64,000 bases of DNA. Source: an uncultured Winogradskyella sp. GTDB taxonomy: Bacteria; Bacteroidota; Bacteroidia; Flavobacteriales; Flavobacteriaceae. The DNA is taken from NCBI RefSeq assembly GCF_947498345.1, contig NZ_CANMJY010000002.1, positions 186,001 through 250,000 of the forward strand, in the 5' to 3' direction. Of this stretch, positions 1-64,000 are shown in pieces. Position 1 is the stretch's first letter; every line of letters begins with the position of its first letter. The translations under genes and the position numbers were made by a program. The notes below the pieces were generated by a model. That model saw only the letters and a program-made list of their open reading frames with translations, was not told the origin of the DNA and made no database searches.

Positions 1-889
1 AGGTTGGGTTGGTTTGTTCTAGAGAAAGCATATGTCTTGTTCCTAAGTAGATATCCATAAGAGAACCAGCCAATCCGCCATTCCCTTTTATTGCGCCTGG
101 GTTTCTTGGCCAATATACCGGACTATTTTCTTCGCCATAAGTAAATTTGCTATACCCTACAGCGACATTATCTTTTTTCCATAAGGGACTAGCGTAGAAG
201 TCGGCAGTTTTGGTTTTTGCAGGTTTTAAAATGTATTGATGAATAAGATCCTCAAAAGATCTCCCAGTAACCTCTTCAGCTAAAATTGCTAATAATGTAT
301 AACCAGCGTTAGAATAACCATCACCAGTACCAGGTTTAAACCTAAGTTTTGCACTAAAAATAGCATCCAAATTCTCTTTTCTGGTCATTGGAAATAAATC
401 GTTAGGATATCCTAGATCTTGATATTTTTTACCAACATTTTCATCAACTAAGTCTTGATACTCAACTAAACCAGATGTATGATTAATAACCTGTCCAATA
501 GTGATATTTTTCTTGTCTTCAGGAACATTTTCAAAATACTTTGAAATTTTGTCATTTGTATTGAGTTTACCTTCAGATTCTAATAAGAACATGAGTGCCA
601 TTGTATAATCTTTAACAATAGAACCATATAAGTATATTGTATTTGAGTTATTTCTAATTCCTCTTTCTTTATTAGAGAATCCAATGCTTTTTTGAAATAG
701 AACACTGTCATTTTCCATTAATAGAAAACTCCCATACATACCTTCTGTCTCAAGATTTTGGATTAAAACATCGAGTTGGTTGAGGTCTTTTCCATTGCTT
801 TCAGACATCGCAATATCATTATTAGGAGATTGTCTACAGTCAAATAATATGGTAACTAAAAATAAAATGATGATTGATGAACGTTTCAT
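1..889 (-). CDS. Serine hydrolase, beta-lactamase family (3' end outside window)
   Basis: Reading from an ATG at 889 toward the window edge gives about 296 residues without a stop, so the C-terminus is missing. The product has a hydrophobic N-terminus ending near Cys18 (weak lipobox), so it is probably exported. An SxxK motif (S90-I-V-K93) and a YSN motif (Y192-S-N194) match the class C beta-lactamase/D-peptidase fold (PF00144), with S90 the expected nucleophile. In Bacteroidota such proteins are usually peptidases or esterases of unknown substrate rather than true resistance enzymes. It is divergent from the winged-helix regulator at 978, 88 bp away, which may control it. Confidence 0.85.
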   Translation of the reverse strand, partial: MKRSSIIILFLVTILFDCRQSPNNDIAMSESNGKDLNQLDVLIQNLETEGMYGSFLLMENDSVLFQKSIGFSNKERGIRNNSNTIYLYGSIVKDYTMALMFLLESEGKLNTNDKISKYFENVPEDKKNITIGQVINHTSGLVEYQDLVDENVGKKYQDLGYPNDLFPMTRKENLDAIFSAKLRFKPGTGDGYSNAGYTLLAILAEEVTGRSFEDLIHQYILKPAKTKTADFYASPLWKKDNVAVGYSKFTYGEENSPVYWPRNPGAIKGNGGLAGSLMDIYLGTRHMLSLEQTNPT

Positions 890-977
890 GATTTGATATA
901 ATTTTGTTAATATTTTTTAAAATTAAATCTGGTTGGTTACTTTTAGTTAAAATACATGTCCTTTTAATGTCTTTTTT

Positions 978-1466
978 ATGAAATCGCAATTAACAATATC
1001 AAAATCAGTTGCTTTATTAGAAGATGAAAATATTCTTATAATTTATAAAGAAGGTAATGTTATTACTTCTAAGTTAGAGCCACAACTCACGGCTATTCTA
1101 TTAAAGTTAATACACTCTAAAAATGTTATAGTTACAAAAGAAGCGTTTATAACTTCTATTTGGGCTGACAATATTTTTGTTGGACAAACAGCGCTGAGGA
1201 AAAATATATACAAACTCAGAAATTTGATAAAAAAGAATCATCTTGAAAAAGAACTAAATATTGTTACTATACCTAAAAAAGGTTATAAATTATTAGTTAT
1301 TGAAAGCAATGATATCGTAACTGAGAAAAGAAAGTTACTGCCTAAAATTGTGTATTTATCAATTGCAGCAACGCTCCTTTTACTTTTAATGTTGCAGTTT
1401 TCAAGTGAAGAAGAAGATAGTATTTTAGATATCCCTAATTCTGAAGTCACAATGACTTCAAAATAA
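978..1466 (+). CDS. Membrane-anchored winged-helix regulator (CadC/OmpR-type DNA-binding domain)
   Basis: This 162-residue protein has an N-terminal OmpR/PhoB-type winged helix (about residues 10-108), with the recognition-helix region around TALRKNIYKLR and the C-terminal wing ending at IPKKGYKLL. One transmembrane segment follows (about 124-141) and then a tail of only some 20 acidic residues. This is the layout of ToxR/CadC-like regulators, but with almost no periplasmic sensor. It probably regulates from the membrane, perhaps through a partner. The divergent serine hydrolase at 889 is the obvious candidate target. The family call is firm; the signal and target are inferred. Confidence 0.8.
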   Translation: MKSQLTISKSVALLEDENILIIYKEGNVITSKLEPQLTAILLKLIHSKNVIVTKEAFITSIWADNIFVGQTALRKNIYKLRNLIKKNHLEKELNIVTIPKKGYKLLVIESNDIVTEKRKLLPKIVYLSIAATLLLLLMLQFSSEEEDSILDIPNSEVTMTSK

Positions 1467-1482
1467 GATTAAAGCTTTAATC
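1442..1482. repeat. Two adjacent perfect inverted repeats at the 3' end of the regulator gene
   Basis: TGAAGTCA (1442-1449) and TGACTTCA (1453-1460) form an 8-bp stem with a 3-nt loop inside the last codons. Right after the stop codon, 1467-1482 is a 16-bp perfect palindrome (GATTAAAGCTTTAATC). There is no T-run, so this is not a typical intrinsic terminator. It may stabilise the mRNA 3' end, bind a protein, or be chance in AT-rich DNA. Confidence 0.4.
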
Positions 1483-1543
1483 CTACCAAAAACTAACTAA
1501 GAATTTCTTTTCTTCAAATTTATTTTAGAGGAATCAAAAGGTG

Positions 1544-2494
1544 TTAATCGTATCTTTTTTTAAGTGCCTTTAACATTTCTGCGGTCATGGCATCCAAATC
1601 AAAGCGATGTTTCCAATTCCAATCCTTTCGGGCAATACTATCGTCAATAGATGAGGGCCAACTGTCTGCAATGGCTTGTCTAAAATCGGGCTTGTAGGTA
1701 ATTGTAAACTCCGGGAGTTGCGACTTAATACTTTTAAAAATTTCTTTTGGTGTAAAACTTATGGCTGACAAATTATAAGCAGATCTTATAGTTAAAGCTT
1801 TAGAGTCTACTGTCATTAGATCTATAGTGGCTTTAATGGCGTCGTCCATAAACATCATTGGTAGACTTGTGTTTTCAGATAAGAAACATTCGTATTTACC
1901 ATTTTTAAGGGCTTCATGGTAAATCTCAACAGCGTAGTCTGTAGTACCTCCGCCAGGCATAGCTTTATGACTTATAATACCAGGATAGCGAATACTACGT
2001 ACATCAACTCCGTATTTTTTATTATAATATTCGCACCAACGTTCACCCACTTGTTTGGTTATACCATATACTGTTGTAGGCTCGCAAATAGTATGCTGAG
2101 GTGTGTTTTCTCTCGGTGTAGTTGGGCCAAAAACGGCAATACTACTTGGCCAATATACTTTTTTTATAGTACCTCCTTTTGCTAAATTAAGCACGTGAAA
2201 AAGAGAATTCATATTTAGGTCCCAGGCCTCCATTGGATATTTTTCACCTGTAGCACTCAGTAAAGCAGCCATAAGGTAAATCGTATCTATATTATGGTTT
2301 TTACAACAATCTTTAATAGCGTTAAAATTCTTGGCATCAATTATCTCAAAAGGACCAGAATTTACCAGATCTAATTTTCTGGTATTGATATCACTTGCAA
2401 TAACATTATTGACACCATGAATTTTTCGTAACGCTGTGGTAAGTTCTGTTCCTATTTGTCCGCAAGCACCAATGATTAGTATTTTAGAAGCCAT
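1544..2494 (-). CDS. tdh: L-threonine 3-dehydrogenase, short-chain (SDR/epimerase) type
   Basis: A 316-residue extended SDR protein with a Rossmann glycine motif GACGQIG (9-15), a catalytic Ser pair near 117-118 and YxxxK (Y143-GIT-K147). The stretch around YPGIISHKAMPGGG and the C-terminal signature DDSIARKDWNW are typical of the short-chain NAD-dependent threonine dehydrogenases first described in Flavobacterium. These oxidise L-threonine to 2-amino-3-ketobutyrate, normally cleaved by a Kbl ligase that is not in this window. The length is normal for the family. A -7 box sits about 23 bp upstream. UDP-sugar epimerase is the main alternative but fits the signatures less well. Confidence 0.88.
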   Translation of the reverse strand: MASKILIIGACGQIGTELTTALRKIHGVNNVIASDINTRKLDLVNSGPFEIIDAKNFNAIKDCCKNHNIDTIYLMAALLSATGEKYPMEAWDLNMNSLFHVLNLAKGGTIKKVYWPSSIAVFGPTTPRENTPQHTICEPTTVYGITKQVGERWCEYYNKKYGVDVRSIRYPGIISHKAMPGGGTTDYAVEIYHEALKNGKYECFLSENTSLPMMFMDDAIKATIDLMTVDSKALTIRSAYNLSAISFTPKEIFKSIKSQLPEFTITYKPDFRQAIADSWPSSIDDSIARKDWNWKHRFDLDAMTAEMLKALKKRYD

Positions 2495-2516
2495 TTATTC
2501 AAGATTAGAGTATTTT

Positions 2517-2524
2517 CAAAAATA
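2517..2524 (-). promoter_or_regulatory. Candidate -7 promoter box for tdh
   Basis: The minus strand reads TATTTTTG, a full match to the Bacteroidota -7 consensus TAnnTTTG, giving a leader of about 15 nt before the tdh start at 2494. No convincing -33 TTG was found. Confidence 0.45.
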
Positions 2525-2663
2525 CTAAGAAATTGGAAGTGGAAATATTATTTTTCTCAAAAAAAAGATAGATTATTTAAGAACTTGATAATCTTAATTT
2601 TAGCTTATACTAGAAGTCTAGAATTATAGTTTAAGTATATTTACAAACAAAATTTTATAATAT

Positions 2664-3191
2664 ATGAAGACTGGACTAACACTTCTAAACATATGCTTTT
2701 TTATCTTAGTAAGTTGCGGTACTGATAATGCTAAACCAGACGATGCTAAATCAGAAAGTACAGACCAAAAAACAATAATAACTGCTAAGGCTATAAAAAG
2801 CTTTAATTATACAGATTACGTGTTAAGTCCTAGTGCAGAAAAAGCTCTGGCAAATTGGGAAAAGTACCAAGAGTTGGCCATTCAAATTAATTATCTAAAA
2901 AAAGCAGATTTATCTTTTTTTAATGGGGATAAAGATTTACTTATAAAGTTTATTGAAGAGTTTAAGCTCGCATTGCCCGAAAACTTTAAAACCAATCCAA
3001 TTATATCGAGATTGGCTATTATTGAGACTTCACTATATAGGCTTAATGAAAACCTAATCCTAGACAATATTGACGATGATTTAAAATTAAAAAGCGTTAA
3101 AGAAGTTTTGGTTGCTTTTTCAAACCTTAATTATCAAATAAATAAGAAATTAGAGCGCGATAAATACAATAAAATAGAGGCAGAATATTAG
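2664..3191 (+). CDS. Predicted lipoprotein of unknown function
   Basis: The 175-residue product starts with a lipoprotein signal peptide (hydrophobic core then LVSC, Cys at about 19), followed by a Ser/Asp/Lys-rich linker. The remainder is mostly helical and charged, with no motif I recognise. Similar small helical lipoproteins are common in Flavobacteria. It lies about 100 bp upstream of the M13 peptidase on the same strand, so co-transcription is possible. Confidence 0.7.
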   Translation: MKTGLTLLNICFFILVSCGTDNAKPDDAKSESTDQKTIITAKAIKSFNYTDYVLSPSAEKALANWEKYQELAIQINYLKKADLSFFNGDKDLLIKFIEEFKLALPENFKTNPIISRLAIIETSLYRLNENLILDNIDDDLKLKSVKEVLVAFSNLNYQINKKLERDKYNKIEAEY

Positions 3192-3288
3192 TCGATAATA
3201 ATCTTAAAGTTTTGTTAAGTTGTAACAATTCAATGATTTAGCGGTCTTATTTATAATTACTTTTAATTCGAATTAATCAAATCAAATT

Positions 3289-5355
3289 ATGAAAACCAAT
3301 TTGAGTCGCGTACTAGCGCTATCAGGTTTGGCTTTATTTACTGTTTTAGGATGTAAAGATGAAGCCAAAGAAGACACTGCTATGGCAGGAGAAAAGATTC
3401 CGGGAATTATTCTGGAGAACATGGACACTACAATAAGTCCAAAAGAAGATTTTTACAATTACGTTAATGGTAAATGGATGGAAACCAATACAATCCCAGA
3501 CGATGAATCGCGTTGGGGAGGATTTGGGGTGCTACGTAAATCCACAAGACAAGATGTGTTAGAAATCTTAAACACATCAAAAGAATTAGGAACTTATAAA
3601 GAAGGCTCGGATCAACAAAAAGCATTGCTGATTTTCGAATCAGAACTAGATACTGTTGCACGTAACGAAGCGGGGATTAAGCCATTACAACCTTTGTTAG
3701 ATAAGATAGATGGTATTAACAATCTTAATGATATGCAAACCGTATTTGCTTCTACACTAGGTATTGGTGCACCATTTACTGGTATTGGATCTAATCCAGA
3801 CCTTAATAATAGTAGTATGAATACAGCTTGGGTTTTTCCTTCTGGGTTGGGATTACAACGTGATTATTATTTAGATGAAGACGAGAAAACCAAAGAGATT
3901 AGAGGGCAATATATAGACCACATAACAAGAATGCTTCAATACATTAATTATTCTGAAGCTGATGCACGTATTGCTGCTGATAAAATTTTAGCAATGGAAA
4001 CACAATTGGCAGAGCCAAGATTAGACAAAGTAGCAAGTAGAGATATAAGAAACTTTAATAACCCAACATCGCTTGCTGATCTACAGACAATGGTGCCATC
4101 TATCAATTGGCAAAAATTCATGGATGATATGGGCATTGAAAAGCAAGTAGATACCTTATTGGTAATGCAACCTAAGTATATGAAAGCTATGGATGCATTT
4201 TTAAAGTCTACTTCGATTGAAGATATAAAGACACTTATGGATTGGAGCACATTAAATGGTGCTGCAGGGTTTTTAACTACAGAAATAGAAAAAGCGAATT
4301 GGGATTTTTATGGAAAAACACTTAACGGATCTAAAAAAATGCGTCCAGCTGATGAACGTGCTTTAGGTACAGTAGATGGTAGTGTAGGTGAGGCTGTTGG
4401 TCAGTTATATGTACAGGCTAAGTTTCCGCCAGAAGCTAAAGAGAAAGCAGAAAAAATGATAGAAAATGTTATTACTGCTTTTCAAAATCGTATTACCAAG
4501 TTAGATTGGATGAGTGAAGAAACCAAGAAGAAAGCTATTGAAAAGCTAGACAAGTTTACGGTAAAAATTGCTTACCCAGATGAATGGGAAGACTACTCCG
4601 ATTTACAAGTAAAAGAAGGAAATTCTTATGCTGAGAATATGCTAGCCGTAGGGCATTGGTCTCAAAAGAAAAATTTAGAAGAGATAAACGAGCCTGTTGA
4701 CAAAAACGAATGGGGAATGCCACCACAGATGGTTAATGCATATCACAATCCATTAAACAACGAAATTGTTTTCCCAGCTGCTATTTTACAACCACCTTTT
4801 TATAATTACACTGCTGACGAAGCTGTTAATTATGGTGGTATTGGAGCAGTAATTGGTCATGAAATATCACATGCATTTGATGATTCTGGTGCGCGTTTTG
4901 ACGGTGATGGTAATGTAAATAACTGGTGGACACCAGAGGATTTAGCTGAATTTGAAAAACGCGGAAAAGCTTTGGCAGATCAGTACTCTGCTATTGAGGT
5001 CTTAGACAGCGTTTATGTCAATGGACCTTTTACTTTAGGAGAAAATATTGGTGATTTGGGCGGAGTCCTTGGTGCTTATGACGGATTACAATTGCACTTC
5101 AAAGAAAATGGAAGGCCAGATAAAATTGATGGATTTACACCAGAACAGCGCTTCTTTATGTCTTGGGCTACTGTATGGAGAACTCTAATTAGAGACGAAG
5201 CCTTAAGAACACAAATTAATACAGACCCGCATTCTCCAGGAAATATTAGAGCAACTCAACCTTTAAAGAATATAGATGCATTTTATGAAGCATTTGATAT
5301 TAAAGAAGGTGACGCCATGTATTTGGAACCAGAAAAACGTGTTAGGATTTGGTAA
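3289..5355 (+). CDS. M13 family (neprilysin/PepO-like) zinc metallopeptidase lipoprotein
   Basis: A 688-residue exported protein whose signal peptide ends in a lipobox (VLGC). The zinc site is HExxH (H524-EIS-H528) with the ExxxD motif E585-NIG-D589 supplying the third ligand. These are the two diagnostic M13 motifs. An N-terminal M13 domain fills residues 40-430, and the length matches PepO-type enzymes. It most likely degrades oligopeptides in the periplasm or at the surface. A strong hairpin follows 35 bp after the stop codon. Confidence 0.95.
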   Translation: MKTNLSRVLALSGLALFTVLGCKDEAKEDTAMAGEKIPGIILENMDTTISPKEDFYNYVNGKWMETNTIPDDESRWGGFGVLRKSTRQDVLEILNTSKELGTYKEGSDQQKALLIFESELDTVARNEAGIKPLQPLLDKIDGINNLNDMQTVFASTLGIGAPFTGIGSNPDLNNSSMNTAWVFPSGLGLQRDYYLDEDEKTKEIRGQYIDHITRMLQYINYSEADARIAADKILAMETQLAEPRLDKVASRDIRNFNNPTSLADLQTMVPSINWQKFMDDMGIEKQVDTLLVMQPKYMKAMDAFLKSTSIEDIKTLMDWSTLNGAAGFLTTEIEKANWDFYGKTLNGSKKMRPADERALGTVDGSVGEAVGQLYVQAKFPPEAKEKAEKMIENVITAFQNRITKLDWMSEETKKKAIEKLDKFTVKIAYPDEWEDYSDLQVKEGNSYAENMLAVGHWSQKKNLEEINEPVDKNEWGMPPQMVNAYHNPLNNEIVFPAAILQPPFYNYTADEAVNYGGIGAVIGHEISHAFDDSGARFDGDGNVNNWWTPEDLAEFEKRGKALADQYSAIEVLDSVYVNGPFTLGENIGDLGGVLGAYDGLQLHFKENGRPDKIDGFTPEQRFFMSWATVWRTLIRDEALRTQINTDPHSPGNIRATQPLKNIDAFYEAFDIKEGDAMYLEPEKRVRIW

Positions 5356-5386
5356 CAAACCAAATACTAATTGATTTAAATAAAAA

Positions 5387-5416
5387 ATGCTGCTCACTGA
5401 GCAGCACTTTTTATTT
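5387..5416. terminator. Bidirectional intrinsic terminator
   Basis: GCTGCTC (5389-5395), a 3-nt loop and GAGCAGC (5399-5405), flanked by an A-run on the left and a T-run on the right. It lies between convergent genes (M13 peptidase and TPR protein) and can serve both. Confidence 0.85.
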
Positions 5417-5428
5417 AGGAAAGATTTT

Positions 5429-6133
5429 TTAATTCTTTTTAGTAGCAGCAGCTTGTTGTGCTTTTTGATTTTCTAAAGCCTGGCGAGATACTTTTGCCAT
5501 ATTAAAATTAGTATCAATAGCTAAAGCATCATTCATTAATTTAATGGAAGCGTCAACGTTAGTTTTATTTTCTGAATACAACATTATACCTTTCAGATAT
5601 AATAAAGCGGCTTTCATAGAAGTCTCATAAGGTTGTTGTGTTTCGTAAAAAGCACGCTTCATATCATCTTTTACGTTGGCTAAACCATATTCAATATTAC
5701 TTTTAGCACCTGCAATATCATTGGTTTGTAGTTTCATATCAGCCATTTCATAAGCTAAAAACACATTAGGGTTTCGCTTAAATAATTCTTCATAGTGCTC
5801 TAAAGCAAGTTTAGGCTGATTTAAATTTTTAAGTGCTAAAGCCTTAACTTCAACATTAATGTCAGAATCTGTAGCATTTTTCTCAACACCAATAGTGTTT
5901 AATGCTTGCAAGTACTTACCTTCAGAAAGGTATAAGTAAGCTAATGTATCTTGTCTGGCAATTGATGGTTCTAAAATATTAAGATGTGTAATCGCGTTAA
6001 TGATACCTTGCACATCTCCTTGTTTTTTCATTTGCTGATAATAAACTTCATAGTGGTCTTTTAACTCTGTATTGGTCTGGGCGAAAATACTTGCCGAGAA
6101 CAACATAATAACTGCAATTGTAATCTGTTTCAT
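5429..6133 (-). CDS. Secreted TPR-repeat protein
   Basis: The 234-residue product has a cleavable signal peptide (to about residue 18, ending ASIFAQ) followed by TPR-like helix pairs (for example around ARQDTLAYLYLSEGKYLQAL and NPNVFLAYEMADMKL). The C-terminus is Gln/Ala-rich (about 215-234). TPR proteins like this act as periplasmic scaffolds. There is no catalytic motif, and the partner is unknown. Confidence 0.8.
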   Translation of the reverse strand: MKQITIAVIMLFSASIFAQTNTELKDHYEVYYQQMKKQGDVQGIINAITHLNILEPSIARQDTLAYLYLSEGKYLQALNTIGVEKNATDSDINVEVKALALKNLNQPKLALEHYEELFKRNPNVFLAYEMADMKLQTNDIAGAKSNIEYGLANVKDDMKRAFYETQQPYETSMKAALLYLKGIMLYSENKTNVDASIKLMNDALAIDTNFNMAKVSRQALENQKAQQAAATKKN

Positions 6134-6222
6134 TTGTCTTCTAAATTTAAAGGGCTAAAACTATAAAAATTTAAGGATTTACTACTTAAAAAACTATTAA
6201 TTATATTGTTATCCGTTAATTT

Positions 6223-7032
6223 CTAGGGTGCCTGTTTAAAACTATAGTTCAAAAGATGTACCAATTTAGAACTGTCTATGCGTTTTCCTTTGCTTTTTTC
6301 TGAAAAATAAAAACTAGGTAAGGGCAAATTATAACGCTTACAATAATCAGAATAATAACTTTTTTTGTCTAAATGTTTTGGACACACAGCATTAAGGCTA
6401 ATATTCCAAATATCTTGTTTTATTAAAGTTAAAATAATGGAGATACAATCATCTTTATGAATTAAGTTGATTGGCGCATTTGGGTTTGAAACATTATTTC
6501 TTCCTGATATAAATTTAGCCGGATGCCGATCCTTATCAAACAATCCTCCAAATCTAAGAATGGTTGTGTTAAAATTGACATTATCTTGAAGCATTTGCTC
6601 AATAGCAATTAACTGTTTTGCAGAATTTGAAGTAGCGTTAGGTATGGTGTTTTCTTCAATAATCGGAAAATGTACTTCGTCCTTAAACACAGATGTAGAG
6701 CTTATATAAAGCACATTTTTAATACGTTGCCCTTCTACTGCCGAGACCAAATACTCTAGTTCTGTAACATGATTTTTTGATGGGTTTTTTCGCAGCCCAG
6801 GTGGAATATTAATGATTACTGTTTCGCTTTTTGCTAGAAATGCTGTATAATCTCCTGAGATGCCGTCTTCATTTAGCATAACAATATGGCTTTCTATGGA
6901 GGCATTTTTAAGGATTTCTAATTTATTCTTAGAAGTTGTTGAACCTTTAATAGTGTAGCCTTGTTGAATCAACTTTTTTGCTAAAGGGAATCCAAGCCAT
7001 CCACAACCGATAACACTTATTTGTTTCTTCAA
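6223..7032 (-). CDS. NAD(P)-dependent epimerase/dehydratase-like SDR (YeeZ-like)
   Basis: A 269-residue Rossmann protein beginning with a glycine-rich nucleotide motif (VIGCGWLGFPLAKKL, residues 7-21). It lacks the classical YxxxK at the usual place. The ISSTSVF stretch (about 110-116) is the SDR active-site Ser region. It resembles the YeeZ/atypical SDR group, whose substrates are unknown. It is a single gene divergent from the CBS protein at 7146. Confidence 0.75.
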   Translation of the reverse strand: MKKQISVIGCGWLGFPLAKKLIQQGYTIKGSTTSKNKLEILKNASIESHIVMLNEDGISGDYTAFLAKSETVIINIPPGLRKNPSKNHVTELEYLVSAVEGQRIKNVLYISSTSVFKDEVHFPIIEENTIPNATSNSAKQLIAIEQMLQDNVNFNTTILRFGGLFDKDRHPAKFISGRNNVSNPNAPINLIHKDDCISIILTLIKQDIWNISLNAVCPKHLDKKSYYSDYCKRYNLPLPSFYFSEKSKGKRIDSSKLVHLLNYSFKQAP

Positions 7033-7145
7033 TTTCTATTATAATTCTTAACGATAAAAATACAGAATATTAGACCAAAGGCTCAGTATTTTGTTAACCA
7101 ATTAATTTTCAGTAACTTTAAAATGAACTCTAAAAATATATCGTT

Positions 7146-7628
7146 ATGGGAATAAAAAGTTTTCAAGGTGCGCGAAAGCAACAGCAAAACACTAACGAGC
7201 AGGTTGCATTAAAAGTGAAAGATTACATGACCACCAATCTTATAACGTTTAAACCAGACCAGTCTGTACAAGAAGTGGTTGAATCTCTGATAAAGTACAA
7301 AATATCTGGTGGTCCAGTGGTAAATAACCAACAAGAATTGGTTGGTATTATCTCTGAAGGGGATTGTCTAAAACAGCTAAGCGAGAGTCGTTACTATAAT
7401 ATGCCTCTAGAACATGACAATGTAGAAAAACGTATGGCTACTAATGTAGAAACCATAGATGGTAATATGGATGTATTTGATGCAGCAAATAAATTTTTAC
7501 AATCTAAGAGACGACGTTTCCCCATTGTAGAAAATGGTAAGTTGGTTGGGCAGATTAGCCAAAAAGATATTTTAAAAGCTGCACTAAAGCTTAAAGGTGT
7601 AAACTGGAATAGCAAAACAAAAGGATAG
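7146..7628 (+). CDS. CBS-domain pair protein
   Basis: A 160-residue cytosolic protein with two tandem CBS motifs (about 26-82 and 92-152; note VKDYMTTNLITF, LVGIISEGDCL, RRFPIVENGKLVGQIS). CBS pairs bind adenine nucleotides and sense energy status. No output domain is attached, so it probably acts on a partner. It is convergent with the zinc-ribbon gene, 4 bp apart. Confidence 0.9.
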   Translation: MGIKSFQGARKQQQNTNEQVALKVKDYMTTNLITFKPDQSVQEVVESLIKYKISGGPVVNNQQELVGIISEGDCLKQLSESRYYNMPLEHDNVEKRMATNVETIDGNMDVFDAANKFLQSKRRRFPIVENGKLVGQISQKDILKAALKLKGVNWNSKTKG

Positions 7629-7632
7629 CGAA

Positions 7633-7983
7633 TTAATCATCACGCTTTACCAAAGCGTAATATTCGCCTTCTAAAGGTAAATAGCCCTGATCGTACACAA
7701 AATAATATACAGTACCGGCTTTGGTTTTGTAAATACTTGTAAAATAATTAAAGTCAAAGCCTTTTTCTATCATTTTTGCTCTTGAGCATTTGGTCTTTTT
7801 ATTAGGATTTAAGATTTCGAGAATTCTATAGTTTTTTCGTAATCGATTATTGGTATTTCTTATAAGATTTTTAGAATCTTTATTTAGGCGATTGTTGTGA
7901 GTATTTCTGCAGCCATCACTACAGAATTTTTTATCTATTCTACCAATAATTTTATCTCCACACTCAGGGCATTGTCTTTTCAT
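7633..7983 (-). CDS. Small zinc-ribbon protein of unknown function
   Basis: The 116-residue product opens with a four-Cys zinc ribbon (C5-PEC8 and C21-SDGC25), like DUF2116-type ribbons. A basic middle segment and a C-terminal domain rich in Tyr and Phe follow (about 70-112). It probably binds nucleic acid or protein. It is 5 bp downstream of the DinB-family gene and likely co-transcribed with it. Confidence 0.75.
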   Translation of the reverse strand: MKRQCPECGDKIIGRIDKKFCSDGCRNTHNNRLNKDSKNLIRNTNNRLRKNYRILEILNPNKKTKCSRAKMIEKGFDFNYFTSIYKTKAGTVYYFVYDQGYLPLEGEYYALVKRDD

Positions 7984-7988
7984 AAAAC

Positions 7989-8510
7989 TTAATTTAGAAT
8001 TGAAATATAGTTTATCCAGGGACCAACTTGAGTTTTGTATTGCTTAGCCATCACTCGACTTATCTGCGCAATATGACCTAAATCGTGTGTAACCCAAGTT
8101 GCTAATAATTGAGATAAAGTCACCTCCCCTAATTCTGGATGAATTCCTTTATATTGTAATTGGGCATTTGATACGTTTAGGTCTTTTAAAGTATTAAGGT
8201 TGTGTTGCCTTAAAACTTCAAACTCATCAAGTAAGTTAGAGAGTGATTTTCCTTTTGAGTCTTCAAACTGTGCAAACCGGTCAAAGGGTTTAAAAACCTT
8301 CTCATCAGAATTACTTAGAATAATATGTAGCCGAGGTATCCAATCCGTTTTTTCACCATGGATTAAATGTCCGACGATGTCGTAAGCACTCCAAGTATTT
8401 ACTCCTTCATTGCAAAAAACCCAATCATCTGAAAGATTCTCCAGAAATGACCTTAAGGTTTTAGGTGTTTGTTCTAAAATTTCAATGCTTTTACCAATAT
8501 TATATTCCAT
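7989..8510 (-). CDS. DinB-family metal-dependent hydrolase-like protein
   Basis: A 173-residue four-helix protein with the DinB/YfiT His pattern: GHLIHGEKTDW (about 47-57) and THDLGHIAQ (about 136-144), which would coordinate a divalent metal. Family members include thiol-dependent transferases and DNA-damage-induced proteins. The substrate is unknown here. Confidence 0.85.
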   Translation of the reverse strand: MEYNIGKSIEILEQTPKTLRSFLENLSDDWVFCNEGVNTWSAYDIVGHLIHGEKTDWIPRLHIILSNSDEKVFKPFDRFAQFEDSKGKSLSNLLDEFEVLRQHNLNTLKDLNVSNAQLQYKGIHPELGEVTLSQLLATWVTHDLGHIAQISRVMAKQYKTQVGPWINYISILN

Positions 8511-8536
8511 ACATAGACAAGGTACAAAATATTCGT

Positions 8537-9181
8537 TTACAAATGTTTTAGAATGATTAGTGTATTGGTATTGTTTACTTTTTCAAAGACTTCGACTTTA
8601 TAAGTCTTTGTTTTTAGATACTCAATAAGTGGTTTTAGTGCTTGGTTTTTAGCATCTTTTACAGACGCATTGAAGATAACATCTCCTTTTGAGGACTTTA
8701 ATTTAATGATATTGTCCCAAAAAGCTTCAGAAATAAATTGACTGGGAACAGAAAGATCTATGTAAAGATCTACAATAATTAAGTCGAACGTTTGAGTACT
8801 ATTTTGTACAAACTCTAAGGCATCAATACAGTGAATTTTTAGGTTTTCGTTTTCCGAAATACCAAATTCGGTATCTGCAATGTCAATAATTACAGGATCA
8901 ATTTCTACAGCAGTAATAGGTTTATTGTAGTTAAAATCTTGCCGTAGTGTTTCAATAACACTTCCACCTCCCATGCCTAGAATTAATGTAGTATTGACTT
9001 TAGATAGGTTTATTTTCTCTAATCCATATTTTAGAATACGCTGTAGTGAACCATAACTGTAATTAGCATTTTGGGAGTTAAGGTGCTTCTTGCCGTTATG
9101 CCATGTGATTTCTAAAGTACCACTATGCTTAGACTCTATGGTTTTTGTAATTGGTAAGATATAGCTAAGAAGTTGTTTCAT
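8537..9181 (-). CDS. Spermidine-synthase-like methyltransferase-fold protein
   Basis: A 214-residue class I Rossmann protein with the nucleotide-binding motif LGMGGGSVIETL (about 68-79), an acidic strand end AVEIDP (96-101) and an IIVDLY strand. It is shorter than true SpeE (about 280 residues) and lacks the N-terminal beta-domain. It may therefore be a methyltransferase or aminopropyltransferase homologue rather than a proven spermidine synthase. It lies 26 bp upstream of the DinB gene and could be the first gene of a three-gene run. Confidence 0.75.
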   Translation of the reverse strand: MKQLLSYILPITKTIESKHSGTLEITWHNGKKHLNSQNANYSYGSLQRILKYGLEKINLSKVNTTLILGMGGGSVIETLRQDFNYNKPITAVEIDPVIIDIADTEFGISENENLKIHCIDALEFVQNSTQTFDLIIVDLYIDLSVPSQFISEAFWDNIIKLKSSKGDVIFNASVKDAKNQALKPLIEYLKTKTYKVEVFEKVNNTNTLIILKHL

Positions 9182-9304
9182 TTAAATAAATGTAAGCCGA
9201 GTTTTATTATTTCCGTCAATTGCTTTAAAACTACAATTAATCACAATAACTATTTAAGTTATATACAAAAAAGAAGTAAGAGCAATTAAGTTTAATATTT
9301 TTCT

Positions 9305-9420
9305 TACATTTACGCATCAAAAAGTATTTTAGGGATTTACTTTTTGTATTTATTCTTGTTTGATTAGACCCCTTAATAATAACGAAAGACAATGAGCACC
9401 CTTATGGGTGCTTTCTTTTA
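9305..9420 (+). ncRNA. Candidate small RNA with its own promoter and terminator
   Basis: A promoter-like TACATTTA (9305-9312) is followed at the expected start by an 8-bp hairpin (AAAAAGTA 9319-9326 with TACTTTTT 9338-9345). A strong intrinsic terminator follows (AGCACCC 9395-9401, GGGTGCT 9406-9412, then a T-rich run). The predicted transcript is about 100 nt and has no useful reading frame. This is structural inference only; I do not recognise the RNA family. Confidence 0.4.
9395..9420 (+). terminator. Intrinsic terminator of the candidate small RNA
   Basis: A perfect 7-bp stem with the loop TTAT, followed by TTCTTTTATTTT. No protein gene on the plus strand ends just before it. Confidence 0.75.
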
Positions 9421-9584
9421 TTTTAAAACCATGTTGTGAGTCTTAAAGCCGCTTGGTTAAACTTTGCTTATTGGTGTAAACAGGTATCGGTTCCCTAAAA
9501 AAGTACCTTAAAAACGATTAAGTTTTAGTGACAAATTAAAGCAAAGCTTAAACTGAAATCCTAAAGACAACAAATAAAAATAAT

Positions 9585-9770
9585 TTAAACTGACTGCTCT
9601 ATACTTCCAACATCTGATTCAATTGTTGATAAAGAGGTTTCCATATAAGATAAGGTCGTTTCTATTTTAGATAGGTCTATATTGCCCTCTAATCTATCTT
9701 CTATACGATTTAGTGAATTAGCTATATGATCTAGTAAATCCAGCATTTGGTTTGCTTGATGTTCGTTCAT
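9585..9770 (-). CDS. Small acidic coiled-coil-like protein
   Basis: A 61-residue hydrophilic protein with heptad-spaced Leu/Ile and runs such as DLSKIETTLSYMETSLSTIE, suggesting one long amphipathic helix. No signal peptide or known domain is present. The start at 9770 gives a Met-Asn-Glu N-terminus and no better start is visible. It stands alone in a gene-poor islet, so it is supported only by its open frame and its protein-like composition. Confidence 0.5.
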   Translation of the reverse strand: MNEHQANQMLDLLDHIANSLNRIEDRLEGNIDLSKIETTLSYMETSLSTIESDVGSIEQSV

Positions 9771-9911
9771 CTTTTAATAAATTAATGTTACTTATAAATA
9801 TAATTAAAAAACAAAGACATTTATTTTATAGATATTCTATTTGGATAATAGGTCTTTGTTTTATTGATAATCCTGCCGATGAGATACAGAGATAGTATTT
9901 TACTTGGATTA

Positions 9912-9939
9912 AAAAGCACCTCTTGAGGGAAGTGCTTTT
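9912..9939. terminator. Terminator-like hairpin without an adjacent gene
   Basis: AAAAGCAC (9912-9919) and GTGCTTTT (9932-9939) form a stem with flanking A and T runs, so it could act on either strand. No gene ends next to it. Confidence 0.5.
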
Positions 9940-10169
9940 AGAAGGCTATTAATTTTAGGGTTAACCATACGGTTATAAGGGATTATTATATTAAGACCCC
10001 CTAACCAGTCTTAATAGGTGCTAAGATAATAAATTTGAACTTTGTTCGGCAAGAGCCTAAGTAGCTTTACCGATAAGGTGGTAATACATTACTTAAATTG
10101 ATTGGCTTACATACTTCAAAAAATGGACTTTCAATAATCTGGAATTATACTTTTCTGGTTAGTGTAAAG

Positions 10170-10183
10170 TTGTATATAGATGC
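10170..10183. repeat. 14-bp direct repeat, copy 1
   Basis: TTGTATATAGATGC here recurs exactly at 10796-10809, with partly similar bases just upstream. The two copies bracket the two-gene micro-operon at 10321-10618. Confidence 0.6.
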
Positions 10184-10308
10184 TGATAATTCATTTAATT
10201 TTTCTTTTAAAATTGTTTTTACAGAATCTCCAACAGCTGCTCTCAAATTATTTAGTTTTATTGTTTTGATAAATATAAATGATATTTACTTGATGCCAAA
10301 AGATTAAC

Positions 10309-10316
10309 TATCTTTG
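10309..10316 (+). promoter_or_regulatory. -7 promoter box of a probably leaderless small operon
   Basis: TATCTTTG matches TAnnTTTG exactly, with a TTG at 10290-10292 upstream (16-bp spacing). The first ATG is only 4 bp past the box, so transcription would start at or very near the start codon. Confidence 0.6.
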
Positions 10317-10320
10317 TTTT

Positions 10321-10440
10321 ATGGCAAAAAATCACGACAAAAAGCCAGTCGAAAACGACAGCTTAAAAATAAAAGGCACATTGGACGACGTTCTAAAAGT
10401 GTCTGTACCTAGTCCAAAAGAGGACAAGAAGAAAGATTAA
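10321..10440 (+). CDS. 39-residue basic/hydrophilic protein of unknown function
   Basis: An open frame of 39 codons encodes a Lys/Asp-rich soluble peptide with a core resembling SLKIKGTLDDVLKVSVP and a charged C-terminus. A strong -7 box lies immediately upstream, and the next gene begins 1 bp after its stop codon, which supports it as real. I recall similar short proteins in Flavobacteria, but no function is known to me. The very short upstream spacing implies a leaderless mRNA. Confidence 0.55.
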   Translation: MAKNHDKKPVENDSLKIKGTLDDVLKVSVPSPKEDKKKD

Positions 10441-10441
10441 T

Positions 10442-10618
10442 ATGCTTTGGTTATTTTTTATAGGTTTAGGTATATTTTTATTATCTCAACTTGTACAATC
10501 TCTTGAGAATAAAAAACACGCTAATATTGAAGCGATTGACAAACTTACATTAGGTTTAAATATTATAGCTTGTATATTTATTGTTATACCAATTATTTAC
10601 GGAATCTTTTTTAGTTAA
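10442..10618 (+). CDS. 58-residue membrane protein of unknown function
   Basis: The frame starts 1 bp after the previous stop codon. It encodes two hydrophobic segments (about residues 2-17 and 40-57) separated by a charged loop (SLENKKHANIEAIDKL), so it is probably a hairpin in the inner membrane. It forms a two-gene unit with the 39-residue protein. No known family is recognised. The pair could be a toxin-antitoxin-like or membrane-stress unit, but nothing in the sequence proves that. Confidence 0.5.
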   Translation: MLWLFFIGLGIFLLSQLVQSLENKKHANIEAIDKLTLGLNIIACIFIVIPIIYGIFFS

Positions 10619-10795
10619 TAGGTTTCACGTTCATTGACTGCAATAGTTTAATTATACCTTGAATGGTAGGCAAGATGCTCAATCTCGAATTGCTGAATAG
10701 GTAGCAAGGGAAAGACGGTTAAATGAATTGCGTACTTCACATTAAAAAAACGTGTTCCAACGTTTTGTAGAATTTCCTTAAAAGTTTGTGGTAAA

Positions 10796-10809
10796 TTGTA
10801 TATAGATGC
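10796..10809. repeat. 14-bp direct repeat, copy 2
   Basis: Identical TTGTATATAGATGC to 10170-10183. It overlaps the palindrome ATGCCTAGGCAT at 10806-10817. Confidence 0.6.
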
Positions 10810-10830
10810 CTAGGCATATATGACATTATT

Positions 10831-10863
10831 TATTTACAAACGACTACAATTATTTACAAACGA
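10831..10863. repeat. Two copies of a 13-bp sequence at 20-bp spacing
   Basis: TATTTACAAACGA occurs at 10831-10843 and again at 10851-10863. With the nearby palindrome it looks like an operator or an origin/attachment-type cluster about 110-140 bp upstream of ssb. The function is unproven. Confidence 0.5.
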
Positions 10864-10972
10864 ATGTAAATAGGTAACTACCGACTAAAATTTGCCAACC
10901 TCACAATCTTTGCCATGTCGTAACATAAGAACTCGATAGTATTAACTGTTTAATCATTAAAATTTAGAACAC

Positions 10973-11305
10973 ATGAACACATTAAGAAACAAAGTACAGT
11001 TGATTGGTAACTTAGGAAATGATCCGGAAATCATCAATTTAGAAAGTGGTAAAATCCTTGCAAAATTTTCAATCGCTACAAACGAAAGCTATAAGAACGC
11101 TCAAGGTGAAAAAGTAACCGATACGCAATGGCACAATATAGTGGCTTGGGGTAAAACGGCTGAAATTGTAGAAAAATTTGTAGGCAAAGGAAAGGAAGTG
11201 GCTATAGAAGGAAAATTAACAACACGCTCCTGGGAAGATAAAGATGGGATGAAACGCTATACAACAGAAGTAGTTTGTAACGAACTTTTAATGTTAGGGA
11301 AATAA
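10973..11305 (+). CDS. ssb: Single-stranded DNA-binding protein, short form
   Basis: The 110-residue OB-fold protein has typical SSB motifs (VQLIGNLGNDPEI, the WHNIVAWGKTAEIVEKFV region, GKEVAIEGKLTTRSWED). It ends right after the OB fold (ELLMLGK) and lacks the linker and acidic C-terminal tail that recruits replication proteins in housekeeping SSBs (about 150-170 residues). It is therefore likely an accessory SSB. Its position beside a gene-poor islet fits a mobile or competence-related origin. A strong terminator follows. Confidence 0.9.
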   Translation: MNTLRNKVQLIGNLGNDPEIINLESGKILAKFSIATNESYKNAQGEKVTDTQWHNIVAWGKTAEIVEKFVGKGKEVAIEGKLTTRSWEDKDGMKRYTTEVVCNELLMLGK

Positions 11306-11328
11306 TCCTTTTCGATGAATTAGTAATT

Positions 11329-11359
11329 AAAAAGAGCTAACCATTGGTTAGCTCTTTTT
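11329..11359. terminator. Strong bidirectional intrinsic terminator
   Basis: A perfect 14-bp stem (11329-11342 and 11346-11359) with a 3-nt loop, A-run on one side and T-run on the other. It separates ssb from the convergent cupredoxin-like gene. Confidence 0.92.
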
Positions 11360-11383
11360 ATAGTTTATTATATAATTAATCCT

Positions 11384-11773
11384 CTACTCAACAACTAAAG
11401 TATATTGAGGTGTTTCATTAAAAGGGCAAAAATATTTATAAGTCCCCTTTTTAAGTGTTACAGATTTAGAAGATTCTGTTTTTCCATGTTTTACCATTTG
11501 AGAAACATAAGCTTCTTTAATATGGTTGTTAGCATCCGAACCATCTTTACCATCTTCGATCAATACCAATCCTACTTCTGGTGCTGCATTGTTATTAGAT
11601 ACTTCAAAGATATAAGTCCCTTCAGACAGTGTTAAAGATTTTTGCGTAAACTCTCCTTTAGTTTGTTCTAAAGAAACTGTTTTTACGTTATCTTTTTTCA
11701 TCATTTTGTCTTGAGCATTTGTTTGTAATGAAAATGCTAAAGCTATTACTAATATTGAAATGATTTTTTTCAT
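11384..11773 (-). CDS. Secreted cupredoxin-like protein
   Basis: The 129-residue product has a signal peptide (to about residue 20, ending TNAQ) and a beta-sandwich domain with the late motif GTYKYFCPFNETPQY. That motif resembles the Cys-containing copper loop of plastocyanin-type cupredoxins. A His (about 106) and that Cys could bind Cu, but the full ligand set (HxC...H/M) is not evident, so metal binding is uncertain. It starts 29 bp after the AhpD-like gene and is probably in its operon. Confidence 0.7.
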   Translation of the reverse strand: MKKIISILVIALAFSLQTNAQDKMMKKDNVKTVSLEQTKGEFTQKSLTLSEGTYIFEVSNNNAAPEVGLVLIEDGKDGSDANNHIKEAYVSQMVKHGKTESSKSVTLKKGTYKYFCPFNETPQYTLVVE

Positions 11774-11802
11774 GATTTTTAAAATTTATGGTTTATTAAT
11801 TA

Positions 11803-12351
11803 TTAAATAGTTTCTAGTTCTAAAGGTTGCGCTACTGGAAAGTCAACAGGAACTTGTGTTGTACTATGTACATAGTTAGATATAGTTTTGTCTCCTACTA
11901 AAGAAATGGTATCAATTAAATTACCTTTAGTATAACCAGCATTAAAGAAATTTTCTAAAACAGTTTGGTCTGTTCTACCTCTGTTTTCAGTAATGTTTTT
12001 AGCTAATTTTGCTAAGGCATCTAATTTAGTATTAACAGAAGAATAACCCGCTCTTAGCTCTAAGATCTGCTCATCTGTAAAGCCATTCATTTTCCCTATT
12101 GCTGTATGTGCAGAAAGACAATAAATACATTCGTTTACTTGGCTTACGGCTAAATTCACTACTTCTTTTTCTTTAGCAGATAATGATGTTTTAGCATTAG
12201 CAAAGTTTAAGTAGTTTTCTAATGCTGTATCACTATGTGCATACGTTGCGTATAAGTTTGGTACAAAACCTAAACCTTTATTTAGGCTATCAAAAATTGC
12301 TTGGTTGTTAGTACTTACTTCTTCTCTTGTTGGTACATTAAATGTGTTCAT
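11803..12351 (-). CDS. Carboxymuconolactone decarboxylase/AhpD-like alkylhydroperoxidase
   Basis: The 182-residue all-helical protein carries the AhpD-type motif CIYCLSAH (C75, C78, H82), the redox pair used in peroxide reduction. Overall it matches the CMD family (PF02627). It probably protects against organic peroxides, though the electron donor is unknown. The upstream region carries a duplicated promoter module (12441-12484) and an 18-bp palindrome in the leader. Regulation by the adjacent AraC protein is inferred. Confidence 0.88.
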   Translation of the reverse strand: MNTFNVPTREEVSTNNQAIFDSLNKGLGFVPNLYATYAHSDTALENYLNFANAKTSLSAKEKEVVNLAVSQVNECIYCLSAHTAIGKMNGFTDEQILELRAGYSSVNTKLDALAKLAKNITENRGRTDQTVLENFFNAGYTKGNLIDTISLVGDKTISNYVHSTTQVPVDFPVAQPLELETI

Positions 12352-12367
12352 AATTTTTAGTTTTTAT

Positions 12368-12385
12368 TCTGAATTTAAATTCAGA
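12368..12385. repeat. 18-bp perfect palindrome in the leader of the AhpD-like gene
   Basis: TCTGAATTTAAATTCAGA is self-complementary and ends 16 bp before the start codon. It may be an operator or an mRNA stem that controls translation. Confidence 0.55.
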
Positions 12386-12417
12386 GTATTGTTTTTAATA
12401 ATTGTTTTTTGCTGGTA

Positions 12418-12484
12418 CAAAGTTGCGACTGATTAGGCTCTTATAAAATGATTATAATTCCCTTATGCTTGTCAATTTTTCCTA
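12418..12484 (-). promoter_or_regulatory. Promoter module A (duplicated element plus -7 box) for the AhpD-like gene
   Basis: On the minus strand a 44-bp element (12441-12484) is followed, 15 bp later, by the -7 box CAACTTTG (12418-12425). The element matches module B at 12687-12730 without gaps; the first 11 and last 17 bases are identical. The identical spacing suggests a common activator, most simply the adjacent AraC protein. Confidence 0.7.
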
Positions 12485-12637
12485 TTGACTTATGTGAGGT
12501 TTTTCAGCATCACAATAATAGTCGTGAATTTGCTTTTGTTCGCAATGCGTTTTTGGTACAATGGTATTAATAATACGTTTTGGGCTACTTCTAAATATTT
12601 CAATGAGATTGAATATTGATTTGTTTTTAAATGTCAT
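12482..12637 (-). CDS. 51-residue protein of unknown function between duplicated promoters
   Basis: An ATG at 12637 opens a 51-codon frame: a basic/hydrophobic N-terminal half (FKNKSIFNLIEIF...) and a C-terminal half with two Cys and several His (THCEQKQIHDYYC). The Cys/His spacing could bind a metal, but no family is recognised. It has its own -7 box (CATCTTTG, 12664-12671) under promoter module B, and its stop codon lies at the edge of module A. Those two facts are the main support that it is expressed. Confidence 0.5.
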   Translation of the reverse strand: MTFKNKSIFNLIEIFRSSPKRIINTIVPKTHCEQKQIHDYYCDAEKPHISQ

Positions 12638-12663
12638 CTTTCAATTGTTTTATTATTACAATG

Positions 12664-12730
12664 CAAAGATGGAGTAGAAGCCAGTGTTATAAAATGAAGA
12701 ATTTGCCCTAAGGCTTGTCAATTTTTCCTA
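12664..12730 (-). promoter_or_regulatory. Promoter module B (duplicated element plus -7 box) for the 51-residue protein
   Basis: The 44-bp element at 12687-12730 is the twin of 12441-12484, again 15 bp upstream of a -7 box (CATCTTTG on the minus strand, 12664-12671). The element begins at the stop codon of the AraC gene. Confidence 0.7.
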
Positions 12731-13576
12731 ATGTGAAGATTTTATACTTTTTTTAAACTCAGAAGGTGACTGTGAAGTATACTTTTTAAATAATCGACTA
12801 AGGTGAGAGGCATCGTCAAAGCCGACTTCGTATGCAATCTCTTTTGCGGTTTTGTCTGTATAGGTTAAAAGACGTTTTGTTTCTAATACAATACGCTGGT
12901 GAATGATTTGTAACGGACTTCTGTTAAGTTTTGCAAAATTATTGGATAGGGTCTTAGGGGATTTAAACAATTGGTCTGCATAAAAAGAGACACTATGTTC
13001 AGTCTTAAAATGCTGTTCTACTAAGAAATTGTAAGATCTTAATAAATCTACTTTAGAACTTTTAGGTGTTTCAATAACACCTTCTTTGGCTTTTAAAAGC
13101 CGTGTGCTTTTAATAATAAATCTAGCCATTAACATACGTAGCATTTCTGCCTGAATATTATCTTCGGTCTCTAGTTCATCTATAAAAACTTCGTGAAGTG
13201 TTTTAAATTTTTGTTGTTCGTTAGTATCGAGATGTATTATTGGAATGTTTGTATTTCCGAAGAATAACATACCAACACAGCTGACTTCCTGGTCATGGTC
13301 TTTAATACAATAAAATTCTCTGTTGAATTGATAAACGATTGCATTTTCCCCTTCTATATATTGTAAATATTGAATAGGTGTTAAGGCCAATATACTATTA
13401 GGCTCTAGAGCTAATGGAATACTATCAATTATAAGTTCTATAGGTTGGGAATGACTCCAAATAAACGTATATAGCTCTACTTGTTGAGGTTTAAAAAAGG
13501 ACTTTAAATTAGAAGTATTACCTATTTTAAAAAATGCATCAGTAGAAAATTCCTTGAAAGTACGTATCATGTTCAA
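12728..13576 (-). CDS. AraC-family transcriptional regulator
   Basis: A 282-residue protein with an N-terminal cupin-like sensing region (about 1-150) and a C-terminal pair of helix-turn-helix motifs (about 185-280; AKEIAYEVGFDDASHLSRLFKK is the second, most conserved one). It is the first gene of a minus-strand series continuing with the 51-residue protein, the AhpD-like protein and the cupredoxin-like protein. The duplicated 44-bp elements are its likely binding sites. The inducer is unknown. Confidence 0.9.
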   Translation of the reverse strand: MNMIRTFKEFSTDAFFKIGNTSNLKSFFKPQQVELYTFIWSHSQPIELIIDSIPLALEPNSILALTPIQYLQYIEGENAIVYQFNREFYCIKDHDQEVSCVGMLFFGNTNIPIIHLDTNEQQKFKTLHEVFIDELETEDNIQAEMLRMLMARFIIKSTRLLKAKEGVIETPKSSKVDLLRSYNFLVEQHFKTEHSVSFYADQLFKSPKTLSNNFAKLNRSPLQIIHQRIVLETKRLLTYTDKTAKEIAYEVGFDDASHLSRLFKKYTSQSPSEFKKSIKSSH

Positions 13577-13620
13577 CTAAGTCTGTTTACTAAGAAAAAC
13601 ATTACAAATAACGCAAAATA

Positions 13621-13797
13621 TTAAGCTACTTTTTTAATAAGATCAAAACATGGGCATTTTTTACAGCGTTTATGCTCTGCTTTTTTATACTTTTTACAAC
13701 ATTTAGACTTTACCTTACCCAAAGTGTCAAAGCCAGAAGTCTCAAGAACTTTTATACGTTGTTTTTTAAGCTTTTTGTCTTTCTTTTTTTTGCCCAT
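13621..13797 (-). CDS. 58-residue Lys- and Cys-rich small protein
   Basis: An ATG at 13797 opens a very basic frame: a poly-Lys N-terminus, then a cluster of five Cys in a pattern CC...C..C.C (Cys 33, 34, 45, 48 and 50). It looks like a small metal- or nucleic-acid-binding protein; related short proteins occur in Flavobacteria, as far as I recall. It lies on the same strand downstream of ferritin but beyond a terminator, so it probably has its own promoter. Confidence 0.65.
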   Translation of the reverse strand: MGKKKKDKKLKKQRIKVLETSGFDTLGKVKSKCCKKYKKAEHKRCKKCPCFDLIKKVA

Positions 13798-13904
13798 CTT
13801 CAGTTCCCTAGTAAATGAGGATCTTTAAATTTGGTCACAAAAATAGTTATTCTTATTTATTCTAAATAAATTTTAACATTGTTTAGTTGAAATGTCATCG
13901 TAAA

Positions 13905-13938
13905 AAAACTGGTAGACCTATTTAAGTTTACCAGTTTT
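13905..13938 (-). terminator. Intrinsic terminator after ferritin
   Basis: AAAACTGGTA (13905-13914) and TACCAGTTTT (13929-13938) form a 10-bp stem. On the minus strand it is followed by a run of seven Ts, 25 bp past the ferritin stop codon. Confidence 0.8.
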
Positions 13939-13962
13939 CTGTTATACATTATTGAGAACGTT

Positions 13963-14481
13963 CTATTCAGTAGGTGTGTCAGCAGCAGAACTCACCGTAA
14001 GTTGTTGTATATCTCTATCAAATAAATACAATCCACCTTTATCGTCACCAATCATATTAACTTTATCTAAGATGGTTCTTGCAACAGCTTCTTCTTCGAT
14101 TTGTTCAGCAACGTACCATTGTAAGAAGTTGTGAGATGCATAATCTTTTTCCTGAAGCGAAATGTGTACCAGTTCATTAATACTTTCAGATACAAAAATT
14201 TCGTGCTCTAAAAGCTTTTCAAACATTTCTTTAAATGAATTAAAGGTTACGTTTGGTGCATTGAGCTCAGAGATATGGGCATGTCCACCACGCTCGTTTA
14301 CAAACTTTACCAACTTTAACATATGTTCGCGTTCTTCATCAGATTGATCATACATAAAGTTAGAAATACCTTCTAATCCTTTTACTTCAGCCCAAACAGC
14401 CATTGCTAAATATACTTGAGAAGATTCAGCCTCTATGCGTATTTGTTTGTTTAATGCAGCTTCTATTGTTTTTGATAACAT
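13963..14481 (-). CDS. ftnA: Non-haem bacterial ferritin
   Basis: A 172-residue four-helix protein with the ferroxidase ligands in register with E. coli FtnA: E17, E50, H53, E94, Q127 and E130. It stores iron as a ferric core in a 24-subunit shell and limits Fenton chemistry. The length is typical. A -7 box about 18 bp upstream predicts a very short leader. Neighbouring peroxide-related genes (AhpD-like, AraC) suggest a stress-related region. Confidence 0.95.
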   Translation of the reverse strand: MLSKTIEAALNKQIRIEAESSQVYLAMAVWAEVKGLEGISNFMYDQSDEEREHMLKLVKFVNERGGHAHISELNAPNVTFNSFKEMFEKLLEHEIFVSESINELVHISLQEKDYASHNFLQWYVAEQIEEEAVARTILDKVNMIGDDKGGLYLFDRDIQQLTVSSAADTPTE

Positions 14482-14498
14482 AATACTCTAATTTTTAT

Positions 14499-14506
14499 CA
14501 AAGATA
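14499..14506 (-). promoter_or_regulatory. -7 promoter box for ferritin
   Basis: The minus strand reads TATCTTTG, a full match to TAnnTTTG. No clear -33 TTG is seen, hinting at an activated promoter. Confidence 0.5.
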
Positions 14507-14616
14507 ATAAGTAATTATGTCATTCTTAAGATGTATTAACATGGTATTAAAATTTAACCAATAATTCATATTTAATCTAAGTTAGCTTTAGTATTTTTAA
14601 GTTTAAATTTTATGAG

Positions 14617-17196
14617 ATGTCTATTAAGCCTAAATTAAAACGATTCAACACAGAAGTTCTCCAGAAATACCAAATCTATAATGGGATTTTTATGAACTTA
14701 CCTTTCGATACAATATCAAAGACTGTAGCACTATTACCATTGTTTTTTGAAACCTGCCAAAAAGGGTTTAAAGCTGGCGATAACCCTACAGAAATAGTAG
14801 ATACATTTTTTAAAAAGTATCAGGCCAGGCGTTCACCCCAAAGTCAAATTAATTTATTATTTCGATTTATTCAGTATATAGAACGTCAGGTGGTTTTATT
14901 TGATGCAGTTGAGGATGCTTCATTTTCTACAGTAAATAATATGGATGGTATAGGCTCTTTAAGAAGTTTAAAAGAAAATGCACAAGCCGAAAATAAAAAA
15001 GAGCTACTTCAAGAATATCTCGAATATTTTAAAGTTAGGATAGTACTCACAGCACATCCTACACAGTTTTATCCTGGTGCCGTACTTGGGATAATTACAG
15101 ATTTATCTGAAGCGGTTAAAGACAACAATCTACAAGAGATTAATGGTTTATTGGCTCAATTGGGTAAAACTCCATTTTTTAAGGACAAAAAACCTACGCC
15201 TTACGACGAAGCAAAAAACCTGATATGGTATTTAAAAAATGTATTCTATCATTCGTTTGGTAGTATTTACGATTACGCACAGCAAAATATTTTTGACGAT
15301 AGAGAAATAGAAAATCCAATACTAAATATAGGGTTTTGGCCTGGTGGTGATCGCGATGGTAATCCTTTTGTAACTCCTGAAATTACAAGAAATGTGGCCA
15401 AAAAATTAAAAGAATCCATTATTAAAAAATATATTAAAGACATAAAATATCTGCGACGTCGTTTGAGTTTTAGAGGCATTAGAGAGCGTGTCATAGCTTT
15501 AAATTATGGTTTAGTAGATAGCTTATTAAATAAAGAAAATGGTATTTCAGTAAATGAATTTGCTAATGAATTGCGAGCCATTAGAACTCAATTAATAGAA
15601 CAACACCAATCACTTTATGTAGATAGAGTTACGAGCTTAATCAATAAAACGACCTTGTTTGGTTATCATTTTGCAAGCTTAGATATACGACAAGATAGTA
15701 GAGTGCATGATGCGATGTTTAGAGCCTTAGTAACAGAATTGATAGCTAATGGCAGTGATCTATTTCCGAAAGACTTTTTTGATTTAAGTCTGGAAAAACA
15801 ACTTCAGCATTTATCTCAAGTTAAAGGTCCAATGGGCAATATTGAATTTAAAGATGAACTGGCTATAAATATTGTTAATACAATAAAAGCCATGAAATCC
15901 ATACAAGATGAAAATGGTGAAGTTGCTTGTAACCGTTATATCATAAGCAATAACCAAACGACATTAAATGTATTACAGTTGTTTGCTATGCTAAAGGTTG
16001 TAGCGTTTAATGATATCCTCACAGCTGATGTTGTGCCGTTATTTGAAACGGTCCCAGACCTGGAGAATGCACCTCAGGTTATGGAAGATTTATATACCAA
16101 CCCTAATTATAGAGCACATATCAAGGCACGAGGAGATAGACAAACCATTATGCTTGGGTTTAGTGATGGTACCAAAGATGGTGGCTATCTTATGGCCAAT
16201 TGGGCAATTTTTAAAGCCAAAGAGGCTTTAACAAGCTTATCAAGAAATTATGGTATCGATGTTATATTCTTTGATGGTCGTGGTGGACCTCCGGCAAGAG
16301 GTGGTGGAAAAACACATCAGTTTTATTCTTCATTAGGTCCAACTATTGAAGACAAAGAAATTCAATTAACCATACAAGGGCAAACCATAAGCTCTAATTT
16401 TGGGACGCTAGATTCATCACAATACAATATGGAACAACTTATAAGTTCGGGAATTTCTAATCGTTTAAATGACAAGAACAAAGAAATGTCTTCAGAAAAT
16501 AAAGTGGTTATGAATCACCTGGCGGATTTGAGTTATCAAACATATGTAGATTTTAAAAAGCACCCAAAGTTTCTAAGTTATCTACAAAATATGAGTACAC
16601 TAAAGTATTATGCTAAGACAAATATTGGTAGTCGCCCATCAAAAAGAGGAAAATCTACAGAGTTGGTATTTTCAGATTTACGTGCTATACCATTTGTAGG
16701 TAGTTGGACACAATTAAAGCAAAACGTACCTGGCTTTTTTGGTGTGGGTACTGCGCTTAAAGTTTATGAAGACAATGGTGATTTTGAAAAAGTTCAAAAA
16801 TTGTATAACGAGTCCAGGTTTTTTAATGCGTTGATTAGTAATAGTATGATGTCTTTAACCAAATCATTCTTCGATTTAACCAAGTATATGTCTGAAGATA
16901 AAGAATATGGGGATTTTTGGAATCTTATCTATGAAGAATATAAAACCTCTAAACGCTTAATTTTAAAACTCGCAGGTTTTGAAAATTTAATGGAAAATGA
17001 ACCCGTAGGAAAGGCTTCTATTGAGGTTAGGGAATCTATAGTATTGCCATTACTTACCATACAACAATATGCATTGAAGAAAATACAAGAGTTAGAAAAA
17101 GCTGAAGATAAAGACGAAGCTCAACTCGAAATATTTTCAAAAATGGTAACGCGCGCTATGTTTGGTAATATTAATGCAAGTAGAAATTCTGCTTAA
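14617..17196 (+). CDS. ppc: Phosphoenolpyruvate carboxylase
   Basis: This 859-residue enzyme makes oxaloacetate from PEP and bicarbonate, refilling the TCA cycle. The catalytic His lies in TAHPTQFYPG (H147), and GFWPGGDRDGNP, LGFSDGTKDGGY and IQGQTISSNFG are present. The usual second-site loop FHGRGG is FDGRGGPPARGGG here, with Asp in place of the highly conserved His. The C-terminus ends in ASRNSA rather than the classical RNTG. Both look like clade variants rather than damage, since the frame is intact and full-length. Confidence 0.94.
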   Translation: MSIKPKLKRFNTEVLQKYQIYNGIFMNLPFDTISKTVALLPLFFETCQKGFKAGDNPTEIVDTFFKKYQARRSPQSQINLLFRFIQYIERQVVLFDAVEDASFSTVNNMDGIGSLRSLKENAQAENKKELLQEYLEYFKVRIVLTAHPTQFYPGAVLGIITDLSEAVKDNNLQEINGLLAQLGKTPFFKDKKPTPYDEAKNLIWYLKNVFYHSFGSIYDYAQQNIFDDREIENPILNIGFWPGGDRDGNPFVTPEITRNVAKKLKESIIKKYIKDIKYLRRRLSFRGIRERVIALNYGLVDSLLNKENGISVNEFANELRAIRTQLIEQHQSLYVDRVTSLINKTTLFGYHFASLDIRQDSRVHDAMFRALVTELIANGSDLFPKDFFDLSLEKQLQHLSQVKGPMGNIEFKDELAINIVNTIKAMKSIQDENGEVACNRYIISNNQTTLNVLQLFAMLKVVAFNDILTADVVPLFETVPDLENAPQVMEDLYTNPNYRAHIKARGDRQTIMLGFSDGTKDGGYLMANWAIFKAKEALTSLSRNYGIDVIFFDGRGGPPARGGGKTHQFYSSLGPTIEDKEIQLTIQGQTISSNFGTLDSSQYNMEQLISSGISNRLNDKNKEMSSENKVVMNHLADLSYQTYVDFKKHPKFLSYLQNMSTLKYYAKTNIGSRPSKRGKSTELVFSDLRAIPFVGSWTQLKQNVPGFFGVGTALKVYEDNGDFEKVQKLYNESRFFNALISNSMMSLTKSFFDLTKYMSEDKEYGDFWNLIYEEYKTSKRLILKLAGFENLMENEPVGKASIEVRESIVLPLLTIQQYALKKIQELEKAEDKDEAQLEIFSKMVTRAMFGNINASRNSA

Positions 17197-17217
17197 AAAT
17201 TTGGTTTTTTAGGCAAA

Positions 17218-17766
17218 TTATTTTTTGACTAATTCAAAATTAAAATCAACTTCAACTTCATTCGATAATTTATTGGCGACAATCTTTGGGATTTCAATTT
17301 CAAAATCTGATACCAGTACCTTAAAACTTCCTGATAGAATAATTTTATCGTCTACTAGCTTTATAGTTAAAGGAATATCTTTTATTGCTTTAGTTACACC
17401 ATGAAAGGCTAATGAGCCGTTAACAAATGTTGTACTCTTAGAAACACTTAAACTCTCAAAATTAAAGTGCTCTATTTTGCCTCTAAAAGTAGCCTTGGGA
17501 TGTTTATCGGACTCGGCATAATTTTCATTAAAATGCTCTTCCATTAAGGCATTTTTAAAACGAAAAGCTTTAACCAATGCTAGTGCAGCAAATTCACCGT
17601 TGTCTGTATTTAAGATAGCGGTTACAGATTTATTTTTGGCTGCAACTTCTTCAAATGAAGGTACAGAAGCTTCAAAAGCCAATGTCCCGGTTTTGGTCAA
17701 GTATTTATTTTGTCCGATCGCACTTAAACTGATACACAGCAGTACTATAAATGTGATTTTTTTCAT
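17218..17766 (-). CDS. YceI-family periplasmic protein
   Basis: A 182-residue exported protein (signal peptide to about residue 18) with the lipocalin-like YceI fold; DKHPKATFRGKIEHF and GSLAFHGVTKAI are characteristic. YceI proteins bind isoprenoid-like lipids and are often induced by stress or high pH. It is the last gene of a likely six-gene operon and overlaps none of its neighbours. Confidence 0.92.
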   Translation of the reverse strand: MKKITFIVLLCISLSAIGQNKYLTKTGTLAFEASVPSFEEVAAKNKSVTAILNTDNGEFAALALVKAFRFKNALMEEHFNENYAESDKHPKATFRGKIEHFNFESLSVSKSTTFVNGSLAFHGVTKAIKDIPLTIKLVDDKIILSGSFKVLVSDFEIEIPKIVANKLSNEVEVDFNFELVKK

Positions 17767-17815
17767 TTTGTAAAGAGTTATTATTGATTATCTGATTTTA
17801 GTGTTATTAAGGGTT

Positions 17816-18178
17816 TTAATTTTCTAATAGACCTTCTTGTTCCCACTGAATCACAAGGTCTATAAGATTTTGTGGCAATCTTGGACCTCCAAATGGCATT
17901 AATGAAGACAGGTCATTAGTAGATATTCTACCAATTAGATTTCTGTTTTCAATAGCTTCAACTACAGAGTTATATGTTGTTAATGTCATTGGGGCTCCAT
18001 TTACAGGTGGACTGTTATGACAACCTATACAGTTGTTGTCTATAATTGGTTTAATATTGGCTTCATAGGTTACAAAGTCCTCAATAATAATAGCTTCAAT
18101 TAAATCGTCCTCACTATTGTACGAACAGCTAGTGAAAAACGAGATAATAAAAAATGATACGAGATATTTAGATTTCAT
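17816..18178 (-). CDS. Small lipoprotein with a cytochrome c haem motif
   Basis: The 120-residue product has a lipoprotein signal (FFTSC, Cys at about 18) and one CxxCH haem c site (C50-IG-CH). A Met in SLMPFGGPRLP (about 93) is a plausible axial ligand. It resembles single-haem planctomycete/cytochrome-type lipoproteins in Bacteroidota. It likely transfers electrons at the outer membrane or periplasm. It starts 11 bp after the barrel gene. Confidence 0.85.
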   Translation of the reverse strand: MKSKYLVSFFIISFFTSCSYNSEDDLIEAIIIEDFVTYEANIKPIIDNNCIGCHNSPPVNGAPMTLTTYNSVVEAIENRNLIGRISTNDLSSLMPFGGPRLPQNLIDLVIQWEQEGLLEN

Positions 18179-18189
18179 AATTATAGATT

Positions 18190-19044
18190 TTAAAATACAC
18201 GACTTAAATTAAATCCAAAGTAGATGTTTCCGTCACTCCAATCTCCTGTAGCTTGTCCTAGAAAACCATTAGTATTCATGGCTTGAGCATTTGAGAAATG
18301 CATCTGAAATACATGACCTCCGGTTTCTAAATCAAATCCAATAGACAAGGGGTTTTTAAACGGTGAATCTTTAGCACGATTTAAATGCCAGCCATAATCT
18401 AAGTTTATAGACCAACGCTTGCCAAGTTTTTGTCGTCCACCAAATCCCAGAGCATACTGAGAGTTGTGTTGCTCATCGTAAGCCACAAAATTGTCATGAA
18501 AAAATGTTGGGGCCATTTCTAATGACAATTTTGAACTTACTTTTTTAGATATAAGCAACTGTGCTGTATACCCAAGACGATCACTAAATTCTAACTTTGG
18601 TAAATTTTCTTCTTCTAATGCAGTATTAAGTAATATTGAATTATAGGCAACTATTGTAAATGGAAAACCATTTTCTTTTTGCCTCACTAATCTGTATTTT
18701 GCTGAAGCTTCATAAATTTTTTGAAAAGAACTACGAGATACACCAATGTTTATAGCATCAGTTATACCGTAGACAAAGTTAATTCTGGTTACAGCATCAT
18801 CAAGACCAAAGAAGCTGTCAAATCCATTTTCTATGCTCCCAAACCTATGCGAAACAATAAGGGTTAATTCCTTTTTTGCTACAAGTTTTGTGGATTCAAA
18901 ATTTACAATTTTCAGACCTTTAAAGGTAGCTGTGGCATATTGCTCTCCAATAGAATCTGTATCTATTTCACTCAATAAATCGTCTTCTTGAGCCCTAGAA
19001 ATCAGGCATACAAAGAACATGACGAGTATAAATGGATATCTCAT
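18190..19044 (-). CDS. DUF5777-type outer-membrane beta-barrel protein
   Basis: A 284-residue protein with a signal peptide (ending ISRAQ) and alternating aromatic strands to the C-terminus (FGFNLSRVF). The early VSHRFG motif and the FDSFFGLDDAVTRINFVYGITD stretch match the DUF5777 barrels common in Flavobacteria. The function is unknown. Its link with YceI and a haem lipoprotein suggests a redox or lipid-related envelope complex. Confidence 0.8.
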   Translation of the reverse strand: MRYPFILVMFFVCLISRAQEDDLLSEIDTDSIGEQYATATFKGLKIVNFESTKLVAKKELTLIVSHRFGSIENGFDSFFGLDDAVTRINFVYGITDAINIGVSRSSFQKIYEASAKYRLVRQKENGFPFTIVAYNSILLNTALEEENLPKLEFSDRLGYTAQLLISKKVSSKLSLEMAPTFFHDNFVAYDEQHNSQYALGFGGRQKLGKRWSINLDYGWHLNRAKDSPFKNPLSIGFDLETGGHVFQMHFSNAQAMNTNGFLGQATGDWSDGNIYFGFNLSRVF

Positions 19045-19099
19045 TTTTTTAAATTTAAATTATATGTTAAGGCTTCTCTTTTCTAAGTAGAGTTTATTT

Positions 19100-19843
19100 T
19101 TATTGTTTTACAAATCGTTTGGTTTCTTCTCCATTTTCTGAAGAAATTTTGATCAGGTATACACCACTATTCCAGTTTGATACATCAATTTGGGCAACCT
19201 CGTTAAAAATTATAAACTGTGATAAGGTTCGTTTACCAAGTATATTGAATACTTCTAATGTTCCGTTTGAAATGCTCCCTTGAGTTTGAATATTAAGAAC
19301 AGAACTTGAGGGATTAGGATACAGATTTAAATGGTTTAATTCTTTGAATTCGTTAACACTCAAAGTACTCCAAAAAGAGACGCCATTTTGCGAACCATTT
19401 CCTGTGTATTCAAAAGGTGGCGCTACATTAATAAAGGTGTTTGCTGTCCAAATACCTTTGGCCACGGCTACTGATTCTCTTTGATGGTTAGCGTTTCCCC
19501 ATTGTATATAATCTTCCATAGCAGCAGCAGATCCAAAACTATTAGTATTATAAAGCCCAAATTCTCCTTCTGCAACTGCAAAATTTATTGAGCTGGCAAT
19601 ATTTACTTCCTCACCAGGATTTAAACTAGTTACAGAAGTCATAGTACTTACTTGTGCATAAGCTGGAAAATTACATAACCAATATCCTGAAATCGGAACA
19701 TTGGAGCTCCCAAAGTTTTTTAGTGTAACAGAATTAGATGCTGGATCTAATTTTGCAATTCTTACCTGAGCCATCAAGCTACTATAACTAAATACAGCTA
19801 CTGTAAATAGTAATATTGCTTTTAAAAAGTAATTCTTTTTCAT
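19100..19843 (-). CDS. T9SS-secreted protein with lamin-tail-like domain
   Basis: The 247-residue product has a signal peptide (to about residue 25), an LTD-like beta domain (about 27-115; ISGYWLCNFPAYAQ and NPGEEVNIA), and a C-terminal type A sorting domain (from about 172: LYPNPSSSVLNIQ ... GVYLIKISSENGEETKRFVK). It is therefore exported by the type IX system to the cell surface. The cargo role is unknown. It lies 55 bp upstream of the barrel gene in the same operon. Confidence 0.88.
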   Translation of the reverse strand: MKKNYFLKAILLFTVAVFSYSSLMAQVRIAKLDPASNSVTLKNFGSSNVPISGYWLCNFPAYAQVSTMTSVTSLNPGEEVNIASSINFAVAEGEFGLYNTNSFGSAAAMEDYIQWGNANHQRESVAVAKGIWTANTFINVAPPFEYTGNGSQNGVSFWSTLSVNEFKELNHLNLYPNPSSSVLNIQTQGSISNGTLEVFNILGKRTLSQFIIFNEVAQIDVSNWNSGVYLIKISSENGEETKRFVKQ

Positions 19844-19863
19844 AAGTTTTCTTTTTTAACAGA

Positions 19864-20253
19864 TTAATTATTATTAATGATGATGCATTGATCTAGTTTT
19901 ACTTGTTCTAGCAAGTCATCATAGCCAATAACACGTCCTTTTATTTTGGTTTTGTCATTTTTATTTAATGTGGTTTCTATGTTGTTAGAAAATTGACAGA
20001 ATACTTTATCGTCAATAGTGATATCGTTAATATTGATATCCGAGATTAACCCAGAAACTTCAATAGTTTTATTTAAAAACTTTTGCTCAGCTGAGGTTGC
20101 ATTTTTAGAAAATAAAAGTGAAATTTCAGAAGATGTGATTGAAAATTCAGCGACTTCACTTTCCACATCTCTATGATCTTGATAGACATAGTTATAGCCA
20201 ACAATAGCAGTAATTATTAAAATAATTAGTAAAGCAATCCAATTCCGTTTCAT
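19864..20253 (-). CDS. OB-fold (tRNA_anti-like) periplasmic protein
   Basis: A 129-residue protein with an N-terminal membrane anchor (about 6-22) and an OB-like beta-barrel (about 55-128; NKTIEVSGLISDI ... KIKGRVIGYDD) resembling the tRNA_anti-like family (PF12869). These domains are common in Bacteroidota operons without a proven function. It is 20 bp upstream of the T9SS gene and 12 bp downstream of the acidic lipoprotein gene. Confidence 0.7.
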   Translation of the reverse strand: MKRNWIALLIILIITAIVGYNYVYQDHRDVESEVAEFSITSSEISLLFSKNATSAEQKFLNKTIEVSGLISDININDITIDDKVFCQFSNNIETTLNKNDKTKIKGRVIGYDDLLEQVKLDQCIIINNN

Positions 20254-20265
20254 ACTTTTTTTAAA

Positions 20266-21336
20266 TTAATTACAACCATTATTATATTGTAACCTATCAT
20301 CGTTACCAACAATTAGATTAATTTCGGTATCATCACTACAATTTTTAATCTCTTGCAGTATCCAGTTATTATTACATAATGGTAGCGCTGGGACATCTAT
20401 TATAATTTCTAAATTATTACCAGACCCGCTAGCTGTCCAGGTTCCGAACACAGTAGTGGTATTCCAAAAAACAGACATAGTTCCATCATTGAAGAAATTG
20501 AAATTATAACCTTCGTAAGCACTATCGAAATCTGTTGCATTACGTTTTAATCGGTTTACATTCCAATCAGAACAATTGATTAACAGGTCCTCTATATCAG
20601 TAATTGTGCAATCATCGCAATCATCATCACTATAGTCGTAGTCATCATCTTCATCACAACTGTTTATAGCATTTTCAATAGCGGTTTCGAGTTGAACAAA
20701 ATTGCTAATAGAAACTTCAGAATTATCTGTAAGATATACTGTAATAGGAAAGTCTATAGAAACAATGTTGTTTTCGTCAATATTTTGAATGAAATCAAAA
20801 AACTGATGATCATTTTCAAGAGTTACGGTTTCTAATAACTCATTATTAGGGTTAAAAATTGGGGCTTCAATTGGGTATTGAAAATCAATACATTCAATAT
20901 CATTATCTGCTTCATTTTCTCCATTACAATTGTTGGTAATATCATTAAATTCTGATATGCTTGATATAATAACTTCAGAAAAATCAGCTAAAATAATGGT
21001 AATAGGAAAATTGATATTTAGGATATCAGTATCGGAATCTGAGGCATCAAAAACACATTCGATAACTGCATAATCGTCTTCAGAATTTACAGTGATTTGT
21101 ACTCCGTTTACATTAACCAAGTATGGAAAAGCAATATCAAAACAGTTAGCCCTGTCAACTATATTGTCTTGAGAACCATCATTAGAAGTTGTTCTTTCAA
21201 TTAGATCAGCAATATTAGAATTTGCTTCTAAAATTTCATCTTCTGGCGTTTCAATAAACTCTGTCTCTTCTTTTCTACACGATGAGAAAACCAAGGTGAT
21301 GATGAGTAAAAAAAATAATGACGTTTTTAATTTCAT
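20266..21336 (-). CDS. Acidic Cys-rich lipoprotein with two repeated domains
   Basis: The 356-residue product has a lipoprotein signal (VFSSC, Cys at about 20). It contains two similar segments (INFPITIILADFSEVIISS and IDFPITVYLTDNSEVSISN) about 95 residues apart. A very acidic Cys/Asp patch follows (DEDDDYDYSDDDCDDCTIT), and then a C-terminal lipocalin-like beta region. The acidic patch could bind Ca2+ or another metal. It is the first gene of the operon and diverges from the ECF sigma gene. Confidence 0.75.
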   Translation of the reverse strand: MKLKTSLFFLLIITLVFSSCRKEETEFIETPEDEILEANSNIADLIERTTSNDGSQDNIVDRANCFDIAFPYLVNVNGVQITVNSEDDYAVIECVFDASDSDTDILNINFPITIILADFSEVIISSISEFNDITNNCNGENEADNDIECIDFQYPIEAPIFNPNNELLETVTLENDHQFFDFIQNIDENNIVSIDFPITVYLTDNSEVSISNFVQLETAIENAINSCDEDDDYDYSDDDCDDCTITDIEDLLINCSDWNVNRLKRNATDFDSAYEGYNFNFFNDGTMSVFWNTTTVFGTWTASGSGNNLEIIIDVPALPLCNNNWILQEIKNCSDDTEINLIVGNDDRLQYNNGCN

Positions 21337-21439
21337 GATGGCTATATTTTATTGCCATTTAATATATAACAACTCACTTTTAAAAACTACTGAACTTTTT
21401 AAAAAAATATTTCAATACCTTTATCAAAACTATAGACCC

Positions 21440-21964
21440 TTGCCAAAAAATTTTAGTGAAAATATCTGCGAAGAAGGAGCATTTGAGCGTATTTATAATA
21501 AATACTCTGATGATGTACATAATTTTTTGTACTATAAATATGGAGCACAATTTAACCCTAGAGATAAAGCTCAAGAAGCATTTATTAAGTTATGGGATAA
21601 TTGTAAGCAGGTTACTTTTGCTAAAGCTAAATCGTTCTTATTTACGGTTGCAAACAATATGATGCTCAATGAAATTAAACATCAAAAAGTAGTTTTAAAC
21701 CACCAGAGAACAAAATCTAAACATTATACCAATGAAACGCCAGAATTTATTTTAGAACAAGAACAATATTTAGAAAAATATAATAAGGTGCTTTCTAATC
21801 TAAAGGAAGAACAACGCGTTGCTTTTTTATTGAGCAAAGTAGAAGGTAAAAAACACAGTGAAATAGCAGATATGTTAGATGTGACACAAAAAGTAGTTGA
21901 GTATCGAATTTATAGCGCCTTTAATATCTTAAAAAAAGAGCTGGAAAATTTTAAAATAAAATAA
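21440..21964 (+). CDS. ECF RNA polymerase sigma factor (FecI-like)
   Basis: A sigma-70 protein with region 2 (YNKYSDDVHNFLYYKYG ... AFIKLWDN) and region 4 (VLSNLKEEQRVAFLLSKVEGKKHSEIADML). I place the start at TTG 21440: it fits the usual N-terminal length (175 residues) and follows a TACCTTTA box at 21416-21423. An ATG at 21338 in the same frame would add 34 residues, and the frame stays open back to 21296 inside the divergent gene. It heads a cell-surface signalling set with the FecR and receptor genes. Confidence 0.9.
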   Translation: MPKNFSENICEEGAFERIYNKYSDDVHNFLYYKYGAQFNPRDKAQEAFIKLWDNCKQVTFAKAKSFLFTVANNMMLNEIKHQKVVLNHQRTKSKHYTNETPEFILEQEQYLEKYNKVLSNLKEEQRVAFLLSKVEGKKHSEIADMLDVTQKVVEYRIYSAFNILKKELENFKIK

Positions 21965-22011
21965 TAAGGAGAAATAAAACATAAGTTGTTATATAATTAA
22001 GGAGATAGTTT

Positions 22012-22920
22012 ATGACTGAAGACAATTTATTAAAAAAATGGTTAAATGAAGAGCTTACAGATGCAGAAAAACAAGCGTTTAGTAAACGAGATGACTATGC
22101 CTTAAATCGAGAAATTATAGAGAATGCGAAGCATTTTAAAGCTTCTAAATTTTCTAAGATTGATGATTTCAATGACTTTAAAAACAAATACCATAATCCC
22201 ATAAAAATTAAATCTAATAAATGGATAAAACCCTTGTTAAGGATAGCTGCTATATTACTTATTTCGTTTGGGATTTATACTACATTTTTTAATAATGATA
22301 TAATAGTAAAGCGTACACTAGCAAGTGAAAAAACTACTATAAGTTTACCAGATTTATCTCAGGTAACCTTAAATGCTGAGTCAGAAATTAATTATGATTC
22401 GGATTTATGGAACTCTAAAAGAAGCATAAATTTAAAAGGCGAAGCTTATTTTAAAGTTGCTAAAGGAAAAACATTTGATGTCATTACCCAAAGTGGTGTG
22501 GTAACGGTAGTAGGTACAGAATTTAATGTAAAAGCACGCGATAATTATTTTGAAGTTATATGCTATGAAGGTATTGTAAAAGTAGTTTCAGATACCATCA
22601 CAAAGCAATTATTAGCAGGCGACATGTACCGTATACTAAATAATACGTTCAGTGAAGATAGAGTTAATGCTTCCAAACCATCATGGACTAATAATAGAAG
22701 TCGTTTTAAGGCTGTTCCGTTGAAAAAAGTAATAGACGAGTTAGAACGACAGTTTAATATTAAAGTCTCGTTTAAAGATACAGATACAACACGATTATTT
22801 ACGGGGGGTTTTACCCATAATAATCTAAAGAATGCCCTTTCTGCAATAACTCAACCTATGAATTTATCTTTCAAAATTAGTTCATCCAACCAAGTACTAA
22901 TTCATGGCAATACAGATTAA
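22012..22920 (+). CDS. FecR-family anti-sigma factor
   Basis: A 302-residue inner-membrane protein: a cytosolic anti-sigma segment (about 1-70), one transmembrane helix (about 72-90), and a periplasmic FecR domain (about 95-225; FDVITQSGVVTVVGTEFNV) followed by a DUF4974-like C-terminal domain (about 225-300). It holds the sigma factor inactive until the receptor signals. Its 3' end overlaps the receptor gene by 17 bp, indicating one operon. Confidence 0.93.
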   Translation: MTEDNLLKKWLNEELTDAEKQAFSKRDDYALNREIIENAKHFKASKFSKIDDFNDFKNKYHNPIKIKSNKWIKPLLRIAAILLISFGIYTTFFNNDIIVKRTLASEKTTISLPDLSQVTLNAESEINYDSDLWNSKRSINLKGEAYFKVAKGKTFDVITQSGVVTVVGTEFNVKARDNYFEVICYEGIVKVVSDTITKQLLAGDMYRILNNTFSEDRVNASKPSWTNNRSRFKAVPLKKVIDELERQFNIKVSFKDTDTTRLFTGGFTHNNLKNALSAITQPMNLSFKISSSNQVLIHGNTD

Positions 22921-25198
22921 GCAGTATATAATAGTACTTCTTTTTAGCTTTATTTTTTCATTCAAAGCGCATTCGCAAGAGTCTGAAAATAAATTACCCT
23001 TGTCCGAAATTTTAAGTGTATTAGAAAAGCGTTTTAATATTCAATTTAACTATGCTGAGGATGCTGTTTCTAATGTGCTAATTACATTACCTTCAGAAGC
23101 ACTGTCAAAGGAGGAAACTCTAAATTATTTGGAAGCAACAACCAATTTTTTATTTAGACTTACTGATGACAATACGGTTTTAGTCATTATTAATAACACT
23201 TCATTTGATTTACAGCAATTATCGGAAGTTATGGTTTCTGGCTATATAGTAAATGGCATCAATAAATTAAGTAATGGCTCTTTTGAGATAGATGTTTCAG
23301 ATTTTGACATACTGCCTGGTTTAGTTGATACAGATGTGCTACAAGCAGTACAGGCATTTCCTGGAATTCAAAGTATTAACGAAACAGTGTCTAATATCAA
23401 CATAAGAGGAGGTTCTCACGATCAAAATTTAATTCTATGGGATGATATTAAAATGTACCAATCGGGTCATTTTTTTGGACTAATATCCATGTTTAATCCA
23501 CAAATTACGCAAAGAGTTTCTTTAACTAAAAATGGCTCTTCAACTGAGTTTACAGATGGAGTTTCAGGAACTATCTCAATGGAAACGGAAAGAGGAATTA
23601 ATAAAAAATTTAAAGGGAATGTAGGAGTGAATTTTATTGATGCTAATGGCTTTGTAGATATACCCATCAGTGAAAAATCATCGCTACAAGTTGCGGCAAG
23701 GAAATCGATAAGCGATTTTACAGAGACGCCAACCTATAACAATTTTTTTGAACGTATTTCGCAAGATACTGAAGTAGAAAGTAATGCTATGAGTATTATC
23801 AACTCTGATAAAGCATTTGATTTTTACGACACTTCATTACGTTGGATATACAGAATAAATGATAATGAAGAACTAAGAGTCAACTTTATAAATGTAGCTA
23901 ACGAATTGGTTTTTAATGAAAGTACATCGGTTAATACTGTTGAAGACTCAAGAGAGAGTGGTTTAACACAAAATAGTATTGCTGGAGCCATAGCATACTC
24001 CCGGGTTTGGAATGATAGATGGCAAACGACGTTTGAAGCTTATGAAACCGATTACAAATTAAAATCTATAAACGCTAATATATTAGATTCACAACGATTT
24101 TTGCAAGAAAATAAAGTGTCTGAAACAAGTCTAAAACTAAAGGTTAATAACAAAATTAATGACAGGCTGCAATTACTTAGCGGTTATCATTTTGTTGAAA
24201 CTGAGATCACCAATTTAGATGATGTAGATATTCCGCGATTTAAATTATTAATCTCGGAAGTGGTGAGAACACATGGTGTTTTTTCGCAAATATCCTATAA
24301 GTCTAAAGATAGAAAAACAAACCTGTCAACAGGATTTAGATATAATTACATAGATAAATTCAGTAAGCATTTGTTAGAGCCTAGATTAAGTTTTTCACAT
24401 AAGTTTTTAGATTATTTTTCACTAGAAGTTTTAGGTGAATTTAAGCATCAAAACACGTCTCAAGTCATTAACTTTCAAAACGATTTTTTAGGTATTGAAA
24501 AGCGAAGATGGCAATTGTCTAATGATAATGATATTCCTGTAATTAGGAGTCGACAAGCTTCGGTTGGATTATCCTTTAGTAAAAATGGATGGTTAATCAG
24601 TGCAGAAGGATATTATAAAAAAGTAAAAGGTATAGCCACCCAAAGCCAAGGGTTTCAGAATCAATATGAATTTATAAGAACGCGTGGTTTTAACGAAGCT
24701 ATAGGTTTAGATTTTATAGTAAGGAAGCGGTTAAGCAATTTCAATTCATGGTTAAGTTACTCTTATCTAAATAGTGAGTATGAGTTTAATGAATTACCAG
24801 AGAATAGGTTTCCAAGCAATTTCGACATAAAACATGCCATAACCTTGGGGACAAATTATACTTCTAATCGGTTAAAAATATCAGCAGGTTTAAATTGGAA
24901 TTCAGGACGACCTATATCTCAACCCGTTACTGGAAATGAAATCATTAGTAACGAGATTAACTATGATAGCACCAATTCATCAAATCTTCAAGATTATCTA
25001 AGAGTTGATGTTTCAGCTTTGTACGACTTTAAGCTAGGCTCAAAAACCAAATCTAATCTAGGATTATCTATATGGAATCTTTTAGACAGAAAGAATATTA
25101 TCAATAGTTTTTATCGTATCAATAATAATGATGTTGTTGAAATAAAACAGCGTTCATTAGGCATAACTCCTAATTTAGTGTTTAGGGTTAGCTTTTGA
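22904..25198 (+). CDS. TonB-dependent receptor with STN signalling domain (FecA-like)
   Basis: A 764-residue outer-membrane receptor with a signal peptide (ending KAHSQ), a secretin/TonB N-terminal domain (about 30-105) that contacts FecR, a plug (about 125-230; VNIRGGSHDQNLILWDD-type region), and a barrel ending in VFRVSF. With the sigma and FecR genes it forms a ligand-responsive regulatory circuit. The ligand is unknown; ferric siderophores are typical for the family, but the neighbours do not show that. It is convergent with the histone-deacetylase-like gene, 2 bp apart. Confidence 0.93.
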   Translation: MAIQIKQYIIVLLFSFIFSFKAHSQESENKLPLSEILSVLEKRFNIQFNYAEDAVSNVLITLPSEALSKEETLNYLEATTNFLFRLTDDNTVLVIINNTSFDLQQLSEVMVSGYIVNGINKLSNGSFEIDVSDFDILPGLVDTDVLQAVQAFPGIQSINETVSNINIRGGSHDQNLILWDDIKMYQSGHFFGLISMFNPQITQRVSLTKNGSSTEFTDGVSGTISMETERGINKKFKGNVGVNFIDANGFVDIPISEKSSLQVAARKSISDFTETPTYNNFFERISQDTEVESNAMSIINSDKAFDFYDTSLRWIYRINDNEELRVNFINVANELVFNESTSVNTVEDSRESGLTQNSIAGAIAYSRVWNDRWQTTFEAYETDYKLKSINANILDSQRFLQENKVSETSLKLKVNNKINDRLQLLSGYHFVETEITNLDDVDIPRFKLLISEVVRTHGVFSQISYKSKDRKTNLSTGFRYNYIDKFSKHLLEPRLSFSHKFLDYFSLEVLGEFKHQNTSQVINFQNDFLGIEKRRWQLSNDNDIPVIRSRQASVGLSFSKNGWLISAEGYYKKVKGIATQSQGFQNQYEFIRTRGFNEAIGLDFIVRKRLSNFNSWLSYSYLNSEYEFNELPENRFPSNFDIKHAITLGTNYTSNRLKISAGLNWNSGRPISQPVTGNEIISNEINYDSTNSSNLQDYLRVDVSALYDFKLGSKTKSNLGLSIWNLLDRKNIINSFYRINNNDVVEIKQRSLGITPNLVFRVSF

Positions 25199-25200
25199 GT

Positions 25201-26103
25201 TTAAAAGAAAATTTCTTGTGCTAAACGAAATGTATTGGCATGAGCATTTACAATAGTCTTTATGTCTGGAGAATAACCACCACCCATACTACACATTACG
25301 GGAATGTTATTTGTTTTACACTGCTCTAGTACAAAGCGGTCACGTTCTTTACAGCCTTCTGTTGTCATACTTAGTTTCCCTAATTTGTCTGATGCTATCA
25401 CATCGACTCCGCTTAAATAATAAATAAAATCGGGTTGATGCGTATTAATTAGTTTTGGGAGTGTTTCTTTAAGAATGTTTAGATAGGTAATATCATCTGT
25501 GCTATTCTCCAGAGCAATGTCTAAATCACTTTGTTCTTTTTTAAAGGGGTAATTACTTTTTCCATGCATGGAAAATGTAAAAACGGAACTGTCATTTTGA
25601 AAAATTTCAGCTGTTCCATTCCCTTGATGTACATCTAAATCTACAATAAGGACCTTATTAACCAAACTTTTATGTTGCAGATAACGTGCTCCAATAGCTT
25701 GGTCATTAAGTAAGCAAAATGCTTCACCACGATTAGTATAGGCGTGATGCGTGCCACCAGCGATATTCATGGCAATACCATTTTTTAATGCAAATTCACT
25801 GGCTTTAATGGTGCCATCTGCAATAATAACTTCGCGTTCTACCAAAACTTCACTGAGCGGAAAACCTATTTTTCGAGCAGCACGTTGATCTAAGGTGATA
25901 TTTACCAAGTCATAATAATATTCTGGGTCATGAACGGTTAAAATGTGCTTGTCATTAGGCTTTATCGGCTCAAAAAAATTATCATCAATGCATGTGCCTT
26001 CGTGCAGTAATTGTTCAGGTAAGAGCTCATACTTTACCATAGGAAAACGATGTCCTTTTGGTAGTGGGTGTTTGTAAATTTGGTGAAACGCTACCTTTAG
26101 CAT
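25201..26103 (-). CDS. Histone deacetylase-family amidohydrolase
   Basis: A 300-residue arginase-fold enzyme with GGTHHA (about 116-121) and DLDVHQGNGT (about 152-161), the His/Asp metal and general-base motifs. In bacteria these act on acetylpolyamines or acetylated lysines, with the substrate unknown here. It is complete and of normal length. Its stop codon is at 25201 and the start at 26103, immediately downstream of the plug-domain gene (1-bp gap), so they are likely co-transcribed. Confidence 0.92.
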   Translation of the reverse strand: MLKVAFHQIYKHPLPKGHRFPMVKYELLPEQLLHEGTCIDDNFFEPIKPNDKHILTVHDPEYYYDLVNITLDQRAARKIGFPLSEVLVEREVIIADGTIKASEFALKNGIAMNIAGGTHHAYTNRGEAFCLLNDQAIGARYLQHKSLVNKVLIVDLDVHQGNGTAEIFQNDSSVFTFSMHGKSNYPFKKEQSDLDIALENSTDDITYLNILKETLPKLINTHQPDFIYYLSGVDVIASDKLGKLSMTTEGCKERDRFVLEQCKTNNIPVMCSMGGGYSPDIKTIVNAHANTFRLAQEIFF

Positions 26104-28467
26104 TTAATTAAAGTCTTCAAGACTTATGGTTTTACTGGTAGACAAAAAGCGCCCATCACCAGCAATACCTTCTATATAAAGGGTGACATCATTGGCTAAA
26201 TCACTTAGTTTAAAAGTTAAATACCCATTCTCATCAATTTTGCAATTTGGTAGCCAGTCAACTACACCAAAATTAGTGTAGAAATCACTACTATAATCAT
26301 TATATTTTGGGGTGTAGAATTTTTTGGATTTAGAAAAGTGCAATGGGAATTTATACGTTTGGTAACGCTTTGGACCATTTGCAGCTCTTCCTCCTCTTTT
26401 GGTGTAAATTTTAACCACTGGAGAAATACCATCTAGGAGGCCATTCCCCATTCCCCAACGATTAATTGCAATGTAATCTATGGAAAACATATCAAAATTT
26501 AAGATTTGATCTTCTTCCATCAAACGGACATCATCAACATAATAAATCACATTTGCAGGAGTACCGAGAAAAGAAGATGTAGTTTGTTGGTTAACTCTTA
26601 TTCCTCTAGACAATAAGTAATTAGAAATTGTAGTATATAAGAAAGGAGTGTTTTCTTCAAAAACATCAGTGTAACTATAAAAAGGACTATTCACCAAGCT
26701 TTCAATTTTGTTTTGTCGTTGCGTATTGGCTTTAACGACGACTTCATCTAGCATACTATTTTTACTCAGTTTAGGTTTCTCTAGTGTTAATGCATTATTA
26801 CCATATGCAAACTCTGTTATTACTGGCGCTTTAGGATTTAAAACGTCATAAGTCTCATTAAAGTTTGGTACTCTAGACGGAGCATACTGCACATAAACAC
26901 TAGGTGTGCTTATACCACTACTTTTATTTACGGCAGAAATATTTAAATCTTCAGTCTCAGTAGGAAAGAACCCTTGTTTTATAAAACTTTTATTGTCATC
27001 ACTAAGGTTCACAATATAACCACCTTCTTCACCTATAGGATGTATTAAAAATTCAGAATCTTTTGGGTTATTATTATTTACCTGCACGACTATGCCATCC
27101 TCAAAAACATGATTAGTGTAAACATCACTGTTAACAATAATGTTCCAATCATAACTACTCCAGCCTTGAGTAATTAGTAAATTATCTAATTCAAAGGCTT
27201 TTTTCTGGTTTACATTATTAAAATAATAAGAGGCATTTTCAATAAATCCATTGACATAAGGCTGTAAATACGTCTGAGAAATAATACTATGGTGACCGCT
27301 ATAAGATTTTGTGCCTTTTGGAAGTGCAGAAATACTAATGTTTACATCTTCTAAATTATTTACTAGCGCATCAATCTTCATACTAATTTGAACAGAATCT
27401 TTGACTTTGCCAATACTAGGCGTATCCAATTTTGCTAAGTCTAAGCCATTATAATTAAATACAAGACGTTCTAAAATGGGTTGATTTTGATCATCAAATA
27501 AAGTGAAAATATTTACTCCTTCAAATAAGTTTTTTGGATCAAATTGTATTAATAAATCATTATCATTAAAACTTACATCCATTACTTTTAGGGATTTACC
27601 GTTATGAATGGCTAGTTTGTAGGTTTTATCTTTAATTAAATTCAATGTTCTGTCATTGGTAGAGAGCATTAAAAACACCTCTTTATTTCTAAAGTTATTT
27701 ACGGTTATGGAAATTCCTTGAGGTTTTACATCTCCTAAGTTATAGGTAAAGTTCTCATTTAAGTAATTAATCTTTGCCTTATGAGCTTTACTTATATCTG
27801 TCATAAGACCAAACCTGCCTATTCCCATAGCATTAGTTTTAAAACTCGTAATTACGTTATCATTTTTATCGTATATAATACCGTCTAAATCAGGCACTCC
27901 AAACCCTAATTTATTTTTAACAATAACACCAACATTGGTCTTAACCTTATCTATAAAATGACCACCTTCGGGTAGAAACTGAACATCTAGTTCATTTGTA
28001 ATTCTTTGCATTTGATTATGCGTCTCTATCTCAGGGTCTATGACTCTAAAATTCTGAATATCAGCATTTTTTTCATTAAAATTCCGCATCCAGTTAGTGT
28101 AGGTTTTAAATGTATAATATCCAGATGAGAAGGAGCTATCAATATCGAATACATTATTTGCAAATCCATTAGTAACCTTAATCAACTTGCTTTTAATAAC
28201 ATTATCATTGCTATCCGTAATGACGCAATATAAATTTTTGGACGATTTTGATAAAACATGCGCATCTTTTTCGAGAATATAGCTACTATATCCAAGCATT
28301 TCGCCTTTAATGTAAATAGATTTGTTAAGATGAGTGAAAACGACTTCTCTATATGGAGTAGAATAGTCTTCGAAAGCGTTAGCTACATTATCAAATTTTG
28401 TATCGGTTTGAGCATTTACAAACGAGTTAATGAGAATGAAGACAAATAGGGTAATTAAGTTTTTCAT
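26104..28467 (-). CDS. Large exported protein with TonB-receptor plug-like domain but no barrel
   Basis: Started at ATG 28467, which gives a clean signal peptide (MKNLITLFVFILINSFVNAQ); the frame extends 19 codons further upstream. The 787-residue product has beta-rich MG2/Ig-like segments in the first 500 residues. A plug-like region with ANVIYYVDDVRL (about 640) and SPVVKIYTKRGG (about 685) follows, and the end shows no outer-membrane barrel C-terminus. It belongs to a Flavobacteria family often named carboxypeptidase-like/plug proteins. The role is unknown; surface or envelope anchoring is a guess. Confidence 0.75.
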   Translation of the reverse strand: MKNLITLFVFILINSFVNAQTDTKFDNVANAFEDYSTPYREVVFTHLNKSIYIKGEMLGYSSYILEKDAHVLSKSSKNLYCVITDSNDNVIKSKLIKVTNGFANNVFDIDSSFSSGYYTFKTYTNWMRNFNEKNADIQNFRVIDPEIETHNQMQRITNELDVQFLPEGGHFIDKVKTNVGVIVKNKLGFGVPDLDGIIYDKNDNVITSFKTNAMGIGRFGLMTDISKAHKAKINYLNENFTYNLGDVKPQGISITVNNFRNKEVFLMLSTNDRTLNLIKDKTYKLAIHNGKSLKVMDVSFNDNDLLIQFDPKNLFEGVNIFTLFDDQNQPILERLVFNYNGLDLAKLDTPSIGKVKDSVQISMKIDALVNNLEDVNISISALPKGTKSYSGHHSIISQTYLQPYVNGFIENASYYFNNVNQKKAFELDNLLITQGWSSYDWNIIVNSDVYTNHVFEDGIVVQVNNNNPKDSEFLIHPIGEEGGYIVNLSDDNKSFIKQGFFPTETEDLNISAVNKSSGISTPSVYVQYAPSRVPNFNETYDVLNPKAPVITEFAYGNNALTLEKPKLSKNSMLDEVVVKANTQRQNKIESLVNSPFYSYTDVFEENTPFLYTTISNYLLSRGIRVNQQTTSSFLGTPANVIYYVDDVRLMEEDQILNFDMFSIDYIAINRWGMGNGLLDGISPVVKIYTKRGGRAANGPKRYQTYKFPLHFSKSKKFYTPKYNDYSSDFYTNFGVVDWLPNCKIDENGYLTFKLSDLANDVTLYIEGIAGDGRFLSTSKTISLEDFN

Positions 28468-28524
28468 AATCGGTAAGGTTCTTATCCATAAAGATAGGAT
28501 AAAAACCTCATCAACTATATGCAA

Positions 28525-30579
28525 TTAACTAATCTTTAACCCATTAGAGACATTATCAATATCTGGATTAACAAACACCAAATTACCGCTTTCGTCTTCG
28601 GTCATTAAAATCATACCTTGGCTTTCCACTCCTCGTAATGCTCTAGGTGACAGATTCACTAAAACGGTAACACGTTTACCAATCACTTCTTCTGGTGTAA
28701 AACTTTCTGCTATACCAGAAACAATAGTTCGTGTATCAATACCTGTATCTACTTTTAATACCAAAAGTTTCTTGGTTTTTGGCATTTTTTCCGCTTCGAG
28801 AATTGTACCAACTCTAAGATCTAACTTTATGAAGTCATCAAAAGAGATTTCGTCTTTTTGAGGTTCTACAGTTTTTTTTGCAGCCTCATTGGCTTTTTTA
28901 CTCGCTTCAAGTCTATCTAGCTGTTTTTGTATTTCTGAGTCTTCGATTTTAGAGAATAACAACTCAGATTTCCCTTTTTGGATAGAATGACCAGAAGCCA
29001 ATAGGGTATCTTTCTCGGAAATATCGCCCCATGAGTTTTCATTAGAATTTAAAATACCCTTTAACTTTTTTGAAGTAAACGGTAAAAAAGGTTCGGATAA
29101 AACTGCTAAGGCAGATGCTATTTGTAATGCAATAAACATCACAGTTTTAGTGCGATCCTCATCAGTTTTTATAGTTTTCCAAGGTTCTTCATCTGCTAAA
29201 TATTTATTTCCGAGACGTGCTAAATTCATCAATTCCTGGCTTCCTTCTCTAAAGCGATAGCGTTCAATAGAACTTGCAATCACAGCGGGATAAGCTTTAA
29301 GTGCAGCTAAAGTGTCTTCGTCAACTTTATTGTATGCAGAAGGTTGCGGGATTACACCATCATAATACTTGTTAGTTAACACTATAACACGATTTATAAA
29401 GTTTCCGAAAATGGCAACTAATTCATTATTATTTCTCGCTTGAAAGTCTTTCCATGTAAAATCGTTATCCTTAGTTTCTGGCGCATTGGCTGTTAAAGCA
29501 TAGCGCAATACATCTTGCTGATTTGGAAAATCTTCTAAATAATCGGGTAACCAAACTGCCCAGTTTTTTGAGGTTGATAGTTTATTACCTTCAAGATTTA
29601 AAAACTCATTTGCGGGTACATTTTCAGGTAGTATATAAGAGCCTTCAGCCTTTAACATACAAGGGAAAATAATACAATGAAATACAATATTATCTTTACC
29701 AATGAAGTGAACCAATGTTGTATTGTCATCTTTCCAATAATCTTCCCAGTTTTTGCCTTCGCGTTCAGCCCATTCCTTGGTTGCTGAGATATAACCAATT
29801 GGTGCATCAAACCAAACGTATAAGACTTTACCTTCCCCTCCTTCTATAGGTACAGGTATACCCCAATCTAAATCACGTGTTACCGCTCTAGGTCTTAAAC
29901 CATCATCAACCCATGATTTTACTTGTCCATATACATTAGGTTTCCAATCTTTTTTGTGCCCTTTTAGTATCCAATCCGTCAAAAAAGTTTCGTATTTGTT
30001 TAAAGGTAAAAACCAATGTTTAGTTTCTTTTAATGAAGGTTTATTACCTGTTATGGCAGATTTTGGGTTAATTAAATCCGTAGCATTATGGCTAGTACCA
30101 CAGTTTTCGCATTGGTCACCATAACTTTCTTCATAACCACAATTTGGGCAAGTACCTACAACAAAACGATCGGCTAAAAACTGATTGGCTTTGGCATCAT
30201 ATAACTGTTCAGTTACTTCTTCTACAAATTCGTTTTTATCATATAGTATCTTAAAAAACTCAGAAGCTGTATTGTGATGAATTTTTGCTGAGGTTCTTGA
30301 GTAATTATCAAAGGAAATACCAAAATCTTCAAATGAATCTTTAATGATCTTATGGTATTTGTCTACAATATCCTGAGGAGTTACTCCTTCTTTTTTTGCC
30401 TTAATAGTAATTGGCACTCCATGTTCATCACTGCCACATATAAAAGCAACATCATTACCAGTTAACCTTAAATATCTTGAATATATATCAGCAGGAACAT
30501 ACACGCCAGCCAGGTGACCAATATGTATTGGTCCATTGGTATAGGGTAATGCTGCTGTAATGGTATATCTTTTTGACAT
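28525..30579 (-). CDS. metG: Methionyl-tRNA synthetase
   Basis: The start is placed at ATG 30579 (684 residues), giving HIGH at 19-22 (PIHIGHLAG) and a zinc cluster CPNCGY...CENCG. The KMSKS-type loop reads [10 protein letters not shown]-terminal EMAP-like tRNA-binding domain begins near residue 580 ([14 protein letters not shown]). The enzyme charges initiator and elongator tRNA-Met and is essential. A -7 box lies about 23 bp upstream. Confidence 0.97.
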
Positions 30580-30601
30580 AATTTCAATATTTTGAAAGCT
30601 A

Positions 30602-30609
30602 CAAAAGTA
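30602..30609 (-). promoter_or_regulatory. -7 promoter box for metG
   Basis: The minus strand reads TACTTTTG, a match to TAnnTTTG, with the usual 15-20 bp leader before the start codon. Confidence 0.45.
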
Positions 30610-30663
30610 CGCAATATAAAGGCGAGTAAGAAAAAAAATGTACATTTACAAAAAGCAGTTTTT

Positions 30664-31692
30664 ATGATTTTGAGACCAGCTATTATAGTATCTTTTTTTG
30701 CCATTATTTTGGTTTTTAATGAAGCAATATGTGCTCAAAGTAAAACAGATAATTCTACTAAGATGACATCAGAATTAATAAGACCACCTTATCTAAAAGC
30801 AGGGGATACAGTTGCGATTGTTGCGCCTTCTGGAATTTTAAAAAACCGAGAACGTGAAGTACAACAAGCCATAGACTTGTTAAAGAGTTGGGGTTTACAT
30901 GCTGTTGTAGGCAAGCATGTATTTAGTAAAGCCAATCATTTTGCTGGTACAGATGATGAACGCTGTGAGGATTTACAAAAAGCCATGGATGATCCAACAA
31001 TTAGTGCCATATGGTGTGCCAGAGGAGGTTATGGAACCGTTCGTATCTTAGATAAGTTAGATTATACTAAATTTAAACAAAACCCAAAGTGGGTTGTTGG
31101 CTATAGCGATATCACAGCGTTTCACAATCAATTGCATAATAAAGGATTTATGTCTATACATGCATTAATGTGTGTGAGTCTTACAAAAGATTTGAGTGAG
31201 ATCGCATATACTATTGAGACATTTAAGATGGCATTGTTTGGTAACCCAACAAACTATGATTTAGAGCCTATAACCTATAATAGAGAAGGTAAGGCTTCTG
31301 GAGAATTAGTTGGGGGTAATCTTACCATGTTACATACAATGTTAGGCTCTAAAGAGACTATAGATACTTCAGGGAAAATTTTATTTATAGAGGAAATAGG
31401 TGAGTACAAATACCATATTGACCGGATGCTACAAAGTATGAAGCGTGCAGGCTATTTTGATAATTTAAATGGACTCATCGTTGGTGATATGTCTAGATTG
31501 CGAAAAAACACAACACTTTGGGGAACTTCGGTTGAGCAATTAATACGTGATGCTTTAGCGGATTATGATTTTCCAATTGCATTCGGTATGCCAGCTGGGC
31601 ATGAAAAGAAAAATTTAGCCATGACTTTAGGTATGACTGTTGATTTACAGGTAGAGGGAGATAAGACTATGATTAGTTTTAAAAAAGAGTAA
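30664..31692 (+). CDS. LD-carboxypeptidase (S66 family)
   Basis: The start at ATG 30664 is preferred because it gives a signal peptide (to about residue 24), though an upstream ATG at 30592 is in frame. The catalytic set fits S66: Ser in GYSD (S148), Glu in EEIGEY (E243) and His in PAGHEK (H313), with spacing close to LdcA. It likely trims D-Ala from murein tetrapeptides during recycling, in the periplasm. The HEAT-repeat gene follows 2 bp downstream. Confidence 0.9.
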   Translation: MILRPAIIVSFFAIILVFNEAICAQSKTDNSTKMTSELIRPPYLKAGDTVAIVAPSGILKNREREVQQAIDLLKSWGLHAVVGKHVFSKANHFAGTDDERCEDLQKAMDDPTISAIWCARGGYGTVRILDKLDYTKFKQNPKWVVGYSDITAFHNQLHNKGFMSIHALMCVSLTKDLSEIAYTIETFKMALFGNPTNYDLEPITYNREGKASGELVGGNLTMLHTMLGSKETIDTSGKILFIEEIGEYKYHIDRMLQSMKRAGYFDNLNGLIVGDMSRLRKNTTLWGTSVEQLIRDALADYDFPIAFGMPAGHEKKNLAMTLGMTVDLQVEGDKTMISFKKE

Positions 31693-31694
31693 TA

Positions 31695-32462
31695 ATGGGG
31701 TTTTACGATCTTAATAAAGAAGAACGTAATCTACTGGTTAAAAAAATTAACCAAGAGGTAGCTAAAGATCTAATAGAGGCTAAAGAAGAACGTATTATAT
31801 ACTACTTTTCGGATGACGATACCTACATTCGTAAAACAGCTTATTTAGCTATAGGTAAAATCTTTTATGCAACGCCACAGTTACAAAACACAATTTTCTC
31901 AACATTAAAATTGCTCCTTAAATCTGATGATGAATTAATACGCCAAACCGTAATTAATGCTGCTGGAGAAATTGGGAAATTCCATTTTGATAAAATTCGA
32001 GATTTTATGGATATTGGGTTGTTTGATGATCATCATCGTGTTCGTAATGCCGTTATTGGTTCAATAAAGAAAATGGGCGAACGCAACCCTGTTCCTGTTT
32101 TAGCTTGGGCAAAACCTTATCTTAAACATCCTGATAAAGAAATTAGAAGAGAGATTTGCCATGGTATAGAACTTAGAGGACGAACGCATCCACAAGATAT
32201 TTTACCATTGTTAAAAGAATTAGAGTTTGATAAAACCAAGCGCGTGTCAGATACTTTAATCCATGTCTTAGGGCAAATCACATATAAGAAAGGTTGTCTA
32301 AAAACAGTAGTTGCACATTTGAACACTTGGAAAAATAAGACTCTAGTACAAAAGGCTTTGGATGAAATTGTAGATGTTCATGAGCGTTACAAAAAGTTTG
32401 CAGTTTTAACTCAGCAAGAAGCTATTGCTTATATTGATGCTAATTACAATTCCAACAATTGA
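31695..32462 (+). CDS. HEAT-repeat protein
   Basis: A 255-residue cytosolic helical-repeat protein; DDDTYIRKTAYLAIGKI, DELIRQTVINAAGEIG and DHHRVRNAVIGSIKKMG are successive HEAT units (about 40-130). Such proteins, including DNA-glycosylase-like AlkD relatives and scaffolds, bind partners. No catalytic residue can be assigned. It is tightly linked with the LD-carboxypeptidase gene. Confidence 0.8.
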   Translation: MGFYDLNKEERNLLVKKINQEVAKDLIEAKEERIIYYFSDDDTYIRKTAYLAIGKIFYATPQLQNTIFSTLKLLLKSDDELIRQTVINAAGEIGKFHFDKIRDFMDIGLFDDHHRVRNAVIGSIKKMGERNPVPVLAWAKPYLKHPDKEIRREICHGIELRGRTHPQDILPLLKELEFDKTKRVSDTLIHVLGQITYKKGCLKTVVAHLNTWKNKTLVQKALDEIVDVHERYKKFAVLTQQEAIAYIDANYNSNN

Positions 32463-32479
32463 ATATTATGGTCATCGAT

Positions 32480-33478
32480 CTATCTTTTTAAATTCAAACT
32501 AATTCTTAATGCTTTGGTCACTTCTTTGGGTTGCTCTATCCATGGCATATGTCCAGCATTTTTTATACTGGTCATTTTTATTCTTGGCACTTCTTTAGTC
32601 CATTTTTTATATAATCCATTTCCAAAATCCAGCCAGTCATGGTCGCCAATGATAATACTTATGGGATATGTGTGTTTGTTGAATTCCAAAAAGTAATTCC
32701 ATCCTTTTTCTGGATAAGTTTTAGCAGTTAAATCGTAAACTTTACCTTTATATAAAGCTTTTCCGTTATCTAATTGAGTCCATTTTGTTATATCGTATAG
32801 CATTAATTTACCGAAGTTGATTCTCGATTTTATTGTTCTTTCTCTGGAGTTTAATAAAGAATCAGCTCTGTTTAGGTTATATTTTTCGAGCTCTTGAATT
32901 ATTTCAATTCTGTTTTGAAATTTTTTATTCGCTAAGAACTGTTGATGTTGAATTTCTTTGTCCTCCTCTGGAAATGGTTCTTTCAGTTGAGCAGGGCTCA
33001 TTAAAACAAGTTTTTTAACATGTTCAGGATATTTCGAGGCATAAGCAGAAGCCAAAACAGCTCCCATTGAATGCCCTATAATTGTCATCTTATCCAGATT
33101 CAGTTCAACTCTTAGTAACTCTAAATCTTTAATGTGTTCTTCAAATGAAATTAAGGAATCTGGAAACGGAGACCTCAATGAACCTCTTTGTTCATAAAAA
33201 ATAAACCTAAATTCATCTTTAAGTCCGCTTATTGCTTCTACTAATCCACTATGTTCTGCACCCCAGCCTCCATGAAGCATAATTACTGGTTCAGTTCCAG
33301 TCCCAACTTCTCTTACATAAATCTGTGGGTCATTTTCCCAGTCACCAGTAGATAGAAACCATTGGTCAATTATTTTTTCCTCTGATTTTTTTTGAGCATG
33401 ACCCAGTTCAAAGGTTGCTGTAGCGATAATTATAAAAATCGCTATTCTAAATTGTTTAATTCCAAGGTTTAATTTCAT
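32480..33478 (-). CDS. Exported alpha/beta hydrolase (S33 peptidase-like)
   Basis: A 332-residue protein with a signal peptide (ending GHAQ), HGGWG oxyanion loop, nucleophile in GHSMG (about 137-141) and His in GHMPW (about 313). It resembles proline iminopeptidase-type hydrolases; the substrate is unknown. Being exported, it probably works on periplasmic peptides or esters. Confidence 0.85.
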   Translation of the reverse strand: MKLNLGIKQFRIAIFIIIATATFELGHAQKKSEEKIIDQWFLSTGDWENDPQIYVREVGTGTEPVIMLHGGWGAEHSGLVEAISGLKDEFRFIFYEQRGSLRSPFPDSLISFEEHIKDLELLRVELNLDKMTIIGHSMGAVLASAYASKYPEHVKKLVLMSPAQLKEPFPEEDKEIQHQQFLANKKFQNRIEIIQELEKYNLNRADSLLNSRERTIKSRINFGKLMLYDITKWTQLDNGKALYKGKVYDLTAKTYPEKGWNYFLEFNKHTYPISIIIGDHDWLDFGNGLYKKWTKEVPRIKMTSIKNAGHMPWIEQPKEVTKALRISLNLKR

Positions 33479-33670
33479 TTTTTGCAGTTTATTTTAAAGA
33501 TATCATTCTCAGAAGTTTGTTACAGTGAAAATTACTACCAAAAGCAAGTATCAGCTAAGAGAGTATTTTCGAACTATATAGTTTCAATTTGCCGTGATGT
33601 TCGTTGATTTCTAGATATTCACTTTTAGCCGCTAAGCTTATAATGCGCTTATACAATATTTACTCAGTTA

Positions 33671-34390
33671 TTAATTAAAATACATATAATAAACCAGTAC
33701 TATAGCTGTCATATTGTAAATTCCGTGAGCCACCATAGAAGCTGTCAATCGTTTGCTTGTTATAAATAATAAAGTGTACATAATAGTCGGAATTAAAATA
33801 TCAAACCAATCTAGTATAGTACTAGGTATATGACCAAATGCAAAAATTACAATAGATAAAATTGCAGAAAACCATAATCCTATTTTCGGATTTTTAAAGA
33901 CATCTTTAAGAACATTAATGAAATACCCTCTGTTAAAGAGTTCCTCTATAATTCCTCCTCCTATTACGCCTAACCCAATGAATGAGAGCGTTCCTATTAA
34001 ACTACCATCATACATTTCCAACATCCCTTTGATGTCGGTTCGGTTAATCCCACCAGTGTTGGGAATTATTAAGGCAAATTGAAGAATTGTCCACAAAAAG
34101 CCAAAAATAGCACCTATTAAAACATCCTTTTTGATATTTGCAAATTGAAGTCCGATATACCTAAAATCTCTTTTTAAAACCTTAAGTGATACATATAATA
34201 AAGCAGCAATCGAGAAAAACTGAAACAAAGCAATAAATAGTAAATTTATTCCAATCTTTCCGGCATTAATTTTGGTAACGCCAAAGAATATGTCAGGAAT
34301 TATGAAAAGAGCGTACCCAATTACGATGGTTAAAATAAAAACAATAATTGTCTTTGTTTTGTTAATTCTTTTTTGATTTGTTTCTGTCAT
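33671..34390 (-). CDS. CPBP-family intramembrane metalloprotease
   Basis: A 239-residue protein with about six to eight membrane helices and the Abi/CPBP motifs EELFNRG (residues about 145-151), FAFGH (about 188-192) and VAHGIYN (about 222-228), whose Glu and His residues would form the metal site. These are Rce1-like proteases or self-immunity/maturation factors. It lies 9 bp downstream of the serine hydrolase gene, likely in the same operon. Confidence 0.9.
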   Translation of the reverse strand: MTETNQKRINKTKTIIVFILTIVIGYALFIIPDIFFGVTKINAGKIGINLLFIALFQFFSIAALLYVSLKVLKRDFRYIGLQFANIKKDVLIGAIFGFLWTILQFALIIPNTGGINRTDIKGMLEMYDGSLIGTLSFIGLGVIGGGIIEELFNRGYFINVLKDVFKNPKIGLWFSAILSIVIFAFGHIPSTILDWFDILIPTIMYTLLFITSKRLTASMVAHGIYNMTAIVLVYYMYFN

Positions 34391-34399
34391 TGACTATTA

Positions 34400-36508
34400 T
34401 TACTTAATCTCTTCCAGAATTTTATTGGATAATTCCTTTCCATTTTCATCAATAGAAACAAACCAGACATTAGTTGTACAAGTTCTATTGAAGACATCAG
34501 TATTAGAAGAACAATTCTGTATCGTACCTTTGATAATATAACCGTTCTCTACTTTTTCAGCTGAATACCCATACTCGTTATAGAAATCACCATAGGTGTT
34601 TTGCCAAATCTTATTACCTTTCTTATCTGTTTTAATAACAAACATATCATAGTTACCTTTGCCATAAGAACTTGTAGAACCGATGATAAGATATCCATCA
34701 TCTGTTGCTAATATAGAACTTGCTTTATCGTAGCTTTTGCCACCAAATTGTTGCGACCATATTTCATTACCATTAGGATAATTTTTTGTTAGTAAGATCT
34801 GAGATGAATTTCCATCTCTAGACCCAATAGTAGTCACATTAATAGAGCCATTATCTGTTTCTATTTTGGGTTGAAATTTTAAGTTCGTTTTTTTGATGAA
34901 TTTATTGTTTAACACTCGGTTAGTTGTTAAAAGAATACCTGTAACTCTGTTAAATTGATCGCGCTCGATTTTTAAGATATAGTCAAAAACTAAAAGCTCA
35001 TTTCTGTTTAATACTTCTAGGTGCTGAGCTTCATCCCAGCCATGTAACGAAATAGATAACTTCTCGCTTTTATAATTTATAGAAAATTCAACATCTAATT
35101 CTCTACTATAATATTGACCAACATAACTCTCTAAATCCGCAAGTGTTACATCCTGCTTAGGAATTTTACTATAAATTCTTAGTTTACCAGATGGATAGAA
35201 TAAGATTAATTTGTTTTTATAAAATCCTATTTTAATTTTAGAGTCATATGATATACTGTATAGGTTTTGTTCTTCTTTTTTAAGTTCTATTGGGTTATTA
35301 TTACCATTTCTCCATGTTATTTTTTTGTCTTTTTCTTCAATACGAATCAAATAATTTCCAGGTGAAAGGTATTGCCCCAAAATTTCAGATGTAGCAATAT
35401 CATTAGAGACTTCTTTCAAACGCTGGTCGTAAGCAATAACTGCTTCTTTTTTTGGTAGAAAAAGCTTTGCAATTTCATCAGCAATACCTCCACTCCAAAT
35501 CCTACTATTGTTACTCATCACAAAAACGGATAATTTCTCTTCTGGAAAACGAATAGTTTGAGAATGGTAAGAGCCTGTTCCTCCAGAATGATGTACGGAC
35601 CTAAAGTTTAATCTATCTCCTAATTCTAACCCAAATCCATAAGTTGTAATCTCGCTATTAGGTATTGGCTGCTGGCTTTCAATGAGCAGTCTATTATTAT
35701 TGAATTTTGCATTTTGTACAGCCTGCTCAAATGTTAATTGATCTTTAAGTGAAGTAAACAAAAACCCATCTCCATAAAGATTTGTTATCATAGGATATTG
35801 TTGCCAAACACCATCTCCCCAATCAGAATATGGTAAAGCTTGATTTGGAATAACGGCCATATAGTTTTTGAGAAAAGTGGTGTTATCCATACCAAGATTT
35901 TTAAAGAATTTTTCCGAGTAATCATGAAAGTCTTCACCAGATGCAACCTCTATAATTTTGGTTAGTAAAGTATAGCCAGAATTACTATACATGTATCTTG
36001 ACCCTGGTTTAAAAGCCAAATCTTCTTGTTTTTCTAGTAACTCTATCGCATCATTATTATCTAGGCCTTCTCTTCTCCACCATGGTTCTTGTTGTATGCT
36101 CATTAAATCGTAAAAGTCGCGTACACCGCTTGTATGGTTTAGTAGATGTCTAATCTTAATTTTTTCTCTTACATTAGGATATAATTTTGGTAAATATTTT
36201 CTAATATCGTCTTCTAAGCTTAGCTTTTCTTTTAGTGTAAGGTCTAGCACCATTAATGCTGTAAACTGTTTTGCCGTTGAAGCAATGTTTGAACGAGAAT
36301 TGGCATCTGCTTTTACTTTATGCTGTAGACTTGCTAAGCCTTTATAATTTTCATAAATAATCTTTCCATCTTTTACAACACCAACAAATAAACTAGGATC
36401 GTTGTCTGATAGTTTTGAATTAACAATAGAATCAATCTTTCTTAATTGTTCCTGAGTATATGTTGAAATTGAGACAAGAAAAGCGAGTAGTGCGATTGTT
36501 TTTTTCAT
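34400..36508 (-). CDS. Serine hydrolase (beta-lactamase family) with C-terminal propeller-like repeats
   Basis: Started at ATG 36508, giving a clean signal peptide; the frame extends eight codons upstream. The 702-residue protein has the SxxK nucleophile STAKQ (about 77-81), YSNSGY (about 176) and HSGGTG (about 306), typical of DD-peptidase/esterase folds. A DUF-like linker follows, then, from about residue 560, repeats such as DGYLIIGST and GNYDMFVIKTDKKGNKIW, typical of surface beta-propellers. This two-part architecture is uncommon and may anchor the enzyme at the surface. Substrate unknown. Confidence 0.85.
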   Translation of the reverse strand: MKKTIALLAFLVSISTYTQEQLRKIDSIVNSKLSDNDPSLFVGVVKDGKIIYENYKGLASLQHKVKADANSRSNIASTAKQFTALMVLDLTLKEKLSLEDDIRKYLPKLYPNVREKIKIRHLLNHTSGVRDFYDLMSIQQEPWWRREGLDNNDAIELLEKQEDLAFKPGSRYMYSNSGYTLLTKIIEVASGEDFHDYSEKFFKNLGMDNTTFLKNYMAVIPNQALPYSDWGDGVWQQYPMITNLYGDGFLFTSLKDQLTFEQAVQNAKFNNNRLLIESQQPIPNSEITTYGFGLELGDRLNFRSVHHSGGTGSYHSQTIRFPEEKLSVFVMSNNSRIWSGGIADEIAKLFLPKKEAVIAYDQRLKEVSNDIATSEILGQYLSPGNYLIRIEEKDKKITWRNGNNNPIELKKEEQNLYSISYDSKIKIGFYKNKLILFYPSGKLRIYSKIPKQDVTLADLESYVGQYYSRELDVEFSINYKSEKLSISLHGWDEAQHLEVLNRNELLVFDYILKIERDQFNRVTGILLTTNRVLNNKFIKKTNLKFQPKIETDNGSINVTTIGSRDGNSSQILLTKNYPNGNEIWSQQFGGKSYDKASSILATDDGYLIIGSTSSYGKGNYDMFVIKTDKKGNKIWQNTYGDFYNEYGYSAEKVENGYIIKGTIQNCSSNTDVFNRTCTTNVWFVSIDENGKELSNKILEEIK

Positions 36509-36580
36509 GACTAAAAATTTAATTTGATACAAATGTCATGGTAAAAAGAATGCTAAACGCTTCAAATCTTGATTTGAGAC

Positions 36581-37786
36581 CTATTTGTTTGTCAATTTTT
36601 CTATGTAATCTTTAGGTGATAGTGAAGTACTTTTTTTAAAAGCTCTGTTAAATGTAGCTTTACTGTTAAAACCACAATCCAGAGCTATCCCTAGAAGGGT
36701 AGATTTAGTTTGTTCGCCTTTATTCAATTTATCTTTTACTGCTTCAATTCTGTAATGGTTTACAAAGTCATTGAAATTCATGTTAAAACCAGAATTTACA
36801 ACTGAGGATATGGTCTTTGTCGTAGTATTTAATTCTTTAGCTACATCAGAAAGTGTTAAACGTGGATTTTCAAATAAATGATTTTCTATCATTAATTTAG
36901 AAAGTTTCTCTTTCCAGATAATATTATCTTTTTCATTATCATTTATCCTAGATTCATCTTTAGAAACGGAAACTTCATCTTCAAAAACATTAACTACTTT
37001 GAATTTTTCAGCAGATAAAGTAGTCTGCTTTATAATGTTACTATAACCTGTAACAGCGATATAATAAAAGACAAAAGAAAAAGCAATATAATGCCAAAAC
37101 TGGCTTCCAAATTCACCCCATTCTGGGTTAAGTATAAAGAATAGCACTCTTAATATTAGAATACTTAAAAAAGCAATCATAAAATTGCGAATCCATTTAA
37201 ACAATAAGGTATCAGCATAACTTACCTTATCAAAAAGTAGTTTTTTGTAATCAAAATAATAACGAAGGCTTAAGACTAAATAAAATGCCATAGAGATTAA
37301 ACCAGTAATCTGATACCAATTGGCTAAATCTTTATCTCTACCATCTGCATAGAAAAAGAATTCATCTAAAATCAGTTTATCTGTAATAAAAACAATTAAA
37401 CTATATATAACATATAATAGTGCTGGTATAAAATGAATATAGTCTTTTCTTGAAAGTTTAAAGCTTGCATTCAACAAGCTTTTAGTGTAAAAATAAACCA
37501 CTGGGCCAATTAATAGAACTTGCATAAAAGGCACAAAGAAGAGGATTTCTCTTGTTAATTTCTCTGAATACCAATTCGCATAACCCAACATATAGGGCGT
37601 TATATACATGGCATATAAGAATAATAATAAACTTAGCCATTTGCTCGCTTTATTATTATGAATAATTCCTTTTCTATAAAGTAAAAATGAAAAGACTATT
37701 CCATGAAAGAAGAATATTAAAAGTAAAGAACTTTTTTGCCCGAAACTAAAAGGGAAGTCAAATATTAAATTGATAGATATAAGCAT
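36581..37786 (-). CDS. Membrane-integrated AraC-type regulator
   Basis: A 401-residue protein with about seven hydrophobic N-terminal helices (1-250) and a C-terminal AraC DNA-binding domain (about 300-400; LTLSDVAKELNTTTKTISSVVN and GIALDCGFNSKATFNRAFKKSTSLSPKDY). Such regulators sense signals in the membrane and bind DNA directly. It lies 72 bp upstream of the serine hydrolase gene, which, with the CPBP gene, is its likely target. Confidence 0.9.
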   Translation of the reverse strand: MLISINLIFDFPFSFGQKSSLLLIFFFHGIVFSFLLYRKGIIHNNKASKWLSLLLFLYAMYITPYMLGYANWYSEKLTREILFFVPFMQVLLIGPVVYFYTKSLLNASFKLSRKDYIHFIPALLYVIYSLIVFITDKLILDEFFFYADGRDKDLANWYQITGLISMAFYLVLSLRYYFDYKKLLFDKVSYADTLLFKWIRNFMIAFLSILILRVLFFILNPEWGEFGSQFWHYIAFSFVFYYIAVTGYSNIIKQTTLSAEKFKVVNVFEDEVSVSKDESRINDNEKDNIIWKEKLSKLMIENHLFENPRLTLSDVAKELNTTTKTISSVVNSGFNMNFNDFVNHYRIEAVKDKLNKGEQTKSTLLGIALDCGFNSKATFNRAFKKSTSLSPKDYIEKLTNK

Positions 37787-37831
37787 TTGGTTTATGATTT
37801 AAAAGTAATACTATTTTTCTATTTTAGTAAC

Positions 37832-38191
37832 ATGGCACAACACAATGAACTGGGAAAAAAAGGAGAGCAACTAGCAGTAGATTTTTTGGTTAAAAATAAT
37901 TATGAGATTGTTGAGCAGAATTACCGATTTGAAAAAGCGGAAGTTGATATCATTGCCAAAAAAAATGATGTTCTAGCTATTGTTGAAGTAAAAACACGTT
38001 CTACAGCAGATTTTGGAAACCCTCAAGATTTTGTAAAACCAAAACAAATAAAAAACCTAGTCAAAGCAGTTGATGCTTATGTCATAGAAAACGACCTAAA
38101 TATTGAAGCGAGATTTGATATTATAGCAATTGTAAAAGCGAAAAACGGTTACGATATTGAGCATTTAAAAAATGCTTTTTACCACTTTTAG
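37832..38191 (+). CDS. YraN/UPF0102-family nuclease-fold protein
   Basis: The start at ATG 37832 gives the usual 119-residue length. AVDFLVKNNYE, EVDIIAKKNDVLAIVEVKTR and GNPQDFV match the PD-(D/E)xK-like UPF0102 family, with the catalytic triad visible as D...E.K. The biological role is unclear. Its 3' end overlaps the next gene by 4 bp, convergently. Confidence 0.93.
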   Translation: MAQHNELGKKGEQLAVDFLVKNNYEIVEQNYRFEKAEVDIIAKKNDVLAIVEVKTRSTADFGNPQDFVKPKQIKNLVKAVDAYVIENDLNIEARFDIIAIVKAKNGYDIEHLKNAFYHF

Positions 38192-38526
38192 AGGTAAATA
38201 TTTGTAATTACAATTAAAAGACTATAAAATAATATATTAACGATTTTATCTTTGGTTTTTAAAGATAGAAATCGCTTAATCTCAATTTTAACTACGCTAT
38301 ATGATAAGATAATGCTTGTAAAGGCAACTCCTAACCCAATGAACCAATATAGCGACTGAGGATAAGGTAAGGTAGCATTTGTGATTAAAAAGAGCGCCAA
38401 TAAAACACCAGTAATTAAGATACGCTTTTCTTTTTTTGTATCTAAATTGTTTCTAAGCACAATAGTTCTGGTTTTTGATGCAATTAGGGTAATGATAGCT
38501 GTCAAAAAAACTATAGTAAAGGTCAT
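38188..38526 (-). CDS. Small multi-pass membrane protein of unknown function
   Basis: A 112-residue protein with about four hydrophobic helices (1-16, 35-52, 60-80, 95-112) and charged loops. No family is recognised. It overlaps the YraN gene end by 4 bp convergently. Confidence 0.6.
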   Translation of the reverse strand: MTFTIVFLTAIITLIASKTRTIVLRNNLDTKKEKRILITGVLLALFLITNATLPYPQSLYWFIGLGVAFTSIILSYSVVKIEIKRFLSLKTKDKIVNILFYSLLIVITNIYL

Positions 38527-38599
38527 TCTTTATTCTTTGTTATAGGATTATAAAAATAGATATTCTATTTAAAAAGAAAAAAACTTGAAAGCAATAACT

Positions 38600-39184
38600 T
38601 TAAAATTGTTTATAAAAATTCATTTCGTCTATATAATGCCACACATTATCGGATAACATAGGCCTTATATTTCTTCCAGCTTTAATTTCTTGTCTTATAA
38701 ACGTAGAAGATAGCTCCATTATTGGCGCAGAAATGTTAAAAATTTTCGGATGATTACTAAACTGCGTTTCAATTTTTCCTTCCGATAATCTTGGGTAGAC
38801 ATAGATGCTATGATTTTCTAAAATGAGTTCGTAATTTTTCCATTTATGAAAGCTTTTTAAGTTATCCTCTCCCATAATTAATGCAAACTCATGTTCAGGA
38901 TATTTTTCAATAAGATATGTTAGCGTATTAATAGTATAATTGGGTTGTTTTAATCCAAACTCTATATCACTAGGTCTAAGTTTAGTGTAATCCTTTGTGG
39001 CGCGATACACCATTTCTAATCGTTGGTGATTGTCTAATAATGTGCTTTTCTTTTTAAAAGGACTTTGAGGTGTAACTACAAACCATACTTGATCTAAATC
39101 GCTATGTTCTGCCAAATGATTGGCGATAGTTAAATGCCCAACATGAATTGGGTTAAAAGTTCCGAAATATAGACCAATTTTCAT
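38600..39184 (-). CDS. nadD: Nicotinate-nucleotide adenylyltransferase
   Basis: A 194-residue nucleotidyltransferase of the HxGH superfamily: GTFNPIHVGHL near the N-terminus and SSTFIR near the C-terminus. It makes nicotinate adenine dinucleotide in NAD synthesis. It is 2 bp downstream of gmk and in the same operon. Confidence 0.95.
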   Translation of the reverse strand: MKIGLYFGTFNPIHVGHLTIANHLAEHSDLDQVWFVVTPQSPFKKKSTLLDNHQRLEMVYRATKDYTKLRPSDIEFGLKQPNYTINTLTYLIEKYPEHEFALIMGEDNLKSFHKWKNYELILENHSIYVYPRLSEGKIETQFSNHPKIFNISAPIMELSSTFIRQEIKAGRNIRPMLSDNVWHYIDEMNFYKQF

Positions 39185-39186
39185 GA

Positions 39187-39777
39187 TTATTCATTTATGA
39201 AGCTCAAAACCAGGTTGTAAGCGTTTTCTAGGGCTTCTTCTAAATTAGAATTAATAACAATTTCATCAAAAAGTGGAGCTGTTGCTAATTCTGCTGGTGC
39301 TTTTGCCACTCGCATACTTATTTTTTCTTCGCTTTCTTCTCCTCTATCTTTTAGACGTCTTACCAGTTCATTCAAATCTGGGGGTTTTACAAAAACTGCC
39401 AAGGTTTGTTCTGGGAATTTTCGTTTAATACGTAAACCTCCAGATACATCAATATCAAAGATTACATGTTTGCCTTTAGACCAGATACGCTCTATTTCAG
39501 TTTTCAAAGTGCCATAAAAGTTATCTCTGTAAACCTCTTCCCATTCTAAGAATTCATCATTCTTTATCTTGCTTTTAAATTCCTTGAGAGAGAGATAATA
39601 ATAATCTTTACCATGCGCTTCATTACCACGTTTTTCGCGAGATGTAGCAGAAATTGAAAATTCTAGATTTAGCTCTTTTTGTTTTAATAAATGACGAACA
39701 ATAGTAGTTTTTCCTGAACCCGATGGCGCTGAGAATACGATAAGTTTGCCTTGATTTTTGTTTTTAATTTCTGACAC
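39187..39777 (-). CDS. gmk: Guanylate kinase
   Basis: A 196-residue P-loop kinase (GSGKTT at about 19-24) with the GMP-binding stretch (SATSREKRGNEAHGKDYYYL) and a lid. It phosphorylates GMP to GDP. It lies between yicC and nadD, an arrangement seen in Flavobacteria. Confidence 0.96.
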   Translation of the reverse strand: MSEIKNKNQGKLIVFSAPSGSGKTTIVRHLLKQKELNLEFSISATSREKRGNEAHGKDYYYLSLKEFKSKIKNDEFLEWEEVYRDNFYGTLKTEIERIWSKGKHVIFDIDVSGGLRIKRKFPEQTLAVFVKPPDLNELVRRLKDRGEESEEKISMRVAKAPAELATAPLFDEIVINSNLEEALENAYNLVLSFINE

Positions 39778-39817
39778 TTTTTAAACTTTTTACTTAATAC
39801 TACAACCGTTAGCTTTA

Positions 39818-40675
39818 TTAAAGTACATTTAATAATTGTTCCTTAATTTTTTCGAGCTCGTCTTTCATTTGTACTACAAGTTTTTGCATAGGTGCATAAT
39901 TAGATTTAGAGCCTATAGTATTAATTTCGCGACCAATTTCTTGTGAAATAAAACCAAGTTTTTTTCCGTTAGAATCATCAGAGTTTAAGGTCTTTATAAA
40001 ATAATCTAAATGGTTGTCTAATCTTACTTTTTCTTCAGTGATATCAAATTTCTCGATATAGTAGACTAATTCTTGTTCAAAACGGTTTTCGTCAACCTTT
40101 TCTTTAATGTCTGCTATACCTTTTTCTAATCGTGCTCTTACACCATCGATACGATCGGGATCCATAATTATAACTTCTTGTAGTAGCGTTCTTAAGGTTA
40201 AAATTCTATTCGTGAAATCTTGTTTTAAAATAGCACCTTCATCTTTTCTGTAAGCTATTATATTAGAAATAGCTTCTTTAATACCATTAGCAATCTGTAT
40301 CCACTCTTCTTCGTCTATGTCATCACGTTCTGTAGTTATAGCGTCTGGTAATCGAATAGCCATTTTTAGAAGCTCTGTAGCATCTCCATTAACCACCTCT
40401 TTGAGTTGTTTTATGTATTCATTGACAACTGTTTTATTGATTTTAGAACTTGTGTCTTCTCCCGTAATTTCTACATAAAGTGAGAAATCCACCTTCCCTC
40501 GTACTAAGTGCTTTGCAATTTGCTTTCTTATATCGAGTTCTTTAGCACGATACATAGATGGCATACGCGCATTAACATCTAAGTTTTTACTATTAAGGGA
40601 TTTTAACTCTATAGATATTTTTTTAGTTGGGAGCTGTAGTACAGTTTTCCCATAACCTGTCATGGATTGTATCAT
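39818..40675 (-). CDS. yicC: YicC-family endoribonuclease
   Basis: Started at ATG 40675 because the YicC signature SMTGYGK begins almost at once (the frame extends nine codons upstream). The C-terminal half carries SQEIGREINTIGSKS. YicC degrades RNA in E. coli. It is the first gene of the yicC-gmk-nadD run and diverges from the thioesterase gene. Confidence 0.93.
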   Translation of the reverse strand: MIQSMTGYGKTVLQLPTKKISIELKSLNSKNLDVNARMPSMYRAKELDIRKQIAKHLVRGKVDFSLYVEITGEDTSSKINKTVVNEYIKQLKEVVNGDATELLKMAIRLPDAITTERDDIDEEEWIQIANGIKEAISNIIAYRKDEGAILKQDFTNRILTLRTLLQEVIIMDPDRIDGVRARLEKGIADIKEKVDENRFEQELVYYIEKFDITEEKVRLDNHLDYFIKTLNSDDSNGKKLGFISQEIGREINTIGSKSNYAPMQKLVVQMKDELEKIKEQLLNVL

Positions 40676-40699
40676 TAAGATAATGAAATTAAAGTTGCG

Positions 40700-40707
40700 C
40701 AAAGGTA
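40700..40707 (-). promoter_or_regulatory. -7 box of the yicC operon
   Basis: The minus strand reads TACCTTTG, a full match to TAnnTTTG. Confidence 0.5.
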
Positions 40708-40730
40708 CAAAATTGAACGGTTTTAAAGTT

Positions 40731-40738
40731 TAACTTTG
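40731..40738 (+). promoter_or_regulatory. -7 box of the thioesterase gene, back-to-back with yicC
   Basis: TAACTTTG with a TTG at 40713-40715. The two divergent -7 boxes are only 23 bp apart, so RNA polymerase binding at one could compete with the other. Confidence 0.5.
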
Positions 40739-40760
40739 CAAGTTCATTTATTAATTTACT

Positions 40761-41240
40761 ATGTACAAAAAACAATTTGAAATTCGCTGGAGCGATGTAG
40801 ATGCTAATGGTCATTTAGCAAATTCTGCATATACTAATTTTATGAGCCATGCCAGAATGTCTTTTTTTGGAAATAAAGGGTTCTCAATGCCAGAAATACG
40901 AAAGTACAACATAGGTCCTGTAGTATTTTATGAGCACATGTATTATTTTAAAGAGTCGTTTATAGGTGCTCCAATTACCGTAACTATTGAAGTTTCAGGT
41001 TTAAGTGAAGATGGTATGCTTTTTATGTTTGAGCATAATTTTCACAACGAAAAAGGGGATCATTTGGCATATTGTGAAATGCAGGGAGCTTGGATAGATA
41101 TGACATCTAGAAAATTGATTGGCTTACCAAAAGCGCTTTTGAACTTAGCTGAAAAATTCCCAAAATCCGAAAATTTTAAAGCGTTGACTAAAGCAGATAC
41201 GCGAAAGCATGGAATACGACCAAAGCCTATAGAAATTTAA
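40761..41240 (+). CDS. Hotdog-fold acyl-CoA thioesterase (4HBT family)
   Basis: A 159-residue protein with a typical 4-hydroxybenzoyl-CoA thioesterase N-terminus (IRWSDVDANGHLANSAYTNF; Asp13-15 region catalytic). It hydrolyses acyl-CoA; substrate range unknown. Confidence 0.9.
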   Translation: MYKKQFEIRWSDVDANGHLANSAYTNFMSHARMSFFGNKGFSMPEIRKYNIGPVVFYEHMYYFKESFIGAPITVTIEVSGLSEDGMLFMFEHNFHNEKGDHLAYCEMQGAWIDMTSRKLIGLPKALLNLAEKFPKSENFKALTKADTRKHGIRPKPIEI

Positions 41241-41243
41241 ATT

Positions 41244-42374
41244 TTACTTAAATGGCTGATGCTGCTTAAACGATTTTATCTGCACATTCTTAATAAAAGG
41301 CTTTAAGATTTGATTTGGAAGATAACGTTTATGTCTACAATAACAAGTCAACGTTTCTGGTTTTGCGCCTAGGGTGCTTTTAATTTCTGAAGCGGTTCTT
41401 CCTAAATTTATTTGATCGGATTTAGTTTCTATGCCAAGTCTTACATAATCGTTAAGGATTCTTGGGTATATTGAATAATCTTTGTTTTTAGAATAATCAA
41501 TACCAATAAAGTGTGCGTCTAAGTGTGCTCTGTTTTGCATAGCAGAAAGAAAACCAACAAGCTTGTTATCTAAAAAATAACCTTTTACAATAAATTTATC
41601 TTTGAATGTGTTTTTAAGATGAATGTAAGTGTTGAGATTTAAAATTTGAGCATTGAAATCTGCATTATCAATAGTGTTTTGGTACAACTCTTGAAGCTCA
41701 TCCTTATAGGTTTTAATATCGTTTTGAGAAAACAACTTCTCCTCCAAAGCTTCACTTTTGGTATCAGCCCTGTTGGCTTTTACTCTATACTTAGACTTTA
41801 ATGCTTTTTTATAGTCATCAAACGAGTGCCATTCGGGTTTTAGATAGATAAACATGTTTGGTTCTACATGCATTGAGGCATAACCAAACGCTTTTAAATG
41901 ATCTGTGATGTAAAGCGACTCATCTTCAAAATCTTTAATAAAAATCGTACTGAGTCGTTTGCATGTATAGAGTTTTTTAACGGCTTTTGCTATGGCATTA
42001 AAAGTTTCAACTTTGGGTTCACCTTCTTTTAAAAACGTACCATATTCGCCACTTAAAAATACATTACCACAAAACAACACCCGAATCTGATTTTTACAGA
42101 ACACATTATTAACAACACGTTTAATTTTGCCAGACATTTTAATATTTTTCGTAATTGTTTCTACACCAATAGTAACAAGCTGTGTATTAGCGAAAGCAAC
42201 AGTTTGGGCATTTTTTAGAATAAAAATATAATTGAATTCAATATCGGTGTTTCCAATTTCGAAAGCCCTTAAAAACTCTGGAGAATAATAGATGTTAGGT
42301 GTACAATTAAGGCTTTCCCAATAAGCCTTGGGAATGCTGTCTACAGTTCTAAATATTTCTGTGGTTAATGACAA
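41244..42374 (-). CDS. GNAT/FemAB-like acyltransferase
   Basis: A 376-residue protein with N-acetyltransferase-like folds in its C-terminal half (KFIVKGYFLDNKLVGFLSAM and NLGRTASEIKSTLGA). Such proteins often join cell-wall or lipid biosynthesis, but the substrate cannot be named. It starts 1 bp after the DMT transporter stop codon and is probably in its operon. Confidence 0.7.
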   Translation of the reverse strand: MSLTTEIFRTVDSIPKAYWESLNCTPNIYYSPEFLRAFEIGNTDIEFNYIFILKNAQTVAFANTQLVTIGVETITKNIKMSGKIKRVVNNVFCKNQIRVLFCGNVFLSGEYGTFLKEGEPKVETFNAIAKAVKKLYTCKRLSTIFIKDFEDESLYITDHLKAFGYASMHVEPNMFIYLKPEWHSFDDYKKALKSKYRVKANRADTKSEALEEKLFSQNDIKTYKDELQELYQNTIDNADFNAQILNLNTYIHLKNTFKDKFIVKGYFLDNKLVGFLSAMQNRAHLDAHFIGIDYSKNKDYSIYPRILNDYVRLGIETKSDQINLGRTASEIKSTLGAKPETLTCYCRHKRYLPNQILKPFIKNVQIKSFKQHQPFK

Positions 42375-42375
42375 A

Positions 42376-43269
42376 CTAGTTCGTCTTTTTAGGTTTTATA
42401 GATACAAGGTAAACACCAGAAAATATTAATGCCATAGCAATGACTTTAATAATATCTATAGCGTCAACTCCCATTATAATGGCGAATAAACCAGCAATTA
42501 CAGGCTGCAAATAAATAAATACTCCGACAGTTGAAGCCTTTAATTTACTTAATGCTAATGGGTTTAAGATATAAGTTGCAAAAGTAGCACCAACAATTAC
42601 AAAACCTACAGAAAAAGACACGTAAGGAGTAAAAGTTTCCCATTTTACCTCTAAAACCTCGTTATAGCCAAATGGTAGCACCATAAAAAAACCAAATAAA
42701 AACAGCCATTTTATAAATGTAAACGGATGGTATTTGGCTGTAAGTTGTTTTATAAGAATAATATAAATACTATAAGAAATCGCATTAATAAATATAAAGG
42801 TATTGCCTAAAACAACATTATCCGCAGTTCGGGTAGATTTACCATATATAGTTAGAGCCAAAGCACCACAAAGTGCTAAAACGATGCCAGTAACTTTCAA
42901 TGCTGTAACTTTTTCTTTTAAAATTATAGCAGATAGAACAAGTATAATAACAGGGGTAATCGTTACAATTGCAGAGGCATGTATTGGTGTTGTTAATTCT
43001 AAGCCTTTTAAGAATAGAAGCATATTAATGACTACGCCAAAAACAGCAGCGGTAAAAAACTTTATATAATCTTTGCGTTCAATTTTTTCTTTAGGTAAAA
43101 ACACACTAAAAAGCCAAAATAAAACCGTAGCTCCACCAACCCTTAAAACCACAAAAGCAAAAGGTTTAACAAAGTTCTCATTCATAACTACCTTAGCAAA
43201 AGTATAGTTAAGCCCATATAACAATTGGACCATAAATAATGCAAAAATGGCAAAACCTCTACTGTTCAT
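42376..43269 (-). CDS. EamA-family drug/metabolite exporter
   Basis: A 297-residue protein with about ten transmembrane helices arranged as two EamA repeats (about 1-130 and 150-290). DMT transporters export metabolites or amino acids; the substrate is unknown. It overlaps the ArsC-like gene start by 11 bp, indicating an operon. Confidence 0.92.
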   Translation of the reverse strand: MNSRGFAIFALFMVQLLYGLNYTFAKVVMNENFVKPFAFVVLRVGGATVLFWLFSVFLPKEKIERKDYIKFFTAAVFGVVINMLLFLKGLELTTPIHASAIVTITPVIILVLSAIILKEKVTALKVTGIVLALCGALALTIYGKSTRTADNVVLGNTFIFINAISYSIYIILIKQLTAKYHPFTFIKWLFLFGFFMVLPFGYNEVLEVKWETFTPYVSFSVGFVIVGATFATYILNPLALSKLKASTVGVFIYLQPVIAGLFAIIMGVDAIDIIKVIAMALIFSGVYLVSIKPKKTN

Positions 43270-43615
43270 GTATAGCTTGTTTTGCTGCTTCTACTGTTTT
43301 TTTAGAATTACCAATAAAGATCTGATTATTATAACATATTACAGGTCGCTTTAAAAATGTATAATGTTCTAAAATATAATTCTTGTAATCGTCTTCAGAA
43401 AGTGATTTGTTTTTTAAGTCGAGTTCTTTATAAAGTCTTGCACGTTTGCTAAATAAACTTTCGTAACTATCCGTTAAACTTCGCATTTCCTTTACTTGAG
43501 CTTCAGTTATAACTTCGGTCTTTATATCCTGAAGCATAAAATCATCTGTTAATCCAAGCTCGTCAATAATTCTCATACACGTATTACAAGTACTTAAATA
43601 GTATATTTTTTTCAT
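43259..43615 (-). CDS. ArsC/Spx-family thioredoxin-fold protein
   Basis: A 118-residue protein with STCNTC near the N-terminus (C10 and C13) and the RPVI motif around residue 90 (LKRPVICYNNQIFIG), as in the ArsC/YffB/Spx family. It may be a reductase or redox regulator rather than a true arsenate reductase, since no arsenic genes are nearby. Confidence 0.88.
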   Translation of the reverse strand: MKKIYYLSTCNTCMRIIDELGLTDDFMLQDIKTEVITEAQVKEMRSLTDSYESLFSKRARLYKELDLKNKSLSEDDYKNYILEHYTFLKRPVICYNNQIFIGNSKKTVEAAKQAIHEQ

Positions 43616-43699
43616 CCTAAGATTCTAATTAATTTTAAGCACTACAAAGTAACCGTATTTGAATTGAAAAATAGTTACTTTTAAGAAAAATATAATCAC

Positions 43700-44947
43700 A
43701 TGGAGTATTACTCAATCGCAACAATTTTAATTGTTTTATCAGCTGTTTTTGGATATATAAATGTCCGTTTTTTAAAATTGCCTATTACCATTGGCCTAAT
43801 GCTGATAACAATTGTTTTTACTGTGGTTTTAGTTGGTATTGCGCAGTTTGATGATACCTTATTGTTAAGGGAAAAGGCATTTATAAATAGTATTGATTTT
43901 GAAACTGTTCTACTAGATATAATGCTGAGTTTCCTGCTATTTGCTGGCGCCTTGCACACTAATTTTAATCAGCTTAAGGTACAGAGAGGTCCAATATTGG
44001 CTTTTGCAACATTAGGTGTTTTGGTGTCTACGTTTTTAGTAGGTATTATTATGTTTTATGTATTGCGCTGGATAGGAATAGAAGTCACTTTTATAAATTG
44101 TTTATTATTTGGGGCTTTAATTTCGCCTACCGATCCAATTGCTGTTTTAGGCATTTTGAAAAAAGCAGGAGCTCCAAAAAAATTGGAGACTAAAATCGTT
44201 GGAGAGTCGCTTTTTAATGATGGTGTCGGTGTTGTTGTATTCTTAACCATTTTTGCTATTGCAGCAAAACCTGAAGCTGCTATAGAATTTTCTGATATCG
44301 CAACTTTATTTGGGCAAGAAGTTATAGGTGGTGTAGCTTTAGGGTTGTTTTTAGGCTGGATTACTTACCGCTTAATGAAATCTATAGATAATTATGAAAT
44401 TGAAGTTATATTAACTATTTCTACAGTGATGGGAGGAACTATGCTAGCTCATAAATTTCATTTGTCCGCACCTTTGGCTATGGTTACAGCGGGTTTAATA
44501 GTTGGTAATGATACAGTGAGAAATTCTGCAATGTCAGAAACTACAGAAGCTTATGTTGATAAATTTTGGGAGCTCATAGATGTGCTTTTAAATACAATTC
44601 TGTTTATAATGATTGGAATGGAAATGCTAGTACTTACCCTGGAAGAAAATTATATTTATGCAGGGCTATTAGCAATCCCAATTATATTAATGTGTCGTTA
44701 TGTATCACTATGGTTGCCAATAAAATTTTTCTCAAAGCGCTTAGACTTTGTGCCAAAAACAAATCTTATTATGACATGGGGCGGACTGCGAGGAGGAATT
44801 TCTATCGCATTAGCACTTAGTCTTACAAGAGAGATGCACAGAGAACTGTTTTTAGTAATTACTTATATTGTAGTTATTGTTTCTATTGTTGGGCAAGGTT
44901 TAACTGTAGAACCCATTATAAAACGATTGACTAGAAAAGCTAATTAG
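43700..44947 (+). CDS. Na+/H+ antiporter, CPA1/NhaP type
   Basis: A 415-residue protein with about 12 helices and the conserved SPTDPIAVLG and GESLFNDGVGVVVF segments holding the transport Asp residues. It exchanges Na+ for H+ and regulates internal pH, consistent with a marine host. It overlaps the next gene by 4 bp, convergently. Confidence 0.93.
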   Translation: MEYYSIATILIVLSAVFGYINVRFLKLPITIGLMLITIVFTVVLVGIAQFDDTLLLREKAFINSIDFETVLLDIMLSFLLFAGALHTNFNQLKVQRGPILAFATLGVLVSTFLVGIIMFYVLRWIGIEVTFINCLLFGALISPTDPIAVLGILKKAGAPKKLETKIVGESLFNDGVGVVVFLTIFAIAAKPEAAIEFSDIATLFGQEVIGGVALGLFLGWITYRLMKSIDNYEIEVILTISTVMGGTMLAHKFHLSAPLAMVTAGLIVGNDTVRNSAMSETTEAYVDKFWELIDVLLNTILFIMIGMEMLVLTLEENYIYAGLLAIPIILMCRYVSLWLPIKFFSKRLDFVPKTNLIMTWGGLRGGISIALALSLTREMHRELFLVITYIVVIVSIVGQGLTVEPIIKRLTRKAN

Positions 44948-45720
44948 TTAAGTATAAGTAAAGACTCAATTTCGTCAAAAGGAATAACAAATTCTGTATA
45001 GCCTTGATCGTAAGAAGCTATTTCGTAGACATTATAAAGTAATACCAAACCATCATCACTAAAACCAATATTTTTGGGTAGCTGAAATGGTTTTCCGAAG
45101 AAAAAATCTTCCATTTCTAGTGCTTTGTTTTCATTATCTAGTGCTTTTTTAAAGTGTGTTTTGGCTAAGGCTTTAAAAGCACCTATATCTTTAATAAGAT
45201 CGTCTTTAGTTAAGAGGTCTCCAGTTTTAGCATTAAGGTTTATAAACCTTATTTTATCATTGCCATGAGCACCTCCTTTAAATTCATATGTGCTAATAGC
45301 TATTGTGATGATAGCTTCAGATTGGTAAGTTTTTTCTGTTTCTATATAAAGTTCCCATTTGGGCTCATAGGCATCAGGAAAATCTTTTTTAAAGTTAATA
45401 TACTCAGCGTTAAAATCGTTTAAAATAAACTCCAGATTTGTTTTTTTTGTAGCGTCATTTAGCGTAGAAATTATAGCTTCTTCAATTTTAAAATTGATGG
45501 TTTTGCTTAACTCATTTTTCCCTTCGGCTTCATTAAAAATTACAGATATATCAGCTTCATATACTTTATTAATAGTAGTGGTTTTAAAAGTTACAGGTTT
45601 AAATTCAGATTGACAGGAATTTAAAATGCATAATAAAACGAAAAAAGACAATAATTGTTTCAAAGATTTTAAGCTTTTAGTTAAACGCACTATAAAGGTA
45701 TTGCTTAGAATTGAATACAA
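44944..45720 (-). CDS. Lipoprotein with DUF4163/DUF3298 (RsiV-like) domains
   Basis: A 258-residue protein with a lipobox LNSC (Cys about 37; the true start may be downstream of 45720 in the frame) followed by a DUF4163 region and the DUF3298 segment (FKGGAHGNDKIRFINLN). In RsiV these domains bind lysozyme, but this protein has no anti-sigma part. The function here is unknown. Confidence 0.82.
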   Translation of the reverse strand: MYSILSNTFIVRLTKSLKSLKQLLSFFVLLCILNSCQSEFKPVTFKTTTINKVYEADISVIFNEAEGKNELSKTINFKIEEAIISTLNDATKKTNLEFILNDFNAEYINFKKDFPDAYEPKWELYIETEKTYQSEAIITIAISTYEFKGGAHGNDKIRFINLNAKTGDLLTKDDLIKDIGAFKALAKTHFKKALDNENKALEMEDFFFGKPFQLPKNIGFSDDGLVLLYNVYEIASYDQGYTEFVIPFDEIESLLILN

Positions 45721-45811
45721 CGAATTATAAACTAAATTTGTTGTACTTATTGACCTTTAATTTGAGGTTTACTCTAACATCTGGCTTTAGGTGATTTAAC
45801 TATATTAGGAT

Positions 45812-46951
45812 ATGAAATTCAATACAAAAACAATACATGGAGGGCAACAGCACGATCCTGCCTACGGTTCGGTGGTGCCACCAATTTATCAAACATCAAC
45901 TTATGCACAATCGACACCTGGTGGTCATAAAGGTTATGAATACTCGAGAACCCACAATCCCACTAGAAATGCTTTAGAAAGTGCTTTAGCTAGTATAGAA
46001 AATGGAAACTATGGTTTGGCTTTTGGTTCGGGTTTATCTGCAATAGATGCTGTTTTAAAGCTGTTAAAGCCCGGAGACGAGGTGGTTTCCACTAACGATC
46101 TATATGGTGGTACGTATAGACTCTTTACAAAAATCTATGAAGATTTTGGAATAAAGTTTCATTTTATAGGCATGGAAAATTCGAATAAAATCGAAGCGTA
46201 CATCACACCAGATACTAAATTAATTTGGGTTGAGACGCCAACTAATCCGATGATGAATATCATTGATATTGTAGCGATTTCTAAAATTGCAAAAAAGCAT
46301 AATGTACTATTAGCGGTTGATAATACGTTTGCTACACCTTATTTACAACGGCCATTAGATTTGGGTGCAGATATTGTAATGCATTCGGCAACTAAATACC
46401 TGGGAGGCCATAGTGATGTAGTTATGGGAGCATTAATAGTTGAGAATAAGGATTTAGCTGAGCGCCTTTATTTTATTCAAAATGCAAGTGGTGCCATTTG
46501 TGGTCCTCAAGATTCATTTCTGGTACTTAGAGGTATAAAAACATTGCATATTCGTATGCAACGCCATTGCGAAAATGGAAGAGTGGTTGCCGAGTACTTA
46601 TCCAATCATCCTAAAATTGAAAATGTGTATTGGCCAGGTTTTAAAAATCACCCCAACCACCACATCGCAGTATCTCAAATGGATGATTTTGGCGGCATGG
46701 TATCTTTTACAACTAAAGGCAACAATTATGATAAAGCTATAAAGATTGTAGAGAACCTTAAAATATTCACGCTTGCAGAATCTCTTGGCGGAGTAGAGTC
46801 TTTAGCAGGTCATCCAGCAAGTATGACGCATGCAAGTATTCCAAAAGAAGAGCGCGAAAAAACAGGCGTCGTAGATTCTTTAATTAGGCTAAGCGTAGGT
46901 ATTGAGGATATAGATGATTTAATAGCAGATTTAAAACAAGCGATTATATAA
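45812..46951 (+). CDS. PLP-dependent trans-sulfuration enzyme (cystathionine gamma-synthase/lyase)
   Basis: A 379-residue fold-type I enzyme with the PLP lysine in SATKYLGGHSD (K195) and a typical ESLGGVESLAGHPA C-terminus. It moves sulfur between cysteine and homocysteine; MetB, MetC and cystathionine gamma-lyase activity cannot be told apart from the sequence. Normal length. Confidence 0.95.
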   Translation: MKFNTKTIHGGQQHDPAYGSVVPPIYQTSTYAQSTPGGHKGYEYSRTHNPTRNALESALASIENGNYGLAFGSGLSAIDAVLKLLKPGDEVVSTNDLYGGTYRLFTKIYEDFGIKFHFIGMENSNKIEAYITPDTKLIWVETPTNPMMNIIDIVAISKIAKKHNVLLAVDNTFATPYLQRPLDLGADIVMHSATKYLGGHSDVVMGALIVENKDLAERLYFIQNASGAICGPQDSFLVLRGIKTLHIRMQRHCENGRVVAEYLSNHPKIENVYWPGFKNHPNHHIAVSQMDDFGGMVSFTTKGNNYDKAIKIVENLKIFTLAESLGGVESLAGHPASMTHASIPKEEREKTGVVDSLIRLSVGIEDIDDLIADLKQAII

Positions 46952-47022
46952 TTTTATTCATTTCATTATTTTGAGTTAAATTAGTTTTAACGGTTTTTCT
47001 ATATGACCAAAATGTTGATTTT

Positions 47023-48153
47023 ATGATGAATTCTAAATTAAAAGAAGTCGCTCAGGTATTTTTTAAGCTAGGTTGTTTTGCCTTTGGTGGTCCTGCAGCA
47101 CATATTGCAATGATGGAAGATGAGATTATTGAAAAACGCAAATGGATGACAAGAGATTATTTTTTGGATTTAATAGGAACAACCAATTTAATTCCTGGTC
47201 CAAATTCAACAGAAATGACCATGCATTGTGGTTATGAAAGAGCAGGCAAAGCAGGATTGTTTGTTGCTGGCATAGCTTTCATCTTCCCTGCTACTATTAT
47301 AACGGCAATTTTGGCGTATTTATATGTAAAGTATGGGCAACTCCCAGAGGTAGAGCCTTTTATTTATGGCATTAAGCCTGCAGTTTTGGCAATTATTGCA
47401 AATGCTATTTTAAAGCTAGGTAAAAAAGCTGTTAAAAGCACTGAGCTCATAATAATTGGAGTGTTAGTTTTAGTAGTTAGTTTGTTAGGAGTTAATGAAG
47501 TTGTTGCCTTGTTGTCAGCAGGAGTTATAGGCATGCTATATTTCTACTTAAAATCTAAAACACAATCAAATTTAAATTCTATTTCGCCATTTTTTCTTTT
47601 TCTTGGAGTCAATACAACTATAGCTAAAGTTTCTACTTTAAAACTTTTTTTAATTTTTTTAAAGGTTGGAGCTATCCTTTATGGGAGTGGTTATGTGTTA
47701 TTTGCTTATTTAGATGCCGAATTAGTAACACGAGGATTAATTACCAGAGCTGAATTAATAGATGCTATAGCAATCGGGCAATTTACTCCAGGGCCTGTAT
47801 TATCGACTTCTACATTTATTGGTTATCAACTTTCAGGATTTTCGGGTGCCATAATGGCTACAGCAGGTATATTTTTACCATCTTTCTTATTTGTACTAAT
47901 ATTAAACCCTTTTATACCAAAAATGCAGAAATCAAAAATTCTAAGATATTTTTTAGATTCTGTAAATATTGCGGCAGTAGCAGTAATGCTAGCGGTACTA
48001 ATAGTAATGGCAAAAGAAACTTTAATGGAGTGCCAAAGTATTGTTATTGCATTGGCTGCTATTTTCTTAACTTTTAAAACCAAAGTAAGTACTATATGGA
48101 CAATTTTAATTGGTGCAATTTTAGGTTTTCTTTTATTAACACTTACAAAGTAA
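47023..48153 (+). CDS. chrA: Chromate transporter, long-chain (two-domain) type
   Basis: A 376-residue protein with two ChrA repeats: FGGPAAHIAMMEDE plus IPGPNSTEM in the first half, and FYGSGY...-like segments plus TPGPVLSTSTF in the second. It exports chromate or related oxyanions; many family members have unproven substrates. A terminator overlaps the stop codon. Confidence 0.93.
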   Translation: MMNSKLKEVAQVFFKLGCFAFGGPAAHIAMMEDEIIEKRKWMTRDYFLDLIGTTNLIPGPNSTEMTMHCGYERAGKAGLFVAGIAFIFPATIITAILAYLYVKYGQLPEVEPFIYGIKPAVLAIIANAILKLGKKAVKSTELIIIGVLVLVVSLLGVNEVVALLSAGVIGMLYFYLKSKTQSNLNSISPFFLFLGVNTTIAKVSTLKLFLIFLKVGAILYGSGYVLFAYLDAELVTRGLITRAELIDAIAIGQFTPGPVLSTSTFIGYQLSGFSGAIMATAGIFLPSFLFVLILNPFIPKMQKSKILRYFLDSVNIAAVAVMLAVLIVMAKETLMECQSIVIALAAIFLTFKTKVSTIWTILIGAILGFLLLTLTK

Positions 48154-48182
48154 AAGCCATCATTTGTTCAATGATGGCTTTT
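48152..48182. terminator. Bidirectional intrinsic terminator
   Basis: A 13-bp perfect stem (48152-48164, 48170-48182) with a 5-nt loop, AAAA and TTTT ends, between chrA and the convergent phosphate transporter. Confidence 0.9.
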
Positions 48183-48211
48183 ACTACTATTATAAATATT
48201 GTAATTAAATA

Positions 48212-50518
48212 CTACTCTTGTTCTGAAGAATCATTGTCTTCAATAATTTCATCCACAACAGTAATGGTAGCAGGTTCAATAGAACTATCAAAAGAATTAT
48301 GATATTCTTGTAATAAATTCATTGTAGCGTTAAGTAAGTCTTTAGTCTCAAGTAATAACCCGAAATAAAGCGTTGTGTTTTTTGGACTAGATTCTTCTGT
48401 TCTAGTTCTGGAAACTTGCTTTACGATTTTATCTGTAACTAAATCCAGAACCTCTTTTTTACGATTTATTATTGAACCGATCTGTTCAAATGATCTAGAA
48501 TCAAAAGCAACTTTAGTATCGTTCAGAAGAATTTCTATAGCATCATCAACTTCTTTAAGCTCTTTAATCTGGCTAAATTTAAGTTTCTTGTGATTATTAT
48601 TCACATGCTTATGACTTACCTTAGAAATATATTCTAGAGACTGTGTCATGTCTTCTAAATATCCCAAGATATTAATATAGAAGCTACTTGCTCTTAGACT
48701 GGTTTCGTCTAAGTTTTTAATAAAGTAGAAAATATTATCACGTAAGCTATCAACTTCTGTTGATAATTTATCTATTTGTTTCTTATTCTTTTTAAGTAAG
48801 GTTAAATCTTGTTTTGCTAACCCACTAACAGCGTTGGTGTATATTTTATTTCCACGTTTTACAACATTAGAGATATTGCCAGCGCTCTCTTGGATAACTC
48901 CTTGAACCGATCTACTACCAGTAGCTTTTAAGCTATCCTCATCTACAGTTTTCGTTGATTTATCTTTATGAGATTTGTAGTTTCTGTATAATAAAATAGC
49001 TGTCAATAATAATAGAATTGGTGTTATTACTGTAGGGTTCCAATTGATTAAGAACACTACTGTACCGGCAGCTATAAAAGCTCCAAGAGCAGTACCAAAC
49101 CATCCACCAATAACATTTAATACGCCTGCAACACGATATACAGCACTTTCTCTTCCCCAAGCTCTATCAGCTAAAGATGTACCCATAGCTACCATAAAAG
49201 TTACGTAAGTGGTTGATAATGGTAATTTCATTGAAGTTGCAATTGCAATTAATACACCAGCTACCATTAAATTTACAGATGCTCTAATCATATCAAAAGC
49301 GGGCGCATCAATACTCTGGTCTTTAGTTAATATAAACTCTGGCTTATTAAAACTGTTATTAATTTTACCTTTTATAGATTTTGGTAAAATAGCACCAAAG
49401 TAATTAGATAATCTCGTTGTGCCTTTTACAATTGATCTAGACAATTGATTAGGCTCAAATTTTTCGTGAGTATCACCTTGACGAGACAAGCTGATTTCAG
49501 TTTCAGCTACAGTTTTAGCTTTTTTAGAAAACCAAAGTGTTAATACCATAATTGCACCAGCTATAAAAAGTAGTAGAGGTTCTGCTGGTACTTTTTTATC
49601 TAAAACATCCATTGACATGGTTATATCCATACCATTAGCAATCCAAGCTTCATAAGAATGATAAGCAGCCATAGGCACACCAATAAAGTTTACTAAGTCG
49701 TTACCAGAAAAGGCTAGAGCCAATCCAAAAGTACCAACAGCAATGACTACGAGTAGTACAGTTTTTTTGGTGATTTTTTCGAATATGAAAGAAAATAAAG
49801 TCCATATCACGAAACTTCCTAAGATGATATAGATTTCATTACCTTCAATTAAACCTTTTAAATCTTTATAGTAAGGAGTTCCTTTAAGTCCTTTTAAAAA
49901 GATAAAGTAAGTAATAGCAGTTAAGGCTATACCTCCGAATATCATTCCAAAATTCTTTACTTTTTTCTCATAGTTAAATGTAAAAATAAGTCGCGATATC
50001 CATTGCACTAATGCACCAACCGAAAATGCGATAACAACAGATAGCAAAATACCAGAGATAATCTCAATAGCTTTTTCTGTGTTTATATAAGTTGCTAAAT
50101 CCGAGAGGGTTTGAGAGTCAGAATGACTAATCTTTATCAACGACATTACAACGGCTGCACCTAATAAGTTAAATACAATAGAAACTGTAGTAGATGTTGG
50201 TAGGCCTAATGTATTAAAGAAGTCTAATAATAGAATATCGGTAATCATTACAGCCATGAAAATGAGCATAATTTCTCCAAATTCAAATTGGGCAGGAACA
50301 AAAATTCCTTTTCTTGCTACTTCCATCATTCCGCTAGAAAATACGGCTCCAATAAAAATTCCTAAACTCGCAACAATCATTATGGTTCTTAAAGAAATGG
50401 CTTTAGAACCTATTGCAGAATTTAAGAAATTAATAGCATCATTACTCACACCTACGATAATATCAGCAACAGCTAATACAGTGATGGCAATTAACATGAA
50501 TAAATACATATTGTCCAT
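48212..50518 (-). CDS. Pit-type phosphate transporter fused to a PhoU-like domain
   Basis: The 768-residue product has a Pit core with two inverted repeats: VSNDAINFLNSAIGSKA near the N-terminus and STTYVTFMVAMGTSLADRAWG later. It takes up phosphate with a cation. The last 230 residues (from about 540) are a soluble, helical PhoU/DUF47-like domain, usually a separate Pit regulator. The fusion is common in Bacteroidota, and suggests built-in control. It is downstream of the porin gene, with its own Pho-box-like repeat in front. Confidence 0.93.
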   Translation of the reverse strand: MDNMYLFMLIAITVLAVADIIVGVSNDAINFLNSAIGSKAISLRTIMIVASLGIFIGAVFSSGMMEVARKGIFVPAQFEFGEIMLIFMAVMITDILLLDFFNTLGLPTSTTVSIVFNLLGAAVVMSLIKISHSDSQTLSDLATYINTEKAIEIISGILLSVVIAFSVGALVQWISRLIFTFNYEKKVKNFGMIFGGIALTAITYFIFLKGLKGTPYYKDLKGLIEGNEIYIILGSFVIWTLFSFIFEKITKKTVLLVVIAVGTFGLALAFSGNDLVNFIGVPMAAYHSYEAWIANGMDITMSMDVLDKKVPAEPLLLFIAGAIMVLTLWFSKKAKTVAETEISLSRQGDTHEKFEPNQLSRSIVKGTTRLSNYFGAILPKSIKGKINNSFNKPEFILTKDQSIDAPAFDMIRASVNLMVAGVLIAIATSMKLPLSTTYVTFMVAMGTSLADRAWGRESAVYRVAGVLNVIGGWFGTALGAFIAAGTVVFLINWNPTVITPILLLLTAILLYRNYKSHKDKSTKTVDEDSLKATGSRSVQGVIQESAGNISNVVKRGNKIYTNAVSGLAKQDLTLLKKNKKQIDKLSTEVDSLRDNIFYFIKNLDETSLRASSFYINILGYLEDMTQSLEYISKVSHKHVNNNHKKLKFSQIKELKEVDDAIEILLNDTKVAFDSRSFEQIGSIINRKKEVLDLVTDKIVKQVSRTRTEESSPKNTTLYFGLLLETKDLLNATMNLLQEYHNSFDSSIEPATITVVDEIIEDNDSSEQE

Positions 50519-50532
50519 AATTTTTGATTTTG

Positions 50533-50577
50533 CAAATATCTAGACTGTTTAAGTTAGATATGTTATGTTAATGTTAT
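50533..50577 (-). promoter_or_regulatory. Pho-box-like repeat and -7 box of the Pit gene
   Basis: On the minus strand two ATAACA units lie exactly 11 bp apart (bases 50561-50566 and 50572-50577 on the plus strand), 20 bp upstream of GATATTTG (50533-50540), which is one base off TAnnTTTG. The layout equals a PhoB/PhoP-type site: direct repeats at 11-bp phase next to a weak -33 region. Confidence 0.6.
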
Positions 50578-50587
50578 TTTTTATTGT

Positions 50588-51793
50588 TTAAAAGTGAATG
50601 TCAAAACCTAATCTAAAGGTAATGTTATCTTCGTTGCCATCAACTGTTGTATAGCTAATATCAGACTGAACTTTTAACTTGTGTCCTACTATAAATTTGT
50701 TAACACCTAAAGTGTATTGTCTTTCAGGATCGCGATTTGTAATTGACTCAAAGTTAGTACCTGTGTAACGCGCTGCTATTTCGTAATTACTTTTAAATAA
50801 GTAACCTGCTTGTAGGTTTAAGGCATTACCTGTTAAAACCACATCTCCTGTTGGAGTTGTACCGTCAGCTTCTGTTGCAACTTCATCGTCAGCGGTACGC
50901 TTAGCATATTCGCCCATAAATGAAAACCCTTTATACTTAAACATTGCATCAGCAAAAATTGTGGTTTGGTCGGTCTCATATAAAGTCCCATCTGCTCTAA
51001 TCATATAATCACCTGCAAACCCTCTTTCTCTCACTGCATCTTGATTGTAGTTGTATGTAAAACCAACCATTAATTTTGGTTTTTGTTCACGTTTTAAATC
51101 AGATTGACTATAATCTCCTTTAGACTTAAATTTTCCAAAAGGCAAAAACTCTAAACGTGCAGTATATTGTAACCCTCCTTCATTACCTTCAGTAACATTT
51201 CGACCTTCACCTTGAGAAATTGAAAGTTTTTCTTTTATTAAAAAATCTTTACCAAGTTTAGTCTTATGTCTTAATTGAATACCTAAGTCACGGTCAATAT
51301 TAAAACGACTGTTTAATAAAGAACGATCTATCAATTGCATATTCGCAGAAGATACAACACGTTCTACATTACCGGGCAATTTTGTTTGACCTGCCCATAA
51401 CTCCCAGTTTTCTGCAAAACTCCACATTATAACAGCATCTAAAATATAACGAGGTGTATTTCTGTTAAATTCATTGGCTCCAGAAATATCTCGGTTTGAT
51501 AAACCTAATTCCATTTTATATCTAAGCTTTGGGCTGTAAGCAAAACCATCAAATTTTAATCGCGCTCTACGAACTATGAAGTTATGTTCTGGACTTACGT
51601 ATTGATCACCATCGTGATCCCATGAAGAGTTTGATCGTACTTGAAAGCGAGGAGCAAATTTTATACTAAAAGAACTGTCTTTAGCTACAAAATTAATAAG
51701 GCCTTTCCCAAATGAAGTATCACTAATTTCTTGGGCTCTTAAAGAAAAAATCGATAAAATAGCTATAGTAGCTATAATAGGTTTTAGTTTCAT
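50588..51793 (-). CDS. Phosphate-selective porin (OprP/OprO-like)
   Basis: A 401-residue outer-membrane barrel with a signal peptide (to about residue 21, ending LRAQ) and regular short aromatic strands; RFQVRSNSSWD and VRRARLKFDG are typical of OprP family N-termini. In other bacteria it admits phosphate or polyphosphate under starvation. It lies 69 bp upstream of pit on the same strand, so phosphate can pass from porin to inner-membrane transporter. Confidence 0.88.
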   Translation of the reverse strand: MKLKPIIATIAILSIFSLRAQEISDTSFGKGLINFVAKDSSFSIKFAPRFQVRSNSSWDHDGDQYVSPEHNFIVRRARLKFDGFAYSPKLRYKMELGLSNRDISGANEFNRNTPRYILDAVIMWSFAENWELWAGQTKLPGNVERVVSSANMQLIDRSLLNSRFNIDRDLGIQLRHKTKLGKDFLIKEKLSISQGEGRNVTEGNEGGLQYTARLEFLPFGKFKSKGDYSQSDLKREQKPKLMVGFTYNYNQDAVRERGFAGDYMIRADGTLYETDQTTIFADAMFKYKGFSFMGEYAKRTADDEVATEADGTTPTGDVVLTGNALNLQAGYLFKSNYEIAARYTGTNFESITNRDPERQYTLGVNKFIVGHKLKVQSDISYTTVDGNEDNITFRLGFDIHF

Positions 51794-51818
51794 TATATGA
51801 TTTAGTTTTTGTCGAGTG

Positions 51819-51863
51819 CAAAGAACTTACATATTTCAATTACGAATGTTTCCTTAATGTTAA
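51819..51863 (-). promoter_or_regulatory. Pho-box-like repeat and -7 box of the porin gene
   Basis: The minus strand reads TTAACA then, 11 bp later, GAAACA (51858-51863 and 51847-51852 on the plus strand). It is 20 bp upstream of GTTCTTTG (51819-51826), one base off TAnnTTTG. The spacing is the same as at the Pit gene. Confidence 0.6.
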
Positions 51864-51873
51864 GTTTTAGCAT

Positions 51874-51901
51874 AAAAAAAACTGCCTTGGCCAAAGGCAG
51901 T
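51874..51901 (-). terminator. Intrinsic terminator before the porin gene
   Basis: ACTGCCTT (51881-51888) and AAGGCAGT (51894-51901) pair across a GGCCA loop, followed on the minus strand by a run of eight Ts. No protein gene precedes it on this strand. Confidence 0.75.
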
Positions 51902-51983
51902 CATTAGAATTCATGATAATTAGTCGACAAAAACTAATAGATTATACGAAACTAATATGTCTTATAAGACAAAGACAAATATA
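51881..51983 (-). ncRNA. Candidate small RNA or attenuated leader upstream of the porin gene
   Basis: On the minus strand, TATATTTG (51976-51983) is a full -7 match. It is followed by a 12-bp palindrome GTCTTATAAGAC (51959-51970), a 6-bp hairpin (51919-51924 with 51933-51938), and a terminator (51881-51901 with a T-run). The predicted RNA is about 100 nt and ends 80 bp before the porin gene, so it could be a free small RNA or a transcription-attenuating leader. No reading frame of note. Confidence 0.45.
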
Positions 51984-52090
51984 ATATCGATGTATAACGA
52001 GATTGTAACCATAGTATTAATTAATTATTAAACTTATTGTATGTTTATTAATATTATAAATACTTGATAAACAATAATTTAAGATTCTAA

Positions 52091-52145
52091 TGTAAAATTA
52101 ATGTTAAGTAATTGTTGCTTAAATATTAAGAAATCTTTATATTTG
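52091..52145 (+). promoter_or_regulatory. Promoter of the YwqK-like gene with a 11-bp-phased repeat
   Basis: TGTAAA (52091-52096) and TGTTAA (52102-52107) sit 11 bp apart and read TTAACA/TTTACA on the minus strand. Downstream come TTG (52115-52117), 20 bp, and TATATTTG (52138-52145), a very good promoter for the gene at 52170. The repeat orientation is opposite to that at the pit and porin promoters, so it may serve either direction. Confidence 0.5.
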
Positions 52146-52169
52146 ATTATAATTTTAAAAACCCATATT

Positions 52170-52535
52170 ATGAACAAGAATGTTTTAATGTTGTTCGCTT
52201 TATTTATCGGTATGGTTTCTTTTGCTCAGCAAGAGCGACAGTTAAAATTTAATGAAGACACCAATTTAATTGAAGTAACCTATTATCATGACAATGGAGT
52301 TGTAAGTCAAACAGGATTTTACAATCTAGATGGTAAGTTACAAGGTGAGTGGTTAAGTTTTAATGCCGAAGGTAATAAAAGTGTTTCAGCAATTTATGAT
52401 AATGGGAAAAAGGTCGGCAAGTGGTTTTACTGGTCAGGTAAAACTTTGAAAGAAGTAGATTATACAAATAACGCTATAGTTAGCGTGGTTGAGTGGAAAA
52501 GGGATGATAAAACATCTGTTGCTACTCGAGATTAA
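52170..52535 (+). CDS. Exported YwqK/MORN-like repeat protein
   Basis: Started at ATG 52170, which gives a signal peptide (ending SFAQ); the frame extends 23 codons upstream. The 121-residue product has repeats such as YHDNGVVSQTGFYNLDGKLQGEW and YDNGKKVGKWFYW, the MORN-type/YwqK antitoxin-like motif, common in secreted Bacteroidota proteins. The role is unknown. A strong terminator follows. Confidence 0.85.
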   Translation: MNKNVLMLFALFIGMVSFAQQERQLKFNEDTNLIEVTYYHDNGVVSQTGFYNLDGKLQGEWLSFNAEGNKSVSAIYDNGKKVGKWFYWSGKTLKEVDYTNNAIVSVVEWKRDDKTSVATRD

Positions 52536-52552
52536 TAAAAAAGATGATTAAT

Positions 52553-52587
52553 AAAAAAAGCATCCTAATTTTTAGGATGCTTTTTTT
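52553..52587. terminator. Strong bidirectional intrinsic terminator
   Basis: A 16-bp stem (52553-52568, 52572-52587) with a TTT loop, A- and T-runs at the ends. It separates the YwqK-like gene from the convergent lipoprotein gene. Confidence 0.92.
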
Positions 52588-52624
52588 ATTAAACTTGTGT
52601 TCTAACTAAAACTCAAATAAGGTA

Positions 52625-53797
52625 CTAATTTGCTGTCCAGTTTGCCCCCCAAGTTGCAAAATCAGTTCCAGTTGCATTTGCTGCATTACCAAAAATGACA
52701 TCAGCTTCTGTAAGTACATTTTCTAAATCGCTAAGTACTACCGGAGAATCTACATCAGTAAATGATATATCAGTAACAGAAGTATCGCCATCTAATACTC
52801 CTTGGCTAGTCGCCTGACCTGGCTCATCATCTTGTATTACAAAGCCACGTCCAAAATTGCTAACCAAAACATTAGAGAAAACACCTCTAGAACCTGCACG
52901 TAATCTAAATGCGCGACCAGAGTCATTATCTCCAATAACGGTAACATTAGTGACGTTTGGTGCAGAGAAATACCCACCTTCATTAGAGAAGTCTGTGTTA
53001 AATCCATCCATTTCGAAACCACTATCATGACCTATACCTTCATTCTGTATAATATATACATCTGTTAGAGAACCTGTGTAGCCTTCAGTCCAGTCAATAG
53101 AATCATCTTCTGCATCTGTAACGACTAAGTGACTTGCATTTACAGTACCACCAAAGAATTCGAAACCATCATCAGAACCTTTAAAAATTTGTACATAATC
53201 GATTGTAGTACCATTACCTACAGCATAAAGTGATAATCCATTAAGCTCAGCATTACCATCAATAGCACCACCAACATATTCTAAACGTACATACTCTAAA
53301 CGACCTGAGTCATCATTTGGAATGTTACCTCCGTAAGATAAACCACCAACTTCTGTTGTAGCTGTATCGTCTGATCCATCTGCAGTAGAATTGATAGGCG
53401 CTTTTCCGCAAATTACAATTCCTCCCCAATCTCCAGAGCTTGGAGTACCAGCATTAGATGTAAATACTATTGGGTTAGAAGCTGTACCAGCTGCATTAAT
53501 TTGAGCACCAGGTAAAATAGCGATATAAGCGTTAACACCAACTGGAGCAACTTTTATTTCTGCTCCTGCAGGTACAGTAAGCGTCGTATTTTCTGCCATT
53601 AATAATGGACCAGTGATTAAATATTCTTCACTGTTACTTAGAGTTAAATCTTCGGTAAATACACCACTAAGTTCAATTACATCATCAGAAGTACTTGGAT
53701 TATTAGTAATGTTAATCTCGATATCTGAAGTATCATCTCTTTCACATCCCATAAATGTCAATGTAAAAGAAAGTAGAATTAATAAATTACGTTTCAT
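52625..53797 (-). CDS. Beta-helix lipoprotein, partner of the TonB receptor
   Basis: The 390-residue product has a lipoprotein signal (FMGC, Cys about 18) and then a long Gly/Asn/Asp-rich right-handed beta-helix-like region, with NPIVFTSNAGTP and GRLEYVRLEYVGG-type repeats. It starts 36 bp after the TonB receptor stop codon, and the pair may form a surface lipoprotein-receptor uptake unit as in SusD/SusC systems, but it is not a SusD homologue. It may bind an organophosphate or other phosphorus source; that is inference from the neighbours. Confidence 0.75.
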   Translation of the reverse strand: MKRNLLILLSFTLTFMGCERDDTSDIEINITNNPSTSDDVIELSGVFTEDLTLSNSEEYLITGPLLMAENTTLTVPAGAEIKVAPVGVNAYIAILPGAQINAAGTASNPIVFTSNAGTPSSGDWGGIVICGKAPINSTADGSDDTATTEVGGLSYGGNIPNDDSGRLEYVRLEYVGGAIDGNAELNGLSLYAVGNGTTIDYVQIFKGSDDGFEFFGGTVNASHLVVTDAEDDSIDWTEGYTGSLTDVYIIQNEGIGHDSGFEMDGFNTDFSNEGGYFSAPNVTNVTVIGDNDSGRAFRLRAGSRGVFSNVLVSNFGRGFVIQDDEPGQATSQGVLDGDTSVTDISFTDVDSPVVLSDLENVLTEADVIFGNAANATGTDFATWGANWTAN

Positions 53798-53833
53798 TGT
53801 TTTTAGAATTTAAATATTGAGTTATTATTTTTA

Positions 53834-56656
53834 TTAAAATTTATATTTTAGAGAAAGTCCCATGTTTACACCAGCTTTGAATTCTGAAATAGTAATATCT
53901 CCACTACCAGTATCTTCTCTTACAAATGAAATATCAGGATTCAATAAGTTAGATGCAGAAACCGTTAGGTCTAGTTTTTCTGAGATTGGGCTATTCCATA
54001 CAAAGTTTAAAGCAGTAACACTTTTTTCTACGATATTCCCTAACTGTCCAGAGCCTATAGAGTATATTCTGTCTGAGAAATAAGAGCTAACAAGTGTTAA
54101 CCTTGGCTCATAGTTTCCAAATTTAGGTTTATAGGATAAATCAGCGTTAAAGACCCATTTTGATGCTCCTTCAAGCTCTTCGGTACTACGATCAAAAGAT
54201 GTAGTAAATGTTCCTGAAATATCTTTTAAATCTTGTTCTGTGAATAGGTAAGATCCGTTGAATCCAAAGCTCAATAAAGCATTTTCCTCATCACGTTGGA
54301 GTAGATTTTTACGTAGTTCTACTTCTAATCCAAACGCTTCGGCATTATCACCAGTTCTAAAATAACGCTGTGTACCAGTAGCATCTGCTGCAACAACTCT
54401 GTTAACAGGATTTTCAATACGTTTTGCAAATGCAGCTACAGATAAGATCTCATCAGCAGATACAAACCACTCGTATTTTAAATCGAAATTATATATTTCA
54501 GAATATGTTGGGCCGTTACCATCAGGGCCGCCTAATAAATCAGGGTTACCACCATAACGTAATGTTACATCCTCGTATACAAATGGCGCAACTTCTTTAA
54601 ATTCTGGTATAGATGCTGTTTTACTAAATGAGAATCTTAAGTTAGAATCTTCGTTTAAGGCATATTTAACGTTAAAGCTAGGTAGTATCAAAGTTTCGGA
54701 AACCGATCTTACTCCAGGGTCATTAGGTGGAATATTAATTACGTCGTATTCAATCTCTTGCTCAAAATGTTCAAAACGCACACCAGGTACTAATAACCAC
54801 TTTTCACCTAAATTGATTTCGGCATTGGCATAACCAGCATTAATGGTTAATAAACCGTTATAGGTGTTTTCTGGTAAACCAGGTACGTTGGTATTACCTA
54901 TTTCATTACTTATAGGATTAAGTACAATAGTATTAAATAGACCTTGACCTGGTTCAAGACTTAGGTTATTGACATTTAATAATGAGTTGAGATTATTTAC
55001 GTTCAATACAGGTGTATTGTCTCTATCAATAATTTCGTAACCATATCTAATACTATTGAATATACGTTTTTTTCTACGACCGTTATAACCAATATTGAAT
55101 TTGAAGTTTTCTGAAACTTCCTTATTAAAATTCAAGAAACTACTGTATTCGTTATCTTCAATAGTTTGAAAAAAGCGTTGATTATCAAAAGGAATATTAG
55201 TATAAAATATAGGATTAGTATTAGGATCATTATCTAAGGCAAACTGATAATTTTCAAACGAAAAACGTTTTCTGTCTGGTTCATCAGATAAAACCTTGTT
55301 GTAACCAAAACCCCAAGTAATTTTTATACCATCTTCATCAGATGATCGGTGTGTCCCCAATAATTGGTTTACAAAAACCATGTCCTGGTTAAATCTTCCA
55401 TTAATGGTAAAGTATCCAAATCCATTAGGATCTACACTTGCAATATCATCACGATTAAACCCACGACCTTTAGTACCAAAATACCCTACTTCATCATTAG
55501 AACTATTAATAAATAAGGAGCTGTATTTTAATGAATTTTGATCATCAATTTTAAAATCTAAATTCAACATACCAGTTGTATTTGTACTGTAGCTGTACTC
55601 TTCTACATTTGGGTAATCGACCTTTAATACATTGGTGAAATCTCTAGCGATACCTTCTCTGTACTCAAAACCATTAGAAAACCCTAAGGTTGCAAAGAAG
55701 CTTAGTCGTGTATCATCGTCAAAGTCAAAAGAGTACCCTCCGGATATAGAACCATTAAGGTTAACTGGTGATTCGCCTTGTTGAGGGTCAACAGTATGAG
55801 ATAATACTACGGCAAAAGGATTATTGTTATAACGGTTGTAGTATCCAAAGAAACTTGCTCCGTCATTTCTAACAAATGTTTCGCCAGCAGCATTAGAATT
55901 AACTCCACTACCTATAGCTATATTTAAAAATCCGTTACCGTTATATTCTTTAGAATTAATGTTAACATTACCAGCAGCAAAATCTCCATAAAAATTAGGT
56001 GTATAAGCTTTACTTACCGATATGTTTTCAATAATATCTGTTGAGAACAAGTCTAAGTCGATATTCTTTTTATTTACATCAGTAGAAGGTAATGACAGTC
56101 CATTCATAGTTGTATTTTGGTATCTGTCACCTAAACCTCTTACATAAACATCACTAGAGCTTTCTTGTTTAGAAATACCAGAGATTTTTGATACGGCCGC
56201 AGCAGCGTCACCAACCCCTTTTCTAGATAATTCTATAGCACCAATACTTTGCTTTATTTCCACAGCTTTTTTCTGGTCTAATAATAATGCTGCTTCACTT
56301 TCTTTTCTGGTTGTGGTTGTAATAACAACCTCGTCTAAGCTTGCTGCACTCGCAGCCATAGGAACATTGATTGTAGTCACTTTACCAGGAACAACTTCTG
56401 CTTTAATCTCTATTGTTTCGTAACCCACGAAGCTAAACACTAAAGTATAAGAGCCAGGGTCTAATTCAGTAAATTGATATAAACCATCAATATCCGAAGT
56501 TGTACCAGTTGTGGTACCTTTAATTAGAATATTGGCGAACGGTAAAGGTTCGTTATTATATTCTTTATCTGTAAGCTTGCCAACAATAGAACCTGTATTT
56601 TGAGCAAAGGTTATTGCTGAAGTTAATAATATGAGTATGATTTGTAAATTTCTCAT
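53834..56656 (-). CDS. TonB-dependent outer-membrane receptor with carboxypeptidase-like N-terminal domain
   Basis: Started at ATG 56656 because it gives a signal peptide (ending ITFAQ); a TTG-initiated frame continues upstream to 56716. The 940-residue protein has a CarboxypepD_reg-like domain (about 20-100; GSIVGKLTDKEYNNEPLPFANILIKG), a plug (about 120-240; SDVYVRGLGDRYQ), and a large barrel ending LSLKYKF. It imports a ligand across the outer membrane using TonB energy. Its promoter carries triple 11-bp-phased repeats like those of pit and porin, suggesting a phosphorus-related substrate. Confidence 0.93.
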   Translation of the reverse strand: MRNLQIILILLTSAITFAQNTGSIVGKLTDKEYNNEPLPFANILIKGTTTGTTSDIDGLYQFTELDPGSYTLVFSFVGYETIEIKAEVVPGKVTTINVPMAASAASLDEVVITTTTRKESEAALLLDQKKAVEIKQSIGAIELSRKGVGDAAAAVSKISGISKQESSSDVYVRGLGDRYQNTTMNGLSLPSTDVNKKNIDLDLFSTDIIENISVSKAYTPNFYGDFAAGNVNINSKEYNGNGFLNIAIGSGVNSNAAGETFVRNDGASFFGYYNRYNNNPFAVVLSHTVDPQQGESPVNLNGSISGGYSFDFDDDTRLSFFATLGFSNGFEYREGIARDFTNVLKVDYPNVEEYSYSTNTTGMLNLDFKIDDQNSLKYSSLFINSSNDEVGYFGTKGRGFNRDDIASVDPNGFGYFTINGRFNQDMVFVNQLLGTHRSSDEDGIKITWGFGYNKVLSDEPDRKRFSFENYQFALDNDPNTNPIFYTNIPFDNQRFFQTIEDNEYSSFLNFNKEVSENFKFNIGYNGRRKKRIFNSIRYGYEIIDRDNTPVLNVNNLNSLLNVNNLSLEPGQGLFNTIVLNPISNEIGNTNVPGLPENTYNGLLTINAGYANAEINLGEKWLLVPGVRFEHFEQEIEYDVINIPPNDPGVRSVSETLILPSFNVKYALNEDSNLRFSFSKTASIPEFKEVAPFVYEDVTLRYGGNPDLLGGPDGNGPTYSEIYNFDLKYEWFVSADEILSVAAFAKRIENPVNRVVAADATGTQRYFRTGDNAEAFGLEVELRKNLLQRDEENALLSFGFNGSYLFTEQDLKDISGTFTTSFDRSTEELEGASKWVFNADLSYKPKFGNYEPRLTLVSSYFSDRIYSIGSGQLGNIVEKSVTALNFVWNSPISEKLDLTVSASNLLNPDISFVREDTGSGDITISEFKAGVNMGLSLKYKF

Positions 56657-56713
56657 CAGTCTTTTAAAATTGCTGCTGCAAAGAAACTGTGATATTTCAT
56701 CATTAAGGTTATA

Positions 56714-56767
56714 CAAAAATTAAAGATTTGTAACGAAAAGGTTAGTTTACTGTTAGCTTAGTATTAA
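56714..56767 (-). promoter_or_regulatory. Triple Pho-box-like repeat and -7 box of the TonB receptor gene
   Basis: Read on the plus strand, GGTTAG (56740-56745), TGTTAG (56751-56756) and TATTAA (56762-56767) repeat at exact 11-bp phase. On the minus strand they are TTAATA, CTAACA and CTAACC. The -7 box AATTTTTG (56714-56721) lies 18 bp away, close to the pit and porin layouts. Confidence 0.55.
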
Positions 56768-56883
56768 CTGAATTGACAATAAGGAAACAATTTAGTAACA
56801 TTGATAATTTAAGAATGTATCTAATCTTTTTACCGCCAACTCTATAGCAAATTATCTATCTTGCATACTCTAAAATTTAAACT

Positions 56884-58224
56884 ATGAACTGGGAGCAATT
56901 ACTATCCTTAAAACGTTTTGGAGATACCAATAAAAGATTAAGAAAAGAGCAAGATGAAAGCCGTTTGGGTTTTGAGGTGGATTATGACCGTATTATATTT
57001 TCTTCAGAGTTTAGAGGACTTCAAGACAAAACTCAAGTTGTTCCTTTGTCTAAAATTGATTTTGTACATACGCGTTTGACCCATAGTTTAGAAGTTAGTG
57101 TTGTTGGTAGATCTTTAGGAAGAAAAGTTGGACGATTGTTGTTAGAAAAACATCCGCATTTAGAAAATGTTCATGGCTACAGAATGAATGATTTCGGAGC
57201 CATAGTTGCAGCAGCAGCTTTAGCCCACGATATCGGTAACCCACCTTTTGGGCATTCTGGTGAAAAATCTATTGGGGCTTATTTTAAAGATGGCAATGGA
57301 GCGGAATTTAAAAGCGATTTATCCAATAAAGAATATCAAGATTTATGCGATTTTGAAGGCAATGCCAATGGGTTTAAAATTCTTACTGAAAGTCGTGAGG
57401 GTAGAGAAGGAGGCTTACGTTTAAGTTATGCCACTTTAGGTGCTTTTATGAAATACCCTAAAGAGTCGTTGCCTAAAAAGCCAACTCAGCATATCGCTGA
57501 TAAAAAATATGGTTTTTTTCAAAGTGAAAAAGACATGTTTGCAGATGTAGCTTTAGAGCTAGGTTTAACCAAACGAAGCGAAAAAGATTTAAGTTTTCAA
57601 AGGCATCCTTTAGCGTTTTTGGTTGAGGCAGCTGATGATATATGCTACACAATTATTGATTTTGAAGATGGTATTAATCTAGGACTTATCCAAGAAGAAT
57701 ATGCCTTAGAGTATCTTATTAATTTGGTGAGAGCCAGAATAAAAACCGAAAATTACAACGCTTTAAAAACTACTGAAGATCGCATTAGCTATTTGAGAGC
57801 GTTGGCTATTGGAACTTTAATAGATGAGTCTGCCTCACTTTTTATGAAGCATGAAGAGGCGATTTTAGCAGGTAATTTTGAAACGGCTTTGTTAGACGTT
57901 AGCCAGTATAAAGCTCAGATTAAAGATATTATAGATTTAAGTATAAAGAATATATACCGTTCTAAGGAAGTTATCGATAAAGAGATTTCTGGCTATGAAA
58001 TTTTAAATCAATTACTTAAGGCTTATGGTAAAATGGCTTACAATTACACCAAAGGCCAGATGTCTAATTATGATAAGCTATTATTTAATGCGCTGCCAAA
58101 AACATTAAATTTTACTCATGATTCGCTTTATCAAAATTTATTGGCAGTTTGTTTATATATTTCTAAATTGTCTGATACCAATGCAATGCTGTTGCATCAA
58201 AAATTAAAAGGTAATATTTCTTAA
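56884..58224 (+). CDS. dgt: dGTP triphosphohydrolase (dGTPase)
   Basis: A 446-residue HD-domain protein with VHTRLTHSLEVS and ALAHDIGNPPFGHSGE, the metal-binding His/Asp motifs of dGTPase. It cleaves dGTP to deoxyguanosine and tripolyphosphate, controlling nucleotide pools. Normal length. Confidence 0.95.
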   Translation: MNWEQLLSLKRFGDTNKRLRKEQDESRLGFEVDYDRIIFSSEFRGLQDKTQVVPLSKIDFVHTRLTHSLEVSVVGRSLGRKVGRLLLEKHPHLENVHGYRMNDFGAIVAAAALAHDIGNPPFGHSGEKSIGAYFKDGNGAEFKSDLSNKEYQDLCDFEGNANGFKILTESREGREGGLRLSYATLGAFMKYPKESLPKKPTQHIADKKYGFFQSEKDMFADVALELGLTKRSEKDLSFQRHPLAFLVEAADDICYTIIDFEDGINLGLIQEEYALEYLINLVRARIKTENYNALKTTEDRISYLRALAIGTLIDESASLFMKHEEAILAGNFETALLDVSQYKAQIKDIIDLSIKNIYRSKEVIDKEISGYEILNQLLKAYGKMAYNYTKGQMSNYDKLLFNALPKTLNFTHDSLYQNLLAVCLYISKLSDTNAMLLHQKLKGNIS

Positions 58225-58310
58225 GCTGCATTTCAACGAATAAATTTGTTTTTTAACGATATATTGTTTTTATTTACTTCATAATCAGCCCTCAACCAAA
58301 AATCCTACTT

Positions 58311-58481
58311 ATGAGAAATAATATACTTGGAGGCTTAGTCATTTTTATGGTTGTATTGACTTGCCTATTAATGCTAGACGACATCTCTAATACTCAAGAG
58401 CAACCTTCAATTGAAGACACTGCGCAAATAGAGCAAGCTGAAAACCAAACAGATTTAGCTATTGTTGAGAACGAGGAGTAG
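58311..58481 (+). CDS. 56-residue single-helix membrane micropeptide
   Basis: An ATG at 58311 opens a 56-codon frame: a hydrophobic helix (about 5-22; LGGLVIFMVVLTCLLML) and an acidic Glu/Gln-rich tail. It is in a 230-bp gap after dgt and overlaps the 3' end of dxs by 27 bp in the convergent direction. No family is recognised, but similar small anchored peptides occur in Flavobacteria. The cluster of features fits a real peptide better than chance. Confidence 0.5.
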   Translation: MRNNILGGLVIFMVVLTCLLMLDDISNTQEQPSIEDTAQIEQAENQTDLAIVENEE

Positions 58482-60260
58482 TTCCTCGATTTTCTTTTTT
58501 ATAGAGATAGCATCCAATTTCTGAATATTAAGTAATTGGCTTATTGAGCCATGTTCAATAAATTCATCTTTAATGCCTAATGTAGTTATTGGTTGTTTGT
58601 AGTTGTGATTATTTGCAAAAGCCAAAATTGAACTACCAAATCCTCCAACTACAGTACCATTTTCAATGGTTACAATTAATCCGTGATTGGTAAAAACCTC
58701 ATGTAACAGATTTTCATCTAGAGGTTTTATAAACTGTAAATCATAATGAGAAACCTCTAAATCTTTAATAGCTGCCTCAGCCTGTTTTGCCATAGTGCCA
58801 ATAGATAAAATAGCAACTTGTTTTCCTTTTTTTAAACAAGTACCTTTTCCTATTTCGATAGTTTCAAAATCTTGTTTCCAATCTAAAAGATGACCTCGGC
58901 CACGTGGATAACGAATAGCTAAAGGGAAGTCTATTCCGAGTTGAGCAGTGTACATTATATTACGGAGGGCAATAGCATCTCTAGGCGCAAAAATCACCAT
59001 ATTAGGAATACAGTTTAAGTATGCCAAATCAAAAACACCATGATGCGTTGCTCCATCTTCTCCAACCAAGCCAGCTCTATCTAAACAAAAAATGACAGGA
59101 AGGTTCTGTAAAGCCACATCATGAATAACTTGATCGTAAGCACGTTGTAAAAAGGTGGAGTAGATGTTGCAAAACGGAATCATACCTTGCGTTGCCATAC
59201 CAGCCGCTAAAGTCACGGCATGCTGTTCCGCAATGCCAACGTCGAAAGCACGTTCTGGAATTTTGTCCATCATATATTTTAAAGAGCTACCTGTTGGCAT
59301 AGCTGGTGTAATTCCAATAATCTTTTCATTTTTTAAAGCAAGCTCAACAATAGTTTCTCCAAAAACATCTTGATATTTTGGTGGCTCACTAGAATGAGAT
59401 TTGGCAATTAGCTCACCAGTTTTGGCATCAAATTTTCCAGGTGCATGATATTTAATTTGATTTTCTTCAGCTTGCTTTAAACCTTTACCCTTTGTAGTTA
59501 TAACATGTAAAAACTTTGGTCCTTTAACCGATTTTAAACGTTCTAATTCTGAAATTAATAAGGGTAAATCATGGCCATCAATAGGACCAGAGTAATCAAA
59601 ATTTAGAGCCTCAAAAATATTGTCTTGCTTTTCGGTGCCTTTTTTAACGTTGGTTAAATATTGCTTTAATGCACCAACACTTGGGTCGATACCAATGGCA
59701 TTATCATTTAATATTACCAATAAATTAGTGTCAGTAACACCTGCGTGATTTAAACCTTCAAAAGCCATTCCACTAGCAATAGAGGCATCACCAATAACAG
59801 CTATATGATGCCTATTTTCACCTTTAAGTTTTGAAGCAATAGCCATACCCAATGCCGCAGAAATCGAGGTGGACGAATGCCCAACACCAAAGGTGTCATA
59901 TTCACTTTCACTACGTTTAGGGAAACCACTAATACCATTGAATTGTCTATTGGTATCGAAAATAGCTTTGCGACCAGTCAATATTTTATGGACATAGGCT
60001 TGATGACCAACATCCCAAATCAATAAATCTTCAGGTGTATTAAAGACATAATGCAAGACAATTGTTAATTCAACAACTCCTAAACTCGCCCCTAAATGCC
60101 CTTCTTTAGTCGCCACAATATTGATGATAAATTCGCGTAATTCTCTCGCCAAATAGGGTAAATCTTCTGATTTAAGTTGGCGAAGGTCTTTAGGGAGATT
60201 GATATGTTCTAAAAGTGATGTTTTCACTTCGTAAAAATACGAGATTTTATTAGTCTTCAA
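58455..60260 (-). CDS. dxs: 1-deoxy-D-xylulose-5-phosphate synthase
   Basis: A 601-residue thiamine-diphosphate enzyme with the TPP stretch GDASIASGMAFEGLNHAG...NDN (about 160-190), the transketolase catalytic GIAEQHA, and the C-terminal domain. It makes the first precursor of the MEP isoprenoid pathway. The ATG at 60260 overlaps the next upstream gene by 11 bp; GTG 60227 (KTSLLEHINLPKDL) is a plausible alternative, as most homologues start near there. Confidence 0.96.
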   Translation of the reverse strand: MKTNKISYFYEVKTSLLEHINLPKDLRQLKSEDLPYLARELREFIINIVATKEGHLGASLGVVELTIVLHYVFNTPEDLLIWDVGHQAYVHKILTGRKAIFDTNRQFNGISGFPKRSESEYDTFGVGHSSTSISAALGMAIASKLKGENRHHIAVIGDASIASGMAFEGLNHAGVTDTNLLVILNDNAIGIDPSVGALKQYLTNVKKGTEKQDNIFEALNFDYSGPIDGHDLPLLISELERLKSVKGPKFLHVITTKGKGLKQAEENQIKYHAPGKFDAKTGELIAKSHSSEPPKYQDVFGETIVELALKNEKIIGITPAMPTGSSLKYMMDKIPERAFDVGIAEQHAVTLAAGMATQGMIPFCNIYSTFLQRAYDQVIHDVALQNLPVIFCLDRAGLVGEDGATHHGVFDLAYLNCIPNMVIFAPRDAIALRNIMYTAQLGIDFPLAIRYPRGRGHLLDWKQDFETIEIGKGTCLKKGKQVAILSIGTMAKQAEAAIKDLEVSHYDLQFIKPLDENLLHEVFTNHGLIVTIENGTVVGGFGSSILAFANNHNYKQPITTLGIKDEFIEHGSISQLLNIQKLDAISIKKKIEELLLVLNNS

Positions 60261-61236
60261 CCATGAAAACTATAGGTAAAGAATAAATTGATGCTATACT
60301 TATGTCTTTCTGTCGTGCTGGCTTGAACTGAGGCAAAAGCTTTATAACACGAATGGCTTCTTCCTCTAAATCTGGATGTGTAGATGACCTTACTTTAATA
60401 TCTTCAACAAATCCTTTTTCATTAATCTTGAATTGGATAAAGATTCTTTGTTTTCCTTTTAAGTTTAAATGCTCTGCAATTTTCTGATTAAAATTATCTT
60501 TTACTAATTCTGTTACACGATTAGATAAGTGTTTTTTCTTTTCAGAACGAGATAAACCTTTTGGCGTATCCATAAATTCAGGAGGGTTCTCTACAATGAG
60601 CAACCCAAAAACAACGTCGTCTTGTTCAGGACCAGAGCAGAGAGGAGGTGCTTCAATTTCTAATGAATCAATATCTATAGGCTCAATATCATTAACATCT
60701 ACTGGTTCTACATCTATATCTCCAGTTTCTATAACCATCATACCATCCATAAGAAGCTGTTCTGTCACTTCTATTTTTTCAGATTTATTATTTGGTTTAC
60801 TTATAGTATCTAATGGATTCTTTTTTGAATCCTTATGATTTAATATAGTGTCGATTGACTTTTGATTGGTTTTAACCATTTCAATACTTTCTATTTTCTT
60901 CGTCTTTCCTTTTTCATCCTCACAATTGAATAAGGTTATTCCCATAGAAAATAATAGTGCCAAAATAAATAGGCGATGAAAACTTAGATTTTGGTTAAAA
61001 ACAGTTTCAGGTATTTTTAAATTAATAGTATCTAATTGACTTTGCTTAATATGACCACAAATGCGCTTATTTCTATTATTATGAATATAATCTTGAATCT
61101 CTTTAGTATCCATTTTAGTAAAATCGACAACTGTTTTAGAACAAGATTGGCAAAAGCGTCCTTTTTCATTTGGCGTCATTTGAGACCAATTTTCGTGACA
61201 AGGTTTTGGGATGGAGATAGAATAATATGACTTCAT
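60250..61236 (-). CDS. TonB-family protein with N-terminal Cys-rich cytosolic domain
   Basis: A 328-residue protein with a Cys motif (C13 ... C32-QSC35 ... C56), a transmembrane helix (about 88-105), a Pro/Asp/Ser-rich periplasmic linker, and a C-terminal TonB-like domain (about 240-328; INEKGFVEDIKVRSS). The N-terminal Cys/His could bind zinc. TonB proteins power outer-membrane receptors such as those at 22904 and 53834. It is 11 bp overlapping dxs, probably co-transcribed. Confidence 0.87.
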   Translation of the reverse strand: MKSYYSISIPKPCHENWSQMTPNEKGRFCQSCSKTVVDFTKMDTKEIQDYIHNNRNKRICGHIKQSQLDTINLKIPETVFNQNLSFHRLFILALLFSMGITLFNCEDEKGKTKKIESIEMVKTNQKSIDTILNHKDSKKNPLDTISKPNNKSEKIEVTEQLLMDGMMVIETGDIDVEPVDVNDIEPIDIDSLEIEAPPLCSGPEQDDVVFGLLIVENPPEFMDTPKGLSRSEKKKHLSNRVTELVKDNFNQKIAEHLNLKGKQRIFIQFKINEKGFVEDIKVRSSTHPDLEEEAIRVIKLLPQFKPARQKDISIASIYSLPIVFMVED

Positions 61237-61315
61237 AAATAATAGCTTTGTTTAAAGCCATCAAAATTCTTGCCGTAATCTGTTCTAATTATTTTGAAAT
61301 CGTATTTTTACAACC

Positions 61316-61765
61316 ATGATAGACCCATTTGACGATACCTATTTTATGCGAAAAGCACTTCAGGAAGCTGAGGTTGCTTTTGATAAAGGTGAGGTTCCTG
61401 TTGGTGCCATTATTGTTGTTAAAGATAGAATCATAGCAAGAACACATAATCTTACAGAACTTCTTAACGATGTGACAGCGCATGCCGAAATGCAAGCTAT
61501 TACTTCGGCTGCAAATTTTTTAGGTGGAAAATACTTAACAGGTTGCACACTATATGTAACTTTAGAACCTTGCCAAATGTGTGCTGGTGCTTTGTATTGG
61601 AGTCAGATTTCTAAAATAGTTTATGCAGCTTCAGATGACCAACGAGGTTTTGAAACTATGGGAACTAAATTACACCCTAAAACAAAAGTGGTGAGTGGAA
61701 TTCTTGCTGAAGAAGCTTCAGCACTAATGAAGCGTTTTTTTATTGAAAAACGTAACTTAAATTGA
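61316..61765 (+). CDS. tadA: tRNA-specific adenosine deaminase
   Basis: A 149-residue zinc deaminase with HAEMQ (H56, E58) and PCQMC (C86, C89), the standard catalytic set. It makes inosine at position 34 of tRNA-Arg. Its stop overlaps the start region of the next gene. Confidence 0.95.
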   Translation: MIDPFDDTYFMRKALQEAEVAFDKGEVPVGAIIVVKDRIIARTHNLTELLNDVTAHAEMQAITSAANFLGGKYLTGCTLYVTLEPCQMCAGALYWSQISKIVYAASDDQRGFETMGTKLHPKTKVVSGILAEEASALMKRFFIEKRNLN

Positions 61766-61770
61766 TACAG

Positions 61771-62223
61771 ATGAACAAACTTTTTGCAATATTAGTTCTC
61801 TTATTCGCCTTAAACTGTAAATCAACAGAACATCAAACTAAAATGGCAAAAGAGGATATTGTTTTAATTGGTAAGGGTAACCTGTTTGGATCAGGTGCCG
61901 AAGGTATTGAAAAACAGAATTTAATTGTTACAGGCTCAGACCAATGGAATGGATTATTAAAAAAAATGAATTCTGTTAATAATGTGTCTGATAGCTTTTC
62001 TGAAACTAAAGTCGATTTTTCAAAGTACACGCTTATAGCTATTTTTGATGATGTAAAAGGAACAGGAGGACATAGTATAGAATTAGATATAAATACTAAT
62101 TCTGAAAATATTGAAGTAAACATAGACCATAAGGGACCAGAAGGTATAGCAACAACCGTTATGACTCAGCCTTTTTATATTGTAAAAATTCCTAAAAGCG
62201 ACTTACCAATACTATTTAAATAA
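61771..62223 (+). CDS. Lipoprotein with PrcB C-terminal-type domain
   Basis: Started at ATG 61771, giving a lipobox LNC (Cys about 16); a TTG start three codons upstream overlaps tadA. The 150-residue product has a PrcB_C-like domain (GTGGHSIELDI, QPFYIVKIPKSDL). PrcB is part of the dentilisin complex of Treponema; in Flavobacteria it is an isolated lipoprotein of unknown role. Confidence 0.82.
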   Translation: MNKLFAILVLLFALNCKSTEHQTKMAKEDIVLIGKGNLFGSGAEGIEKQNLIVTGSDQWNGLLKKMNSVNNVSDSFSETKVDFSKYTLIAIFDDVKGTGGHSIELDINTNSENIEVNIDHKGPEGIATTVMTQPFYIVKIPKSDLPILFK

Positions 62224-62225
62224 AA

Positions 62226-62250
62226 AACGCCCAACCAAAGGTTGAGCGTT
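62226..62250. terminator. Probable bidirectional intrinsic terminator
   Basis: An 11-bp stem with one mismatch (62226-62236 with 62240-62250) and an AAA loop, between the lipoprotein gene and the cold-shock gene. The A-run on its left gives the minus-strand T-run after the cold-shock gene. Confidence 0.7.
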
Positions 62251-62270
62251 GAAACTTGTAAGATATATAC

Positions 62271-62462
62271 TTATAGTACCTGTACGTTTGCAGCTACCAT
62301 TCCTTTTCTTCCTTCTTCTTCTGTGTACTCTACATTGTCACCTTCGCGTAATTCTACGCCATTAAGGTTTGATACGTGTACGAAGATGTCTTTTCCTGTT
62401 TCTTCGTTGGTAATGAATCCAAATCCTTTTGAATCATTGAAAAATTTAACTGTTCCAGTCAT
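62271..62462 (-). CDS. Cold-shock domain protein
   Basis: A 63-residue CspA-like OB fold with the RNP motifs GFGFI (13-17) and DIFVHVS (25-31). It binds single-stranded RNA/DNA and acts as an RNA chaperone. It is monocistronic with a clear -7 box and a terminator. Confidence 0.97.
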
Positions 62463-62487
62463 TATAAATTAAATAAAAATTAAAGTG

Positions 62488-62495
62488 CAAAGGTA
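62488..62495 (-). promoter_or_regulatory. -7 promoter box for the cold-shock gene
   Basis: The minus strand reads TACCTTTG, a perfect match to TAnnTTTG, about 25 bp before the start codon. Confidence 0.55.
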
Positions 62496-62563
62496 GTGTA
62501 TTAACTAATGCGATATGTTAATAAATCATTTTATTTTAAAATATTGATAATTAATGAGTTAAA

Positions 62564-62809
62564 TTAAATCTTTTTCTCTCGTTGATTTTCCCGCATTTTA
62601 TCAAGATTTTCCTTAGTAAGCATGTAGTCTTTAACATCTTTGTCTTTCCACCTGTAATAGGAAAATAAAGGGAAAACCACTAAGAATAGACCTAATACTC
62701 CAAAACCAACAAGCTTTTGGCTGTACTCAACACCTAAAACTAAACCACAGATAATACTGGTTATTGATGCTAAAAAAGCGATAAGTGTTATAATGTGTAT
62801 CGTTTTCAT
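62564..62809 (-). CDS. Small membrane protein with two helices
   Basis: An 81-residue protein with hydrophobic segments at about 5-27 and 34-51 and a charged C-terminal tail. No family is recognised. It is 33 bp downstream of the chloride-channel gene and may be in its operon. Confidence 0.65.
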   Translation of the reverse strand: MKTIHIITLIAFLASITSIICGLVLGVEYSQKLVGFGVLGLFLVVFPLFSYYRWKDKDVKDYMLTKENLDKMRENQREKKI

Positions 62810-62842
62810 ATTAATTGTATTCTCAGTCAGACACTACATAAT

Positions 62843-64000
62843 TTAAGATGTAAAATTAATCAATTCACGTCTATAAGCTGTTAAGAGTTTTGATTTTGAA
62901 ACAAAACCATAGTACTTGTTGTCTTTTATTACAGGTAAATTCCAAGCTTTAGAGGTTTGAAATTTCTTCATTACCTTTTCCATAGAGTCATTTTCATAAT
63001 AAATCACCTCTGGGGGTTTTTGCATAAAGGTTTCTACAGTGGTGGAGTTGTATAAACTTTGATCGAACATTACAGAACGAATATTATCTAGCAGAATAAT
63101 ACCAATAAAATTTTTATCATCATCTGTAACAGGAAATAGGTTTCTATTGGATTTTGAAACCCCATTTTTAAGCATTTCACCTAGAGTCATTTCAGGATGT
63201 AACGCTATAAAATTTTGCTCTATAACCGAATCTAATTTCATTAGCGTTAGGACGCTTTTATCTTTATTTTGAGTAAGAAGAGCTCCCTTTTCTATCAATT
63301 CCTTAGTATAAATCGTATGGTCTAAACCATTTTTATTGATGATGAAAGACATCGAAGCAGTGATCATCAAGGGAACAAACAATTCATAGCCACCAGTAAT
63401 TTCAGCAATCAGAAAAATAGCAGTCAATGGAGCATGAAGCACACCAGCAATAAGACCAGCCATACCGATTAGTGTAAAGTTAGCTTCTGAAACATTAAAA
63501 CCTAAACCACAATTATTAATCACTTTAGCAACAACATTTCCTAATGCGCTTCCCATAACTAAAGTAGGAATAATGATTCCACCAGTTCCTCCAGCTGCAA
63601 AAGTGGTGGTCATAGCTATAGCTTTAAATATTGTAATGCCAAAAAGTAAACCAATAACAATCCAAATATTATCCAGGTGAGCATCAAAAGGTGTATTGCC
63701 TAAGGCTTCAATATCGTTGCCCAGCATAAGGTTATTTATAAAGCCAAAACCTTCACCATATAGTGGAGGAATAAAAAATAACATTATGCCAATCGCTAAA
63801 CCTCCAATAATTAATTTATGTCTTGCAGACTTAAATCGGTTAAAAAATGTCGTAATTCCGAAATATATTTTTGAAAAATAAATGGATGCAATTCCTGTTC
63901 CTATACCCAGAAGGATGTAGAATAGGGTATCTTTAATGGCGAATTTATCTGTTACATTAAAATCGAAAAGCACGCTATCGCCTAAGAAAAAATAAGAAGT
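62843..64000 (-). CDS. ClC chloride channel/exchanger with CBS domains (5' end outside window)
   Basis: The frame runs on without a stop to the window edge, so the N-terminus is missing; an internal start near 63973 (GTG) is not the real one. It shows the ClC selectivity segment GGIIIP, the IAGVLHAPLTAIFLIAEITGGY helix and two C-terminal CBS motifs (about the last 130 residues). It moves Cl- or exchanges Cl-/H+. Regulatory adenine nucleotide binding by the CBS pair is likely. Confidence 0.92.
   Translation of the reverse strand, partial: TSYFFLGDSVLFDFNVTDKFAIKDTLFYILLGIGTGIASIYFSKIYFGITTFFNRFKSARHKLIIGGLAIGIMLFFIPPLYGEGFGFINNLMLGNDIEALGNTPFDAHLDNIWIVIGLLFGITIFKAIAMTTTFAAGGTGGIIIPTLVMGSALGNVVAKVINNCGLGFNVSEANFTLIGMAGLIAGVLHAPLTAIFLIAEITGGYELFVPLMITASMSFIINKNGLDHTIYTKELIEKGALLTQNKDKSVLTLMKLDSVIEQNFIALHPEMTLGEMLKNGVSKSNRNLFPVTDDDKNFIGIILLDNIRSVMFDQSLYNSTTVETFMQKPPEVIYYENDSMEKVMKKFQTSKAWNLPVIKDNKYYGFVSKSKLLTAYRRELINFTS

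Follow-up and report, generated by a model that had tools for sequence, protein, structure and literature searches.

The PhoP box of Bacillus subtilis has the consensus TT(A/C/T)ACA-N5, which in hexamer and spacing is almost the same as the half-site described here, while phylum, sigma factor and target genes differ. The PhoB Pho box of Escherichia coli likewise consists of 11-bp direct repeats, with the half-site CTGTCAT rather than an NTAAC-like one (PMC4415409, PMC1906773), and sits 10 bp upstream of the -10 element (PMC1906773), compared with 10 or 21 bp upstream of a -7 core here. The cyanobacterial SphR/PhoB Pho box is formed by three tandem CTTAACCT units with 3-bp linkers (PMC1906773, PMC11126600). 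It shares with the arrays described here a TTAA(C) core, an 11-bp period, three or more tandem units and a position upstream of pst genes, but the arrays here reach six or seven in-register half-sites before a TonB receptor gene, are combined with the Bacteroidota -7 box and precede targets that include a TonB receptor, a lipoprotein, Pit and candidate small RNAs. The Bacteroidota -7 consensus, TAnnTTTG, lies at -12 to -5 (PMC9723704).

In the Flavobacteriales, PhoP of Riemerella anatipestifer has a DAP-seq motif with the core TTTAACA, and phoPR is reported as upregulated in phosphate starvation (PMC9603813); its likeness to the present case is one of motif. That study interprets PhoP as a global regulator of virulence and redox functions, unlike the Pho-box reading proposed here, and reports 583 bound places (PMC9603813). 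Flavobacterium johnsoniae carries the PUSIV cluster Fjoh_0541-0546, with the gene types OprP, TBDT, FII lipoprotein, glycosyltransferase and PhoBR (PMC8115612). Small RNAs such as Rfp18 of Flavobacterium psychrophilum are, by description, similar to the candidate reported below in being independent Flavobacteriaceae small RNAs predicted to pair with mRNAs (PMC9723704); the main text of that paper does not name PhoB or a porin. Literature searches, mostly at the level of listings, brought up neither a Pho box nor a phosphate-controlled small RNA described in Flavobacteriaceae except the R. anatipestifer motif, which is not read there as a phosphate box. To our knowledge, few small RNAs of the phylum Bacteroidota have known circuits.

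The window analysed here is a 64,000-nucleotide stretch of DNA from an uncultured Winogradskyella sp. It contains a cluster similar to PUSIV, from which it differs in that phoBR and the glycosyltransferase gene lie elsewhere while Pit and a candidate small RNA join the cluster. Its features are as follows.

56783-56799, minus strand: putative extra repeat pair GTTACT/GTTTCC, 11 bp apart, upstream of the TonB array and about one base out of phase with it (alignment, sequence)
56707-56767, minus strand: TonB-receptor promoter array of six half-sites, TTAATA, CTAACA, CTAACC, GTTACA, TTAATT and ATAACC, in exact 11-bp steps
56679-56686, minus strand: TonB promoter -7 box TTTCTTTG, its 7-mer core 21 bp past the last half-site; near-invariant in 17 aligned promoters
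53834-56656, minus strand: TonB-dependent receptor, 940 aa (Pfam PF13715, PF07715, PF00593)
52625-53797, minus strand: FII-like lipoprotein, beginning 36 bp past the receptor gene and resembling Fjoh_0546-like genes
52004-52031, minus strand: small RNA promoter array TTAATA, TTAATA, GTTACA in 11-bp steps
51976-51983, minus strand: small RNA promoter -7 box TATATTTG, an exact match to TAnnTTTG
51874-51971, minus strand: candidate small RNA of about 98 nt with an intrinsic terminator at its end; predicted start 5 nt past the G of the -7 box
51924-51937, minus strand: small RNA segment TTAGTTTTTGTCGA, complementary to the porin leader over 14 nt
51847-51863, minus strand: porin promoter repeats TTAACA-N5-GAAACA, 11 bp apart (sequence, alignment)
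51819-51826, minus strand: porin -7 box GTTCTTTG (alignment, sequence)
51802-51815, minus strand: predicted 5' end of the porin mRNA, TCGACAAAAACTAA, the reverse complement of TTAGTTTTTGTCGA
50588-51793, minus strand: OprP/OprO-like porin, 401 aa (PF07396)
50561-50577, minus strand: Pit promoter repeats ATAACA-N5-ATAACA, 11 bp apart (sequence)
50533-50540, minus strand: Pit -7 box GATATTTG (alignment, sequence)
48212-50518, minus strand: Pit-type phosphate transporter, 768 aa, with a C-terminal tail (PF01384)

The model that we favour, and hold with considerable confidence, is that the 11-bp-phased NTAAC-like repeats are operators for RR1, a PhoB-type regulator encoded elsewhere in the genome. 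When phosphate runs short, RR1 in its phosphorylated form would line up head-to-tail on one face of the DNA and recruit sigma-A RNA polymerase, the last subunit sitting either 10 bp or, with one turn more, 21 bp upstream of the -7 core. Four adjacent transcription units would thereby be turned on: the receptor with the lipoprotein, the small RNA, the porin and Pit. Pairing between the small RNA and the initial 13-14 nt of the porin mRNA would follow, with limited translation as the most likely presumed effect.

The repeats are genuine and conserved, and they extend further than a preliminary description of this DNA had stated. That description gave the TonB promoter three half-sites (TTAATA/CTAACA/CTAACC) at exactly 11 bp on the minus strand; spacing and strand hold, while the count is six. 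The 11-bp pairs that it reported for the porin and Pit promoters are present on the minus strand as described, and the array at 52004-52031, a fourth in the window, was absent from it. Two of its -7 boxes needed revision. The box proposed for the TonB promoter, AATTTTTG, overlaps half-site five, and alignment of 17 Winogradskyella orthologues places the conserved one at TTTCTTTG; the porin box, said to be one base off TAnnTTTG, differs from it by two.

Conservation in orthologous promoters, the check that the preliminary description had set, was found both within Winogradskyella and in other genera (a one-per-genus sample gave a TonB match in 99 genomes, of which 20, mostly the best-scoring, were used). 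By a strict word test, 15 of 17 Winogradskyella TonB promoters have six or seven half-sites in register and the other two have three. At locus L117, six half-sites keep the register and a further pair is shifted from it by 8 bp. Three half-sites are in register in the porin promoters of 10 of 15 Winogradskyella relatives, and two or more in all 15 Winogradskyella pit promoters and in 12 of 13 from other genera, the exception being L106. Pairs of the words TAAC, TAAT, TTAC and AAAC were counted by lag against shuffles, the orthologues not being independent of one another. At lag 11 there were 86 pairs (shuffle mean 3.1) in the 17 Winogradskyella TonB promoters, 75 (4.3) in TonB promoters of the 20 other genera, 25 (2.1) in 16 porin promoters and 18 (2.4) in 15 pit promoters. 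The distance from the last half-site to the NTNTTTG core of the -7 box is 21 bp in all four promoters of the window and 10 bp at the glycosyltransferase gene of the same genome and in many other-genus TonB promoters. As in known Pho boxes, these are direct repeats of 11-bp period that stand at set distances from the promoter core, immediately upstream of it.

A matrix trained on the relatives, with the sequences of this genome left out, was applied with a site threshold of 20. It found 40 sites at or above 20 in 24 other loci (357,320 bases), of which 36 lie at orthologues of the window genes, phoB-linked genes or the small RNA. Another lies before pstS of a pstSCAB-phoU operon in the other-genus locus L106, where all five genes score above curated cut-offs, and the last three precede genes for short secreted proteins. 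Four distinct sites exceed 20 in 907,003 bases of the genome itself: a second small RNA candidate (24.4), TonB (24.2), the small RNA of the window (23.5) and a phoR-adjacent glycosyltransferase gene (20.6), the stretches with the first and last having been picked for earlier reasons. Followed beyond the window, the motif reaches genes tied to phosphate: the phoR-adjacent glycosyltransferase gene in this genome and, in other genera, phoB-adjacent promoters and pstSCAB-phoU. Placement upstream of phosphate-uptake genes, pst included, is seen in pit and the OprP-type porin here and in pstSCAB-phoU in L106. The porin and pit sites of the window score at background level (16.0 and 15.4), which counts against the model; conservation, not score, carries both.

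Bare TAAC triples and strict array-plus--7 patterns proved too weak as genome-wide tests, their counts being near or under those of reversed controls. The triples gave 36 matches in the genome against 69 for the reversed pattern. The strict patterns were barely in excess in the genome of the window (14 against 10 and 10 against 8), which also weighs against the model, and fell below their controls in two Flavobacterium genomes (12 against 19 and 10 against 12; 18 against 33 and 23 against 32). Ten of the 14 pattern-B matches in the genome were placed (all but C1:165285, C5:242555, C14:89190 and C15:56530): pit, porin and TonB in the window, C3:277874 and C14:62089 in intergenic DNA, and C1:7854, C7, C14:15147, C9 and C1:195934 within ORFs. 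Three of 10 pattern-A matches were placed, the one on C11 being intergenic before an aminotransferase gene and those at C5:56656 and C2:326104 within ORFs.

It is very improbable that AT-rich promoter composition gave rise to the repeats. The genome is AT-rich, the bare triples are not enriched and the porin and pit sites do not rise above background, as such an origin would have it, but in the two TonB sets the excess over shuffles at lag 11 amounts to z 46 and 34, with no rise at lags 10, 12 and 13 (15, 16, 19, 26 and 27, among others, reach z 4-8). Moreover, all 17 compared promoters of the second small RNA keep three half-sites at exact 11-bp steps together with the 21-bp spacing.

RR1 (G000:C6:236272-236928) has a receiver and an OmpR-type DNA-binding domain, and its gene adjoins that of a PhoR-like kinase. 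It is 75-81% identical to the four PhoBs compared, to which the other OmpR-type regulators of the genome are 32-35% identical; for two Flavobacterium PhoBs the values are 75-76% versus 32-34% for three other regulators. The stretch VVVGGRTIDVHIRKLREKIG, which we take to be the recognition helix, is identical in RR1 and Flavobacterium PhoB, and the glycosyltransferase gene adjoins phoR. By pairwise identity and gene context, RR1 qualifies as an orthologue of Flavobacterium PhoB. It scores under the NCBIfam PhoB equivalog cut-offs (219 versus 296 bits for TIGR02154, 211 versus 270 for NF053854) and is therefore called PhoB-type rather than filed as an equivalog; its kinase reaches 234 of the 334 bits of the curated PhoR cut-off. 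Both shortfalls count against the model.

Direct repeats of 11 bp are common among sites of OmpR-family regulators, and the genome encodes at least three further full-length OmpR-type regulators, so that another member of the family, for example an RprY-like one, might bind the repeats, the phosphate genes being near incidentally. The sub-cut-off score of RR1 would fit such an assignment, which nevertheless appears improbable given where the arrays lie. The TonB array promoter abuts phoB divergently in 4 of 20 other genera, and in four Flavobacterium genomes fetched by phoB the gene order of Fjoh_0541-0546 is kept, again with array promoters divergent from phoB. Arrays also precede pstSCAB-phoU in another genus and the phoR-adjacent glycosyltransferase gene, and phosphate depletion induces three of the four counterpart genes of F. 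johnsoniae (PMC8115612). Of five Flavobacterium genomes located with PDB chain 9oy8_H, assumed to be from Flavobacterium, as query, four named ones were used; F. johnsoniae was not among the best 80 loci. Arrays stand before TBDT and OprP in all four, before the glycosyltransferase gene in all four (weaker, 15.9) and before FII in three.

The fold changes listed for F. johnsoniae under phosphate depletion are 8.02 for Fjoh_0545, 9.91 for Fjoh_0546, 5.42 for Fjoh_0541 and 3.06 for PhoB (Fjoh_0544), in a column headed FC where the text uses log2 (PMC8115612). The receptor and lipoprotein of the window are the syntenic counterparts of Fjoh_0545/0546, and their proposed link to phosphorus is supported by this strong induction. 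The OprP gene Fjoh_0542 was not induced (-1.3, FDR 0.245; PMC8115612), even though a strong array (score 27.6) precedes its relatives in Flavobacterium, and this counts against the model. Pit is absent from Table 1 of that paper, and the words "promoter" and "Pho box" do not occur in its main text. Also counting against the model are the 583 places bound by R. anatipestifer PhoP and the lack of any obvious phosphate transporter among its 50 listed direct targets (PMC9603813).

Conservation, site specificity, phoB adjacency and the F. johnsoniae induction (OprP excepted) together point to an operator of the PhoB type that most resembles the cyanobacterial Pho box. Very probably, the regulator of phosphate starvation binds these repeats. 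The earlier reading of the cluster as a phosphate regulon is supported by these comparisons. This would give a concrete putative operator through which a large family of marine and soil bacteria responds to phosphate, and it suggests why a receptor and a lipoprotein of unknown function belong to that response. The lipoprotein has no Pfam match; its beta-helix label comes from the preliminary description and from Fjoh_0546. The label "Pit-PhoU" is to be dropped, as no PhoU family match was obtained on the whole Pit protein or on its tail. PhoU_full was not found in the genome, which counts against the model.

The array at 52004-52031 drives no ORF. Downstream of it lies the predicted terminator-ended RNA of about 98 nt, with its own promoter, an intrinsic terminator and no gene between them; Rfam gave no match on 51874-51971 at E<=1. 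Every one of the 16 Winogradskyella loci with a close orthologue of the porin has the candidate, as do 7 of 20 loci from other genera. Its complementarity to the porin leader beats at least 192 of 200 shuffles in 20 of 21 leaders, L105 failing. For the TonB, pit and lipoprotein leaders, no leader tested in six other-genus loci (L100, L105, L106, L108, L112, L114) had a complementarity equalled by fewer than 23 of 200 shuffles.

The two complementary segments lie on one strand about 110 bp apart and are nearly invariant, as would also be expected if they formed a long-range hairpin in one read-through transcript, or an inverted repeat serving as a DNA site, rather than belonging to a separate regulator. 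Near-invariance also explains why cognate small RNA/porin pairs have only a slight advantage over swapped ones (57 of 2000 permutations as good), mainly from L114. Such a hairpin or DNA site seems unlikely to us, since a conserved terminator and a separate array promoter stand between the segments, L114 has its small RNA segment and porin leader altered together, L106 has the complementary leader a second time at pstS (13 nt), and in L108 the small RNA is kept while no porin turned up within the 14.8-kb locus.

On balance we lean towards a Flavobacteriaceae PhoB operator that also drives small RNAs. One of these, lying within the uptake cluster, would pair with the extreme 5' end of the porin mRNA, and at least one genus would show the same pairing for the pstS mRNA. 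If so, the phosphate response of Bacteroidota would have a built-in RNA layer, and phosphate-controlled small RNAs might be sought in this phylum. RNAalifold found almost no shared fold (-0.65) in a MAFFT alignment of the small RNA, probably because the 5' stem and loop differ in length. Read sequence by sequence, the 5' stem is GUC/GAC in some species and GUG/CAC in others, and L004 is without it. The second array-driven candidate, elsewhere in the genome, has a four-half-site array and TTAG-rich repeats and is kept across many Winogradskyella.

The direct repeats of NTAAC-like half-sites at 11-bp steps, which form arrays upstream of an NTNTTTG -7 core, are well supported as elements of a Pho regulon. 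The new part of the finding is two small RNAs that these arrays are predicted to drive. The own genome (3.81 Mb, 31 contigs; the window is G000:C2:186001-250000) contains the following features:

Window, minus strand: TonB receptor gene
Window, minus strand: FII-like lipoprotein gene
Window, minus strand: OprP-like porin gene (PF07396)
Window, minus strand: Pit transporter gene (PF01384)
Window, 51874-51971, minus strand: small RNA 1 (candidate), its promoter (TTAATA, TTAATA, GTTACA, 21 bp, ATATTTG) lying between the gene for a 144-aa protein and the porin gene
G000:C3:277851-278004 (L272): small RNA 2 (candidate) with its promoter, a four-half-site array followed by TTCTTTG

The 11-bp repeats are present at the TonB, porin and pit promoters as the preliminary description had them, and they are kept in aligned Winogradskyella promoters (17 TonB, 16 porin and 15 pit sequences, the own one counted in). 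The longest in-register run by strict words at TonB is six or seven half-sites in 15 of 17 Winogradskyella and three in the other two. Among 20 other genera the run is six in three, five in two and three in 14, with no half-site in register at L099. Porin runs are shorter (three half-sites in 10 of 16 Winogradskyella, two in five, one in L017), and pit has at least two in 15/15 Winogradskyella and 12/13 other genera. Word pairs at lag 11, counted in orthologues that are non-independent samples, exceed the shuffle means in Winogradskyella (TonB 86 versus 3.1, porin 25 versus 2.1, pit 18 versus 2.4) and in other genera (TonB 75 versus 4.3 in 20, porin 7 versus 0.4 in four, pit 12 versus 2.2 in 13). 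In the TonB sets lags 10, 12 and 13 show no increase, and certain other lags reach z 4-8. The -7 box first assigned to TonB overlaps half-site five, the conserved box being TTTCTTTG further downstream. The label "Pit-PhoU" is not supported: Pit matches none of the PhoU models tried, and PhoU_full has no match across the own genome.

Between the end of the last half-site and the NTNTTTG core lie 21 bp at four own promoters (TonB, small RNA, porin and pit). The distance is 10 bp, one helical turn less, at the own glycosyltransferase and at many TonB promoters of other genera. E. coli Pho boxes are placed 10 bp upstream of the -10 element (PMC1906773).

The arrays would be bound by RR1, a response regulator that is the best PhoB match in the own genome and has a glycosyltransferase and a PhoR-like kinase as neighbors. 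RR1 and the kinase both score under curated cut-offs. RR1 shares 75-81% identity with the PhoBs of four genomes (two Flavobacterium, two other genera); the values for three further OmpR-type regulators of the own genome are 32-35%. Four of the 20 other genera have the TonB gene divergent from phoB. In the own genome an 809-aa T9SS-sorted protein (L094:8179-10608) is divergent from phoB, and the matrix scan reported no site above 14 at its promoter.

Four Flavobacterium loci fetched by phoB (sp. SLB02, F. chungbukense, F. hungaricum and MAG BIN31) share the order of Fjoh_0541-0546: glycosyltransferase, OprP-type porin (PF07396 confirmed in SLB02), phoR, phoB, TonB-dependent transporter and FII lipoprotein. 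Arrays precede the transporter (4/4, scores 26-28), OprP (4/4, 27.6), the glycosyltransferase (4/4, 15.9) and the lipoprotein (3/4). On phosphate depletion, PMC8115612 gives, in a column headed FC (log2 in its text), 8.02 for Fjoh_0545, 9.91 for Fjoh_0546, 5.42 for Fjoh_0541 and 3.06 for Fjoh_0544. The value for Fjoh_0542 (-1.3, FDR 0.245) counts against a simple Pho reading, and Pit does not appear in the phosphate-depletion table. In Riemerella anatipestifer the PhoP motif has the core TTTAACA, and its targets are interpreted as redox and virulence genes (PMC9603813).

A matrix trained on Winogradskyella relatives, own sequences excluded, was run over 907,003 own bases. These are not a random sample: they comprise the window, stretches totalling 800 kb, and three more that surround phoB and earlier pattern hits. 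Sites above 20 lie at small RNA 2 (24.4), TonB (24.2), small RNA 1 (23.5, with an overlapping site at 21.1) and the phoR-adjacent glycosyltransferase (20.6). The next score, 17.9, is within an ORF, and the own porin (16.0) and pit (15.4) sites score at background level. An array-type pattern at G000:C14:62089-62132 (L273:4090-4133), 35 bp before a TonB receptor-like gene (OMP_b-brl_3 type, 826 aa), reaches only 14.8. Across 24 loci absent from training (20 genera and the four Flavobacterium; 357,320 bases), 36 of 40 sites scoring at least 20 belong to target genes or to the small RNA, and 18 of 20 other-genus TonB promoters have such a site (L099 and L100 score lower). One of the remaining four precedes a pstSCAB-phoU operon in another genus (L106:2483-6721), where pstS-pstC-pstA-pstB-phoU, all five above curated cut-offs, sits between porin and pit. 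The other three (L105:6109, L110:1334, L112:1322) precede genes for short secreted proteins, possibly extra regulon members, which by eye are similar to the TonB receptor's CarboxypepD_reg head.

Small RNA 1 is predicted to comprise about 98 nt (a 5' stem, the segment TTAGTTTTTGTCGA and a terminator). It occurs with identical spacing in all 16 Winogradskyella loci with a close porin orthologue (identity at least 71%), and its segment is present in 7 of 20 other-genus loci, some of them incomplete. The stretch has no Rfam match at E<=1. If the -7 box spans -12 to -5 (PMC9723704), the porin mRNA would start near 51814, in which case the 13 nt at its 5' end are complementary to the segment. Compared with 200 shuffled leaders in each of 21 species, the duplex is better than 192 or more of them in 20; it fails in L105, where the porin start is uncertain. 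Pairing is retained through G-U in L112 and L106, and segment and leader are both altered in L114. The L106 pstS leader holds a second match of 13 nt (6 of 200 shuffles equally good); complementarity is unremarkable in the TonB, pit and lipoprotein leaders. Small RNA 1 is retained at L108:8080, where a porin gene was not found within the 14.8-kb fetched locus, hinting at other targets. The neighboring 144-aa protein (52101-52535, plus strand) has weak MORN_2 similarity, below cut-off, and is present in 14 of 20 other-genus loci.

Small RNA 2, as predicted, is 76 nt long and includes GTTAG repeats as well as a terminator; the stretch has no ORF. Rfam gave nothing convincing there (one match, on the opposite strand, far under the gathering score). 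With a 161-bp query and E<=0.01, matches occur in 23 of 45 relatives, several of them as short pieces only. After removal of L292, whose match position was miscomputed, 17 of 18 Winogradskyella sequences (own included; weaker matches L299-L307 outside the alignment) remained. Three half-sites at 11-bp steps, along with the 21-bp spacing, are present in every one of the 17, and the fourth half-site is in register in 16, L296 being the exception.
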